From Verrucomicrobiales bacterium (GTDB taxonomy: Bacteria > Verrucomicrobiota > Verrucomicrobiia > Verrucomicrobiales > DEV007), in assembly GCA_029210205.1 (NCBI GenBank), contig JARGOD010000035.1, positions 1 to 47,911 of the forward strand: a stretch of DNA of 47,911 nucleotides, in the 5' to 3' direction. The stretch's first letter is position 1. The number at the start of each line of letters is the position of its first letter. The notes below the pieces were generated by a model. It was given only the letters and a program-made list of their open reading frames with translations. It was not told the DNA's origin and made no database searches. Both the position numbers and the translations under genes were made by a program. This document shows, piece by piece, positions 1 to 47,911 of the stretch.

Positions 1-316
1 GCGCCCCTGACTTCGGCATTTTTAAATCCTCGATCTCATGCGCAATGGACTTAAGCAGTAGACTTTCCTCCGGCTTCCCCGGAACGATGACCGGTCCGGA
101 GTCGCCGCCGGTTTCCCATCCCTTTCGCGTGTCGAGGAGCAAGCCGCCTTTTGATTTTGTCGCCTCCGAATGGCATTCGTAGCACTCCTGCGCGAGAATC
201 GGTCGAATCTTCACTTCGAAAAATTCGCGCTCCGCATCTGTCATCGCGACGGAGGTCCCGCCTGAGCTCCAGCTCAGAGCGCAACCGATCAGGAGATAAC
301 AGGAAAACCGACTCAT
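1..316 (-). CDS. PSCyt1 (planctomycete cytochrome) domain protein, N-terminal part
   Basis: Reading leftward from an ATG at 316 gives 105 residues that run off the window edge without a stop. Residues 45-49 are CYECH, a CxxCH haem-c motif, followed by SKGGLLLDTRKGWETGG and VPGKPEESLL, the typical context of the PSCyt1 domain that opens DUF1549/DUF1553 proteins of Planctomycetes and Verrucomicrobia. These are large exported proteins thought to act in polysaccharide breakdown or respiration; the role is not firmly known. The first 24 residues look like a signal peptide, and LIGC at 9-12 fits a lipobox, so it may be a lipoprotein. The ATG overlaps the stop of the IclR gene (ATGA, 313-316), implying translational coupling and probable control by that regulator. 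The family usually exceeds 700 residues, so most of the gene lies outside. Confidence 0.8.
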   Translation of the reverse strand, partial: MSRFSCYLLIGCALSWSSGGTSVAMTDAEREFFEVKIRPILAQECYECHSEATKSKGGLLLDTRKGWETGGDSGPVIVPGKPEESLLLKSIAHEIEDLKMPKSGA

Positions 317-1116
317 GCCCTCAATTTTGCCTCAATGTTAGACTTTGACTCATGGCAGAGGGCAGCGAAGCGAGGAAACTTCGCCACCGGCATCCGTGTC
401 GCCGGCGCCATCACCGTGATCGCTCCGATGGGTTGGTGATAAGGATCGAGAATGGGAACGCCAACGCAGTGAATTCCCTCCACACCCTCGGCGCGGTCTT
501 CCGCATAGCCGACTTTTACAATCCGCCGACATTCTTTCTCAAGCGCTTCAGGCGTGTGAATCGTTTTCGTAGTGAACGCTTTCAAACGCGCGCCTCTCTC
601 GGCCAACCACTCACCGCGCCGCGCCGTGCTCCAACTCGCGAGTATCGCTTTTCCCGGAGCGCAGGAATACATCGGAACCCGCATCCCGACTTCACCGCAC
701 ACCTGGAGAGGGTGAGTGCCGCGAAATTGTTCAAGGACGAGAATCTTCCCATCACTTTCAATAGTCAGCTGAACCGTTTCTCCGGTTTCATCCCGCAGAT
801 TTCGGAGCGCTTCATTGGCACATAGAGCGAGACTCTTCTCCCCTGACCTTGGACCGGAAAGTTCAAGGAGACGATTCGTCAGGACGTAGGCTTTCCGATC
901 CTCTCGCTGTACTGCGTAACCCATCGCCACCAAGGTCTTCAAAATTCGGAAGACAAGGTTCTGAGTAAACCCGGACTGCCTCGCAACTTCGGCGGCGGTG
1001 AGTCCCTCCCCGTGACGGGAAAGAAGGTCGAGGAGAATCAATGTTTTCGCGCCGGTGGGTGACGGCATCGTATCGGCATCAAACACGCCGGCAGGAATCG
1101 GGGAAAGGCCTTTCAT
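313..1116 (-). CDS. IclR-family transcriptional regulator
   Basis: The 267-residue protein has the IclR layout: a winged helix-turn-helix at about residues 18-80 (TLILLDLLSRHGEGLTAAEV, then SGFTQNLVFRILKTLVAMGY) and a C-terminal effector-binding domain at about 90-265 with the family signatures MYSCAPGKAILAS and YAEDRAEGVEGIHCVGVPI. IclR proteins are dimeric, usually respond to a small carboxylate or aromatic, and control neighbouring catabolic genes. Here the stop codon overlaps the start of the PSCyt1 gene by 4 bp, so regulator and cytochrome gene are probably one transcript. The start is the ATG at 1116; no strong Shine-Dalgarno precedes it. A palindrome 30 bp upstream is a candidate autoregulatory site. 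Family assignment is secure; the ligand is unknown. Confidence 0.9.
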   Translation of the reverse strand: MKGLSPIPAGVFDADTMPSPTGAKTLILLDLLSRHGEGLTAAEVARQSGFTQNLVFRILKTLVAMGYAVQREDRKAYVLTNRLLELSGPRSGEKSLALCANEALRNLRDETGETVQLTIESDGKILVLEQFRGTHPLQVCGEVGMRVPMYSCAPGKAILASWSTARRGEWLAERGARLKAFTTKTIHTPEALEKECRRIVKVGYAEDRAEGVEGIHCVGVPILDPYHQPIGAITVMAPATRMPVAKFPRFAALCHESKSNIEAKLRA

Positions 1117-1145
1117 CTTATAAGCGACTATCGCCGCATATAAGA

Positions 1146-1158
1146 CTATGCGCCATAG
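1146..1158. promoter_or_regulatory. Palindrome in IclR/TerB divergent promoter region
   Basis: CTATG-CGC-CATAG is a perfect 5-bp inverted repeat with a 3-bp centre, 30 bp upstream of the IclR start and within the 152-bp divergent intergenic region. The half-site core GACTAT also occurs just to the left (about 1125-1130). The size and position fit an autoregulatory operator, but no consensus was matched. Confidence 0.3.
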
Positions 1159-1268
1159 CGCGATTAAGAGACATCAAAGCGTCGGTAAATTTCTGCCCTC
1201 CTTTGTCGGTATTCTGTCACTCAAATTTCGTTGACGAAAATTCCGAATTCCCGGAACGCTTGTTCTAT

Positions 1269-1535
1269 ATGAGCGAATCCATTCCCCCGACCTCCGCCGC
1301 GCGGCGCCTCACGGCTTATTCCTTTCTCGCCGTCTTTGCGAACGATGGCACGATTGATGAAGGCGAGCTCAAAATGCTCGAAAAAATCGCCCTCGAAGAC
1401 GGGCAGGTCGATGCCGACGAGCGACGGGTCCTTGGGTATCTTTTCGGACGCGTCAGTGAAGACACCGTTTCCGAAAAGGTCTGGAGCGAGATTCAACGTC
1501 TCCGCAAAGAATACAACATCGTTCAGCCCGATTAG
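1269..1535 (+). CDS. Small TerB-like acidic protein
   Basis: An 88-residue acidic protein starting at the ATG at 1269; the same frame stays open upstream, but that extension is basic and does not look like protein. The sequence LTAYSFLAVFANDGTIDEGE, then LKMLEKIALEDGQVDADERRVL, resembles the helical TerB/DjlA-N fold: a first helix, an acidic DGxID metal-like loop, then a second helix with a repeated acidic loop. TerB domains are associated with tellurite-resistance systems and membrane stress, but a single short domain has no assigned function. No ter genes lie nearby. It is transcribed divergently from the IclR gene and convergently with the dGTPase gene. The family call is a moderate-confidence reading of sequence pattern. 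Confidence 0.6.
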   Translation: MSESIPPTSAARRLTAYSFLAVFANDGTIDEGELKMLEKIALEDGQVDADERRVLGYLFGRVSEDTVSEKVWSEIQRLRKEYNIVQPD

Positions 1536-1564
1536 ACAGGGTAAGGTCGAGCGCTAAACCCTGT
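1536..1564. terminator. Inverted repeat between convergent TerB-like and dGTPase genes
   Basis: ACAGGGT (1536-1542) and ACCCTGT (1558-1564) are perfect complements around a 15-nt loop, directly after the TerB-like stop and before the dGTPase stop. There is no T-tract. The position suggests a bidirectional terminator. Confidence 0.4.
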
Positions 1565-1585
1565 TGAGTCAGAGCGCAGCCACCA

Positions 1586-2860
1586 CTACACCAAATCCAC
1601 GATAGAACCAAAATCCGCGTCGAAGAGACGGCGATAGGTTCGACTTGCAATACCGTCGGTCATCTTTGCAAGAACATCGCAAACGACCCTCGCGCGCGCC
1701 ACAATCGTTTCCTGCGAGAAAATGAGATCCTCTTCTTCATCCGAGAGCAGACGGAAATGCTGTGATCCGGGTTTGTCAGGCTGAATATACAATTCGTCGA
1801 ACACCTCAAACAAACGGGTCAAAATGAAGTCCGATTTCCGATCCAGTTGCTGAAGCTGTTGGCTTCTAAAGACGAGATCGAGCGAAAGCCCCTTGTAAAC
1901 CCGACAAGCTTTTTCAACTTCCGGATCGATCACGACCCGGTAGCGGTGGCGAGCCGTCACATCGCTCATGAATCCGTCAGCCTCCTCCAAATTCGCCGCC
2001 GCAATGAACTCTCCGATTTTCTTCCCGATTGCAGATTCGACCCGGTTCCGGCGAATAGATTCGATGAGCTCTTCAAGAACCTCGCCCTCTTCACTGGAGA
2101 GAGACTTTGATTCGCCCCAGCGCTGCGCTTTATCGACCGTAATAAAGCCAGCGTGAATACCGTCAGCGATGTCGTTCAGCGAATAGGCGGTGTCATCCGC
2201 CCAGTCCATCATCTGGCATTCGACAGATCGGTAACCGTTTCTTGCCTTCCCCGGCGGCAGATCTCCGGGAAATTTCGCTGACCCCATCACGAAGTCGAGC
2301 ACCGATGCCTGCTCCGCGTAAAGGTAGTGATGCTTCTGATCCGGGACCTCTCCAAAGAGTGTTTTGTATTTCAAAACCCCATCGACAAAGCCGCGACTCG
2401 GGTTCATGCCGCGATCCGGACCAAAGAGGATCGAGGTCAGGATCCTCAGAGTCTGGGCATTCCCCTCGAAGCCTCCATAGGGCTCCATGAGACGATGCAA
2501 AGTCCTCTCACCGGTATGCCCGAAGGGTGGATGGCCGATGTCATGAGCGAGGCAAGCTGCCTCAACCAAATCAGCATCAACACAAAAGTCCGGGTTTAGA
2601 AATTTAGACGTCTTGTTAAGTCTATTGCAGATACTCCGGCCGATTTGTGCAACTTCGATCGAATGGGTCAATCGAGTCCGGTAAAAATCGTATTCCCCGC
2701 TGAAAAAAACCTGCGTTTTGTTTTGTAGCCGACGAAAAGCGGAGGTGTGAATGATACGGTCCCGATCAATCTGAAAAGCAGTTCGATACTCGTCGGGGGG
2801 TATCCTTGAGTCACTTGAAAAGCGCTCTTGATCAAAGCTTTGATAAAACTGATTCTCCAT
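1586..2860 (-). CDS. dgt: Deoxyguanosinetriphosphate triphosphohydrolase-like HD protein
   Basis: The 424-residue protein carries the bacterial dGTPase pattern: RIIHTSAFRRLQNKTQVF at about 35-52, RTRLTHSIEVAQIGRSI with metal ligand H66, and AHDIGHPPFGHTGE with the HD pair at 106-107, followed by the C-terminal dGTPase-type helical region ending in RTYRRLFD. Members hydrolyse dNTPs to deoxynucleoside and triphosphate and affect dNTP pools, mutation rate and phage DNA replication. It is in the size range of the shorter, Thermus-like dGTPase group rather than E. coli Dgt (about 505 residues), so substrate range may be broad. ATG start at 2860. It stands alone, divergent from the kinase gene across a 126-bp AT-rich region that probably holds both promoters. 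Confidence 0.92.
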   Translation of the reverse strand: MENQFYQSFDQERFSSDSRIPPDEYRTAFQIDRDRIIHTSAFRRLQNKTQVFFSGEYDFYRTRLTHSIEVAQIGRSICNRLNKTSKFLNPDFCVDADLVEAACLAHDIGHPPFGHTGERTLHRLMEPYGGFEGNAQTLRILTSILFGPDRGMNPSRGFVDGVLKYKTLFGEVPDQKHHYLYAEQASVLDFVMGSAKFPGDLPPGKARNGYRSVECQMMDWADDTAYSLNDIADGIHAGFITVDKAQRWGESKSLSSEEGEVLEELIESIRRNRVESAIGKKIGEFIAAANLEEADGFMSDVTARHRYRVVIDPEVEKACRVYKGLSLDLVFRSQQLQQLDRKSDFILTRLFEVFDELYIQPDKPGSQHFRLLSDEEEDLIFSQETIVARARVVCDVLAKMTDGIASRTYRRLFDADFGSIVDLV

Positions 2861-2986
2861 GATGTCGCGACTGACGGTAGATGACGCCCCTGAACAGGCA
2901 AAGATTCGATGTAAAAATTATAAATCTAAGTAGTTTTAATCTTTTGAAAATTATGGTAATTTACCTTTGATCACCTATTTTCCCGG

Positions 2987-5050
2987 ATGCCGGATCGCTA
3001 TGAAATCAAAGGCCGCATTGGTCGAGGCGGAGTTGGAGCTGTTTATAAAGCTTTCGACCGACGGCTTGAGCGCGAAGTCGCGATCAAACGGCTTCTTCCG
3101 ATCGAAGAGACCCAGCTCAACGAGGCAATCGACGATTCGCTAGAAAAAGAGGCCCGGGCGCTCGCCAAATTTCAACACCCGAACGTGGTCTCGATCTATG
3201 AATTTTCCGAGGACGAAGAAGGCCCGTTCGTCGTCTTCGAGCTCGTCAAAGGCGATACCCTGAAAGAAATTGTGAAGCGCGTCGCCTTCTCGGTCGAAGA
3301 CTTTTGTGAGCTCGCCGAGCAATGTCTTGAACCGCTCATGAGCGCGAAGGAGATGAATCTTCTCCACCGCGACATCAAACCGGGAAATATCATGATGACC
3401 TGGCTGCCGTCAGATCGCTTCCAGGTGAAGTTGCTTGATTTCGGTCTCGCCAAATTCAGCCAGAAGCCCTCGACGCAGACTCTCGACCAAAGCGGCTCGT
3501 TTCTTGGCTCGATCGACTACATCGCACCGGAGCAAATTGAGGTGCGCCCTCTCGACCAGCGCACTGACCTCTATTCGCTCGGTTGCGTCTTCTACTTTGC
3601 GCTGACGCAGCGGGCCCCTTTCACAGGGAGCTCGATAGCGGATACAATGACAAACCACTTGTCGCACAAATTTATCCCGCTGACTGAGCTTCGCCCGGAT
3701 CTCCCAAAACCGATCTCTGACTGGGTCACGTCACTCATTTCCCGTGAGCCTGCTGATCGACCGGCGGACGCGATGGAGGCTTTCCGGCTTTACAAAGCCG
3801 CCAAAGAAGCCGGGAACGAAGAAAAAGCTGAAGAAAAAATCCCTGTCGCTGTTCCCGTTGCCCATGTGACCCCTTCTCAGAAGACGGCCAAATGGGAGAC
3901 AACGAAGCATCAGGTCGCCCGCCCTCTGAACACCGGCCCTATAAAACACACGCGACCATATCGGAAACCTCTCCCGTCGAAATCGAGGGAAAGTCAGGAC
4001 GCGACCCGCCGCTACAATGCCGCGGATGAAGATGCGAAGAAGCAGAAAAAAATTGTGATTGGAGTCGCAGCGGCGCTTGTTGTCGGGCTTATCCTTCTCA
4101 TTGCGCTAAAACCGGAAAAACAGAAGCAGGAAGCGATCACCAAGATCTCAGAAGCGAGTGGTCAGAGTAAGGCAGAGCCAGGGAAGGGCGCTCCAAAACC
4201 TCCCCCGGCAACGACCAAGGCCAAGGCTACTCCGGAAATCGTGATCCGAACTTCCAACTCTCCCTGGTCGAATGTAAATGCGCCGGGAGACAATTCCCCC
4301 GTTCTTTCCAAATCGGGAGGCCTTATCGCTTCTTACTCCCCCAAAGGAGGGGTACTTAACGAGAATGGAGATCCGATTCTAAAGTCCGAAATCAAGGTTA
4401 AAGCCGTTCAAAACCGTGCGACCTCAGCGGGGATCGATCACCTTCTGGTCTCCGCTCCCCGCGAGACCAGCGAACCAATTCTTCAGATCGATGCCGAAGG
4501 CCGCTACCGCATTGCTTGTCCTCCCGGTGTGAAGTTGAATGCCATCGAAAAAGAAGTGAAAGGTGATCTTATCATCGGAGATCAATTCACTTTTGCGATT
4601 CGCTTCCGCGCTCCAAAAGGGATGGGCGGAGACGTTGTCCGGGCTTATTTCACGGGGGCGAGAGGAGACGCCGATAAGAGTTTTATCCGGCTGAGCCGTT
4701 TTGGAAACTTCATCCATATTGGCAGCCAGCGCGGAAACGAAAAACCCAGCGTTAAAGTTGAATTGCCGGCCGGCCCCGAAACCGGTGCTCTGATGCTATG
4801 GGATGGCAAAGCCGGAAATTTAAGGATGGTTTTCAAAACGCCAAAGGGAAAACCAGTCACAAGCCCACCCCTTAAAATGTCGATTACCGGAAATCAGACT
4901 CTTTCATCTTACGGGATCGGGAACGTTACTTTTTCTCAGAATCCTAAAGCCCGGAAACCAGTCCATCTCGGCGAATTTCTGATCTATCGCGGAATTCTTC
5001 CCAATCCAGACCGATCCAAAGTCCTGAATTATCTTCTTCGAGGTTTCTGA
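2987..5050 (+). CDS. Membrane Ser/Thr protein kinase with extracytoplasmic LamG-like domain
   Basis: A 687-residue Hanks-type kinase. The glycine loop is [10 protein letters not shown] (11-20), the ATP lysine K34 in VAIK, the catalytic loop HRDIKPGNI with D129, DFG at 151-153 and the APE-like motif IAPEQIE at 179-185; the kinase domain ends near residue 270. A basic, Pro-rich linker leads to one membrane segment (about 356-375), so the kinase is cytoplasmic and residues 380-687 are extracytoplasmic. The last 150 residues (FAIRFRAP, then [22 protein letters not shown]) resemble the LamG/concanavalin-like modules common in this phylum. A transmembrane sensor kinase reading a carbohydrate-like or wall ligand is the natural inference. 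ATG start at 2987, preceded by an AT-rich region; no partner phosphatase is adjacent. Confidence 0.88.
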
Positions 5051-5109
5051 TCTCCTTTTCGATTGCAGAATCGGCTGCGCGCGTGTTTCAGTGAGCAACC
5101 GCTCACGGA

Positions 5110-5580
5110 ATGCCCTTTCAACCCTTACCCGACACTGGTCCGGAAAAGCCCAAATCTTCCGATCTTGGCTTGCTTCTCATCCGTGTTCTCGCGGCGACGA
5201 CCTTTTTCTATTACCAATTAATTGATCAGCTCGTTTCCGCGAAAAAATACATCTGGGAGAAAACGAGCTGGGATCTGATGGAGCAGCTGCAACTGAAAGG
5301 GCTCCATTATCCCGGACCTGTTGCTGTGATAATTGCCGCCGCCCTAGCTCTCAGTTTTGTTGGCCTGGTCGCGGGTGTCTTCACGCGAATCAATGCCCTA
5401 GTGCTTCTCGTGATCACCGGATTTGTGTTTATCACTCCGCTTGAACTTTCCTCAACACTGAACCCTCAGTCCTTAGCCCTCTATCTCTCTCTTTTCTTCG
5501 CCTTCGCCGTCGGCGGTGCCGGACGCCTCTCGCTCGATTACTTCATGACCGCGAAAAAGGCTAAGCCAAAAAACGGATAA
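5110..5580 (+). CDS. DoxX-family membrane protein
   Basis: A 156-residue protein with four hydrophobic segments (about residues 20-40, 72-95, 100-116 and 122-142), the DoxX arrangement. Family features include LLIRVLAATTFFYYQL near the N-terminus, a central GLVAGVFTRINAL and the C-terminal FAFAVGGAGRLSLDYF. DoxX proteins sit in the inner membrane; some are subunits of quinol oxidases or thiosulfate:quinone oxidoreductase, but most have no known activity. It follows the kinase gene by 59 bp and precedes the helicase by 60 bp, both in the same direction, so a shared transcript is possible. Confidence 0.8.
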   Translation: MPFQPLPDTGPEKPKSSDLGLLLIRVLAATTFFYYQLIDQLVSAKKYIWEKTSWDLMEQLQLKGLHYPGPVAVIIAAALALSFVGLVAGVFTRINALVLLVITGFVFITPLELSSTLNPQSLALYLSLFFAFAVGGAGRLSLDYFMTAKKAKPKNG

Positions 5581-5640
5581 TCGTCTGAAACTGCGCATAA
5601 TTCCCCTTGAAAGAGCGGGTTGGAGCCTCCTTGGTCAACC

Positions 5641-6831
5641 ATGTCTTCATTTGATGAACTAGGATTATCCGGAGCCGTTCTCCGCGCAGTCAAACGAGCC
5701 GGTTACGACGCTCCCACCCCCGTTCAGGCCCAGGCCATTCCTATCGCTCTCGAAGGTCGAGATATCGTGGGTGCCTCACAAACTGGAACAGGCAAAACCG
5801 CCGCTTTCGCTCTCCCTATCGTTTCGACGATGAAGCGGTCCACAAAGCCCCAGTGCCTCGTCCTCGAACCGACCCGCGAGCTCGCTGCTCAGGTCGAGGA
5901 TCAGATGAATGTCTTTTCCTATTACAAGCCGCTTAATGTCATGCTTTTACACGGGGGCGTTGGCTATGGACACCAGATCGAGGCGCTTGAAAGCAAGCCG
6001 GACATCATCATCGCCACTCCCGGTCGTCTTCTTGATCACATCGAGAAGGGAAATCTTGATCTTAGCAACATTCAGTATCTCGTCCTCGACGAAGTCGACC
6101 GCATGCTCGACATGGGATTCCTCCCTGACGTAAAGAAAATAATCGACCGTTGTCCTCCCGGACGTCAGACCCTTTTCTTTTCTGCAACGATGCCTGGTGC
6201 GATCGAGACACTCGCCAACTGGGCGCTGAAAGAACCTGCTGAAGTTGAAATCGGCGGACGCCGCTCTCCTGCCGAAACAGTGAGCCACGCATTCTACCCG
6301 GTCGGAATGGATCAGCGTGATGAACTCATCCTTGAGCTCGTAAAGCGCACCGGATTCGAGAGCATGATGATTTTCACCCGGACGAAAAAGGAAGCCGACT
6401 CGCTTCTCCCGCGAATCAAAGAGATTGAAGGCACTAAACCAACCGCTCTTCACTCCGACATTCGTCAGAGCGACCGAACGAAAGCCCTGCAGGGATTCCG
6501 CGATGGGACCTTCAACGTCATCGTTGCGACCGACATCGCCGCGCGCGGACTCGACGTCTCCGGCGTGACCCACGTCATCAACTACCGCGTCCCTGAAAAC
6601 CCGGAGGACTATGTTCACCGCATTGGTCGAACCGGACGTGCCCAGATGGAAGGCGATGCTTTCACAATTCTCACGGCGGACGAACTCGAAAACGCCGCCG
6701 CCGTCGAACACTACGTCGATCAGAAAATCGAGCGTCGAAAACTCGATAACTTTAATTATCACTACACCGCGCTTCTCGAGGAGAATCCAAAGCCCCTCCG
6801 CCGTAGAAGACCTCCGGGCAAGCGTCGTTAA
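5641..6831 (+). CDS. DEAD-box-type ATP-dependent RNA helicase, RhlE-like
   Basis: The 396-residue helicase starts at the ATG at 5641; a TTG at 5620 would add seven residues of unlikely sequence. Motifs appear in order: Q-motif region FDELGLSGAVLRAVKRAGYD then TPVQAQAIP, Walker A ASQTGTGKT (45-53), PTRELAAQ, TPGRLLDH, motif II DEVD (150-153), SATMP (181-185), then HSDIRQSDR, ATDIAARGLDV and HRIGRTGRA. The short basic tail RRRRPPGKRR is typical of RhlE, which remodels RNA in ribosome assembly and mRNA decay. Motif II reads DEVD instead of DEAD, a conservative change outside the two acidic catalytic residues. No cold-shock element was recognised upstream. Confidence 0.92.
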   Translation: MSSFDELGLSGAVLRAVKRAGYDAPTPVQAQAIPIALEGRDIVGASQTGTGKTAAFALPIVSTMKRSTKPQCLVLEPTRELAAQVEDQMNVFSYYKPLNVMLLHGGVGYGHQIEALESKPDIIIATPGRLLDHIEKGNLDLSNIQYLVLDEVDRMLDMGFLPDVKKIIDRCPPGRQTLFFSATMPGAIETLANWALKEPAEVEIGGRRSPAETVSHAFYPVGMDQRDELILELVKRTGFESMMIFTRTKKEADSLLPRIKEIEGTKPTALHSDIRQSDRTKALQGFRDGTFNVIVATDIAARGLDVSGVTHVINYRVPENPEDYVHRIGRTGRAQMEGDAFTILTADELENAAAVEHYVDQKIERRKLDNFNYHYTALLEENPKPLRRRRPPGKRR

Positions 6832-6860
6832 CCCCCTCACCGCCTTTGCGGGGTAAGCCA

Positions 6861-7679
6861 ATGAAATACGCGATTTGCAACGAAACCTTCCAGGATTGGC
6901 CTTTCGAAAAGGCCTTCGCTTTCGCGCGCGAGACCGGGTATACCGGCATCGAAGTTGCCCCGTTCACCCTTGCCTCCAGCGCGACAGAAGTCACTGCTGA
7001 ACAAAGGGAGACCGTGAAGCAACAAATCAAAGACGCCGGACTTGAGTGCGTCGGCCTCCATTGGCTCCTTGCTAAGACGGAAGGCTTCTACCTCACGACA
7101 CCCGACGAAACGGTTCGTCAGCGCACCGGGGACTATCTCAAAGAACTGGCAAAACTTTGCCGCGACCTCGACGGATCAATCATGGTACTCGGATCCCCGC
7201 AGCAGCGGAATCTTCTCGAAGGAGTGAGCCACGAGCAGGGTATGACTTACGCCGCGGAGGCGATTAAATCCGCAATGCCCGTTCTCGAAGACTGCGGCGT
7301 GACCCTCGCTCTTGAGCCACTCGGACGCGCCGAAGGCGACTTTCTCAACACCGCCGCGAGTGGCGTCGAGCTCGCGCAGATGGTCGATTCCCCGAACTGT
7401 CGCCTCCACCTCGATGTCAAAGCGATGTCCGACGAGGACAAGCCCATCGCCGACATCATTCGCGAGAGTAAAGACTGGACCGCCCACTTTCATGCGAACG
7501 ATCCCAACCTCCTCGGCCCAGGCATGGGCGAAGTCGAGTTTGACCCCATCTTCGCCGCGCTCAAAGAGACCGGCTACAACGGTTGGACCAGCGTCGAAGT
7601 CTTCCGCTACGAGCCCGGGATCGAGACGATCTGCGAAGAAAGCATGAGATACATGCGTGAGGTCGAAGCGCGGGTGTGA
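6861..7679 (+). CDS. Sugar phosphate isomerase/epimerase (xylose isomerase-like TIM barrel)
   Basis: A 272-residue TIM barrel of the AP-endonuclease 2/xylose-isomerase-like family. The ATG at 6861 is preceded by GGGG at a fair distance; a TTG at 6846 is less likely. Metal-binding positions of the family are visible: E in LALEPLGRAEGDFLNT, D in RLHLDVKAM, H in HFHANDPN and E in SVEVFRYEPG. Such enzymes interconvert keto-sugars, inososes or hydroxypyruvate-type compounds; the substrate cannot be read from sequence. It lies 29 bp after the helicase gene, but functional linkage is doubtful. A second, more distant relative is encoded at 21964-22791. Confidence 0.85.
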   Translation: MKYAICNETFQDWPFEKAFAFARETGYTGIEVAPFTLASSATEVTAEQRETVKQQIKDAGLECVGLHWLLAKTEGFYLTTPDETVRQRTGDYLKELAKLCRDLDGSIMVLGSPQQRNLLEGVSHEQGMTYAAEAIKSAMPVLEDCGVTLALEPLGRAEGDFLNTAASGVELAQMVDSPNCRLHLDVKAMSDEDKPIADIIRESKDWTAHFHANDPNLLGPGMGEVEFDPIFAALKETGYNGWTSVEVFRYEPGIETICEESMRYMREVEARV

Positions 7680-7708
7680 GAACGTGACACTGGCGTTCCG
7701 TTCTTCAC
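7676..7708. terminator. Imperfect hairpin after isomerase gene
   Basis: GTGAGAACG (7676-7684) pairs with CGTTCTTCAC (7699-7708) with one bulged base, overlapping the isomerase stop codon. It lies between two convergent genes. There is no clear T-tract, so the terminator role is tentative. Confidence 0.3.
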
Positions 7709-7778
7709 TCAACTCTAGATCCTGATCTTACTACTGATCTTGACCCAGTCTCCCGCAAAGCAATCGCGGAAACTGACC

Positions 7779-8489
7779 TCACTGCGTGTAGAGGCGCTCC
7801 ACAGCTGCTTCGTTCAGCGTCTTGATCAAGGCCACCCCGGCCTGCGAGGGTTGAACCTGTCCGGAAAAAAGAATCTGATCCAAATTGGTCCGATAGAAGG
7901 TGTCGTTTTTTCTCTTCGCCTCAACGATTGCCCCCGCCTGAAACGCCGCGCCGATGAAAGCTCCCTTCGCGTCGCTGTAAACCAGAATCGGTTTTTGCAG
8001 AGAATTGCTGTCAAGATCACCGCCTGCATCGAGCGGACCCGCGACCGCCTCGACCGAAAGGCCGACATTCCCGGAGCCACCTCCCTGAAGAAGCTTGAGA
8101 CTCTCATCCGTCATCAGAAGCATAATCGTGACCACCTCATTCGCTCCGATCTGCAAGCCGTAGGATCCTTTCGAAAGGGACACAAAGCCAGGCGTTCCCC
8201 AAGTCCCGTCGGCCCGCTTTACAGACGCGAGTCCAGTGCCACACTCAGCGCCAATGCCGAGCCCCGCCTTGACCTGGTGCATGATCACAATTCCCCGTGC
8301 CGCCGACATCACCCGCCACGGAATTGCCTCGCCCCGCCGTTGTTGGCGTTGTTCAAACCGCAAACGATTCTCGTTGATGCGTGATTCCAATTCCCCCTGC
8401 GACTTTTTGAAAGGATTGGCAAACGCTGCACCGGGAGCGGTGAGCATGACCGTAATGAGAAACAAGCGGAGCGACGGGAGGGCTTTCAT
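7779..8489 (-). CDS. Secreted SYLF-domain (Ysc84-like) lipid-binding protein
   Basis: A 236-residue protein with a clear signal peptide (residues 1-24, cleavage after GAAFA). The rest is one SYLF/Ysc84 domain: ARGIVIMHQVKAGLGIGAEC, GTPGFVSLSKGSYGLQIGAN, VVTIMLLMTDESLKLL and a glycine-rich GSGNVGLSVEAVAGPLDAGG, then VYSDAKGAFIGAAFQAGAI. Eukaryotic SYLF proteins bind phosphoinositides; bacterial ones are exported and little studied. Residues after the signal peptide form a short charged helix. ATG start at 8489. It is convergent with the isomerase gene and its upstream region faces the tRNA-Thr repeat, marking the native flank of the phosphorelay block. Confidence 0.85.
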   Translation of the reverse strand: MKALPSLRLFLITVMLTAPGAAFANPFKKSQGELESRINENRLRFEQRQQRRGEAIPWRVMSAARGIVIMHQVKAGLGIGAECGTGLASVKRADGTWGTPGFVSLSKGSYGLQIGANEVVTIMLLMTDESLKLLQGGGSGNVGLSVEAVAGPLDAGGDLDSNSLQKPILVYSDAKGAFIGAAFQAGAIVEAKRKNDTFYRTNLDQILFSGQVQPSQAGVALIKTLNEAAVERLYTQ

Positions 8490-8723
8490 AAGACAGTAGT
8501 TGGATCATGACACTAGAATCCTGATTGGTGGACCCCGCAACTGGAGCGTCAATCAGCCGTGTTCTACTTTGGCAACGACATTAGGGCGCTAAGATACTGG
8601 TAGCTCGAAATGATCTAAATTTGATTCTTCGCCAACAAATGAAGAAGAAACGGTGATACAGCGGTTAAAAATAGAACAGTCCCCAATCTTTGGTGGAGAA
8701 CCCCGGAGAGCCTTCTAACTCGT

Positions 8724-8843
8724 TGATAACGAGTAAGCCATCTGTCGGACTCGAACCGACGACCTGCAGATTACAAATCAGCTGCTCTACCAACTGAGCT
8801 AAGATGGCGACTTCGACACGCCGTTTGGCGCGGGCGGGAATTT
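8724..8843. repeat. 120-bp direct repeat, left copy (contains tRNA-Thr)
   Basis: This 120-bp segment is identical, base for base by eye, to 15148-15267. It covers the whole tRNA-Thr gene, 12 bp downstream of it and 35 bp of GC-rich leader upstream. Sequence diverges immediately on both sides of each copy. The two copies are in the same orientation and enclose the five phosphorelay genes. Confidence 0.95.
8736..8808 (-). tRNA. tRNA-Thr (anticodon UGU), left copy
   Basis: The minus strand folds as a 73-nt cloverleaf: acceptor GCCATCT/AGATGGC, D-stem GCTC/GAGC, anticodon loop TTTGTAA with anticodon TGT at 34-36, T-arm GTCGG-TTCGAGT-CCGAC, discriminator T. CCA is not encoded. The anticodon stem GCTGA/TCTGC has a U-U mismatch at pair 29-41. 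UGU reads ACA and other ACN codons of threonine. The same tRNA recurs at 15160-15232. Upstream of this copy, beyond the repeat edge, the DNA belongs to the inserted block; the best promoter-like match (TTCAAA, 16 bp, CAAATT at 8839-8866) is poorer than that of the right copy. Confidence 0.95.
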
Positions 8844-8947
8844 GATCAACAAAAAAGGCATTTGAAGCTGAATTCTCTCGATCTACTTTTGAGGTCTTTG
8901 ATTCCAAAATACGCAGCTTAGATTCTAAACGTGGCGTCTCCAAAAAC

Positions 8948-9631
8948 TTATATCTCGACCGTTGCTCTAGTCCCCTCTCCTGGCTCCGACCTGAGAAAAA
9001 TCTGCCCGTCCAAACGATCAACTATCTTCTTCAGGATAGTCAGCCCTAACCCAGTTCCTTCAACTTCGTCTTTTGATCTGAGCATATAGAAAGGCTCAAA
9101 AACGTCCTCAAGGAATTCCTCTTCGATTCCAGTTCCGTCGTCAACTACTGCAACTTGGAGAGCTACAGACGTGTCGAGACAATGTATGCTCACTTTTCCC
9201 TCTGCGCCGTCTCGGTGTTTCGCTGCGTTAGATAAAAGACAATCCATGATCCACTCAAGAATCCAACGGTCTGCAAACGTCTTACATGGTCCACTACACA
9301 CCTCAAAGTGGATCGATGGGTAACGCTGCTTCATCCGATGAACCACTATTGAAGCTACCTCCGAAACGTCAATATCTACGGGGTTAAGCTTTATGCTCTC
9401 TATCTCCGACAAAAGGGATAAATTTGATAGTAACCCCTCCATGCGCTCAACCCGTGAATTGATTTTGCTCAGATGGTCTGCACTGTCAGGAGGAAGAGTA
9501 TCAACACAATCTTCGCGAACCCAGTCAGAGTAATTTTTTATCGCCCTTAACGGAGCTTTCAGATCATGAATTGCTCGGGCAAAAAACTGAATAGAGCTTT
9601 GCTCGGGGTATGGTCCACAGACTGCTTTCAT
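8948..9631 (-). CDS. Soluble sensor histidine kinase without sensor domain
   Basis: From the ATG at 9631 the protein has 227 residues; a TTG at 9709 would extend it by 26 residues and overlap the upstream gene by 22 bp, but that extension looks poorly protein-like. The phosphoacceptor is H22 in FARAIHDLKAPLRAI, a phytochrome-type HisKA box. The ATPase domain shows LLSNAAKH (N box), VVDDGTGIEEE (G1), FEPFYML (F box) and GTGLGLTI (G2). No transmembrane, PAS or receiver domain is present, so signal input must come from another protein, most likely the REC-kinase-REC product just upstream in the same transcript. Confidence 0.88.
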   Translation of the reverse strand: MKAVCGPYPEQSSIQFFARAIHDLKAPLRAIKNYSDWVREDCVDTLPPDSADHLSKINSRVERMEGLLSNLSLLSEIESIKLNPVDIDVSEVASIVVHRMKQRYPSIHFEVCSGPCKTFADRWILEWIMDCLLSNAAKHRDGAEGKVSIHCLDTSVALQVAVVDDGTGIEEEFLEDVFEPFYMLRSKDEVEGTGLGLTILKKIVDRLDGQIFLRSEPGEGTRATVEI

Positions 9632-9687
9632 CCGAATTAATGTTTTTCTCTTAGCGCAGACATTAAAGTCACACTCGTTTTTCCAAT

Positions 9688-11295
9688 TCAACCTGGAAGG
9701 GCAAGACAATCCTGATCATTACCATCAAGAATCTCGAGACCCTCGCTCAAAGAACTAAGGGAAAGGGGTTTTGCGAGTATCAGATCGACACCAATCGGTC
9801 GCTCACCGGTGGCGATCATCAGGTCACCAAACCCGCTAGCCATCACAAATTTCACTGTAGGCCACCCCTCCTTAATGATTCTAGCTAGTTCGTCACCACT
9901 TACTTCAGGCATTGATCGATCAGAAACTACTATGTCAGGAATGCTTTCTGGCGACCGACTGATTTCTTCTACGACCTCCTCAGCCGTATGAAACGACAAT
10001 ACTTCGTGGCCGAGTCTCTCCAACAGCCGCGTAACTAATGTTGCAATAATCGGCTCGTCATCTACGACAATAATTTTCAACCGCGTATCGACTGTCGCTC
10101 CGATTTTCAAATTTTTTGGCTGTTCACCACGAAGATTTGGATTGCACTCCTTTAGCTGAAAAGAGAATGAAGAACCTTTACCGAGTTCCGACTCTACACT
10201 TAGGCGACCTCCGAATGATTGCACTAACGAGTCTACCACGGCAAGCCCCAGACCGGTCCCTTCCAACCCCTTGGTTGTGTATAGTGCCTCGAGACACCGT
10301 TCGGTTGTCTCAGCGCTCATTCCACAGCCATCATCAGACACGGTTAGCTTCACTCCCCACGCAGACAGTTCTGAAGAAATGACTATTCTGCCTTGTGCCT
10401 CGCCAGAGACAGCATCAATTGCGTTAAACACCAAATTAACCAAAACCTCTCTGACCTTGGAAGCATCACACCAAACGTAGACCCCAGCTCTGGAATCCAC
10501 AGTGAATTTTATATCACTTCGCTCTCCATTTTGCCAACGTGCTGCAGTAAAGTCCTTAACTTCTTCAAGTAGTTGCGAAATCTCGACAGCTGTTTCCGAC
10601 GATTCTTGAGGTTCGCAGTAAAACTCGCGCATGCGCCTCACCGTTGTGGCGGCATCCGCAATCTGGGTTTCCATGCGGCCCATCAGACTATCTTTCTCCC
10701 CCGAATCCGATTTCATGAGTTCCATCGTACCCTGGAGGACAGTGAGAGAGTTGTTGAAATCATGTGCGATGCCTCCAGCCATTTGTCCCAAGGCTCGAAA
10801 TTTCTCAGCAGCGATTAGTTTCCCTTGGGCTGTATTCAAAGACTGTAGTGCCTCTCGAAGTTCCAAATTAGAACGTTGAAGCGCCTTCCGCGTGGCATTT
10901 TTCTCTCGCTCCGATTCAGCTGCTTCTACCTCTCGAAGAACGGCTGGCGTCAATCTTCTGAGATCATCTTTGGAAATAAAATCGGCGACTCCATGTCTCA
11001 TCAACTCAACGGCCTCCTGTGTATCAACAGTTCCGGAAACTAAGATTAGAGGAGTAAATTTGGATGGCCCATTTGCTCGAAATTCAAGTATCTCTTTCGA
11101 GGTCAACTTCGGGAGATGGTGATCGCAAATAACAATGTCTGCGTCTTCCTTCCTGAGCGCCTCGCCTATCTCTCTAGGATCACACACTACAGTGAATGCG
11201 GCATTAACACCGTCCCTCGAAAGGTGACGCGTAATCATTTCCGCATCGCTTTCGGAGTCCTCAATCACCAGAATTTTCAGTTCCTTGCTCATCAT
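9688..11295 (-). CDS. Hybrid REC-histidine kinase-REC protein
   Basis: A 535-residue cytoplasmic hybrid. Residues 6-125 form a receiver with ED at 12-13, phospho-acceptor D58 (VICDHHLP) and K109. A helical stretch (about 125-165) leads to the dimerisation box GGIAHDFNNSLTVLQ with H178. The ATPase domain has LVNLVFNAIDAV, VSDDGCGM and GLEGTGLGLAVV. A second receiver at 406-525 has DDE at 412-414, D459 (VVSDRSMPE) and K509. The GGIAHDFNN box is typical of hybrid kinases that sense through an N-terminal receiver. With receivers at both ends it can both accept and donate phosphate inside a relay. It is second in a leftward operon starting with the single receiver at 11741; no output domain is present. 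Confidence 0.92.
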   Translation of the reverse strand: MMSKELKILVIEDSESDAEMITRHLSRDGVNAAFTVVCDPREIGEALRKEDADIVICDHHLPKLTSKEILEFRANGPSKFTPLILVSGTVDTQEAVELMRHGVADFISKDDLRRLTPAVLREVEAAESEREKNATRKALQRSNLELREALQSLNTAQGKLIAAEKFRALGQMAGGIAHDFNNSLTVLQGTMELMKSDSGEKDSLMGRMETQIADAATTVRRMREFYCEPQESSETAVEISQLLEEVKDFTAARWQNGERSDIKFTVDSRAGVYVWCDASKVREVLVNLVFNAIDAVSGEAQGRIVISSELSAWGVKLTVSDDGCGMSAETTERCLEALYTTKGLEGTGLGLAVVDSLVQSFGGRLSVESELGKGSSFSFQLKECNPNLRGEQPKNLKIGATVDTRLKIIVVDDEPIIATLVTRLLERLGHEVLSFHTAEEVVEEISRSPESIPDIVVSDRSMPEVSGDELARIIKEGWPTVKFVMASGFGDLMIATGERPIGVDLILAKPLSLSSLSEGLEILDGNDQDCLALPG

Positions 11296-11375
11296 TTGAA
11301 ACTCAGACTTTCTTAAGTTTATGACAATTTTTTATAATTACAATAAATAATTCAATTTGCTATTTTGCCGTCTTT

Positions 11376-11741
11376 TCAATTCCCCAGAACTTCAGCCAAT
11401 GCGACATCGAGATCACTAAGTCTGTCCTTCGACACCAACTTAGTCGCGTAACTCTTCATCGACTCCAAAACGCTTGAAATATCCCCCGAAACTACAACAA
11501 CCGGAATCTCAGGCGAATCTGATCTACACAGTTCCAGCGCTTTCTCAGTAGGCAGCCCAGGGACATTAGAGTCACAAAAAATCACGTCGGCCCGATGTGA
11601 GCTCAGCGCATCAGAGAATGAGGATAAATCGGAGACAACGACCTCTCTGACTTCATATCCGATCCTGGAGAGATGTCTAATGAGGAATATGACGTCGTCT
11701 TCATTGTCCTCGATGATGATTGCCCTCAGAAGCGTCTTCAT
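11376..11741 (-). CDS. Single-domain response regulator
   Basis: A 121-residue stand-alone receiver: acidic pair ED at 11-12, phosphorylation site D57 in IFCDSNVPG, S/T position in VVSGD and K105 in LVSKDRL. Nothing follows the receiver, so it can only act through protein contact, as a phosphate shuttle or sink. It resembles the first receiver of the adjacent hybrid kinase (both have ICD/FCD around the acceptor, LVSG/VVSG, and IS/VSKD around the lysine), which suggests intra-cluster duplication. First gene of the leftward operon; ATG at 11741 faces the divergent kinase across 83 AT-rich bp. Confidence 0.9.
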   Translation of the reverse strand: MKTLLRAIIIEDNEDDVIFLIRHLSRIGYEVREVVVSDLSSFSDALSSHRADVIFCDSNVPGLPTEKALELCRSDSPEIPVVVVSGDISSVLESMKSYATKLVSKDRLSDLDVALAEVLGN

Positions 11742-11789
11742 GTTATAATTTTCATAATTTATGTTTTATTTAACTTAATCAATAGTAAA

Positions 11790-11811
11790 TTGATCACCGA
11801 AAATCGATCAA
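11790..11811. promoter_or_regulatory. GATC-type inverted repeat in divergent promoter
   Basis: TTGATC (11790-11795) and GATCAA (11806-11811) are perfect inverted half-sites with a 10-bp spacer, in the 83-bp AT-rich region between the divergent halves of the phosphorelay block. A further CGATCC lies just before the ATG at 11825. It could be an operator for both operons, but the block encodes no DNA-binding protein. Confidence 0.35.
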
Positions 11812-11824
11812 ACCGACCGATCCA

Positions 11825-14563
11825 ATGAACGCTCGATTCCGAATACCCACGATCTGCATCTCACTGATATCGGCATTAATGGCTCTATCGGTGATGATCG
11901 GCTGGTTCATTGAAAGCAAGTCATTGGTTCAGGTCATTGGAGTTTCGGCTCCAATGCAATTCAACACCGCCTTGGGATTCCTTCTTTCAGCGATAGGGCT
12001 CGGAGCACTCCTTTTACCGGCGAAACTCAAATATGTTCCCATTGGCTCAGCCATTGCCATTATCCTGCTTAGTAGCATCACTGCGATGCAAACTATTTTC
12101 TCTATCAATTTAGGTATAGACACCCTTTTCGTAGAGCCATTTCTTGCAGATCGAACGGACTATCCGGGCCGAATGTCGTCAATCTCCTCGATCTGCTTTG
12201 TCCTCACAGGAGTCATTCTGATCCTCAACGCGGAAACCTACAAACGTCCCGCTTCACCTGCAACGTCCGGCCTAATCTCTTCAGTTCTTTTAGCAATTTC
12301 TCTAACTGTCTTATTGGCCTACTTTGCAGGCCTGACTGATACGAAAGAGTGGATCCCTTTCACCAAAATGGCGATTCATACCACCATCGGCTTTCTAATT
12401 TTAAGCATAGCCCTAACTCTCAGAGCTATCAGTGCCACAGACCAAAGTCCCCACGGCTCCAATTGGTTCAAATTCTCCGTTTTCGTTTCAACACTCGGAG
12501 TTTCGGTATGCCTCTCTAGCATAATCAGATCATCAGAGCTCCAAAGGACTGAGCAAGAACTTAGCCGAGTCGCTGAAAACGTCGCCATTGACACGCGGAC
12601 GAACATTGATCTAGGCCATCTTGCCGTAAAGAGAATTGCTGATGATTGGAAAGCCTCAGAAGCAAAAACTGTCGCAGGTCAACAGCCGATATGGGAGTCG
12701 GCGATCGTACGCTCAACAAGGGAGTTTACCCCTCTGAAAGCAATTGCTCTAATCAATGATGAAACCGAGATCGAGTGGATAGACCCTCCCATCTCAGATG
12801 ATATTGAAGATGCTATCAAGGATACGGATAAGTTTATTATAGCGCTTGCTAAGTTGACCACATCAATGGAAATGGCTCAATCCTGTTCCATTGCCTTACC
12901 TGACCCTCAAGGCTTCAAGCCTTCGATAATAATTTGCGAGCCAATTTTCAGTGGTAATAAAAAGAAGTTTATCGCAGGTCTGTTTTCACCTGAAATTTTA
13001 TTTCAAAAAGTTCTACAGGAGCAAACTCGATCAAAATTTCACGTTTCAATTACGAACGCACAAGGAGTGATATTCAAAACCGAAAACACTCTGAACGATC
13101 CAGCGAAAGGAAAGATTGGTCGCGCGATTGTACCATCCGAATTAGCCCCGTGGACGATATCAGTGTCACCCTCTGCATCATTTGTATCAGCCAACAAGTC
13201 AGCCATCCCGCAACTTAGTCTGGTATTCGGAGTCTTGCTTTCACTCGCTTTGACCTCCGCTGTCTATCTCAAAGAAAAAGCAGACAGAAAGGCAGTTACC
13301 GCACTGCGGGCTAGTCAGGATCTACAGAAAGAGATCACATTAAGACAGACTGCTGAAATCGCCGTCCTGGAAGCGAATAGCGTGCTGGAAGAGAAAGTTG
13401 CTCAACAGGTTTCGCAACTAGAGGAGAGCTCTAACAAACTCCGACTTGCTATTAGCGGATCTGGTGTGGGAACTTGGCATTACGATCTCGAAGAAGAGGT
13501 CATAGAGTTTTCAGAACGTGCAAAAGAACTATTTGGACTGAGTCCGAGTGATGAGATTTCTTATCCAATTTTTCAGTCGCTGCTCCACGAAGAAGACCGT
13601 GAACGAGTGTCGAAAGAGGTAGCGGAAGCTATCCAAGAAGGGACTGAGTATGACATCGAATACCAAGTGGAATGGCCGAATGGTGAAACACATTGGATCG
13701 CTGCAAAAGGGCAGGCATTTTATTCATCCGACGGAAATGCTGTTCGAATGGAGGGTATCGTGCTCGATATAGATGAAAGAAAAGAAGCACAAGCGAAGCT
13801 CGAACAACTCCATGACGATATGGGAACGATGCTCTACGTGCTTTCTCATGACCTGAAAGAACCGGTCAGATCAATTGTTAATTTCTCTGAGATCATTGCG
13901 GAGGATTACTCGGAATCTCTTTGCGAAACCAGTCAAGAGTATCTCAAGCGGCTACACCGAGCTGGGACAAGATTGAATTTACTGTTAGAAGATGTACTGC
14001 AATTAGCGAAAACACGCTCAATGCCTGAACCCTCAGATCTCATCGAATTGAAAGAGATCGTTCTCGATGTAATCGAACAGAACAACGCTTCAATCGAGGA
14101 GACAGGAGCCTCTATAAATGTTGAAGATGAACTGCCGGCGGTCATTGCGTCACCACAGTGGGCTACTCAGGCAGTTCATAATCTTGTTTCTAACGCGCTA
14201 AAATTCTCAAGCGCATCGGGACCTCCCCATATTGAAATCAAGGCTTTCAACGGAAGAACGGAAGCAGGTATTATAGTAGAAGACAACGGCCCCGGAGTTC
14301 CTCCCGAGATCTCCACAAAAATCTTTCAGCTTTTTCAAAGAGGAGTCGATCGAGATGTTCAGGGGACAGGAGTAGGGCTAGCAATTGTTAAGCAGGTTGC
14401 AGAGAGACACGGAGGGCACGCTTGGTGTGAACCACGCGAAGTGGAAGGAACTCGAATGATTCTAACTTTCTCTAAGAAGAGTAGGCTAGATTTCTCGAAC
14501 AAAGGAACTGCACCGCGAGAGTCAAAACCCCAGCTCTCTACGGTAATTTCGGAGGTGCAATAG
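11825..14563 (+). CDS. Membrane sensor histidine kinase with PAS domain
   Basis: A 912-residue kinase. Seven hydrophobic segments fill residues 10-235 (about 10-29, 45-65, 71-93, 117-135, 149-170, 182-202, 215-234), a MASE-like membrane sensor. Residues 240-460 look like a periplasmic CHASE-like loop, closed by an eighth segment at about 462-482. A coiled coil (485-538) is followed by a PAS domain (540-655; SGSGVGTWHYDLEEE, then a PAC-like WPNGETHW motif). HisKA has H675 in LSHDLKEPVRSI, the phytochrome-type box shared with the kinase at 8948-9631. The ATPase domain shows LVSNALKFS, VEDNGPGVP and GTGVGLAIV. Signal could be a membrane-soluble or periplasmic ligand. The receiver gene 39 bp downstream is its probable partner. 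Confidence 0.9.
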   Translation: MNARFRIPTICISLISALMALSVMIGWFIESKSLVQVIGVSAPMQFNTALGFLLSAIGLGALLLPAKLKYVPIGSAIAIILLSSITAMQTIFSINLGIDTLFVEPFLADRTDYPGRMSSISSICFVLTGVILILNAETYKRPASPATSGLISSVLLAISLTVLLAYFAGLTDTKEWIPFTKMAIHTTIGFLILSIALTLRAISATDQSPHGSNWFKFSVFVSTLGVSVCLSSIIRSSELQRTEQELSRVAENVAIDTRTNIDLGHLAVKRIADDWKASEAKTVAGQQPIWESAIVRSTREFTPLKAIALINDETEIEWIDPPISDDIEDAIKDTDKFIIALAKLTTSMEMAQSCSIALPDPQGFKPSIIICEPIFSGNKKKFIAGLFSPEILFQKVLQEQTRSKFHVSITNAQGVIFKTENTLNDPAKGKIGRAIVPSELAPWTISVSPSASFVSANKSAIPQLSLVFGVLLSLALTSAVYLKEKADRKAVTALRASQDLQKEITLRQTAEIAVLEANSVLEEKVAQQVSQLEESSNKLRLAISGSGVGTWHYDLEEEVIEFSERAKELFGLSPSDEISYPIFQSLLHEEDRERVSKEVAEAIQEGTEYDIEYQVEWPNGETHWIAAKGQAFYSSDGNAVRMEGIVLDIDERKEAQAKLEQLHDDMGTMLYVLSHDLKEPVRSIVNFSEIIAEDYSESLCETSQEYLKRLHRAGTRLNLLLEDVLQLAKTRSMPEPSDLIELKEIVLDVIEQNNASIEETGASINVEDELPAVIASPQWATQAVHNLVSNALKFSSASGPPHIEIKAFNGRTEAGIIVEDNGPGVPPEISTKIFQLFQRGVDRDVQGTGVGLAIVKQVAERHGGHAWCEPREVEGTRMILTFSKKSRLDFSNKGTAPRESKPQLSTVISEVQ

Positions 14564-14601
14564 TGATTGCACTAACAGCTTAATAAGCTATTACTGATAT
14601 T

Positions 14602-15042
14602 ATGGCTTCTCAAAATTTCCTTTCCATTCTTCTTGTCGAAGACAACGATGACGACGTCATTTTCTTGGAAAGATGTATGAAAAAGGCAAATCTCGGACAT
14701 CGATTGTCGCGAGTTTCAAACGGCGTGGAAGCCATGAATTACCTTTTGAAAGTTTCACCGTTTGAGGATGCAAATCTACCGAGCTTAGTTCTTCTTGATC
14801 TGAATATGCCCCGCAAAGACGGAATTTCAGTCCTGAAAGAGGTCAAAGCTCATCCCGCGCTCAAACACATCCCCGTCGTCGTTTTCACCTCCAGCAAACA
14901 AGAATCCGAAATCAGACGCTGCTATGCAGAAGGCGCAAGTTCATTCATTCCAAAGCTAACCGACTCCGAAGAGCTGAAGAAGCTGTTCACCACATTCTCA
15001 GAATATTGGGAGAGGGTAGCGTGTATCCCCAACGCGGTCTAA
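14602..15042 (+). CDS. Rcp1-type single-domain response regulator
   Basis: A 146-residue receiver of the subtype partnered with phytochrome-like kinases: LLVEDNDDDVIFLERCMKKA (acidic triad start), NGVEAMNYL, phosphorylation site D66 in LVLLDLNMPRKDG, VVFTSS and K118 in FIPKLTD. The insertion between the first helix and the acceptor strand and the C-terminal YWERV helix are typical of Rcp1. It has no output domain and must signal by protein contact. It lies 38 bp after the membrane kinase with which it most likely pairs; its start is the ATG at 14602 with no clear Shine-Dalgarno. A weak hairpin TGCAG-TCG-CTGCA at 15063-15075 follows the stop. Confidence 0.9.
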   Translation: MASQNFLSILLVEDNDDDVIFLERCMKKANLGHRLSRVSNGVEAMNYLLKVSPFEDANLPSLVLLDLNMPRKDGISVLKEVKAHPALKHIPVVVFTSSKQESEIRRCYAEGASSFIPKLTDSEELKKLFTTFSEYWERVACIPNAV

Positions 15043-15147
15043 GTTCGGGAGTGTTTCTACCGTGCAGTCGCTGCAAGACTTCATTTACATCTGCGCGATC
15101 AATGGCGTCCCAAGTGGATGACTGATTGAGTTAGAGCCGGAAGCCCC

Positions 15148-15267
15148 TGATAACGAGTAAGCCATCTGTCGGACTCGAACCGACGACCTGCAGATTACAA
15201 ATCAGCTGCTCTACCAACTGAGCTAAGATGGCGACTTCGACACGCCGTTTGGCGCGGGCGGGAATTT
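15148..15267. repeat. 120-bp direct repeat, right copy (contains tRNA-Thr)
   Basis: Identical to 8724-8843 over 120 bp in the same orientation. It ends exactly one base inside the -10 box of the tRNA promoter: the conserved part contributes AAATT and the flank supplies the leading T. Confidence 0.95.
15160..15232 (-). tRNA. tRNA-Thr (anticodon UGU), right copy
   Basis: Identical to the tRNA at 8736-8808, including the U-U mismatch at pair 29-41 of the anticodon stem and the lack of encoded CCA. The cloverleaf is otherwise fully paired. The promoter upstream (15263-15290) is close to a standard housekeeping one, so this is probably the native, main expressed copy. Confidence 0.95.
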
Positions 15268-15290
15268 AACCTCGGAATAGCGTCCTGCAA
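15263..15290 (-). promoter_or_regulatory. Probable sigma-70 promoter of right tRNA-Thr copy
   Basis: On the minus strand, TTGCAG (15290-15285) and TAAATT (15268-15263) are separated by 16 bp, followed by a GC-rich segment (CCCGCCCGCG) at the expected start site. A GC-rich discriminator is typical of stable-RNA promoters under stringent control. The tRNA 5' end lies 30 bp from the -10 box, giving a short leader. Confidence 0.5.
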
Positions 15291-15312
15291 GAGGTCGTTT
15301 TCGGATTTTTGC

Positions 15313-16584
15313 TTATTTCCTGATCCACTGCAAACCGGTGATAATACGTGCCCCGCGACGATACCTCACGTAGGCGTAAAACCACTGGGAAAGGACAGCG
15401 AGTCGGTTCTTGAATCCGACGAGAAACATGAGGTGGACGAAAAGCCACATGAGCCATGCAATGTAGCCCTTGACCTTCAGGCCCATGCTCTCGGCAACGG
15501 CGTGACTACGACCGATCGTCGCCATGCTGCCTTTATCAAAATAAGTGAACTGACGACGAACCGGATAGCTCTTCGAATTCTTTCCTTCAATCTCATCGAT
15601 AATCACTTTGGCAGAATGCTTGCCCATTTGCATCGCAGCCGGGCTCAGTCCGGGCACACGGACACCCGCGTGATCAATGCAATGAGCAAGGTCTCCGGCG
15701 ACAAAGACTTCAGAGTGCCCGGGAATACTAAGGTCAGTCTCGACCATGATCCGCCCGCCGCGGTCCACTTGGACGCCAAGCTCTTTTGTAAAGGCAGGCG
15801 CTTCGACCCCGGCAGCCCAGACGACAGTGCCTACATCAAGCGTTTCGTCCTCTAACTCGATCTCGCCTTCGCGGATCTCCTTCACGGGACAGTCAAGCCG
15901 CACGGTCACTCCCATGCCTTCGAGGGCTTTCTTCGTGTAGGCCGAGAGGTCCTCATCATACATCGTGAGAAGGCGCGGGGCCGCCTCAATGAGAAAGATC
16001 TTCGCCTCGTCGGTATTGATGTGCTTGAAATCCCTCACGAGAACATGAGAGGCGAGCTCAGCAAATGATCCAGCGAGCTCGACTCCGGTCGGGCCTCCTC
16101 CAATCACTCCGATGGTCATGAGGCGCTGGCGCTCAACGGGGTCTCCGCAGCTCTCGGCACGCTCAAAGGCAAGGAGCAGGTCGCGGCGTATCGCCGTAGC
16201 ATCGTCGAGGCTTTTGAGACCGCGAGCGTGCTTCTTCCACCCGTCGTTTCCGAAGTAACCAGTCTTCACCCCAAGTCCAATCACAAGGTAATCGTAGCCA
16301 ATCGAACCACTCCCGGTTTCGATCGATTTGCCGGCCAGATCGAGTCCGGTCACTTCCTCCATGAGCACTTTGACGTTGTCCTGTCCGGAGAAAATACTCC
16401 GTATCGGATGAGCAATTTCCGGCGCGGCAAGACCGGCTGATGCCACTTGATACAGCAGCGGTTGGAAAAGGTGATGGTTCTGTCGATCAATCAGAAGAAC
16501 GTCGACATCTTTGCGTTTGAATGCTTTGGCGCACTCGATCCCGGCGAATCCTCCGCCGAGAATAACCACTTTTGGTTTTGTCAT
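15313..16584 (-). CDS. ndh: Type II NADH:quinone oxidoreductase-like flavoprotein
   Basis: A 423-residue single-subunit NADH dehydrogenase. The FAD-binding motif is VVILGGGFAGIECA (5-18), followed by the family-specific HHLFQPLLYQVASAGL at 42-57; the NADH-binding Rossmann motif is GVIGGGPTGVELAGSF at about 165-180. GTVVWAAGVEAP and EVFVAGDLAHC (FAD contact) follow, then AAMQMGKHSA. The C-terminus has hydrophobic stretches (IAWLMWLFVHLMFLVGF) that attach it to the membrane. It passes electrons from NADH to quinone without pumping protons. ATG start at 16584. It is monocistronic and lies immediately outside the right tRNA-Thr repeat. Confidence 0.9.
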   Translation of the reverse strand: MTKPKVVILGGGFAGIECAKAFKRKDVDVLLIDRQNHHLFQPLLYQVASAGLAAPEIAHPIRSIFSGQDNVKVLMEEVTGLDLAGKSIETGSGSIGYDYLVIGLGVKTGYFGNDGWKKHARGLKSLDDATAIRRDLLLAFERAESCGDPVERQRLMTIGVIGGGPTGVELAGSFAELASHVLVRDFKHINTDEAKIFLIEAAPRLLTMYDEDLSAYTKKALEGMGVTVRLDCPVKEIREGEIELEDETLDVGTVVWAAGVEAPAFTKELGVQVDRGGRIMVETDLSIPGHSEVFVAGDLAHCIDHAGVRVPGLSPAAMQMGKHSAKVIIDEIEGKNSKSYPVRRQFTYFDKGSMATIGRSHAVAESMGLKVKGYIAWLMWLFVHLMFLVGFKNRLAVLSQWFYAYVRYRRGARIITGLQWIRK

Positions 16585-16831
16585 GAAAAATAGAAAATAG
16601 AGTAGGGTAAATTAGGTGACGGCGCTCAGGCCGATAAAGAGTCAGGAACGTCAGGATCGGGATCGATTTCTCGCCCGAACGCTCGCTATCCCGGACTCTT
16701 CACCCCGACTCTCATGACGGGACGAAAAATCGTATGAAGACGATTGATTCATCAAATGGTAGTAACGAGTTCAAACCGATCACCGATACTCGGACCTTTC
16801 AAGATCTATCGTTTCGCTTAGGCTGCCAAAG

Positions 16832-17539
16832 ATGTATCCTCTCCGACAAAGCCTGATGCTTTCAGTCATCATCTGCACCTGCCTATGCTTGCAGGGAGAA
16901 GAATCCCCTGTAACCACTCCGCGGCCGGCCGTCACTCAAATTGGAGAACATCAGTATCGCCTCGGTGAAATCGAGATCAATTCGAAGAAGAGGGAAATTT
17001 CCTTTTCAGCGGCGGTCAACATGAGAGAAGGCGGCCCCATCGAGTACGTCCTCGTTCACGAGCAAGGAAAGGTGCATGAGTCGATCCTCACGACATCGAT
17101 CTCACCAATGAACCTCCAGATCGCGCTAAAATTGCTCAAGTTCGAGTCCGGCTACGGCGACGTCTTCAATCTTCTCCTCGTACCCGAGCTCCTCGAAAAA
17201 GAGGGTGGAACAGTTGATGAGCGCGGCGATCCGATCGAGTTTCGTTTTCTCCCTGAGGGCAAGACGCAGCCACTGGAGATTCAAGATCTGGTTATGGACG
17301 GGATGAAAAAAACTACGATGCAGGGCGAACCGTGGATTTACACCGGTTCCCGCATTGAGAACGGAACTTTCATGGCCGAAGCCGAAGGATCAATCATCGC
17401 GATTTACCTCGACCACCTCGCTATTTTCAACATGACGATCGAAGGGGCAGATACCGATGAACGATGGGGAGCCAATTCTGAGATGATCCCCGAGATCGGC
17501 ACGGCAGGAAAACTGATCATTTCAGCGTCACAAAATTAA
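16832..17539 (+). CDS. YdjY-domain exported protein
   Basis: A 235-residue protein with an N-terminal hydrophobic signal (residues 7-21, LMLSVIICTCLCLQG). The body matches the YdjY domain: IEINSKKREISFSAAVNMRE, GPIEYVLVHEQGKVHESIL and the helical ALKLL segment. E. coli YdjY sits in an operon with oxidoreductases and is predicted to bind an Fe-S or ferredoxin-like partner, but no activity is established. Signal processing is plausible; the Cys residues do not form a proper lipobox. It precedes the prenyltransferase-repeat gene by 35 bp in the same direction, so the two are probably co-transcribed. Confidence 0.7.
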   Translation: MYPLRQSLMLSVIICTCLCLQGEESPVTTPRPAVTQIGEHQYRLGEIEINSKKREISFSAAVNMREGGPIEYVLVHEQGKVHESILTTSISPMNLQIALKLLKFESGYGDVFNLLLVPELLEKEGGTVDERGDPIEFRFLPEGKTQPLEIQDLVMDGMKKTTMQGEPWIYTGSRIENGTFMAEAEGSIIAIYLDHLAIFNMTIEGADTDERWGANSEMIPEIGTAGKLIISASQN

Positions 17540-17574
17540 GCAATTTCGCTATCCCTTTGATCCCCAAGTCAGTC

Positions 17575-18765
17575 ATGAACCACCTTCATCTCACTACTGC
17601 CCTCCTCTGCTTCGCCGCCTCTCTGGCCACAGCGCAGGAATCCATCAAGCCGACCGGCGATGCCAACGTTTCTCTGAAGCTCGAAATCGAGCGGGCGATT
17701 GATCGCGGCGTCCGCCACCTTGAGTCCACGCAGGACCAAGAGACCGGCGCCTGGAGCGATCCCACGCTACCGGCTTTCACCGCCCTTTCGATCGCATCGA
17801 TTCTCGGTGATCCCGCTCTCGCCGGTGAAACCGAACTGCCGGCATCGGCGGAAAAGGGCTACGACTTTCTCCTCAGCAATGTGAAACCCGATGGCGGCAT
17901 TTACGGTAAAGGTCTCGCGACTTACAACACTGCGCTGTCGATCATGGCTCTCGTCCAGTCGGGAAAAGAAGAGCATCTTCCGGTGATTGCGAAAGCACGA
18001 CGACTCCTCATCAATCAGCAGCAGGACTACGACAAGCGCGGGGAAACTGACAACCTTTTCGACGGCGGCGTCGGCTACGGCGGCAGCTATGCCCACTCCG
18101 ACCTGTCGAATACACACCTCGCTCTCGAAGCGCTCTATTACTCGAAGAAGGCGCTCGCTGACACCGAATACGACGATTCCTCTGAGTTCGATCTCGACTG
18201 GGATGCGGCAATTGAATTCGTGAGCCGGACTCAGAACTCAAAAGAGACCATCGAGCGCCTCGGCGAAGAAGTAGCCCTTCGCGATGAAGACGAGGGTGGC
18301 TTCATCTATTTCCCCGGCGACACCAAGTCTGATCAAATCGCGATCACCGGAGACGATGGTAAAGAGCGCACCGCACTGCGGAGCTACGGCAGCATGAGTT
18401 ATGCAGGCCTCCTCGCCTTCATCTATGCGGACATGGACCGGGATGATCCGCGGATCGCTTCTGTGATGAGCTGGCTGCAGAAAAATTTCACGCTGGAAGA
18501 GAATCCCGGCATGGATGCGCAGGGGCTCTTCTACTACTACCACACGATGTCGAAGGCACTCGCCATCACCGGCACGGAGCACCTCGTCACCCCGGAAGGG
18601 AAAAAAATCGACTGGAAAGAGGATCTCGCGCTCGAAGTCATGAGCCGACAGCAGTCAGACGGTTCGTGGACCAATGAGGAGTCGAACCGCTGGATGGAAG
18701 ACGATGCGGCGCTTGTTACCGCCTACTCCCTCCTGACATTACAACATGTCTATCGGGCACTGTAG
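17575..18765 (+). CDS. Secreted prenyltransferase/squalene-cyclase-repeat protein
   Basis: A 396-residue protein from the ATG at 17575 (a TTG at 17557 is in frame but leaves the signal peptide internal). The signal peptide ends at ATAQE (about residue 20). Alpha/alpha-barrel repeats of the terpene cyclase/prenyltransferase class are visible: GVRHLESTQDQETGAWSDPT, VKPDGGIYGKGLATYNTAL, and RQQSDGSWTNEESNRWMEDD, each with the DG.W/Y-type core. The DxDD motif of squalene-hopene cyclase is absent, so it is probably a binding or scaffold protein, a type expanded in Planctomycetes and Verrucomicrobia. The role is unknown. It likely forms an operon with the YdjY gene. Confidence 0.78.
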   Translation: MNHLHLTTALLCFAASLATAQESIKPTGDANVSLKLEIERAIDRGVRHLESTQDQETGAWSDPTLPAFTALSIASILGDPALAGETELPASAEKGYDFLLSNVKPDGGIYGKGLATYNTALSIMALVQSGKEEHLPVIAKARRLLINQQQDYDKRGETDNLFDGGVGYGGSYAHSDLSNTHLALEALYYSKKALADTEYDDSSEFDLDWDAAIEFVSRTQNSKETIERLGEEVALRDEDEGGFIYFPGDTKSDQIAITGDDGKERTALRSYGSMSYAGLLAFIYADMDRDDPRIASVMSWLQKNFTLEENPGMDAQGLFYYYHTMSKALAITGTEHLVTPEGKKIDWKEDLALEVMSRQQSDGSWTNEESNRWMEDDAALVTAYSLLTLQHVYRAL

Positions 18766-18833
18766 TGGGATTCGGGAGAATTCCGGTGGGTGGACAACCG
18801 GGGCTGGCGCGGTCTGAATTTTACCAGATTCTA

Positions 18834-19898
18834 CTACCCCACCGGGATCGTGAGCACCGGCGCGGCTTTCTTGATATCACCTGCAAGGAGATTGAAGAGC
18901 TGATTCAGGAGCATGAAAGTCGACTTGGACTCGAGGTCATTGTCTTCGATGTAGAACCAATTCCCACGGTATCGAAGTTTAACGAAGGCGTCCACAGGAG
19001 GGGCTACGGAGGACTTGACCTTAAGCAAGTCTCCCGTGACATCATTCCAATCAAAGACTGCGCCGTTGCTGTATTGTGTGGTCGTGACGAGACCTTTGTC
19101 GATATGCGCCTGCGGCACCTCAATACTGTGAGAGAGGAAGAATAGAATGCCACTCACGGAGCGAGTTTGCAGAAAGAGGTCATCAGGACCGCGACGGCGC
19201 TCCGGCTTGTCAGTGAGGATTACCTGACTGCCTCTCGGATCTAGACGAAGCATGCGACGCACTTCCAATCCGTCCTCGCGACTGATGCGGGAAGGATCAA
19301 TAGTCATGGCGACGTCCGTTCCTGAAAGCGCCACGTTAAGGCCGTATGTCCTCTGTAGCTCACCGAGTTTTTCTACCATCCCTCTGAACTCCAGGTACTC
19401 CGGCGGGCGCTTCGGCGTCGGACCGGAAGCACTGGGCGCATTCTGAATATTGTTCGCCTGCTCCACCGCGAGACGCATGACTCGCTCGATGCTCCATCCT
19501 GATTGCGTCAGCTTCAGGATCCCTTGAATAGGCACCGGAGCCATGAGCTTTTGAATAAACTCTTCACCCTGCAGAGGCTGGTAGCTGATCGTGGGTTTAT
19601 CCGAATAGGTAGAACCCGCCGACACGGCAGTATTGCGAAAATTTCGCAGCGTAGCGGCCCCTCCCACCGATCCCTCGATCGACTGACTTGTCGTGATGCT
19701 GGTGATCTCAATAAAGTAGGGATTGTCCCGATACTTGAGTCTCACGAGGTTCAGAAGGAGCTGCTCGTTGAGCGTTTCAATCACCGAATCGTTGTAGGGG
19801 CGGTGGGATTGTTTGATCGAGCCAGGACCCAATCGCGTCGCGCATCCAGTCGCGAAGAAAACCATGGTCGAGGCGGTTACCCAAAAAGCACGTTGCAT
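18834..19898 (-). CDS. Uncharacterised lipoprotein
   Basis: A 354-residue protein from the ATG at 19898 (a GTG at 19925 would add nine residues). The N-terminus is a lipoprotein signal: hydrophobic segment then FFATGCAT, with lipid-accepting Cys at residue 19. After it come conserved-looking blocks: YNDSVIETLNEQLLLNLVRL, YRDNPYFIEITSITTSQS and, near the end, KLRYRGNWFYIEDNDLESKS. The pattern LRYRGNWFYI is recurrent in hypothetical lipoproteins of PVC bacteria. No enzymatic motif is visible; a cell-envelope structural or adaptor role is only a guess. It follows the AraC gene by 83 bp in the same direction and is convergent with the prenyltransferase-repeat gene. Confidence 0.75.
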   Translation of the reverse strand: MQRAFWVTASTMVFFATGCATRLGPGSIKQSHRPYNDSVIETLNEQLLLNLVRLKYRDNPYFIEITSITTSQSIEGSVGGAATLRNFRNTAVSAGSTYSDKPTISYQPLQGEEFIQKLMAPVPIQGILKLTQSGWSIERVMRLAVEQANNIQNAPSASGPTPKRPPEYLEFRGMVEKLGELQRTYGLNVALSGTDVAMTIDPSRISREDGLEVRRMLRLDPRGSQVILTDKPERRRGPDDLFLQTRSVSGILFFLSHSIEVPQAHIDKGLVTTTQYSNGAVFDWNDVTGDLLKVKSSVAPPVDAFVKLRYRGNWFYIEDNDLESKSTFMLLNQLFNLLAGDIKKAAPVLTIPVG

Positions 19899-19981
19899 CC
19901 CATGCCATTTATAATTTTCGGGCACTTCGCAACTGAAATTTAAAATATTAAACTTCGATCTTCCTAACTACCCCCTAAATT

Positions 19982-20794
19982 TCAAATTTTTTGCCGTAAA
20001 ATCCGCCATTGCGAAGGCGTTTGCCCAGTTTGCTTTCGAAACCATCGAGCGAAGTAGTTTTGATCGTCGAATCCGACGCGAGCCCCTATTTCGCCGACCG
20101 ACAGCGCAGTCGATTCGAGAAGCGCCGAGCAAGCCTCAAGGCGAGCTTCATTGAGAAGATCTCCTGCCGTCTTTCCACACTCGCTCTTGAGGCTTCGATT
20201 CAGGTGATCGAGAGAAATACACAGAAGGGCGGCAATCCCCCGAGGCGAGGAGCCGATCAAACCGAGGCGTTCTATTGATTGTGAAACCTTGGTTGTCAGC
20301 GGCCCTACCGAAGAGGAAGTCCCTCCTTTCGCCAGCGCTTTTTCAATCAAGGCCATGAGTTGAAAGATGAGGGACGCGATGGAAATCGGAGCCGGATTGT
20401 GCTTCCTCTCTTCTTCATTGAGAGACACAAGAAGCTTTTCGACTTCGAGGAGATCTTCCGGCCTCAGCTCCGCGACGCCCTGCGACAAGACCCGGTCCAC
20501 TGATTCAAAATCGATCGCGAGGCAAACCGGACGGACCCTCGAATCATTCACAAAGCGGTGACGCAAGCCTTTCCTAATCGCGAGAACGGTTCCGCGTCCT
20601 ACCCCGACCGTTTCCTCTTCGAGATACTGTCGGCCATGTCCCCGCAAATAGAGAAGCCATTGATGATAATCATGAACATGCTCGCTCAACTTTTCGACAC
20701 GGGGCATGTGTTGGTTCAGCGCGACACGACGAAGGGCGAAGTCCGGCGAGGAGATCTCGACTTTCTCAAGGAGGATGGACTGCAATTCATTCAC
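19982..20794 (-). CDS. AraC-family transcriptional regulator with cupin sensor
   Basis: A 270-residue regulator. Residues 15-95 are a cupin sensor (HVHDYHQWLLYLRGHGRQYL, then GVGRGTVLAIRKGLRHRF), where AraC proteins bind sugars. Residues 165-268 hold two helix-turn-helices: RGIAALLCISLDHLNRSLKS, then SVGEIGARVGFDDQNYFARWFRKQTGQTPSQWR, the latter an excellent AraC signature. The start is a GTG at 20794; there is no in-frame ATG before the cupin. It is divergent from the DHDPS-like/isomerase/dehydrogenase operon across 87 bp, the classical layout for a local activator. Confidence 0.9.
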   Translation of the reverse strand: MNELQSILLEKVEISSPDFALRRVALNQHMPRVEKLSEHVHDYHQWLLYLRGHGRQYLEEETVGVGRGTVLAIRKGLRHRFVNDSRVRPVCLAIDFESVDRVLSQGVAELRPEDLLEVEKLLVSLNEEERKHNPAPISIASLIFQLMALIEKALAKGGTSSSVGPLTTKVSQSIERLGLIGSSPRGIAALLCISLDHLNRSLKSECGKTAGDLLNEARLEACSALLESTALSVGEIGARVGFDDQNYFARWFRKQTGQTPSQWRILRQKI

Positions 20795-20798
20795 TAAG

Positions 20799-20840
20799 AC
20801 AAAATCGACATCGTATTTGTGCTAAATCAAACGCTTTTGT
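20799..20840. promoter_or_regulatory. Candidate AraC operator
   Basis: ACAAAATCG (20799-20807) and CGCTTTTGT (20832-20840) are inverted half-sites with one mismatch, centred in the divergent region between the AraC gene and its putative target operon. The centre-to-centre distance (about 33 bp, three helical turns) suits a regulator dimer or looping pair. Confidence 0.35.
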
Positions 20841-20881
20841 TCTCACTCCATTTTCACAGGGGGCGTATTCTGCCTAGCGCT

Positions 20882-21967
20882 ATGATCACTCATCCTGACG
20901 AACTAAAACCGGGGACTCCCTGGAACAAAACGATTTGGGCCCACACCTCGGAGGAGTCCCTCGTCGATCATAGAGACTGCGCCCGACTCTGTGTCGCGAC
21001 GTTGCTCCCTTTCAAAGACGGGCAGCCTGACTGGGGGGGATTTGAAAACAGTATTCGCTGGATGCTCGCGGCGGGCGAAGCCTACGGAGTCGAGCTCGTC
21101 TTTGTGATCAATGCCGACACCGGCTACATTTTTCAGCTGAATGAAACGCTCTATGCCGAAGTGATCCGTCGCTTTCGCGCCGCCTTTCCGGAGCCGAAGA
21201 TCATTTGCGGAACGACGGCAGTCGGAGCGGAAGGCGACGTCTTCAAGCCAGAGTGGTATCGCCCGCACTTCGAGATCGCGCAGAGTTTCGACAATGTCGA
21301 AATCATGATCATGACCTCGAAGCTTCTCAATGAGCTTCCTGATGAGAGACGCCGTGACGCCTACTATGAAATTGCAAAAATGCTGAACGTGCCCGGTATC
21401 GTTCATGCCCTCGAGCCGTCCTTCGTTCCCTGGGCAACACCTTTCAGCCCGTGGCTCCTGCACGAGCTCGCTTCGCACGAGAAATTCATCGGCGGGAAAA
21501 TCTCGACCCTCGATGAGCCCCATTTTCTCTACTGGTCGGCGATGTGCCGAGACCTCGGTCTCGATTTTTCGCCCCATAGCGGTGATGACTACGGCATCGC
21601 TACCGCAATCCGATTGGGAAATCCGCTTCTGATCGGGGCCGGGGTTTCGGCTTGTCCACTTATCTGCGCCGCCAAGCAGCTATGGACTCAGTCACCTCTC
21701 GACACGCGTGTCTACAAACTCTTCGAAGCCTTTCAATCGCTCGAGGACGCCGTCTTCCGCCTCGACGAGAACGGCAGCGCCGCCGCCTACAAGCACAGCA
21801 CTGCACACGTCTTGAAAAATCTCGGGATCATCGAGTCTTCAGAAATCCACCCGGACTGCCACGACCGGCGCGGTGAAGACGAAGCCCAGCGCATGACCGA
21901 GGCGATGCAGCGCCCGCTTCGCATCGCGGACCGTCTTGGGATCGACCTTTTCTCCCCGCAGTCATGA
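20882..21967 (+). CDS. Dihydrodipicolinate synthase-family aldolase/lyase
   Basis: A 361-residue TIM barrel from the ATG at 20882 (an upstream ATG at 20819 gives unlikely sequence). It fits the DHDPS/N-acetylneuraminate lyase superfamily, divergent DUF993-like branch: RLCVATLLPFKDGQPDWGGF (a TPF-like segment), IRWMLAAGEAYGVELVFVIN, IICGTTAVGAEG, and GGKISTLDEPHF, where K206 is the expected Schiff-base lysine. Such lyases split or form 2-keto-3-deoxy acids or related compounds. Its stop overlaps the next start by 4 bp (ATGA, 21964-21967), so it heads a translationally coupled operon with an isomerase and a dehydrogenase. Substrate unknown. Confidence 0.8.
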   Translation: MITHPDELKPGTPWNKTIWAHTSEESLVDHRDCARLCVATLLPFKDGQPDWGGFENSIRWMLAAGEAYGVELVFVINADTGYIFQLNETLYAEVIRRFRAAFPEPKIICGTTAVGAEGDVFKPEWYRPHFEIAQSFDNVEIMIMTSKLLNELPDERRRDAYYEIAKMLNVPGIVHALEPSFVPWATPFSPWLLHELASHEKFIGGKISTLDEPHFLYWSAMCRDLGLDFSPHSGDDYGIATAIRLGNPLLIGAGVSACPLICAAKQLWTQSPLDTRVYKLFEAFQSLEDAVFRLDENGSAAAYKHSTAHVLKNLGIIESSEIHPDCHDRRGEDEAQRMTEAMQRPLRIADRLGIDLFSPQS

Positions 21968-22791
21968 GCGAACTCACCGACTTCTCAAAACTCTGCGTCC
22001 ACACGATCACGACCAAGCCCTGGTCCGTCGAGGAAGCGATGGATCGCTACGCAGCGGCAGAGATCGGCGGCATCACCGTTTGGCGTCAATGGCTCGACGG
22101 TCGGGACATTGAAAAAACCGGAGAGCGAATGCGAGCGAACGGACTCGAAGTGGTTTCACTCTGCCGCGGTGGATTTTTCCCGGCATCTGATCAAAAAGGA
22201 ATCGACGAGGCCATCGCAGACAATCGTCTAGCGATCCATGAAGCAGCCGCGCTCGGCGCTCCCATGATCGTCCTCGTTTGTGGTGCGGTTCCCGGACAGC
22301 CGCTAACTGAATCACGGAAACAAATCGCTGATGGAATCGCCGCTGTCCTTCCACTCGCCGAAGAACATGGCATCAAGTTGGCGATCGAACCGCTTCACCC
22401 CATGTATGCCGACGACCGAAGCGCGATCAACACAATGGCATCCGCCAACGCGGTCTGCGATGAACTTGACCACCCGCTCGTCGGAATTGCTGCTGACGTC
22501 TATCACATCTGGTGGGATCCTGATCTGGAGGAGCAGATCCAACTCACCGGAGCAAAGAACCGCCTCTTTGCTTTTCATGTCTGTGACTGGAAGACACCGA
22601 CAACCGATTTCCTCAATGATCGCGGACTGATGGGCGAAGGCTGCATCGACCTGAAGGGCATTCGCGCCATGGTCGAAGCGACCGGCTTCGAAGGCTTTAA
22701 CGAAGTCGAAGTGTTCTCTGAACGATGGTGGGCGCGCGATCAGGATGAGTTCCTGGGAAAGATCAAGAAAGCGTATTTAGATTTTTGTTAG
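21964..22791 (+). CDS. Sugar phosphate isomerase/epimerase (TIM barrel)
   Basis: A 275-residue xylose-isomerase-like TIM barrel. Metal-binding residues of the family can be seen: E in [16 protein letters not shown] and H in [20 protein letters not shown] in FAFHVCDW and E in [11 protein letters not shown]. The HIWWDP motif is common in family members found with inositol or keto-sugar catabolism genes. It overlaps the upstream aldolase gene by 4 bp and is followed after 28 bp by the Gfo/Idh/MocA gene, so it is the middle enzyme of the operon. It shares the fold but little sequence with the protein at 6861-7679. The precise isomerisation cannot be deduced. Confidence 0.87.
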
Positions 22792-22819
22792 GATTAAGCA
22801 AAGAGTAGAAAAAGAGTTT

Positions 22820-23953
22820 ATGAAAATTGGTATCATCATGAATGGCGTCACAGGACGCATGGGAACAAATCAGCACCTTGTTCGCTCGATCCTCGCGATT
22901 CGGGATCAGGGCGGGATTGAGATCGCCCCCGGCGAAGTGATCGAGGTCGATCCAATCCTGACAGGACGCAACGAGCACAAGCTAAAAACCCTCGCCGAGG
23001 CCTACGGCGTTGAGAGATGGACGACCGACCTCGAAGCTGCGCTCGCCGACGAAGAGAATCAGATATTTTTCGACGCCAGTTCAACTCTCCACCGTGCCCG
23101 CTTCGTCGAGATGGCGGTGAAGGCCGGGAAAGCAATTTATTGCGAAAAGCCCACCGCCGTTGAGACAGCCGAAGCGGTTCGTCTTGCGCAACTTTGTCGC
23201 GACGCCGGCGTGAAAAACGGCGTCGTGCAGGACAAGCTTTGGCTCACGGGAATCCGGAAACTGAAAACACTCATCGATCAGGGATTCCTCGGTGAAATCC
23301 TTTCGGTGCGCGGGGAATTTGGATACTGGGTTTTCACGGGGCACGATCAGGATCAACCCGCCCAGCGACCAAGCTGGAACTACCGGAAAGAGGACGGCGG
23401 AGGCATCATTATCGATATGCTCTGCCATTGGCGCTATCTCATCGATCATGTCTTCGGAAAGATCGAGAGTGTCTCCTGCCTCGGCGCGACGCACATCGAC
23501 AAACGCATTGATGAAAGCGGCAACGAGTACACCGCGACGGCCGATGACAGTTGCTACGCTACCTTTCAACTCGAGAACGGCGTCGTCTGTCAGTTCAACA
23601 GTTCGTGGGATGTCAGGGTTCGCCGTGACGATCTTTTTGTAATGAACGTCGACGGCTCGAAAGGCTCCGCGACGGTTGGCTTGCGGAAGTGCTGGGTCCA
23701 GTCTCTCGGGACGACACCGAAGCCAGTCTGGAATCCTGACATTGAGCAACCGATCGACTTCTACGAAGGCTGGCAGGAAGTGCCTGATGCGGTTGACTAC
23801 GACAACGCTTTTAAGATTCAGTGGGAACTGTTCATCCGCCACGTCGCCCTCGACGAACCATTTCCCTACGACCTCATGGAAGGCGCTAAAGGCGTTCAGC
23901 TTGCCGAGGCCGGACTACAGAGTTGGGAGCAGCGGAAGTGGGTCGACTTGTAG
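22820..23953 (+). CDS. Gfo/Idh/MocA-family oxidoreductase
   Basis: A 377-residue NAD(P)-dependent dehydrogenase. The nucleotide-binding N-terminus is [17 protein letters not shown], an unusual variant of GxGxxG; the catalytic EKP motif occurs in [14 protein letters not shown], followed by [19 protein letters not shown] and the C-terminal beta-sheet domain starting at [26 protein letters not shown] supplies the conserved His/Asp region. These enzymes oxidise or reduce sugar or inositol hydroxyls. With the DHDPS-like lyase and the isomerase upstream it forms a probable three-step pathway: oxidation to a keto intermediate, isomerisation, cleavage. The order is inference. Confidence 0.88.
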
Positions 23954-23957
23954 AAGC

Positions 23958-24015
23958 TGGAGTGTGGCCTTTAGGCCTTACCGCGGCAGAAGAAGATGGC
24001 ATAAAGGCCTCACTC
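23958..24015. repeat. Palindromic element after catabolic operon
   Basis: GGAGTGTGGCCTTTA (23958-23972) and TAAAGGCCTCACTCC (24001-24015) are complementary at 14 of 15 positions, with a 28-nt loop. The loop itself starts with GGCC, able to pair with the preceding GGCC. It lies between two convergent genes and overlaps nothing coding, so it may serve as bidirectional terminator. Its size and shape resemble interspersed palindromic repeats. Confidence 0.5.
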
Positions 24016-24021
24016 CAACGC

Positions 24022-24741
24022 TCAAATCGCGCCAAAACGGCGCTGACGGCATTGATAATCCGCTACCGCCGCCAGCAGTTGATCCCGCCCGAAGTCCGGC
24101 CAGTAGTCTTTGGTGATGTAGATTTCGGCGTAGCTGATCTGCCAGAGAAGAAAGTTGGAAACACGATACTCCCCGCTCGTCCGGATGAGCAGATCCGGGT
24201 CGGGCATCCCGGCCGTGTCGAGAGTGTTGGAAAACACTTCAGCAGTGAGGTCCGCCGGAGCGATCTCTCCGTCGATCGCTGACTGCATCAGCTTCCGCGT
24301 CGCCCCGAGGATCTCTTCGCGAGAGCCATAACTGAGAGCGACGACGAGGGTGAGCCCGTCATTCCCCGCGGTAGCCGTGATCGTTTTTTCGAGCGCTTTA
24401 CGATTCGATGACGGCAACCGTTCGATCTGACCAATGACTTGCAACCTGATGTTGTTCTTCATCAGAGTCGGCGTCTTCTCTTTCAGAAAGTGCGCGAGCA
24501 GTCCCATGAGCGCAGTCACCTCCGCCTCGGGGCGTTTCCAGTTTTCGGAACTGAAGGCGTAAAGGGTCAGATAATCGACGCCGATCTCGCCACAGGTCTC
24601 GAGAGCGGCTTCCACGGAATCCGCACCGGCGCGATGCCCTTCGCGACGCGGGAGGTCGCGAGCCTTCGCCCAGCGACCGTTGCCATCCATGATGATAGCG
24701 ATGTGGCGCGGGATCTCTTTTTCCGGATCAAACGCTGCCAT
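24022..24741 (-). CDS. uppS: Isoprenyl transferase (undecaprenyl diphosphate synthase)
   Basis: A 239-residue cis-prenyltransferase. HIAIIMDGNGRWAKARDLPR at 13-32 contains the catalytic Asp and Walker-like phosphate-binding loop; the second signature is YAFSSENWKRPEAEV and the third PDLLIRTSGEYRVSNFLLWQ near the C-terminus, ending in SYAEIYIT. The length is as usual (240-260). The enzyme condenses isopentenyl diphosphate units onto farnesyl diphosphate, giving the C55 carrier for peptidoglycan and LPS O-antigen. It starts 12 bp after purA in the same direction, hence last gene of the carA-FHA-purA-uppS cluster. Downstream lies a palindrome that may terminate transcription. Confidence 0.93.
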   Translation of the reverse strand: MAAFDPEKEIPRHIAIIMDGNGRWAKARDLPRREGHRAGADSVEAALETCGEIGVDYLTLYAFSSENWKRPEAEVTALMGLLAHFLKEKTPTLMKNNIRLQVIGQIERLPSSNRKALEKTITATAGNDGLTLVVALSYGSREEILGATRKLMQSAIDGEIAPADLTAEVFSNTLDTAGMPDPDLLIRTSGEYRVSNFLLWQISYAEIYITKDYWPDFGRDQLLAAVADYQCRQRRFGAI

Positions 24742-24753
24742 AGATTTATCGAC

Positions 24754-26028
24754 TTAGCGGATGATGGTCTGATCGCGGGACGGACCCACGCCCACCATGC
24801 TAACGCGGGTGTCGGTTTCTTTCTCGATTCGCGCGAGGTAGGCCTGAGCGTTTGCCGGAAGGTCGTCGTAATGTTCAATCGCGGTCGTGTCGCTCTGCCA
24901 ACCGGGAAGATTTTCGTAAACCGGAACAACGCGCTCAAAGTCTTTCGCAGAAGCCGGCGGAAGAAGCAGTTTCTCGCCATCGAGCTCGTAATGCGTGCAA
25001 ACCGGAATCTCTTCGCAGTCGTCAAGACCATCGAGAATTGTGATCGCGAGGTCGTCGAATCCGTTTACCATCGCAGCGTAGCGCACGAGGACAAGATCGA
25101 GCCATCCGCAGCGGCGTTTGCGCCCCGTCGTTGCCCCAAACTCACGGCCCATTTTGTGAAAACGATCCGCAAGAGTGTCGTTCTGCGTCGGGAACGGGCC
25201 TTCGCCGACACGGGTCGTGTAAGCTTTCGTCACCCCGACGACGCGGTCGATCTTCTGCGGCGGGACACCGGAACCAGTACAGGCTCCGCCGGAGGTGGTG
25301 TTGGAAGAAGTGACGTAGGGATAAGTTCCCTGGTCGATGTCGAGGTAGGTTCCCTGAGCGCCTTCGAAAAGGAGAGACTTCCCTTCCTTCATCGCCGCGT
25401 GAAGAAATCCCACGGTGTCGGCGCAGTAGGGAGCAAGTCGCTCCGCGGCAGCGAGGAGATCGCGCCCGATCGCTTCGGCATCGAGCTTTTCCATGCCGAC
25501 AGATTCGAAAAGCGTGTTGCAGTCACTGATGCGGCTGTAGAGGCGCTCAGTGAAGTTCACTGGATCACCGACGAGATCGTGAAGGCGGAAACCGATGCGA
25601 TCAATTTTGTCGCCGTAAGTCGGTCCGATTCCGCGCTTCGTCGTCCCGATCTTCCCGTCGCCTTTACAGGCTTCACGGTAGGCGTCCATTTCACGATGAA
25701 AGGGCATCACGAGGTGAGCGCGTGAGGAAATCATCATGTTCTCCGGAGTGACATGAATACCCTTCTCGGCGAGGCCGTCGATTTCACCGAGGAGCGCGAT
25801 GGGGTCCATAACGACGCCATTACCAATGACGCACTGTTTACCGGGCCAGAGAATACCGGAAGGAATAAGATGGAGGATGTACTCCACCCCATCGCTGATG
25901 ACGGTATGTCCGGCATTGTTTCCACCCTGAGGGCGAACAACAATGTCAGTCTTCTCCGTGAGAAGATCAACAATCTTACCTTTTCCTTCGTCGCCCCACT
26001 GGGCACCAATCACAATCGTGTTCGACAT
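24754..26028 (-). CDS. purA: Adenylosuccinate synthetase
   Basis: A 424-residue protein from the ATG at 26028; an upstream in-frame start (26052) would add eight residues before MSNTIVIGAQWGDEGKGK and is unlikely. The GTP-binding loop GAQWGDEGKGK (catalytic Asp, IMP contact) opens the protein; further signatures are GGNNAGHTV, GTTKRGIGPTYGDKI, GAQGTYLDIDQGTYPYVTSS and, in the C-terminal part, TTGRKRRCGWLD. It converts IMP plus aspartate to adenylosuccinate using GTP, the first committed AMP step. The genes around it (carA, uppS) are unrelated in pathway but all housekeeping. The 135 bp before the start could carry its own promoter. Confidence 0.96.
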   Translation of the reverse strand: MSNTIVIGAQWGDEGKGKIVDLLTEKTDIVVRPQGGNNAGHTVISDGVEYILHLIPSGILWPGKQCVIGNGVVMDPIALLGEIDGLAEKGIHVTPENMMISSRAHLVMPFHREMDAYREACKGDGKIGTTKRGIGPTYGDKIDRIGFRLHDLVGDPVNFTERLYSRISDCNTLFESVGMEKLDAEAIGRDLLAAAERLAPYCADTVGFLHAAMKEGKSLLFEGAQGTYLDIDQGTYPYVTSSNTTSGGACTGSGVPPQKIDRVVGVTKAYTTRVGEGPFPTQNDTLADRFHKMGREFGATTGRKRRCGWLDLVLVRYAAMVNGFDDLAITILDGLDDCEEIPVCTHYELDGEKLLLPPASAKDFERVVPVYENLPGWQSDTTAIEHYDDLPANAQAYLARIEKETDTRVSMVGVGPSRDQTIIR

Positions 26029-26163
26029 GAGAAATCCTTGAGTCAGATACAAACAGAGTTTTCCCGATCTTTCAGCCGTTCAACACAAACAACCAAACGG
26101 TTGCCCATCGGAGGACGCACCTCGCTAATTAGCGATCAATAAAAGAAGGGGCAGAAGAGATCC

Positions 26164-26682
26164 TTACGCTGGGGACATCGTCGCCGCAATCGCGATCATC
26201 GCAATCGCAGCAAGAATCGCGACACCGCCAATGATCATGGCTATCATACCGACCATGTCCTTCTTGACGACTTTGTCGATCGGAGAAAGATCGACAAATC
26301 CCTCAGGACGGCTGGAGGCCTCTGCAAGCTGTGCATGATGATTGCCAAAACCGGCGTCGTCATCCTCGACCGGGGCCTCCGCAGGAGCGGCTGTGCCATC
26401 ACTGAAAACAGAATCAACGCTGCCGAAAAGAACACGGGATCCATTAACGAGAGCTGCTTCCGTAATCTGCTCGCCATCCATAAAAGTGCCGTTTGTCGAG
26501 CCAAGGTCAGTCACTTTGAAAGAACCGCCTTCATTTTGAATCACGGCATGGGATCCGGAGAGCGAAACATGATCAAGAACGAGATCGTTGTCAGGACCAC
26601 GACCAATCGTGATCTGCTCGTAAGCATCAAGTTCGATTGCGATAGGATCCTGCTCGGGGACGTAAAGAGTGATACTTGCCAT
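26164..26682 (-). CDS. FHA-domain membrane protein
   Basis: A 172-residue protein. Residues 23-92 are a forkhead-associated domain with its phosphothreonine-binding residues visible: G27-R28 (TIGRGPDNDLVL), S44 and H45 in LSGSHAVI, and N64 in GSTNGTFMDG. An acidic, Ala/Pro-rich linker follows, then a single C-terminal membrane helix (about 143-167), so it is tail-anchored with the FHA domain in the cytoplasm. FHA domains read threonine phosphorylation by Hanks-type kinases, and such a kinase is encoded at 2987-5050. It lies 23 bp after carA and is in line with purA and uppS. Confidence 0.9.
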   Translation of the reverse strand: MASITLYVPEQDPIAIELDAYEQITIGRGPDNDLVLDHVSLSGSHAVIQNEGGSFKVTDLGSTNGTFMDGEQITEAALVNGSRVLFGSVDSVFSDGTAAPAEAPVEDDDAGFGNHHAQLAEASSRPEGFVDLSPIDKVVKKDMVGMIAMIIGGVAILAAIAMIAIAATMSPA

Positions 26683-26705
26683 GTTGGGGTCAGTTTTACT
26701 ACGAG

Positions 26706-27893
26706 TTAGCGCGTTTGATCAATGAGATTTGCAAATTCCTGAAAGAAATAGGAGGCATCGTTCGGCCCCGGGGCGGCCTCGGGATGATACTGAACCGAAA
26801 AAACGGGGTAATCGCGGTGGCGCATTCCCTCGACCGTGTCGTCATTCAGGTTGATGTGGGTCACCTCAATGTGATCCGGTAAGGCGTCTCCATCTGCAGC
26901 AAAACCGTGATTCTGAGAGGTGATCGCAATTTTTCCGGAGCGAAGATCTTTCACCGGATGATTCCCACCGCGATGGCCAAACTTCAGCTTAAAAGTCTTC
27001 CCACCAAAAGCGTGAGCAAGAACCTGGTGGCCTAGGCAGATACCGAAGACCGGTTTTTTGTCGATAATCTGCTTCACCTCATCGTGAATGTAATCAAGCG
27101 CCGCCGGATCTCCGGGACCGTTTGAAAGGAAGACACCGTCGGGGTTCATCGCGAGCACTTCAGATGCCGGAGTCCGCGAGTTAACGACCTCAACCTCAAA
27201 TCCTTTCTGCCGAAGGCTCCGGAGAATGTTGCGCTTGATGCCAAAATCGTAAGCCACAATGCGATACTTGGGATCAGCAAGAGGTCTAAAGACCTCACCA
27301 CCCTCTTCCTCAAGAGGCTCATCAACGCTCTGATTTACGATTGTCCATTCGCGGCTGAGCTTACTCTCCGGATCCCATTGGTAACCATCTGTCGTCGTGA
27401 CCTCTTTCACAAAATCAGAACCTTCCATGAGCGGTGCCCCTTTTGCAGCGGCAACCGCTCCAGCCGCGTCGAGACTGCCATCGGTACAGAGAGTCGCCCG
27501 CATCGAGCCCACTTCGCGAAGGCGTTTCGTGAGGGCTCGAGTGTCGACCCCTTCGATTCCGGGAACACCGGAACCCGCGAGATAGTCGTGAAGCGACTGC
27601 TCGCTCCGCCAGCTGCTCGGGATGTCACAAAGCTCTTCAATAACGAAGCCGCGAACATGGATTTCCGAGCTTTCCGCATCGATCTCACTCACCCCGTAGT
27701 TTCCGATGAGCGGACAGGTCATCGTTACAAACTGCCCTCGATACGACGGATCCGTGAGGATTTCCTGATACCCCGTCATCGAGGTGTTGAAACAGATCTC
27801 ACCGGTCTGAGTCATCTCTGCGCCAAAACTAATTCCTTCGAAGACCGTTCCGTCTTCCAATGCCAGCAACGCTTGTTTCCGTGATCTTGCCAT
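26706..27893 (-). CDS. carA: Carbamoyl-phosphate synthase small subunit
   Basis: A 395-residue glutaminase subunit. The N-terminal CarA-specific domain (residues 1-150) begins LLALEDGTVFEGISFGA, with FNTSMTGYQEILTDPSYRGQ. The class I glutamine amidotransferase domain (about 210-390) shows LSNGPGDP, nucleophile C286 in FGICLGHQVLAHAFGG and H370/E372 in SVQYHPEAAPG. It releases ammonia from glutamine for the large subunit (carB), which is not in this window. The product feeds arginine and pyrimidine synthesis. ATG at 27893. It is first in the leftward cluster, followed by the FHA gene after 23 bp. Confidence 0.96.
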   Translation of the reverse strand: MARSRKQALLALEDGTVFEGISFGAEMTQTGEICFNTSMTGYQEILTDPSYRGQFVTMTCPLIGNYGVSEIDAESSEIHVRGFVIEELCDIPSSWRSEQSLHDYLAGSGVPGIEGVDTRALTKRLREVGSMRATLCTDGSLDAAGAVAAAKGAPLMEGSDFVKEVTTTDGYQWDPESKLSREWTIVNQSVDEPLEEEGGEVFRPLADPKYRIVAYDFGIKRNILRSLRQKGFEVEVVNSRTPASEVLAMNPDGVFLSNGPGDPAALDYIHDEVKQIIDKKPVFGICLGHQVLAHAFGGKTFKLKFGHRGGNHPVKDLRSGKIAITSQNHGFAADGDALPDHIEVTHINLNDDTVEGMRHRDYPVFSVQYHPEAAPGPNDASYFFQEFANLIDQTR

Positions 27894-27977
27894 ATCAAAA
27901 GGTTGGCCTAATCGAATAAGAGACCTTCGGAGGATGCCAGAAAAGCGTCGCCTTTCAAATGGTTTTCCCCAACCCGG

Positions 27978-30239
27978 CTAGGAACCGGCCTTTCCCCATC
28001 GTTTTACGGGATGCTCTTCCCAAACCGGGAGTTCGCGCAATTCCTCTTCAACGAGGTCTGTCATCGGCAAATTCCACGTCGCCCAAAAGGGGTGAAGGCT
28101 CATCCCGCAAGCCTTGGAAAGCCGGATGACCCACTGATCATTGATCTCCTCCTGACCCTTCGGACGCTCATCGGGCGCAAGTTGATTGTATTCATCGAAA
28201 ACCGCTTGAAACGGTTCCCAGCCAAACTCTTCCTGAACCATCAGATAGGTTTCCAGGGCCGTCCACACCGCCCATCCCGGATCAAATTTCGCACCCCCGT
28301 CAAAATACGCGTTCACTCGCTGTTTTCTATCGAGGGGACGAATCGCACGATGCGTCTCGTCGCGATCTTTCCCGATGTATTCTTCATACAAATAAACCGA
28401 CCACAGATTACAGGTCGTCTCCCCCGTGCCCGGCAGCGCCCAGAGATTGTGCTGATGGTTGTGCCCATACTCGTGGAAGAATCCCCAGTTCCCTTCCGTC
28501 TTCAGGGAATGAGCATCGACCGCTTGAACCGCTGATTTGTCGAGGTGAGCGGCAACCGGGTAGCTGCTGTGCATCGCCCCCGCTGCCGTTTGCCGATCAA
28601 AAACAATCCGCTCCGCGCGATAGTTTTCGCGATCAACGCGGACGAGTTCGGCCGATTTTTCAATGATCCCATCCCACACCTCCATGACCTCTCCGGGGTC
28701 ATCCAGATTGCGAATGTACTCGCTCGGTATCGCAATGATCATTCGCTCACTCGCAAGTTCCGCCCACGGCCCCGGATAATCACGAATTTCGTTTTTCCAT
28801 TCCGCAAGATCAGTTTCCCCGTGGAGATAAAGCGGTGCCTTCACTCCGCCTGAGATCTTCACTGAAATTTCGTCATACTCTGCTCCGCGCGGCACCCGAA
28901 TCGTGACGAGTCCACCGAGACCGCTCGAAGCCTCCGTGACCGCCCCCCGAACCTCACGCGTCACCTGCCAGTCGGGATAACGATGCCACTTCTCACGATT
29001 CCGGAGATGTCCATTGTAGGAACCGATCACAACCTCGAATCCTTCATCAGCCAATCTCGCGGGCATCGCCACCGAGATCACTTCACCCGGCAGCGCATAA
29101 ACTCCGGTCGGCCGCATTTCTTTCGCCTGCCAGCCTGCCGCGTTGCGCCCTTCGAGCCAGCCGCGGTAGATGCCATCGATCGTGAACTCGTGCTCAACAC
29201 GCTCTGCGCCGTAAACCACATCACCGGGATAATCTGCCGCCGCCGGGATCGCATACATCATGCCCGGAAAGGCGTTTTCGTTAAAATAGGTTTCCAGTTC
29301 GATGACCGCATCAACAAGCGGATTCGCCCCCGGCATGACCGGATCCTCAAGAGTAGGAATGATCGGACCGACCGCTTCGTTGAGTTGCTTTAGCCCGGCG
29401 AGGAACTCTACGAGTCCATTGCCAGTGAGTGCTTTTGCAGTTGTCATTGCCGCGATCTCACGCTGCAACTCAGAGCCCGCTAATTCGGCGTGACCATCAA
29501 TGAGGCGCTCCACCGCAGCGAGAGCACCCCCGGTTTTCATCGCTTCGCCCCTCGCCTCCGACGCGCCACCGATCACGAGCAAGTCCTTCGACGCAGTGCC
29601 GGACGACTCAAACTGAAACCCAAAATCAGCAACGAGCTGGTTGGCGGGGAAAGTCGAAAACGGCTCGAACTTTTTCCCGAAAGCCCATGGAGTCGTTGAA
29701 GTCACGAGTCCATTTCCGTCGCTCAGAAAATCGCCCAACGACTCCACCTCGTCAGCCGAGAGCACCTCATGACCGATCAGGCAATACACACTGACCCCTG
29801 CTCGCGAAACCTCGCCAGGAGCGAGAACAGCAACCTCAAAACCGACCTCCGAAAGCATGCCCTCCAATTCCGCAACGCTCCGGTGCAGGCCCACCGAAGG
29901 TGCGCTCGCCTTCCCCGCCCACCGGATCGAATTTTGCACCACAGCCGCGACCGACTCTTGATCTGTCATCGGCCCCGCTTTGAGAAAGCTCCCATGAGTG
30001 AACCCCACCGCTCGGCCCGATTCCGGGTTGGTCGATCCCGCCGCGATGATCGTTCCCTTCGCATCCTGCAAGATCGGAAACGCCGACTGAGTCGTCAGCT
30101 CGATTCGCCCGGCAACCGCCTTCCCAAAATTGATCTCTCCACCACCCGATTGGATGAGTTGCTGAACTTTTTCATCAGCCAAAACCGTTGAGAACATCAG
30201 CGCGAAAACGAGAGGAGTAGAGTGGGGGATTTTCATCAT
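27978..30239 (-). CDS. Secreted M60-family (enhancin-like) metallopeptidase
   Basis: A 753-residue exported protein from the ATG at 30239 (a TTG just before is less likely). The signal peptide ends near VLADEK (about residue 22). The N-terminal 300 residues resemble a glutamine-amidotransferase-like ThuA-type module (VYCLIGHEVLSADEVE, GNGLVTSTTPW). The C-terminal half is a peptidase M60 domain with the gluzincin motif FFHEYGHNHQ at about residue 589 (HExxH) and a downstream Glu in GTGETTCNLW. M60 enzymes cleave mucins and other O-glycosylated proteins. With the adjacent sulfatase this suggests growth on host or algal glycoproteins. It is 85 bp downstream of nothing related; monocistronic. Confidence 0.85.
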   Translation of the reverse strand: MMKIPHSTPLVFALMFSTVLADEKVQQLIQSGGGEINFGKAVAGRIELTTQSAFPILQDAKGTIIAAGSTNPESGRAVGFTHGSFLKAGPMTDQESVAAVVQNSIRWAGKASAPSVGLHRSVAELEGMLSEVGFEVAVLAPGEVSRAGVSVYCLIGHEVLSADEVESLGDFLSDGNGLVTSTTPWAFGKKFEPFSTFPANQLVADFGFQFESSGTASKDLLVIGGASEARGEAMKTGGALAAVERLIDGHAELAGSELQREIAAMTTAKALTGNGLVEFLAGLKQLNEAVGPIIPTLEDPVMPGANPLVDAVIELETYFNENAFPGMMYAIPAAADYPGDVVYGAERVEHEFTIDGIYRGWLEGRNAAGWQAKEMRPTGVYALPGEVISVAMPARLADEGFEVVIGSYNGHLRNREKWHRYPDWQVTREVRGAVTEASSGLGGLVTIRVPRGAEYDEISVKISGGVKAPLYLHGETDLAEWKNEIRDYPGPWAELASERMIIAIPSEYIRNLDDPGEVMEVWDGIIEKSAELVRVDRENYRAERIVFDRQTAAGAMHSSYPVAAHLDKSAVQAVDAHSLKTEGNWGFFHEYGHNHQHNLWALPGTGETTCNLWSVYLYEEYIGKDRDETHRAIRPLDRKQRVNAYFDGGAKFDPGWAVWTALETYLMVQEEFGWEPFQAVFDEYNQLAPDERPKGQEEINDQWVIRLSKACGMSLHPFWATWNLPMTDLVEEELRELPVWEEHPVKRWGKAGS

Positions 30240-30494
30240 CAAATCAGGACTTAACCCTGTCAGGTCGCTCGTTATACCCTGTTAAGTTACATTTGAGGAC
30301 ATAAAAGTGCGGTATCACAGAGCAACGGTACGAGACATGGCGAACGCTTTTGAACCGTTTCAGGTACGGGACAAGCCGAAGAAGGACTGAATCGCCGAAT
30401 TTCACCCCGCTCCCACGGCTAAATCTTTGATTTTGTCATGGTTTTGGCGTATCGCGAGCCTCTCGAGACGGGCGACGCCCCGGACATAGACTAA

Positions 30495-32732
<2,238 letters not shown>

Positions 32733-32753
32733 GGAGGCACTGCCGCTGGCGGC

Positions 32754-34235
32754 TTATCTGAGCAACGCATCCAAGGTGGCACGTGTGTTAGGATTAGTCA
32801 GCTTCGCATCGCCGTTCTCTCGTCCATATCGATCCAGTTGCCGGGCAAGAAACCGAACGGTATCCTGCTCTTCAGTATCCTTGATCACATTAGTCAGCTC
32901 ATCCGGGTCCTTTTCCAGGTTCAGCAACCAGGACTCGTCCTGGCTGGAGAGAATGAGCTTATGAGTTGGGGTAACAGCCGCGACCCAGCCGGATGTGTCT
33001 TCAGCTGACTTCGTTGTGCCCCGCATGAAGGTCACGTCTTTGGCCTTGAGCTTTCCTCCGCCGAAGATTTCGCTTAGATCACGCCCTTGTTCTTTTCCCG
33101 TCTCTTCCACATTGCACATCGCGAGAATGGTCGGCATGAAATCAGTGGTATTCATCGCGTGATCAATTTGCGTTCCAGCCGGAATTCCTTTCGGCCAGCG
33201 AATCACAAATGGAATTTTCCCAGATGCCTCCATCGGCACGCCTTTGTTCTGGCGATGGTGCTCCCCACGCATGTCGCCATGATCTGCGGTGAAAATGAAG
33301 ATCGTATTGTCGTAAACGCCGGCCTCTTTCATTGCCGCGATGAGGCGACCCACGTTGTCATCGATGCACTTCATCATGCCGTTATACTGAGCCATCTTGA
33401 AATGACACTTTGGCTCCGGCTTCGCCCAGCTCGGGGCGGAATCCGGATCCTTGTCGAAGGTCCTTGGCTTCTGAACGTCGGCATCGTCATACATCGAATC
33501 GTAGGGTGCCCTCACCGTATCCGGCCCATGCGGATCAGGAATGCTGACCATGTAGACGAATGGCTCATCAGCCTTCCCTTCCTGAATGAAATCAATCGTT
33601 CGATCAGTTAGCCAATCCGTCGCAAAACTCTTTTCATCGGCACCCGCGACGGAGTAACTCGGCTCGCCCTTCTTGTCCCTCGCCTTCACGCGGGGACCTT
33701 CAGGAGTGAGTTCAAATTGCTTCCAATGACCGCGATTGAACATGTAGCGATTATCGTCGAACCCAAAGTTCCGCTCAGGAGCCCACTGCGGCTTTCCCTC
33801 GCCATCGAGATGCCACTTTCCGGCGTAGCCGGTCCGGTAATCCGCTTTTCCAAACTGGTGCGCAAAGGTGACCACATCATCACTCATATGAACGCTGTTG
33901 TTCGTCACCGGCGTATGTTGTGGATACTGCCCTGAAAGGAGCGAGGACCGCGACGGCGAACAAACCGGCGTCGCCGCGTAGAACTTCGTGCAGATCGCGC
34001 CTTCCTTCGCAATCGAGTCAATATGCGGTGTCTCGCAAGCAGCATCCGGCCCCCACATCAGCCCCTGCTCCGGAGAGAGCGTGTCCCGATAGCAACCGAT
34101 CGTCCGGAAATTCAGTTCGTCACAATGCACGATGACGACATTCGGAGGCTTAGGTTGAGACTGTCCCAGCGCAGCCGATGATGCGACGGCAGTCGCGGCG
34201 ACTCCTGATTTTTTGATGAATTCACGACGGATCAT
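32754..34235 (-). CDS. Tat-exported sulfatase
   Basis: A 493-residue type I sulfatase. The N-terminus MIRREFIKKSGVAATAVASS carries a twin-arginine pair and hydrophobic core, so Tat export is expected. The formylglycine site is C92 in CSPSRSSLLSGQ, with the usual C-x-P-S-R; metal ligands are in NVVIVHCDELNFRTIG and in FIFTADHGDMRGEH (D-H pair). FGly-sulfatases need modification by a generating enzyme or a Cys-type maturase, not found here. They remove sulfate from polysaccharides, mucins or aromatic esters. The first Asp of the usual DD/DQ motif reads DE. Divergent from the FAD oxidoreductase gene (109 bp gap). Confidence 0.93.
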   Translation of the reverse strand: MIRREFIKKSGVAATAVASSAALGQSQPKPPNVVIVHCDELNFRTIGCYRDTLSPEQGLMWGPDAACETPHIDSIAKEGAICTKFYAATPVCSPSRSSLLSGQYPQHTPVTNNSVHMSDDVVTFAHQFGKADYRTGYAGKWHLDGEGKPQWAPERNFGFDDNRYMFNRGHWKQFELTPEGPRVKARDKKGEPSYSVAGADEKSFATDWLTDRTIDFIQEGKADEPFVYMVSIPDPHGPDTVRAPYDSMYDDADVQKPRTFDKDPDSAPSWAKPEPKCHFKMAQYNGMMKCIDDNVGRLIAAMKEAGVYDNTIFIFTADHGDMRGEHHRQNKGVPMEASGKIPFVIRWPKGIPAGTQIDHAMNTTDFMPTILAMCNVEETGKEQGRDLSEIFGGGKLKAKDVTFMRGTTKSAEDTSGWVAAVTPTHKLILSSQDESWLLNLEKDPDELTNVIKDTEEQDTVRFLARQLDRYGRENGDAKLTNPNTRATLDALLR

Positions 34236-34344
34236 GGCGGGAGGTTTCGCAAATGCGACAAGACCTTTCCAGCCAAATCACTGACTGATTTGCGCACGCA
34301 AAGGTGCCCTGTTCAAATCCAGGTGAATCGGCTTCAATAGAAGG

Positions 34345-35868
34345 ATGACAAATTCCCCTCTCGATCGTCGCCGGTTTGCCAAATCACTGGGAGCCGGCGC
34401 CGCCTTCTTCGCTACCGGGGGCGCGACGGGAAGCGCTCAGGACAAGGTCAATCCTGACAATCGCCCCATTCCTCTCCGCCGTCCCCGCCCCGGAGATGAA
34501 ACGAAAGTCTTCGGCACGAACGAACGACTCCACGTCCCGACTTCGGGAACCTTGAAAGGAGACTGGTTTCACGAGGACGCACGGGATATTCCGGTGGCGG
34601 GTGACTACGATGTCATCGTTGCTGGAGGTGGCCCTGCCGGTGTCGCGGCTGCCCTGGCCGCGGCGCGGTCCGGAGCAAAGACTCTCATGATCGAAGTCCA
34701 TGGATGCGTCGGCGGTGTCTGGACCGCTGGAATGCTCTGCTGGATTCTCGACGCTTTTAACAAACCGGGGATCATGGCGGAAATCCTGACCCGCCTCGAA
34801 GCGGACAAAAACGGTCAGACTTTTTCCCGCGACGTCGGTTCCCGCATTGCCCGCGGTCGGACCTATGATCCGGAGGCAATGAAACTTCTCCTTGAAGACA
34901 TGCTCCTCGAAGCCGGGGTCAACATTCGCCTTTTCACCCGCATCGTCGGAGCCGCTCCAGATGAGAGAAATCGCCTCGCCGCTGTCGTCACCGAATCGAA
35001 ATCGGGTCGCGAAGTTTACACCGCGAAAAGTTTCATCGACGCAACCGGTGACGGGGATCTCGCGGCTCAGGCCGGATGCGGTTTTGATTTCGGTCGTCCC
35101 GGTGACGGGATCACGCAGCCCTTCAGCCTCATGGCCCTTTTCCACGGGGTAAAGTCGAAGGAGATCGGCCCGTTCATCAATCACTATGCAGAAATCAACA
35201 ATCTCGGAAGGGCGAAGACAAACTTGCTCGCCGAGTTTCGCAGCGCCGGGATCGATCCCTCCTACGCCGGGCCCTCCATCTTTGAAATCCACGACGGTCT
35301 CTATGCGATGATGGCGAACCACCAGTACGGCGTCTCCGCGATCAATGCCGACGATGTGAGCCGCGCCACCCTTGAAGCACGCCGTGAGAATCATGCTCTC
35401 ATCAAAGCGTTGCGGAAAAAGGGAGGCGTCTGGAAAGGCGTCGAACTCATCGCGACGGGAGAACAAATCGGGACTCGCGAAGCTCGACGAATCCACGGAC
35501 GCTACACCGTCAGCAACGACGATCTCAAGAACGGCTCCCGTTTTGAAGACGGCATCTGTCGCGTCACTTTCCCAATCGACGTTCATGCGACCGACCCGAC
35601 AAAATCGAAAGGAATTGAGAGCAAACCCTTCAAGTCTCAGCACTACGACATTCCCCTTCGCGCGCTCCACGCCAAGGATGTCGATGGATTGATGCTCGCC
35701 GGCCGCTGCATCAGTGGGAGCTTTTACGCGCACAGCAATTACCGCGTCACCGGCAATGCCGTCGCGATGGGGGAAGCCGCCGGCGTGACCTGCGCCGTTG
35801 CCGCACGCGAAGGGGTCCTTCCGCACGAAGTGCCATTTGCCGAACTGGGTGTGGTGCCGGTCGCCTGA
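34345..35868 (+). CDS. Tat-exported FAD-dependent oxidoreductase
   Basis: A 507-residue protein. The N-terminus, RRRFAKSLGAGAAFFATGGA, is a Tat signal. A dinucleotide-binding fold follows at about 92: DYDVIVAGGGPAGVAAALAA, then the FAD-dependent oxidoreductase family (PF12831-like) motif GCVGGVWTAGMLCWILDAF and FIDATGDGDLAAQAGCGFDFG. The C-terminal part ends in GLMLAGRCISGSFYAHSNYR and TGNAVAMGEAAG, as in exported FAD oxidoreductases widespread in Planctomycetes and Verrucomicrobia. The substrate is unknown; some homologues are near sulfatase and glycoside genes. It lies divergent from the sulfatase. Confidence 0.88.
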   Translation: MTNSPLDRRRFAKSLGAGAAFFATGGATGSAQDKVNPDNRPIPLRRPRPGDETKVFGTNERLHVPTSGTLKGDWFHEDARDIPVAGDYDVIVAGGGPAGVAAALAAARSGAKTLMIEVHGCVGGVWTAGMLCWILDAFNKPGIMAEILTRLEADKNGQTFSRDVGSRIARGRTYDPEAMKLLLEDMLLEAGVNIRLFTRIVGAAPDERNRLAAVVTESKSGREVYTAKSFIDATGDGDLAAQAGCGFDFGRPGDGITQPFSLMALFHGVKSKEIGPFINHYAEINNLGRAKTNLLAEFRSAGIDPSYAGPSIFEIHDGLYAMMANHQYGVSAINADDVSRATLEARRENHALIKALRKKGGVWKGVELIATGEQIGTREARRIHGRYTVSNDDLKNGSRFEDGICRVTFPIDVHATDPTKSKGIESKPFKSQHYDIPLRALHAKDVDGLMLAGRCISGSFYAHSNYRVTGNAVAMGEAAGVTCAVAAREGVLPHEVPFAELGVVPVA

Positions 35869-35874
35869 AAGCGG

Positions 35875-35900
35875 ATGTTGAACGTTGAATGTTGAACGTT
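35875..35900. repeat. 12-bp tandem repeat ahead of MscS gene
   Basis: ATGTTGAACGTT occurs twice (35875-35886 and 35889-35900) with a 2-bp spacer, 20 bp before the channel start. Each copy contains the palindrome AACGTT. It may be a short tandem repeat or a paired binding site. Confidence 0.5.
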
Positions 35901-35919
35901 CCCGGAAGCACGCCACTTT

Positions 35920-37254
35920 ATGAGAATGATCCGCTTCTTCTTCGCCAGTGCACTACTGCTCTTCACCTGTTCCATCTATGCGCAGGATGGCAGCTCTGGA
36001 AACAACACGCCGATCGAAGTCGAGAAGATTACCTCCGACACGGCGATCAAAAATCGCATCAGGGAGATCTATGATGCGGTCGGTGGATTTGATTCGATCG
36101 AAATCACGGTAAAGTCCGGGGTCGTGACCTTAAGCGGAGAAGTCTCCACTTCGAAAGTGCAAAACGACGCGGTCTCTCTTTCGGAGCGCACCGATGGCGT
36201 TGTCCTCACGATCAACCGCCTCACCGAGCCTGTCGAAATCACGAGCCAGTTTGCTCCCGCCTACGAGAAACTTCAGCAAATGGGGCGCGGCATCGTCGTG
36301 AAGCTCCCACTTCTCGGAGCCGCTTTAATTATTCTGCTTCTGTCAGGCTACTTCGCGAGGCTCGTGGGACAGCGACATCGATGGCTCGAACGGCTTCCTT
36401 TTTCTTCACTCGGGAAGCAACTCGCGTTGCGAGCGGTGCGGGCAGTCATTGTGATTGTCGGTATTCTTCTAGCCCTCGAATTGCTCGATGCGACGGCCAT
36501 CGTCGGAGCAGTCATGGGCGCGGCGGGACTTGCGGGACTCGCGCTTGGTTTCGCTTTTAAAAACATCGTCGAGAACTATCTCGCCGGGGTGCTCCTCAGC
36601 ACGCGGAATCCGTTTGAGATTGGCGATGCTGTCGAGATCGATGGCCAGATTGGTAAAATCGCCCGCCTCACCTCGCGCGACACCGTCCTCGTCACCCTCG
36701 ACGGAAATCACCTCCGTATTCCAAATGCGAAGGTGATGAACTCTGTCCTCCTGAATTACTCGCGAAATCCCCTCCGCCGTTTCGATTTCTACGTCGGCGT
36801 CTCGACCGAATTTGATCTCGCTGAAGTGAAGCGGATTGCCCTCGAGACGCTGCGCAAAAATCCTGCCGTCCTCGACGACCCCGTCCCCATGGTCGCGATC
36901 GACAATCTTGGCGACAGTTCAGTTCAGGTGCGGCTCTTTGCCTGGCTCGATCAGAGCAAACACAGCTTCCTGAAAGTCAAAAGCGAATCAATCCGCCTCA
37001 TCAAAGAAGCCTTCGACGAGGCTGGGATTGAAATGCCGGAGCCGATTTACCGGGTTCATCTGCGCGATAGCGCGGCACCCGCTCCGCAAACGGTGAAAGT
37101 GGAAAAACCGGAGAGCGCCTTTGTCCCGACCCCAGTGACGGAAGAGGACCTCTCCGCAGACGACTCGATCGATGACCAGATCGAAGCGGAGGCCCTTGAA
37201 TCCGGGGAGGAGAATCTCCTCAAACCAAAACCTTCCAGAGAAAATAGTCCGTGA
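35920..37254 (+). CDS. Mechanosensitive channel of MscS type with BON domain
   Basis: A 444-residue protein. A signal peptide (1-21, ending IYAQ) precedes a BON domain at about 38-103 (IKNRIREIYDAVGGFDSIEI, VTLSGEVSTSKV), which would lie in the periplasm. Then come membrane segments at about 128-147 and 170-190, the pore helix 192-225 (ATAIVGAVMGAAGLAGLALG, FAFKNIVENYLAGVLL) and the MscS beta-domain (NPFEIGDAVEIDGQIGKIAR, RIPNAKVMNSVLLNY). The acidic C-tail (DDSIDDQIEAEALESGEE) is disordered. MscS releases solutes on hypo-osmotic shock; BON may tether to outer-membrane phospholipid. Two 12-bp repeats lie upstream. The next gene, an ECF sigma factor, starts 33 bp downstream. Confidence 0.9.
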   Translation: MRMIRFFFASALLLFTCSIYAQDGSSGNNTPIEVEKITSDTAIKNRIREIYDAVGGFDSIEITVKSGVVTLSGEVSTSKVQNDAVSLSERTDGVVLTINRLTEPVEITSQFAPAYEKLQQMGRGIVVKLPLLGAALIILLLSGYFARLVGQRHRWLERLPFSSLGKQLALRAVRAVIVIVGILLALELLDATAIVGAVMGAAGLAGLALGFAFKNIVENYLAGVLLSTRNPFEIGDAVEIDGQIGKIARLTSRDTVLVTLDGNHLRIPNAKVMNSVLLNYSRNPLRRFDFYVGVSTEFDLAEVKRIALETLRKNPAVLDDPVPMVAIDNLGDSSVQVRLFAWLDQSKHSFLKVKSESIRLIKEAFDEAGIEMPEPIYRVHLRDSAAPAPQTVKVEKPESAFVPTPVTEEDLSADDSIDDQIEAEALESGEENLLKPKPSRENSP

Positions 37255-37287
37255 GATTTTTCCTCGCAACGCGGTATCTTTTCAGCC

Positions 37288-37809
37288 ATGCAACGCGACA
37301 CCGAGGAATTCATCGAACTGCTGACCGGCGCCCAAAGCGCGGTTTTCGGCTACATCATGTCGCTGTGTCATGATCATGCCCGCTCTCAGGACATTCTTCA
37401 AGAGACTAACATGACTCTATGGCGCAAGGCGGAAGACTTCGAAGCGGGCACCAACTTCACGGCCTGGGCCTGCCGCACAGCCTACTTTCACGTCCTCAAC
37501 CACCGCCGCAAGCAGAGCCGCGAACAGCTCGTTTTTGATGAAGATGTTCTCGATTTCCTCGCAGAGCGACAGGAAGAGCGAACTCTCGACTCCCATGACC
37601 GGGTCGCCGCCTTGCGCGGCTGCCTTGAAAAGCTTCCGCAGGATCAACGGGAACTGGTCGATCGTCGCTATGAGCCGGGCGCTTCCGTTCAGGCCATCGC
37701 CGAATCAGACGGGAAATCAGAGGGAGCCATCTCCCAGGCTCTTTACCGAATCCGTGCTGCGCTTCAGCAGTGCGTCGAAAAACAACTCAGCAAAGAAAGT
37801 CTCGCATGA
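37288..37809 (+). CDS. ECF sigma factor
   Basis: A 173-residue sigma-70 family protein with region 2 at about 15-80 (AVFGYIMSLCHDHARSQDIL, NMTLWRKAEDFEAGTNFTAW) and region 4 at about 105-165 (LPQDQRELVDRRYEPG, then SVQAIAESDGKSEGAISQAL). It is of the Planctomycete/Verrucomicrobia type in which the partner gene encodes a FecR/LamG membrane protein. The stop overlaps the start of that partner (ATGA, 37806-37809), so the two are translationally coupled and the sigma factor is very likely released or held by the partner. The 5' gap to the MscS gene is 33 bp. Confidence 0.92.
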   Translation: MQRDTEEFIELLTGAQSAVFGYIMSLCHDHARSQDILQETNMTLWRKAEDFEAGTNFTAWACRTAYFHVLNHRRKQSREQLVFDEDVLDFLAERQEERTLDSHDRVAALRGCLEKLPQDQRELVDRRYEPGASVQAIAESDGKSEGAISQALYRIRAALQQCVEKQLSKESLA

Positions 37810-39371
37810 CCTTAAACGAACGACTTCAACGGGTCACTGAGATGACCTCAGCCCTGCTCGACGGCTCACTCGACAAAAGGGGTCAAGAAGAGCTGAACGA
37901 TCTCCTCCGCGGCGATCCAGATGCCTGTGAGCGCTACCTCGATCTTACCGAAGCACATGCCGCGCTGCTTCACGACCATGTCGGGGATGATCTCCTTCCG
38001 GATATTCCTGAAAATGTGACCCGTTTTCCTGCCTCGCAAAGATCACGACCCTGGCTTTGGGCCGCCGCTGCTGCCGCCGTGATTCTGCTCGCCAACGTTG
38101 CGGTCCTGAATTCCTTTCGCCCCGATAACGCTGCCGAGCCACAGGTGGATGGCGACTGGGTTGCTGTGGTGAGTCATGCCGTAGATCCTGTCATCTCCGA
38201 TTCCTCTTCTCCCATTGCTGAAGGAGACGCTCTGCCCGTCGGTAATTTTGATCTCAAGTCCGGGCTCGTGCAGATCGAGTTTTTCAGCGGCGCATCCGTG
38301 ATCGTCGAAGGCCCTGCCCTTCTCAACCTGAAATCGCCCTGGCTCATCGAGTGCCAACGCGGCCGCTTGCGCACTTTCGTTCCCGAGCCAGCTCAGGGCT
38401 TCACTATTATCACGCCTGAGTACAAAGCGGTGGATCTCGGCACTGAGTTCGCCCTGAGCGTCAACGAAAATGGGCACAGCGAACTGCACGTCGTTGACGG
38501 TGAAGTCCGCGTCGATGATTTCGCTGATCAGGAAATTCAGCTCATCGAAGGCGGCGGAGGGATCCGTTCGGCTGACGGCGAGATGGAAACGCTCACCGGT
38601 GGCGGGGGTGATTTTATCGGACGCGAACGACTACTCGATCTCGCTGCCGAAGACCGAAGGAGCAAGATGCAGGACTGGCGACGCATGAAACGGCAGTTCA
38701 GCAGTGATCCTGACACGCTCGTATTTTTTGATTTTGAATCCCAGGACCCGTGGGATCGCCAACTGACCAACAAAGCCGAATCCGGTCCCCATGCTGCCAT
38801 TATCGGCGCGCAATGGACCGAAGGTCGATGGAAAGAAAAAGGCGCGCTGGAGTTCAAGCGTATTACTGATCGTGTTCGGCTGGAGATTCCAGGTAAGTTT
38901 GACGCATTGACCTACTCCGCCTGGGTACGGGTCGAAGGCCTCGACCGCTGGCTCAGCTCTCTGATGCTGACCGACGGGTTTGGAATGGGAGAAGTTCACT
39001 GGCAGATAAGCGATCTCGGAGAAATCGTGTCCGGCATCAAATCGCCTCGACGCGATCCAAACACGACCTCACCTCCGGTCATCAAGCCGGAAGATCTCGG
39101 CCGGTGGATTCATCTCGCGACGACGCTGGATCGAAACGCTCAGCAAGTGATCCACTACGTAGACGGGAAAGCAGTCATCATCGATCCGAGAGACGACCTG
39201 CCGCCACTTAGAATTGGAGCTGCCGAAATAGGAAACTGGCAAGCTTCTAACGTCAAACCTCCCAAGAATTCTCCGATTCGAAGCCTGAATGGTCGCATCG
39301 ACGAGTTCATGGTGTTGAAACGGGCTCTGAGTGCGACTGAGGTTGCTGCGCTCTATGAGGCGGGGCGTTAA
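37806..39371 (+). CDS. FecR-LamG membrane protein, probable sigma regulator
   Basis: A 521-residue protein from the ATG at 37806, overlapping the sigma factor stop by 4 bp (ATGA). Residues 1-75 are a cytoplasmic acidic helical part with a sigma-binding-like LLDGSLDKRGQEELNDLL; a membrane segment follows (82-103). A FecR domain lies at about 110-260: VQIEFFSGASVIVEGPALLN, FTIITPEYKAVDLGTEFALS. A LamG/concanavalin-like module fills 310-520 (GRIDEFMVLKRALSATEVAA). This is an anti-sigma/sensor with an extracytoplasmic carbohydrate-type module. The same LamG-type end is seen in the Ser/Thr kinase at 2987-5050. Convergent with hppA. Confidence 0.88.
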   Translation: MTLNERLQRVTEMTSALLDGSLDKRGQEELNDLLRGDPDACERYLDLTEAHAALLHDHVGDDLLPDIPENVTRFPASQRSRPWLWAAAAAAVILLANVAVLNSFRPDNAAEPQVDGDWVAVVSHAVDPVISDSSSPIAEGDALPVGNFDLKSGLVQIEFFSGASVIVEGPALLNLKSPWLIECQRGRLRTFVPEPAQGFTIITPEYKAVDLGTEFALSVNENGHSELHVVDGEVRVDDFADQEIQLIEGGGGIRSADGEMETLTGGGGDFIGRERLLDLAAEDRRSKMQDWRRMKRQFSSDPDTLVFFDFESQDPWDRQLTNKAESGPHAAIIGAQWTEGRWKEKGALEFKRITDRVRLEIPGKFDALTYSAWVRVEGLDRWLSSLMLTDGFGMGEVHWQISDLGEIVSGIKSPRRDPNTTSPPVIKPEDLGRWIHLATTLDRNAQQVIHYVDGKAVIIDPRDDLPPLRIGAAEIGNWQASNVKPPKNSPIRSLNGRIDEFMVLKRALSATEVAALYEAGR

Positions 39372-39380
39372 GAGAAGCAG

Positions 39381-39402
39381 CCGAAGATGCTAAATCTTCC
39401 GG
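39381..39402. terminator. Bulged hairpin between FecR/LamG and hppA genes
   Basis: CCGAAGAT (39381-39388) pairs with ATCTTCCGG (39394-39402), one base bulged, with a GCTAA loop. It is followed by GAGTGGGCACTC (39405-39416). The genes converge here, so a bidirectional terminator is likely. Confidence 0.45.
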
Positions 39403-39417
39403 AAGAGTGGGCACTCA

Positions 39418-41595
39418 CTAAATCATCGACGCAATCACCAGCGCGACGACGCTCATCAGCTTCAGCAGAATATTCAGCGATGGTCCCGAGGTATCCTTGA
39501 ACGGATCGCCGACCGTATCACCGACTACCGCCGCCTTATGCGCCTCTGAACCTTTCCCCAACACGACACCGTCGACCTCGTAGCCCTCTTCGATCATCTT
39601 CTTAGCATTGTCCCAGGCACCCCCGGCATTGGATTGAAACAAGGCTAACAAGACACCCGTTACCGTCACCCCGACAAGGAGGCCGCCCAGCATTTCGGCT
39701 CCCCCGATGAATCCGACAGCAACCGGTGCCGCAACCGCGAGCACACCCGGCTTAACCATTTCTTTGATCGCCGCCTTCGTCGAAATCTCAACGCATTTCC
39801 CGTACTCTGCCTGTGTCAGGGCTTCGTCATAAATCTCACGATCATCCGAAGACCACTCTTCCGTGCGTTTTCCTTCGTTTCGATTCATCGCCTCTAGCCC
39901 TGCCTTTAACCCTGGAATCTCACGGAACTGACGGCGAACTTCTTCGATCATCGCCATCGCGGCCCGTCCCACCGCCTCCATCGAGAGCGCAGAGAAAAGG
40001 AACGGCAACATTCCTCCCACAAAGAGAGCGGCGACAACCTTAGGATCGGTCACCTCGATGACGAGCTTCATACCATGGGTTTGCTCCCAGGTTGTTTTGA
40101 AGGCAGCGAAAAGAGCCAAAGCCGTGAGGGCCGCGGAACCGATCGCGAATCCTTTTCCAATCGCCGCCGTCGTGTTCCCGACCGCGTCGAGCTTGTCTGT
40201 TCGTTGACGAACTTCTTTCGGAAGCTCGGCCATCTCCGCGATCCCTCCAGCGTTGTCAGAGATCGGGCCGTAGGCATCGACCGCAAGCTGAATACCCGTG
40301 TTCGAAAGCATCCCGACCGCCGCTATCGCAATCCCATAGAGACCGGCCATCTCGTAGGAGCCGAGAATCGCAATCGCGAGGACGATGATCGGAGCTGCTG
40401 TCGAAAGCATCCCAACACCGAGGCCTGAGATGATATTCGTCGCTGCTCCTGTGACTGATTGGCGCACGATTCCGATGACCGGTTTTTTCCCCGTGCCGGT
40501 GTAGTGCTCGGTGATATATCCGATCACAATGCCGGAAACGAGACCAAGAGCGATCGAGCCGAAAACACCTAGTGAAGAAAACTCTTTTCCATCAAGTGCC
40601 CAGGATTCAGGCAACATTCGGCCAATAATCAAAAACGCGCCAACGAGGAGAATGGCCCCGGAGACGAGCTCCCCGACATTCAAGGCCTTCTGAGGATCAC
40701 CTCCATCCTTCACCTTCACGAGAAAGGTGCCGACGATGGAAGCAAAGATTCCCAACCCGGCCAGCATGAGAGGGAGCAGAACTCCTCCAAGGGCGAGATT
40801 TTCAAACTCCGGCATCACCATGAAGACGGTTCCGAGCACCATCGTGCCAATGATCGACCCCACGTAGGATTCAAAGAGATCGGCACCCATCCCCGCGACG
40901 TCCCCAACGTTGTCTCCCACATTATCAGCAATCGTCGCTGGATTGAGTGGGTGGTCCTCAGGAATACCTGCTTCGACTTTTCCAACGAGATCAGCCCCGA
41001 CATCCGCGGCCTTTGTGTAGATACCGCCACCAACTCGCGCAAAGAGCGCAATCGACGACGCGCCGAAGGAAAACCCGGTAATGATTGTCATCACCTTGCT
41101 GATCGAATCGGCATCAGTGCCGATCGCTGATCCGAAAATCAAGAGAAGCAATCCAAGTCCTAACAAACCCAGACCGACAACGCCCAGTCCCATGACTGAG
41201 CCACCGGCGAAAGCAATGCTGAGCCCTTCGCCGAGACTCGTCCGCGCGGCATGAGTCGTTCTCACATTCGCCTTCGTCGCAACACGCATTCCGATGAATC
41301 CGGCGAGCGCTGAACAGATCGCGCCAACGATAAACGAAATCGCGACAAAGGGGGAACTGTTCTCCGGATCCCGAAATCCTCCAAAGGCGAGAAGCGCAGC
41401 AATACAGACGACGAAGATCGCGAGGACTTTGTATTCGGCGCGGAGGAATGCCATCGCTCCTACCGCGATGTTCTCGGCGATCTTTTTCATTGCGTCAGTT
41501 CCGGCTTCCTGCCTCGCAACCCAGGCAGATTTCCAGAAGGTGAAGGCGAGCGCAATGAGACCAAAAACAGGGATGAGAACCAAAAGGGATTTCAT
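39418..41595 (-). CDS. hppA: K+-dependent membrane-bound ion-pumping pyrophosphatase
   Basis: A 725-residue integral membrane pyrophosphatase with about 16 helices. The PPi-binding region is [20 protein letters not shown] at 189-208 and [20 protein letters not shown] at 218-237, with [19 protein letters not shown] near the end. The motif [10 protein letters not shown] (473-482) has Ala477 and Gly480 where K+-independent enzymes have Lys and Thr, marking the K+-dependent subfamily. Those may pump H+, Na+ or both; the ion cannot be decided here. The enzyme uses PPi from biosynthesis to energise the membrane. A 132-bp leader with two hairpins (41651-41688) precedes the ATG. Confidence 0.95.
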
Positions 41596-41650
41596 AGAAA
41601 CAAAACAAGGGGGTTATTCTTACGGGGACCCCATGATTGTAACTCACAGG

Positions 41651-41688
41651 CCGAAAGGCAAGGTTTCGGACCGAAAACTTTAGTTTTC
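41651..41688 (-). promoter_or_regulatory. Tandem hairpins in hppA leader
   Basis: CCGAAA-N7-TTTCGG (41651-41669) and GAAAAC-TTTA-GTTTTC (41673-41688) are perfect stems separated by three bases, 56 to 93 bp upstream of the hppA start. Read in the hppA direction there is no T-tract after them, so they look like a structured 5' leader. They may instead end transcription from the upstream gene at 41728. No known riboswitch was recognised. Confidence 0.35.
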
Positions 41689-41727
41689 TTTCTTGTAGTA
41701 TTCGGACTGCGTAGTGAACTCAATCAC

Positions 41728-42240
41728 CTACTTACCAAAGAGAAGCTGACTCGAAGTGCTTGCCGAGTTGAGAAGCGGAATGATCTTTCGATAGTATTCT
41801 CTAGTCTCAGGAGTTTCTACCAACGGCACAATGATTGAGCCATTACTTTGACGTACCCAATTCGAAGGAATCTCCGGCAAAGAATCTGTCGAAGCGATCT
41901 CGAGCGGGTGAGGAGAAATTAAAGTGTAATCAGGCACTGAAGTTGCCGAGACGTATGGATCTGCTCCAAGGGAAACTACCTTTTGGGCGATAAGCCAGAT
42001 CCGCTCTTCAAGACGGGACGCATTTTCATGACCATCCCAATAGAATCTCATCGACCGATAGTGATTAAGCGACTTTAGATAGGAGTCGACCGCATTTTCA
42101 CGCAGACCCTTTGCCTCCTGATTTTGAGCAAACTGCAGCGTGAGGAATCCTTCCATCCAAAGATCACCAAAACGGTTCTCATCGGAATGACTCACCGTGA
42201 GAATACCGAACAGACAGCCTAGTATCCAAAACGCCCTCAT
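41728..42240 (-). CDS. Small exported protein of unknown function
   Basis: A 170-residue protein with an N-terminal signal (MRAFWILGCLFGILTVSHS, cleavage near residue 19; the lone Cys in LGCL is a weak lipobox candidate). The mature part is helical at first (WMEGFLTLQFAQNQEAKGLR, then ENAVDSYLKSLNHYRSMRFY), reminiscent of one TPR-like helical pair, then a Ser/Pro-rich segment. No family was recognised and no catalytic motif is visible. It stands before hppA in the same direction with a gap of 132 bp, and is divergent from the PycTM-like gene (158-bp gap). The ATG start is followed directly by the hydrophobic core, which supports the start choice. Confidence 0.65.
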   Translation of the reverse strand: MRAFWILGCLFGILTVSHSDENRFGDLWMEGFLTLQFAQNQEAKGLRENAVDSYLKSLNHYRSMRFYWDGHENASRLEERIWLIAQKVVSLGADPYVSATSVPDYTLISPHPLEIASTDSLPEIPSNWVRQSNGSIIVPLVETPETREYYRKIIPLLNSASTSSQLLFGK

Positions 42241-42398
42241 AAAGATGACCCTAGTGAATTCAAGCGTGAACGAAAAGCAAATATTCCGGTTGCCCTACCG
42301 CGAGGTATTTTCGAAGTGAAAGAGCGTCCGTTCACCTTTATTTCTCATTCGGAAACAATTCGTTGAATGTCGTTCGATGACGGCTAAAAGAGGCACTC

Positions 42399-42947
42399 AT
42401 GAGTGCTGATTCTGACCACCCTTACTCTTCCAACGACGGTATCTATGTGCTTCGGACGACCCAACAAAATCAAGTTCAGCTCAATCTCATGGCTGACCAG
42501 AAAGCAAACATCGTCATTGGCGTTTCATTAATCTTCTTCACCGTCGCTCAGCGGCAGTTGGTCAATGGCCTCGGCGAAAATGAATTGCTGATTCTGCCGC
42601 TTATCATGCTGGCCACAGCAATGTTTGGCTCTTTCCTTCTCTCTGTTTTAGTCCTCGCACCAAAAATGAGGGCAACACGCCCCTGCAAACCTGAGGACCT
42701 TACTAATCCACTTTTCTTCGGGTCATTTCGCGCATCGAACGAAGACGACTACACCGATTTCCTTCTCAAACAGGTCGACGGTATCGAAACGAGTCGGCGA
42801 CTCTTGATTCGGGATATTCATCAGACCGGAAGCGTCTTGCACCGAAAATACAGGTTCCTGCGTCTCTCCTACATTTGCCTGACAACTGGAGTGATTGTCT
42901 CCGCGCTCTCGACGATCTGGATTCTCGTGGATGGATCAGCCGTCTAG
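42399..42947 (+). CDS. PycTM-like (DUF5706) membrane protein, orphan
   Basis: A 182-residue protein whose layout matches the Pycsar effector domain (PycTM). A soluble helix with VQLNLMADQKANIVIGVSLI at about 26-45 (family pattern: ADxKAxxxLG) runs into two membrane helices (35-53, 62-86). Then NPLFFGSFRASNEDDYTDFL (103-122), a helical region with KQVDGIETSRRLLIRDIHQT, a YRFLRLSYI motif and a third membrane helix (about 153-176) follow. In Pycsar antiphage defence such proteins are activated by cCMP or cUMP and disrupt the membrane. No cyclase gene is adjacent, so this could be an orphan effector or a housekeeping relative. Its stop overlaps that of mutS (CTAG). Confidence 0.65.
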   Translation: MSADSDHPYSSNDGIYVLRTTQQNQVQLNLMADQKANIVIGVSLIFFTVAQRQLVNGLGENELLILPLIMLATAMFGSFLLSVLVLAPKMRATRPCKPEDLTNPLFFGSFRASNEDDYTDFLLKQVDGIETSRRLLIRDIHQTGSVLHRKYRFLRLSYICLTTGVIVSALSTIWILVDGSAV

Positions 42948-45442
42948 CCGAAAAGCATCATTTGAGGATCATCTTCGTCCGACTCACCTTTCGCTCTCGT
43001 TGGCTTCTTTGCAGGTGGAGCGGCCTCGGCCGTCGAAGTCGGTTCACCTTCAAGGCCGGCAAGAATCTCCTTCGCACGATTGATGATCGAGTCAGGCAGT
43101 CCGGCAAGTCTCGCCACTTGAATTCCGTAGCTCTTATCAGCTGCACCCGGAACGATCTGCCGCAGAAAAATGATCTGATCGTTCCACTCCCGAACCGCGA
43201 TGTTGTAGTTATTCACCGCTGCTCGCGAATCAGCTAATTGTGTGAGCTCGTGATAGTGAGTTGCAAACAGGGAACGGCAGCCGACCTCATCGTGTAAATG
43301 CTCAACCACACTCCAGGCAATTGAGAGGCCGTCGTAAGTTGCAGTGCCCCGTCCGATTTCATCGAGAATAACGAGGCTCAGTTCCGTTGCGTTGTTTGCA
43401 ATCAACGCTGTCTCCGTCATTTCGACCATGAAAGTTGACTGTCCTTTCGCGAGGTCGTCACTCGCTCCGACCCGCGTGAAAATTCGGTCGACCAGCCCGA
43501 TCTCTGCGCTCTCGGCCGGCACAAAACTTCCGATCTGCGCCATCAGGGTGATGAGGGCGACCTGACGAATGTAAGTCGACTTACCCGCCATATTTGGACC
43601 GGTAATGAGCATGAAACGGTTATGCTCAGGGTGAACCTCCGTATCATTCGGCACAAATTTCTCATCACCGATGTTCTGGTCCAGCACAGGATGGCGACCC
43701 TTCTTAATCACAAGGTTCTGTGACTCGTTAAGGAAGGGACGGCAATAATCATACAATCGCGCCGTCTCTGCGAAGCTGGTAAGCACATCGATTTCAGCAA
43801 GAGCGGCTGCGGTTTCCTGAATCGCTTCGAGAGACTCAAGGATACTCTCTCGAAGGTTTAGAAATTCTTCATATTCCAGAGTCTTAAGGCGCTCGTCTGC
43901 TCCAAGGATTTTGTTTTCCATCTCCTTCAGTTCAGGCGTGATGAATCGCTCGGCATTCGCCATGGTCTGCTTCCTCGTATACTCAGGCGGCGTTTTCTCG
44001 AGGTGACTCTTCGTGATCTCAATGAAGTAGCCAAAGACTGCATTGTACTTAATTTTCAATGATGAAATCCCCGTGCGATCCTGCTCTCGCGCCTGCAAAT
44101 CAGCGACCCACTGCTTCCCTTCGCTGGTCGCCCGCCGCAACTCATCAATCGTTTTGCTGTAGCCATCGGAAAATATGCCTCCGTCTTTCAGCTGAGCGGG
44201 CGGCTCGTCGCAAATCGCATTCCCTAACAAATCTACCAATTCAGTGAAATCACCTAATCGCCCGCTTAACTCATCGATGAGCCCTCCTTCTCCGAGAGCA
44301 GCAATATGCTCTCTCACATCCGGAACCTTTCTCAGAGACAACTCCAACGCCTTGAGATCGCGAGCATTCCCCGATCCCTGACTGAGACGACTGATGGTTC
44401 TTTCAACATCGCGAACTTCCGAAAAAGACTCCCGGATCTGACTCAAGACAAAAGATTCCCGGATAAGCGATTCAACAACATCCTGCCGCTTAACCAGCAT
44501 TTCCAAGCTCCGGATCGGATGCAAGACCCAGTTCCTCAGCTTGCGAGCACCCATCGGTGTCGCAGTTCGATCGATCGCCCCGAGAAGCGAAGCTTTAACT
44601 CCGCCCGAACGGCTCGTCACCAGATCAAGATTCGCCTGACTCGACGCATCAATAAGGACGTAGGATTCTGTGCTGTATGCCTGCAGGCTCCGCAAGTGAG
44701 TCACACTGCGACGAAGCTGCGTTTCCACGTAGTGCAAAACCGCTCCTGCCGCTCCAATAGCCGGCAACAGATTCTGACAACCAAATCCATCTAGGGACTG
44801 GACTTTGAAATGCTGTTTCAGTGTGTACTCAGCCTGATCAATGAGAAAGGTGTAACCGTCGTAATCCAGTGCATTTGGGAGGAAGTCGAAATCAGACGCC
44901 TGCTCGTCTGAGAAAAGCAACTCACTTGGTCGAAGGCGGTTCAACTCATCTTCAAAGGCAGCTCGATCCACAAACTCGGTGACACGAAATTCCCCGGTGG
45001 TGTGCTCGATGTAAGCTAGCCCGATCTTACCCTTCATCTCAAACACCGCCGCAAGGTAGTTTGATCTCGCCGAATCGAGGAGATTTAAATCATCAATCGT
45101 CCCAGCACTGATGATTTGTTTGATCTCGCGCTCCACAATTTTGCCGGGCTGTGGCTCGCTCGTCTGCTCAGCGAGGGCGATTCGTTTCCCCGCCTTGATC
45201 AGCTTTGCCATATAACCCTCGGCAGCGTGATGAGGAACGCCACACATCGGCATTCCATTTCGCTTCGTGAGCGCCACGTTCAAAATCGGGGAGGCAACCT
45301 GAGCATCCTCAAAGAAAAGCTCGTAAAAATCGCCGAGCCGGTAGAGCAGTAAAACGTCATCAGGCAGCTCCCGGCGCATCGCCTGGTATTGCTGCATCAT
45401 GGGGGTCAATTTCCCTTCCGACTTTCCGCTTTTTCCTGCCAT
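42944..45442 (-). CDS. mutS: DNA mismatch repair protein MutS
   Basis: An 832-residue MutS. The mismatch-recognition domain opens TPMMQQYQAMRRELPDDVLL and has the YRLGDFYELFFEDA motif (Phe-x-Glu mismatch contact, here FYEL). Clamp and lever regions follow; the ATPase core holds Walker A GPNMAGKST (615-623), Walker B-type LVILDEIGRGTATYDGLSIA and the H motif FATHYHEL. The C-terminus DEDDPQMMLFG ends with a QMMLF, similar to the beta-clamp binding pentapeptide. It recognises mispairs and starts methyl-independent or -directed repair with MutL (not in this window). The start ATG at 45442 is clear. The 3' end overlaps the PycTM-like stop by 4 bp. Confidence 0.97.
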   Translation of the reverse strand: MAGKSGKSEGKLTPMMQQYQAMRRELPDDVLLLYRLGDFYELFFEDAQVASPILNVALTKRNGMPMCGVPHHAAEGYMAKLIKAGKRIALAEQTSEPQPGKIVEREIKQIISAGTIDDLNLLDSARSNYLAAVFEMKGKIGLAYIEHTTGEFRVTEFVDRAAFEDELNRLRPSELLFSDEQASDFDFLPNALDYDGYTFLIDQAEYTLKQHFKVQSLDGFGCQNLLPAIGAAGAVLHYVETQLRRSVTHLRSLQAYSTESYVLIDASSQANLDLVTSRSGGVKASLLGAIDRTATPMGARKLRNWVLHPIRSLEMLVKRQDVVESLIRESFVLSQIRESFSEVRDVERTISRLSQGSGNARDLKALELSLRKVPDVREHIAALGEGGLIDELSGRLGDFTELVDLLGNAICDEPPAQLKDGGIFSDGYSKTIDELRRATSEGKQWVADLQAREQDRTGISSLKIKYNAVFGYFIEITKSHLEKTPPEYTRKQTMANAERFITPELKEMENKILGADERLKTLEYEEFLNLRESILESLEAIQETAAALAEIDVLTSFAETARLYDYCRPFLNESQNLVIKKGRHPVLDQNIGDEKFVPNDTEVHPEHNRFMLITGPNMAGKSTYIRQVALITLMAQIGSFVPAESAEIGLVDRIFTRVGASDDLAKGQSTFMVEMTETALIANNATELSLVILDEIGRGTATYDGLSIAWSVVEHLHDEVGCRSLFATHYHELTQLADSRAAVNNYNIAVREWNDQIIFLRQIVPGAADKSYGIQVARLAGLPDSIINRAKEILAGLEGEPTSTAEAAPPAKKPTRAKGESDEDDPQMMLFG

Positions 45443-45491
45443 TTCGTGGCCTTCATCTTAGAGCGGGGGTCGGGCGCAGCAAGGTGGAGTT

Positions 45492-46127
45492 TCAGTTTTC
45501 GTTTCTCTGTTGATCGATCCGCTCCCTCCACTCCCAGAACGCCTTCTCCCTTGGAGCCATGTAGTCTTTGAGCTCAGTAAAGCTCAGCGGCGCAAAATCC
45601 GCCGCATCGACACCGACATCGCGGGCGAGGAGTTTCAGGTTCAACGCATCTTCCTCCGCGAGACGACCGTGGACATGTCCATAGAGATGCCACGCTCCGT
45701 GAAAGGCCTTGTCCCAACTCCGCATCGGGTAGTGGTTCAGCCAGATCTTTTTCCCGTCATGCTTTACCATGCCCTGATCGATCACTTCCCCGAAGAGTGA
45801 GTCGTAGGATGGCAGATCATGATTCCCCCGCACAAAATTGACATTCGGGCAATGAATCCTGCGGCGGTAGGCAACGGCTTCCTCCAGAGATCCGAGGCAG
45901 AAATCCCCAAGAATCCAGAGCGTATCCTTCACCGCGACTCGTTCGTTGATGGCATCGATGATCGCCGCATCATGATGCTCAACCGTTTCCGCCGATACTT
46001 TCCACGAAGCACGACAATCCTGTGAGGCTCGCTCCTGGTCCCCTTCGCTCAAAAAGGGACGCTCGCAATACTTGATGATGTTGCCGTGCCCCAGATGAAG
46101 GTCGGCAGTAAACCAAAGCTCAGGCAT
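45492..46127 (-). CDS. Calcineurin-like metallophosphoesterase
   Basis: A 211-residue phosphoesterase. The metal-ligand motifs are in order: FTADLHLGHGNIIKY (D-x-H), LWILGDFCLGS (GD), VNFVRGNHDLPSY (GNHD), IWLNHYPMRSWD (H), HLYGHVHGRLAE (GHxH). It belongs to the compact phosphoesterase branch annotated as metallophosphatase or ligase-associated-like in bacteria and often tied to phage or accessory regions; the substrate is unknown. ATG start at 46127. It lies 49 bp upstream of mutS in the same direction, so they could share a transcript. It faces the PcfJ-like gene divergently across a 118-bp gap. Confidence 0.85.
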   Translation of the reverse strand: MPELWFTADLHLGHGNIIKYCERPFLSEGDQERASQDCRASWKVSAETVEHHDAAIIDAINERVAVKDTLWILGDFCLGSLEEAVAYRRRIHCPNVNFVRGNHDLPSYDSLFGEVIDQGMVKHDGKKIWLNHYPMRSWDKAFHGAWHLYGHVHGRLAEEDALNLKLLARDVGVDAADFAPLSFTELKDYMAPREKAFWEWRERIDQQRNEN

Positions 46128-46245
46128 GATGATAAAAAATTACCACCGAAAAACGGATCGGAAAAATCGATGATCGGGATCAGCGGGATTGAAAAACAGA
46201 TCCGACGGCATGCCGTGATTGCAAGATGCACAGTCATGTATTTTG

Positions 46246-47547
46246 ATGCGGGTCCCGATGCCCCGTTCCGCACAACTGGACATCACCGCCGACGCCTTTG
46301 AAGCTGGATCCTTGTATCTCTTCAAAGACTCGGTGGCGATGCGTCTCACCGCCGCCCCCGTTCCGCAGGCGGTGAGACGACATCGCTCGGAGGGCCTCTG
46401 GACTCCTTTTATTCCGGAATTTCGGATCATCCATCCCTACCGTCCACGTCGCGTTCCGCAGAAAAAGGCAGCGCCGACGGAGCAGCTTGCGTTCGACTTT
46501 TTCGAGGAAACCTTTGAGCCGGAAAAGCCGCTTCAGGAAACAAAGGCCCAGCAGAGAAAGCGCGCTTTTGACAAGTTTCGTTTCTCGATGCCGAAACCAT
46601 TCGCAAAAGTTCTCGAGCCATTCAAAACCCATCAGTGGCCGCTGCTCGTCCTCCTTCATCACGACGCGTTGGCGCTGGAAATGGCCGAGAGCAATCCAGC
46701 GCTCGCGTTCTTTCTCGCTCAGCGAATGAAATGCGATGCTGCGATGATTGAGTCGCTTCGATGCTGCTCAATGAGGCAACGTGACATCATGGAAATTCTC
46801 GGCCTTCCAAGCACGAATGGCGCTGTGAAGCTGTTCCGGAAAATTGCGCCCGCTTCGCTCAATGGAGATCACTGGGGCTCGATGCTGGAGGTCTTTCGCC
46901 GTGAGCTCGACGACACCAAATCGCCGCTGAATCACCTCGAGGCGATTAACTCCGGCGTCATCGAAATATTACTCAACCCTGCCGCCGCGCGCGCCGCCGG
47001 CCCGGCTTTGCTGAAAGAAGTGGCCAAAGACAAAGCAGAGAATCACCGGGGCCGCATCGTCCACATGATCACCGGCACGCTGCAGATGCAGGAGGAATTG
47101 CGTGACGATGGCAACAGTCACATCAAGCGAACCCACTTTGCGAATCTCCTTCGCCTCCGCGAAACACACGAAGAAGTCACGAAGCGTTATCGCCGTCGCA
47201 TTCGCCAACTCATCGAAGCCAATCAACACGATACCGAACGCTTCCGGACGCCACCCCTTCCCGGAATCCCCGGAGAGATCGAACCCATCACCAGCCCCGA
47301 AGGACTCGTCAACGAAGGCGAGGCTCAGGGCAATTGCGTCGCTAGCTATGCCGAGCGTGTCCGCCAGGGCTCGACCTTCATCTACCGTGTCCTTGCGCCG
47401 GAGCGGGCGACGCTTTCGGTCGTAAAAAATTCGCCCTTCGCCGACTGGGAAATCGGTGAACTCGAGTCCAAGTACAACACTGACGTGCGTGATGAGATGG
47501 AGGATTTTGTTACCGCGTGGCTCGATCGCCATCAGAGCATGGTTTGA
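46246..47547 (+). CDS. PcfJ-like domain protein
   Basis: A 433-residue protein if it begins at the ATG at 46246; 46258 is an alternative, and an upstream TTG at 46219 is unlikely. The C-terminal half has the PcfJ hallmark: EGLVNEGEAQGNCVASYAER (N363-C364-V365), the strand STFIYRVLAPERATLSV, then WEIGELESKYNTDVRDEMED. PcfJ was first seen on conjugative plasmid pCF10; its domain is also common in chromosomal genes near mobile elements, with no proven activity. The N-terminal part has a zone of charged residues and helical segments. No conjugation gene is nearby. Hypothetical function; family call fairly sure. Confidence 0.75.
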   Translation: MRVPMPRSAQLDITADAFEAGSLYLFKDSVAMRLTAAPVPQAVRRHRSEGLWTPFIPEFRIIHPYRPRRVPQKKAAPTEQLAFDFFEETFEPEKPLQETKAQQRKRAFDKFRFSMPKPFAKVLEPFKTHQWPLLVLLHHDALALEMAESNPALAFFLAQRMKCDAAMIESLRCCSMRQRDIMEILGLPSTNGAVKLFRKIAPASLNGDHWGSMLEVFRRELDDTKSPLNHLEAINSGVIEILLNPAAARAAGPALLKEVAKDKAENHRGRIVHMITGTLQMQEELRDDGNSHIKRTHFANLLRLRETHEEVTKRYRRRIRQLIEANQHDTERFRTPPLPGIPGEIEPITSPEGLVNEGEAQGNCVASYAERVRQGSTFIYRVLAPERATLSVVKNSPFADWEIGELESKYNTDVRDEMEDFVTAWLDRHQSMV

Positions 47548-47553
47548 GAAAAT

Positions 47554-47570
47554 CCTGAAATGTTTTCAGG
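47554..47570. terminator. Small hairpin after PcfJ-like gene
   Basis: CCTGAAA-TGT-TTTCAGG, a perfect 7-bp stem with 3-nt loop, lies 7 bp after the stop and 37 bp before the thioredoxin gene. No T-tract follows, so its efficiency as terminator is uncertain. Confidence 0.35.
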
Positions 47571-47606
47571 CCTCATGCGTCTAATGTGAGACAACCTTCT
47601 TTAGAA

Positions 47607-47911
47607 ATGAAACAGAAACTCCTCCTCCTTGCCCTCCCCGCCCTTGCTCTCGGAACTTTTCTCCTTCAGGGGAAGGCGAACTCTGCAGAACAGTCAGATC
47701 TCCGGATTCTGAAATTCGAAGCCGACTGGTGTGGTCCCTGCCAGCAGATGAAGCCTGTTTTCGACAAGGTCTCAAAGAGCCTGAGCGATGAAGCTAGCTT
47801 TGAAACCATCAACGTCGATGAACAGCCAAGCCTCGCTGATCGCTACAATGTCCGCGGCCTCCCCACCGTCATTGCGATCAAAGACGGCAAAGTCGTCGAC
47901 CGCTCGATGGG
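47607..47911 (+). CDS. Exported thioredoxin-like protein, N-terminal part
   Basis: The first 101 residues of a thioredoxin-fold protein; the gene runs off the window edge. Residues 1-26 are a signal peptide (LLLLALPALALGTFLLQG, cleavage near ANSA). The active site is C42-G-P-C45 in EADWCGPCQQMKPVFDKV, followed by INVDEQPSLADRYNVRGLPT with the conserved cis-Pro. CGPC with an exported location points to periplasmic thiol reduction or thioredoxin activity rather than a DsbA-type oxidase. ATG start at 47607. The missing C-terminus includes the last strand and helix. Confidence 0.9.
   Translation, partial: MKQKLLLLALPALALGTFLLQGKANSAEQSDLRILKFEADWCGPCQQMKPVFDKVSKSLSDEASFETINVDEQPSLADRYNVRGLPTVIAIKDGKVVDRSM

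What the first reader, a model, noticed from the sequence alone, without database searches (positions are those of the whole stretch)
8724..15267. Five-gene phosphorelay block bounded by 120-bp direct repeats that each hold a whole tRNA-Thr
The sequence shows two identical 120-bp repeats in direct orientation, each with a complete tRNA-Thr(UGU). Between them lie only two-component genes, in AT-richer DNA. Known tRNA-integrating islands duplicate just the 3' end of the tRNA and encode an integrase; here the whole gene and leader are duplicated and no integrase is present. Inference: entry by homologous recombination of a tRNA-carrying circle, or by an integrase acting in trans, giving an excisable signalling cassette.
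Basis: partly seen in the sequence, partly recalled or inferred. Interest (0 to 1): 0.75.

Follow-up and report, generated by a model that had tools for sequence, protein, structure and literature searches.

The report
Signalling genes inserted at a tRNA
In an uncultured Akkermansiaceae-related bacterium, a five-gene signalling cassette of foreign composition sits inside a tRNA-threonine gene that relatives also use as an insertion hotspot, but here the whole tRNA gene, not just its end, was duplicated, so the way the cassette got in remains unusual and unproven.

Summary
Two identical 120-bp direct repeats (8724-8843, 15148-15267), each with a complete tRNA-Thr(UGU), bracket five two-component genes in DNA of 46.0% G+C against 54.7% in the rest of the window, with no recombinase found.

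It looks like an insertion, not an old duplication. In 32 same-genus genomes the block's large kinase has only distant kinase-family matches (at most 39% identity), and no second whole tRNA-Thr was seen. The left copy keeps the native 3' side (terminator-like hairpin); the right copy keeps the native 5' side (promoter-like elements, then ndh). Joined flanks match uninterrupted tRNA-Thr loci of relatives. Outside the tRNA the two copies agree at 47 of 47 positions, where G011, G026 and G024 differ at 12, 14 and 11: recent or homogenised, and this lineage's own sequence.

tRNA-Thr is an integration hotspot in the genus: relatives carry 3'-half copies ending near the anticodon loop, and five have a tyrosine integrase beside the gene. 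The window differs: whole gene plus leader duplicated, no integrase. Single-crossover integration of a circle bearing a conspecific tRNA-Thr fits best (0.5). Trans-acting integrase, local duplication with illegitimate insertion, and an assembly artefact remain open. Excisability is untested.

The parts
8680..8699 (-). terminator-like hairpin of the tRNA-Thr unit, kept by the left copy
   Evidence: terminator scan; 8661-8707 matches the flank of the distal partial tRNA copy in G017 (85%, 47 bp) and 8668-8703 matches beside the outermost tRNA 3'-end copy in G011 (89%, 36 bp)
8724..8843 (.). left copy of the 120-bp direct repeat
   Evidence: identical to 15148-15267
8736..8808 (-). tRNA-Thr(UGU), left copy; native terminator side, lacks the conserved -35-like element
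   Evidence: ARAGORN; sequences of relatives
8948..9709 (-). soluble histidine kinase (HisKA-HATPase_c), 253 aa
9688..11295 (-). hybrid REC-HisKA-HATPase_c-REC protein, 535 aa
   Evidence: relatives at 40-44% in G025, G044, G077, G028
11376..11741 (-). single-domain response regulator, 121 aa
11825..14563 (+). membrane sensor histidine kinase (hydrophobic N-terminal stretches, PAS, HisKA, HATPase_c), 912 aa
14602..15042 (+). single-domain response regulator, 146 aa
15148..15267 (.). right copy of the 120-bp direct repeat
15160..15232 (-). tRNA-Thr(UGU), right copy; native promoter side, no terminator-like hairpin found downstream of it
15263..15291 (-). promoter-like elements of tRNA-Thr (minus strand CTTGCA, 17 nt, TAAATT); the repeat edge falls inside the second element
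   Evidence: read by eye from sequences of relatives and pairwise alignments; the sigma-70 consensus scan did not report it

Best explanation
The block is one cassette of an additive (gain/loss) tRNA hotspot. Shown: it lies inside the tRNA-Thr unit, was not found in the sampled relatives, and the native 3' side stayed with the left tRNA copy and the native 5' side with the right one. Inferred: a circular (or donor) molecule carrying the block next to a complete tRNA-Thr from the same species entered by a single crossover inside the shared 120 bp (tRNA + 12 bp trailer + 35 bp leader), which duplicates the whole tRNA and keeps a complete tRNA on both sides. The cassette probably encodes a coherent phosphorelay: a membrane PAS kinase with a stand-alone receiver, and a divergent operon of a receiver, a REC-kinase-REC hybrid and a soluble kinase; no DNA-binding domain was found, so it probably feeds a host effector by phosphotransfer or protein contact. 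The left tRNA probably depends on read-through from the kinase operon, the right one on the native promoter. The 120-bp repeats would let RecA delete the block and restore one tRNA.
For: The left copy's 3' flank and the right copy's 5' flank each match relatives; joined flanks match G024 without interruption over 155 bp at 86% and G016 over 171 bp at 79%. In 32 same-genus genomes the large kinase has only distant matches, best-scoring 38%, highest 39% identity, in 9 genomes, and none at E<=1e-75 in the other 386 of 387 phylum genomes (two candidates scored per genome). Variable positions of the repeat, compared without gaps: 0 of 47 differ between the copies; 12, 14 and 11 of 47 differ against G011, G026 and G024, the tRNA being identical in all, so the duplicated piece is this lineage's own sequence. 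Hotspot: partial copies in relatives, an integrase within about 130 bp of tRNA-Thr in five, both ends of a 27-kb island on one contig in G014. Composition. Hybrid, kinase and receiver recur as neighbours in G025, G044 and G028, with no tRNA in the stretches read.
Against: No circle, read pair or second strain was seen. No genome with SYLF directly beside tRNA-Thr and ndh on one contig was found: G011 has 4.7 kb between SYLF and the tRNA, and in G026 the two sides are on different contigs. No donor with block plus tRNA-Thr was found. The near trailer motif (TAACT.GTTGA) also occurs at tRNA copies beside integrases in G014, G016, G018 and G028, so that motif alone does not prove which side is native; the 36-47 bp matches further out carry that point. 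Assemblies can collapse identical copies, so a second whole tRNA in a relative could be hidden. A single integrase or illegitimate event would leave the same final structure.
Confidence: 0.5

Rival explanations
1. Integrase in trans: a tRNA-Thr-specific tyrosine recombinase of another element integrated an integrase-less cassette whose attP carries a complete tRNA-Thr with leader.
For: tRNA-Thr is an integrase target in this genus; orientation is the usual one, native 3' side distal. The bin holds three integrases of that family at 37-44% identity, and the bin is only 86.6% complete.
Against: The eight partial copies inspected in relatives (seven genomes) end at or within a few bases of the anticodon loop; none is a whole gene with leader. 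None of the bin's three family members was seen at tRNA-Thr: the 44% one is at tRNA-Arg, the C151 one next to a predicted tRNA-SeC, the C55 one near a contig end without the tRNA-Thr 3' 12-mer. The shared leader and trailer are species-private, unlike a foreign attP.
Confidence: 0.18
2. Local duplication with illegitimate insertion: a break across the tRNA unit was repaired with captured DNA, copying 120 bp of target on both sides, or a tandem tRNA pair formed first and the block landed between.
For: The copied 120 bp is species-private. Two genomes of another family in the order (G146, G232) show two tRNA-Thr matches 274 and 149 bp apart, start to start.
Against: None of 26 same-genus genomes with a tRNA-Thr match of at least 70 nt shows a tandem pair. 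Insertion exactly at the pair's junction would be a coincidence; a 120-bp target duplication fits no transposon I know (recall).
Confidence: 0.15
3. Assembly effect: the block is an episome of 6424 bp, or lies at another site, and shares the 120-bp tRNA segment with an uninterrupted chromosome locus; the assembler walked through the loop.
For: MAG of 195 contigs. Contig ends lie within 300 bp of the 3' side of tRNA-Thr in 6 of 26 relatives against 0.44 expected (threshold chosen after seeing the data), so this site is hard to assemble or mixed in populations. No reads available.
Against: Only two copies of the tRNA 3' 12-mer exist in the bin, both in this contig. No replication gene among the five main proteins and no plasmid match to the large kinase at E<=1e-60.
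Confidence: 0.14
4. Old duplication kept identical by gene conversion, block ancestral and lost in relatives.
For: Gene conversion could also give 100% identity.
Against: Block kinase not found in 32 same-genus relatives; no second whole tRNA seen in the 26 with a tRNA match of at least 70 nt; foreign composition.
Confidence: 0.03

Closest known systems
Additive flexible genomic islands at tRNA genes (Alteromonas, Actinomarinales, Methylophilaceae; PMC4119200, PMC5217437, PMC7771536, PMC10872708: passages seen)
   Same: A conserved tRNA serves as repeated target for gene cassettes that differ between strains; direct repeats of tRNA sequence mark the insertion.
   Different: In the passages seen the repeats are partial (last 52 nt, last 20 bp, the 3' end, 'part of the tRNA gene'); here the whole gene, 12 bp of trailer and 35 bp of leader.
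Integrase-encoding islands at tRNA-Thr in the same genus (G014, G016, G018, G028, G009)
   Same: Same tRNA, same side of it; in G014 both ends are on one contig.
   Different: They carry a tyrosine recombinase beside the tRNA; the distal copy in G014, and the partial copies on other contigs of the other four, are incomplete.
Tycheposons (Prochlorococcus; seen here only through passages of PMC10872708; original paper not read)
   Same: tRNA-bordered cargo-carrying elements.
   Different: The tyrosine recombinase named there is absent here; target-site details not tested.

Membership tests
Additive tRNA flexible genomic island cassette | insertion at a tRNA that is a recurrent target in relatives | tested here: met
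   partial copies or adjacent integrases at tRNA-Thr in relatives
Additive tRNA flexible genomic island cassette | presence/absence variation of the cassette among relatives | tested here: met
   block kinase not found in 32 of 32 other same-genus genomes, several of them incomplete; strain-level variation not testable
Additive tRNA flexible genomic island cassette | direct repeat of part (3' end) of the tRNA at the far end | tested here: not met
   the far copy is the whole tRNA plus leader; it is filed as a variant, not as a typical member
Integrative element with tyrosine recombinase / tycheposon | recombinase gene within the element | tested here: not met
   no recombinase among the five main proteins
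Two-component phosphorelay | kinase and receiver domains with conserved His and Asp | tested here: met
   Pfam domains, motifs; phosphotransfer itself not testable
LvrA/LvrB hybrid kinases (NCBIfam) | score above curated cut-off | tested here: not met
   166.7 bits against a cut-off of 500 for the hybrid protein
Excisable element | circular junction or empty site in the same strain | not testable with these tools
   no reads or strain

The most novel reading that the evidence does not exclude
An integrase-free gene-cassette system in which cargo travels with a complete tRNA gene and enters and leaves a tRNA locus by homologous recombination, always leaving a whole tRNA on each side; the tRNA serves as a portable homology arm, so a cell can gain or lose a signalling module without any site-specific recombinase.
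Probability: 0.12. Interest if true: 0.7.

Novelty: new variant of a known kind. Interest (0 to 1): 0.42.

Why it matters
tRNA hotspots are usually explained by integrases that copy the tRNA 3' end. A cassette that duplicates the whole tRNA with its leader, splits promoter side from terminator side, and carries no recombinase shows another outcome at the same hotspot and points to how integrase-less islands could be gained and lost. With one example in one MAG it is a lead, not a system.

Tried and rejected
Old duplication: disfavoured and by the lack of a second whole copy in the 26 same-genus relatives with a tRNA-Thr match of at least 70 nt; six of the 32 gave no such match.

Tandem tRNA-Thr pair as precursor in the genus: not seen among those 26. 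In the order, 13 of 218 genomes with a match (386 searched) had two (G000, G014, G015, G017, G073, G203, G146, G167, G189, G195, G232, G328, G343). G014, G015 and G017 are full plus partial, G073 full plus partial at contig ends, G343 on two contigs, G146 and G232 close pairs; for G203, G167, G189, G195 and G328 the two places were not both printed, so a case like the window's is not excluded there. One search scored only two candidates per genome.

A broken tRNA-Thr in G009: rejected; it is a gap of N with overlapping ends.

The 14-22 bp tRNA 3'-end copies in G011, G026, G005 and G006 were first read as integrase scars; the ones next to the tRNA are ends of a hairpin-rich repeat unit, so they are not counted as integrase evidence. 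The same units, tandem in G026, may also explain some of the contig ends counted.

An integrase contig in the same bin (C168), first thought to start at tRNA-Thr, starts at tRNA-Arg.

A plasmid search with the large kinase (E<=1e-60), an exact 28-nt leader search of viral contigs and a viral search with the hybrid protein gave nothing. Literature: searches for whole or complete tRNA duplication at islands gave 0, 1 and 49 papers; the one describes ordinary 3' repeats in the passages seen, and only 15 titles and abstract starts were seen, none opened. A search for rtT RNA with tyrT found none. Absence from print is not claimed beyond these.
Full report
What is there. The window is contig C154 of a 4.9-Mb MAG in 195 contigs, 86.6% complete. 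The closest ndh relatives in named records are MAGs labelled Verrucomicrobiales or Akkermansiaceae. The repeat is exactly as reported: 8724-8843 equals 15148-15267 over 120 bp, each with a full tRNA-Thr(UGU) on the minus strand. It consists of 12 bp trailer, 73 nt tRNA and 35 bp leader. Between the copies are five open genes, all two-component proteins: a soluble kinase, a REC-kinase-REC hybrid overlapping it by 22 bp, a lone receiver (all minus), then a 912-aa membrane PAS kinase and a lone receiver (plus). His and Asp motifs are present. No DNA-binding domain and no recombinase were found among the five.

Composition. The block has G+C 0.460; 289 other overlapping windows of the same size in the contig range from 0.522 to 0.570. 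GC3 is 0.44-0.53 in the block genes and 0.60-0.71 in six flanking genes.

Which flank is native. The left copy's outer (3') side matches relatives: similarity to tRNA-Thr loci runs to 8713-8716 in several, and 8661-8707 and 8668-8703 match the sequence beside the outermost tRNA 3'-end copies of G017 (85%) and G011 (89%). This stretch holds a terminator-like hairpin. Against over-reading: the near trailer motif also sits at tRNA copies next to integrases in G014, G016, G018 and G028, so only the outer matches speak for nativeness. The right copy's outer (5') side matches G011 towards ndh (93% over 181 bp) and G026 (90% over 151 bp). Elements like CTTGCA and TAAATT (minus strand) recur upstream of the tRNA in most of the relatives printed, with variation; a sigma-70 scan did not report them. 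The repeat ends five bases into the second one, so the left copy has lost the first. The block thus appears to split the transcription unit: promoter with the right tRNA, terminator with the left. Collapsing one copy gives a sequence that aligns without interruption to G024 (86%, 155 bp) and G016 (79%, 171 bp). These are tRNA-Thr loci without this block, but not SYLF-tRNA-ndh empty sites: in G011 SYLF and tRNA are 4.7 kb apart with other ORFs between, and in G026 the two sides lie on different contigs.

Age. The tRNA is identical in window, G011, G026 and G024. In the 47 other repeat positions, compared without gaps, the two window copies agree fully, whereas G011, G026 and G024 differ at 12, 14 and 11. 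The duplication is therefore recent or homogenised, and the extra copy is made of this lineage's own sequence.

Distribution. With the 912-aa kinase, 9 of 32 other same-genus genomes give matches at E<=1e-30, all distant (29-39% identity, mostly the kinase domain). Of 387 phylum genomes only the window's own passes E 1e-75 (two candidates scored per genome). The hybrid has relatives at 32-44% in 7 other genomes of 386 in the order (three candidates scored per genome). In G025, G044 and G028 it is followed by a kinase similar to 8948-9709 (36-37%; it also matches the kinase domain of the large one at 30-35%) and a receiver similar to 14602-15042 (30-32%), with no tRNA within the six stretches read. 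So the cargo is a recurring module type, here at a tRNA.

The hotspot. Partial tRNA-Thr copies occur in ten of 32 same-genus genomes: in G007, G009, G014, G015, G016 (two), G017, G018 and G023 they run from the 3' end to the anticodon region; in G028 the copy is cut by a contig end; in G031 only an inner stretch matches. Eight copies from seven genomes were read base by base: identity ends at GATTACAAA or up to a few bases beyond, in the anticodon loop or stem. In G014 the partial copy and the full tRNA are 27 kb apart on one contig, with an integrase next to the tRNA. Related integrases (42-100% to the G018 one; identical in G016 and G018) lie within about 130 bp of tRNA-Thr in G014, G016, G018, G028 and G009. 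In 6 of 26 genomes the contig ends within 300 bp of the tRNA's 3' side, against 0.44 expected from rounded contig numbers, a threshold chosen afterwards; this fits repeats or mixed populations at the site, and in G026 it is a tandem hairpin unit. These facts support insertion at a hotspot and show that the ordinary mechanism here copies only the 3' half.

Mechanism. The final structure alone does not identify the event. A crossover between the chromosome and a circle carrying the block beside a complete tRNA-Thr gives it directly, and the species-private leader and trailer argue for a tRNA taken from this species rather than a foreign att site. An integrase in trans would need an attP with the whole tRNA; none of the inspected partial copies shows that, and the bin's three nearest integrases of that family (44, 39, 37%) were not seen at tRNA-Thr. 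Local duplication with captured DNA, and an assembler walking through a loop formed by a circular molecule sharing the tRNA, remain possible. I put the circle with homologous crossover at 0.5.

Verdict. A probably recent signalling islet in a tRNA-Thr hotspot; unusual in whole-gene duplication and lack of integrase; mechanism open; one example.

Noticed in passing
L073 12257-12400, L081 7898-8040, L090 3850-3971, L110 26-173, L112 106-246, L019 1376-1514, L085 10214-10362 (relatives; not in the window): Downstream of tRNA-Thr in seven relatives (and over two contigs in G026) lies a 120-150 bp hairpin-rich unit that ends in a copy of the last ~14 nt of the tRNA (incomplete in G022); by eye G005, G006 and G021 run on into a second unit. 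On the tRNA strand fold z is -4.8 (G011), -2.1 (G005), -1.9 (G006); on the other strand -3.5, -0.6, -2.8. An alignment of seven gives a branched structure, 5 of 21 pairs with two-sided changes, but a covariation term of +1.33, which does not support it. No Rfam family fits in the loci scanned. It recalls, from memory, the RtT repeats after E. coli tRNA-Tyr; a candidate structured RNA.
   Followed up: partly
G000:C168 (L170 5-1414): A 407-aa tyrosine integrase about 110 bp from a tRNA-Arg(UCU) at a contig start in the same genome, 44% identical to the tRNA-Thr integrase of G018: one integrase family with different tRNA targets.
   Followed up: partly
G000:C151 and C55 (L104, L105): Two further integrases of the same family (37-39%); the C151 match begins about 150 bp after a predicted tRNA-SeC.
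   Followed up: no
L098 238-1542 and L088 11977-13278: G016 and G018 carry an identical 434-aa integrase beside tRNA-Thr: the same element in two genomes counted as different species, or very close genomes.
   Followed up: no
L073 9155-10573: G011 carries an FHA-domain-like protein (named by eye from its sequence) with long, nearly identical coiled-coil-like repeats and an N gap, between SYLF and tRNA-Thr.
   Followed up: no
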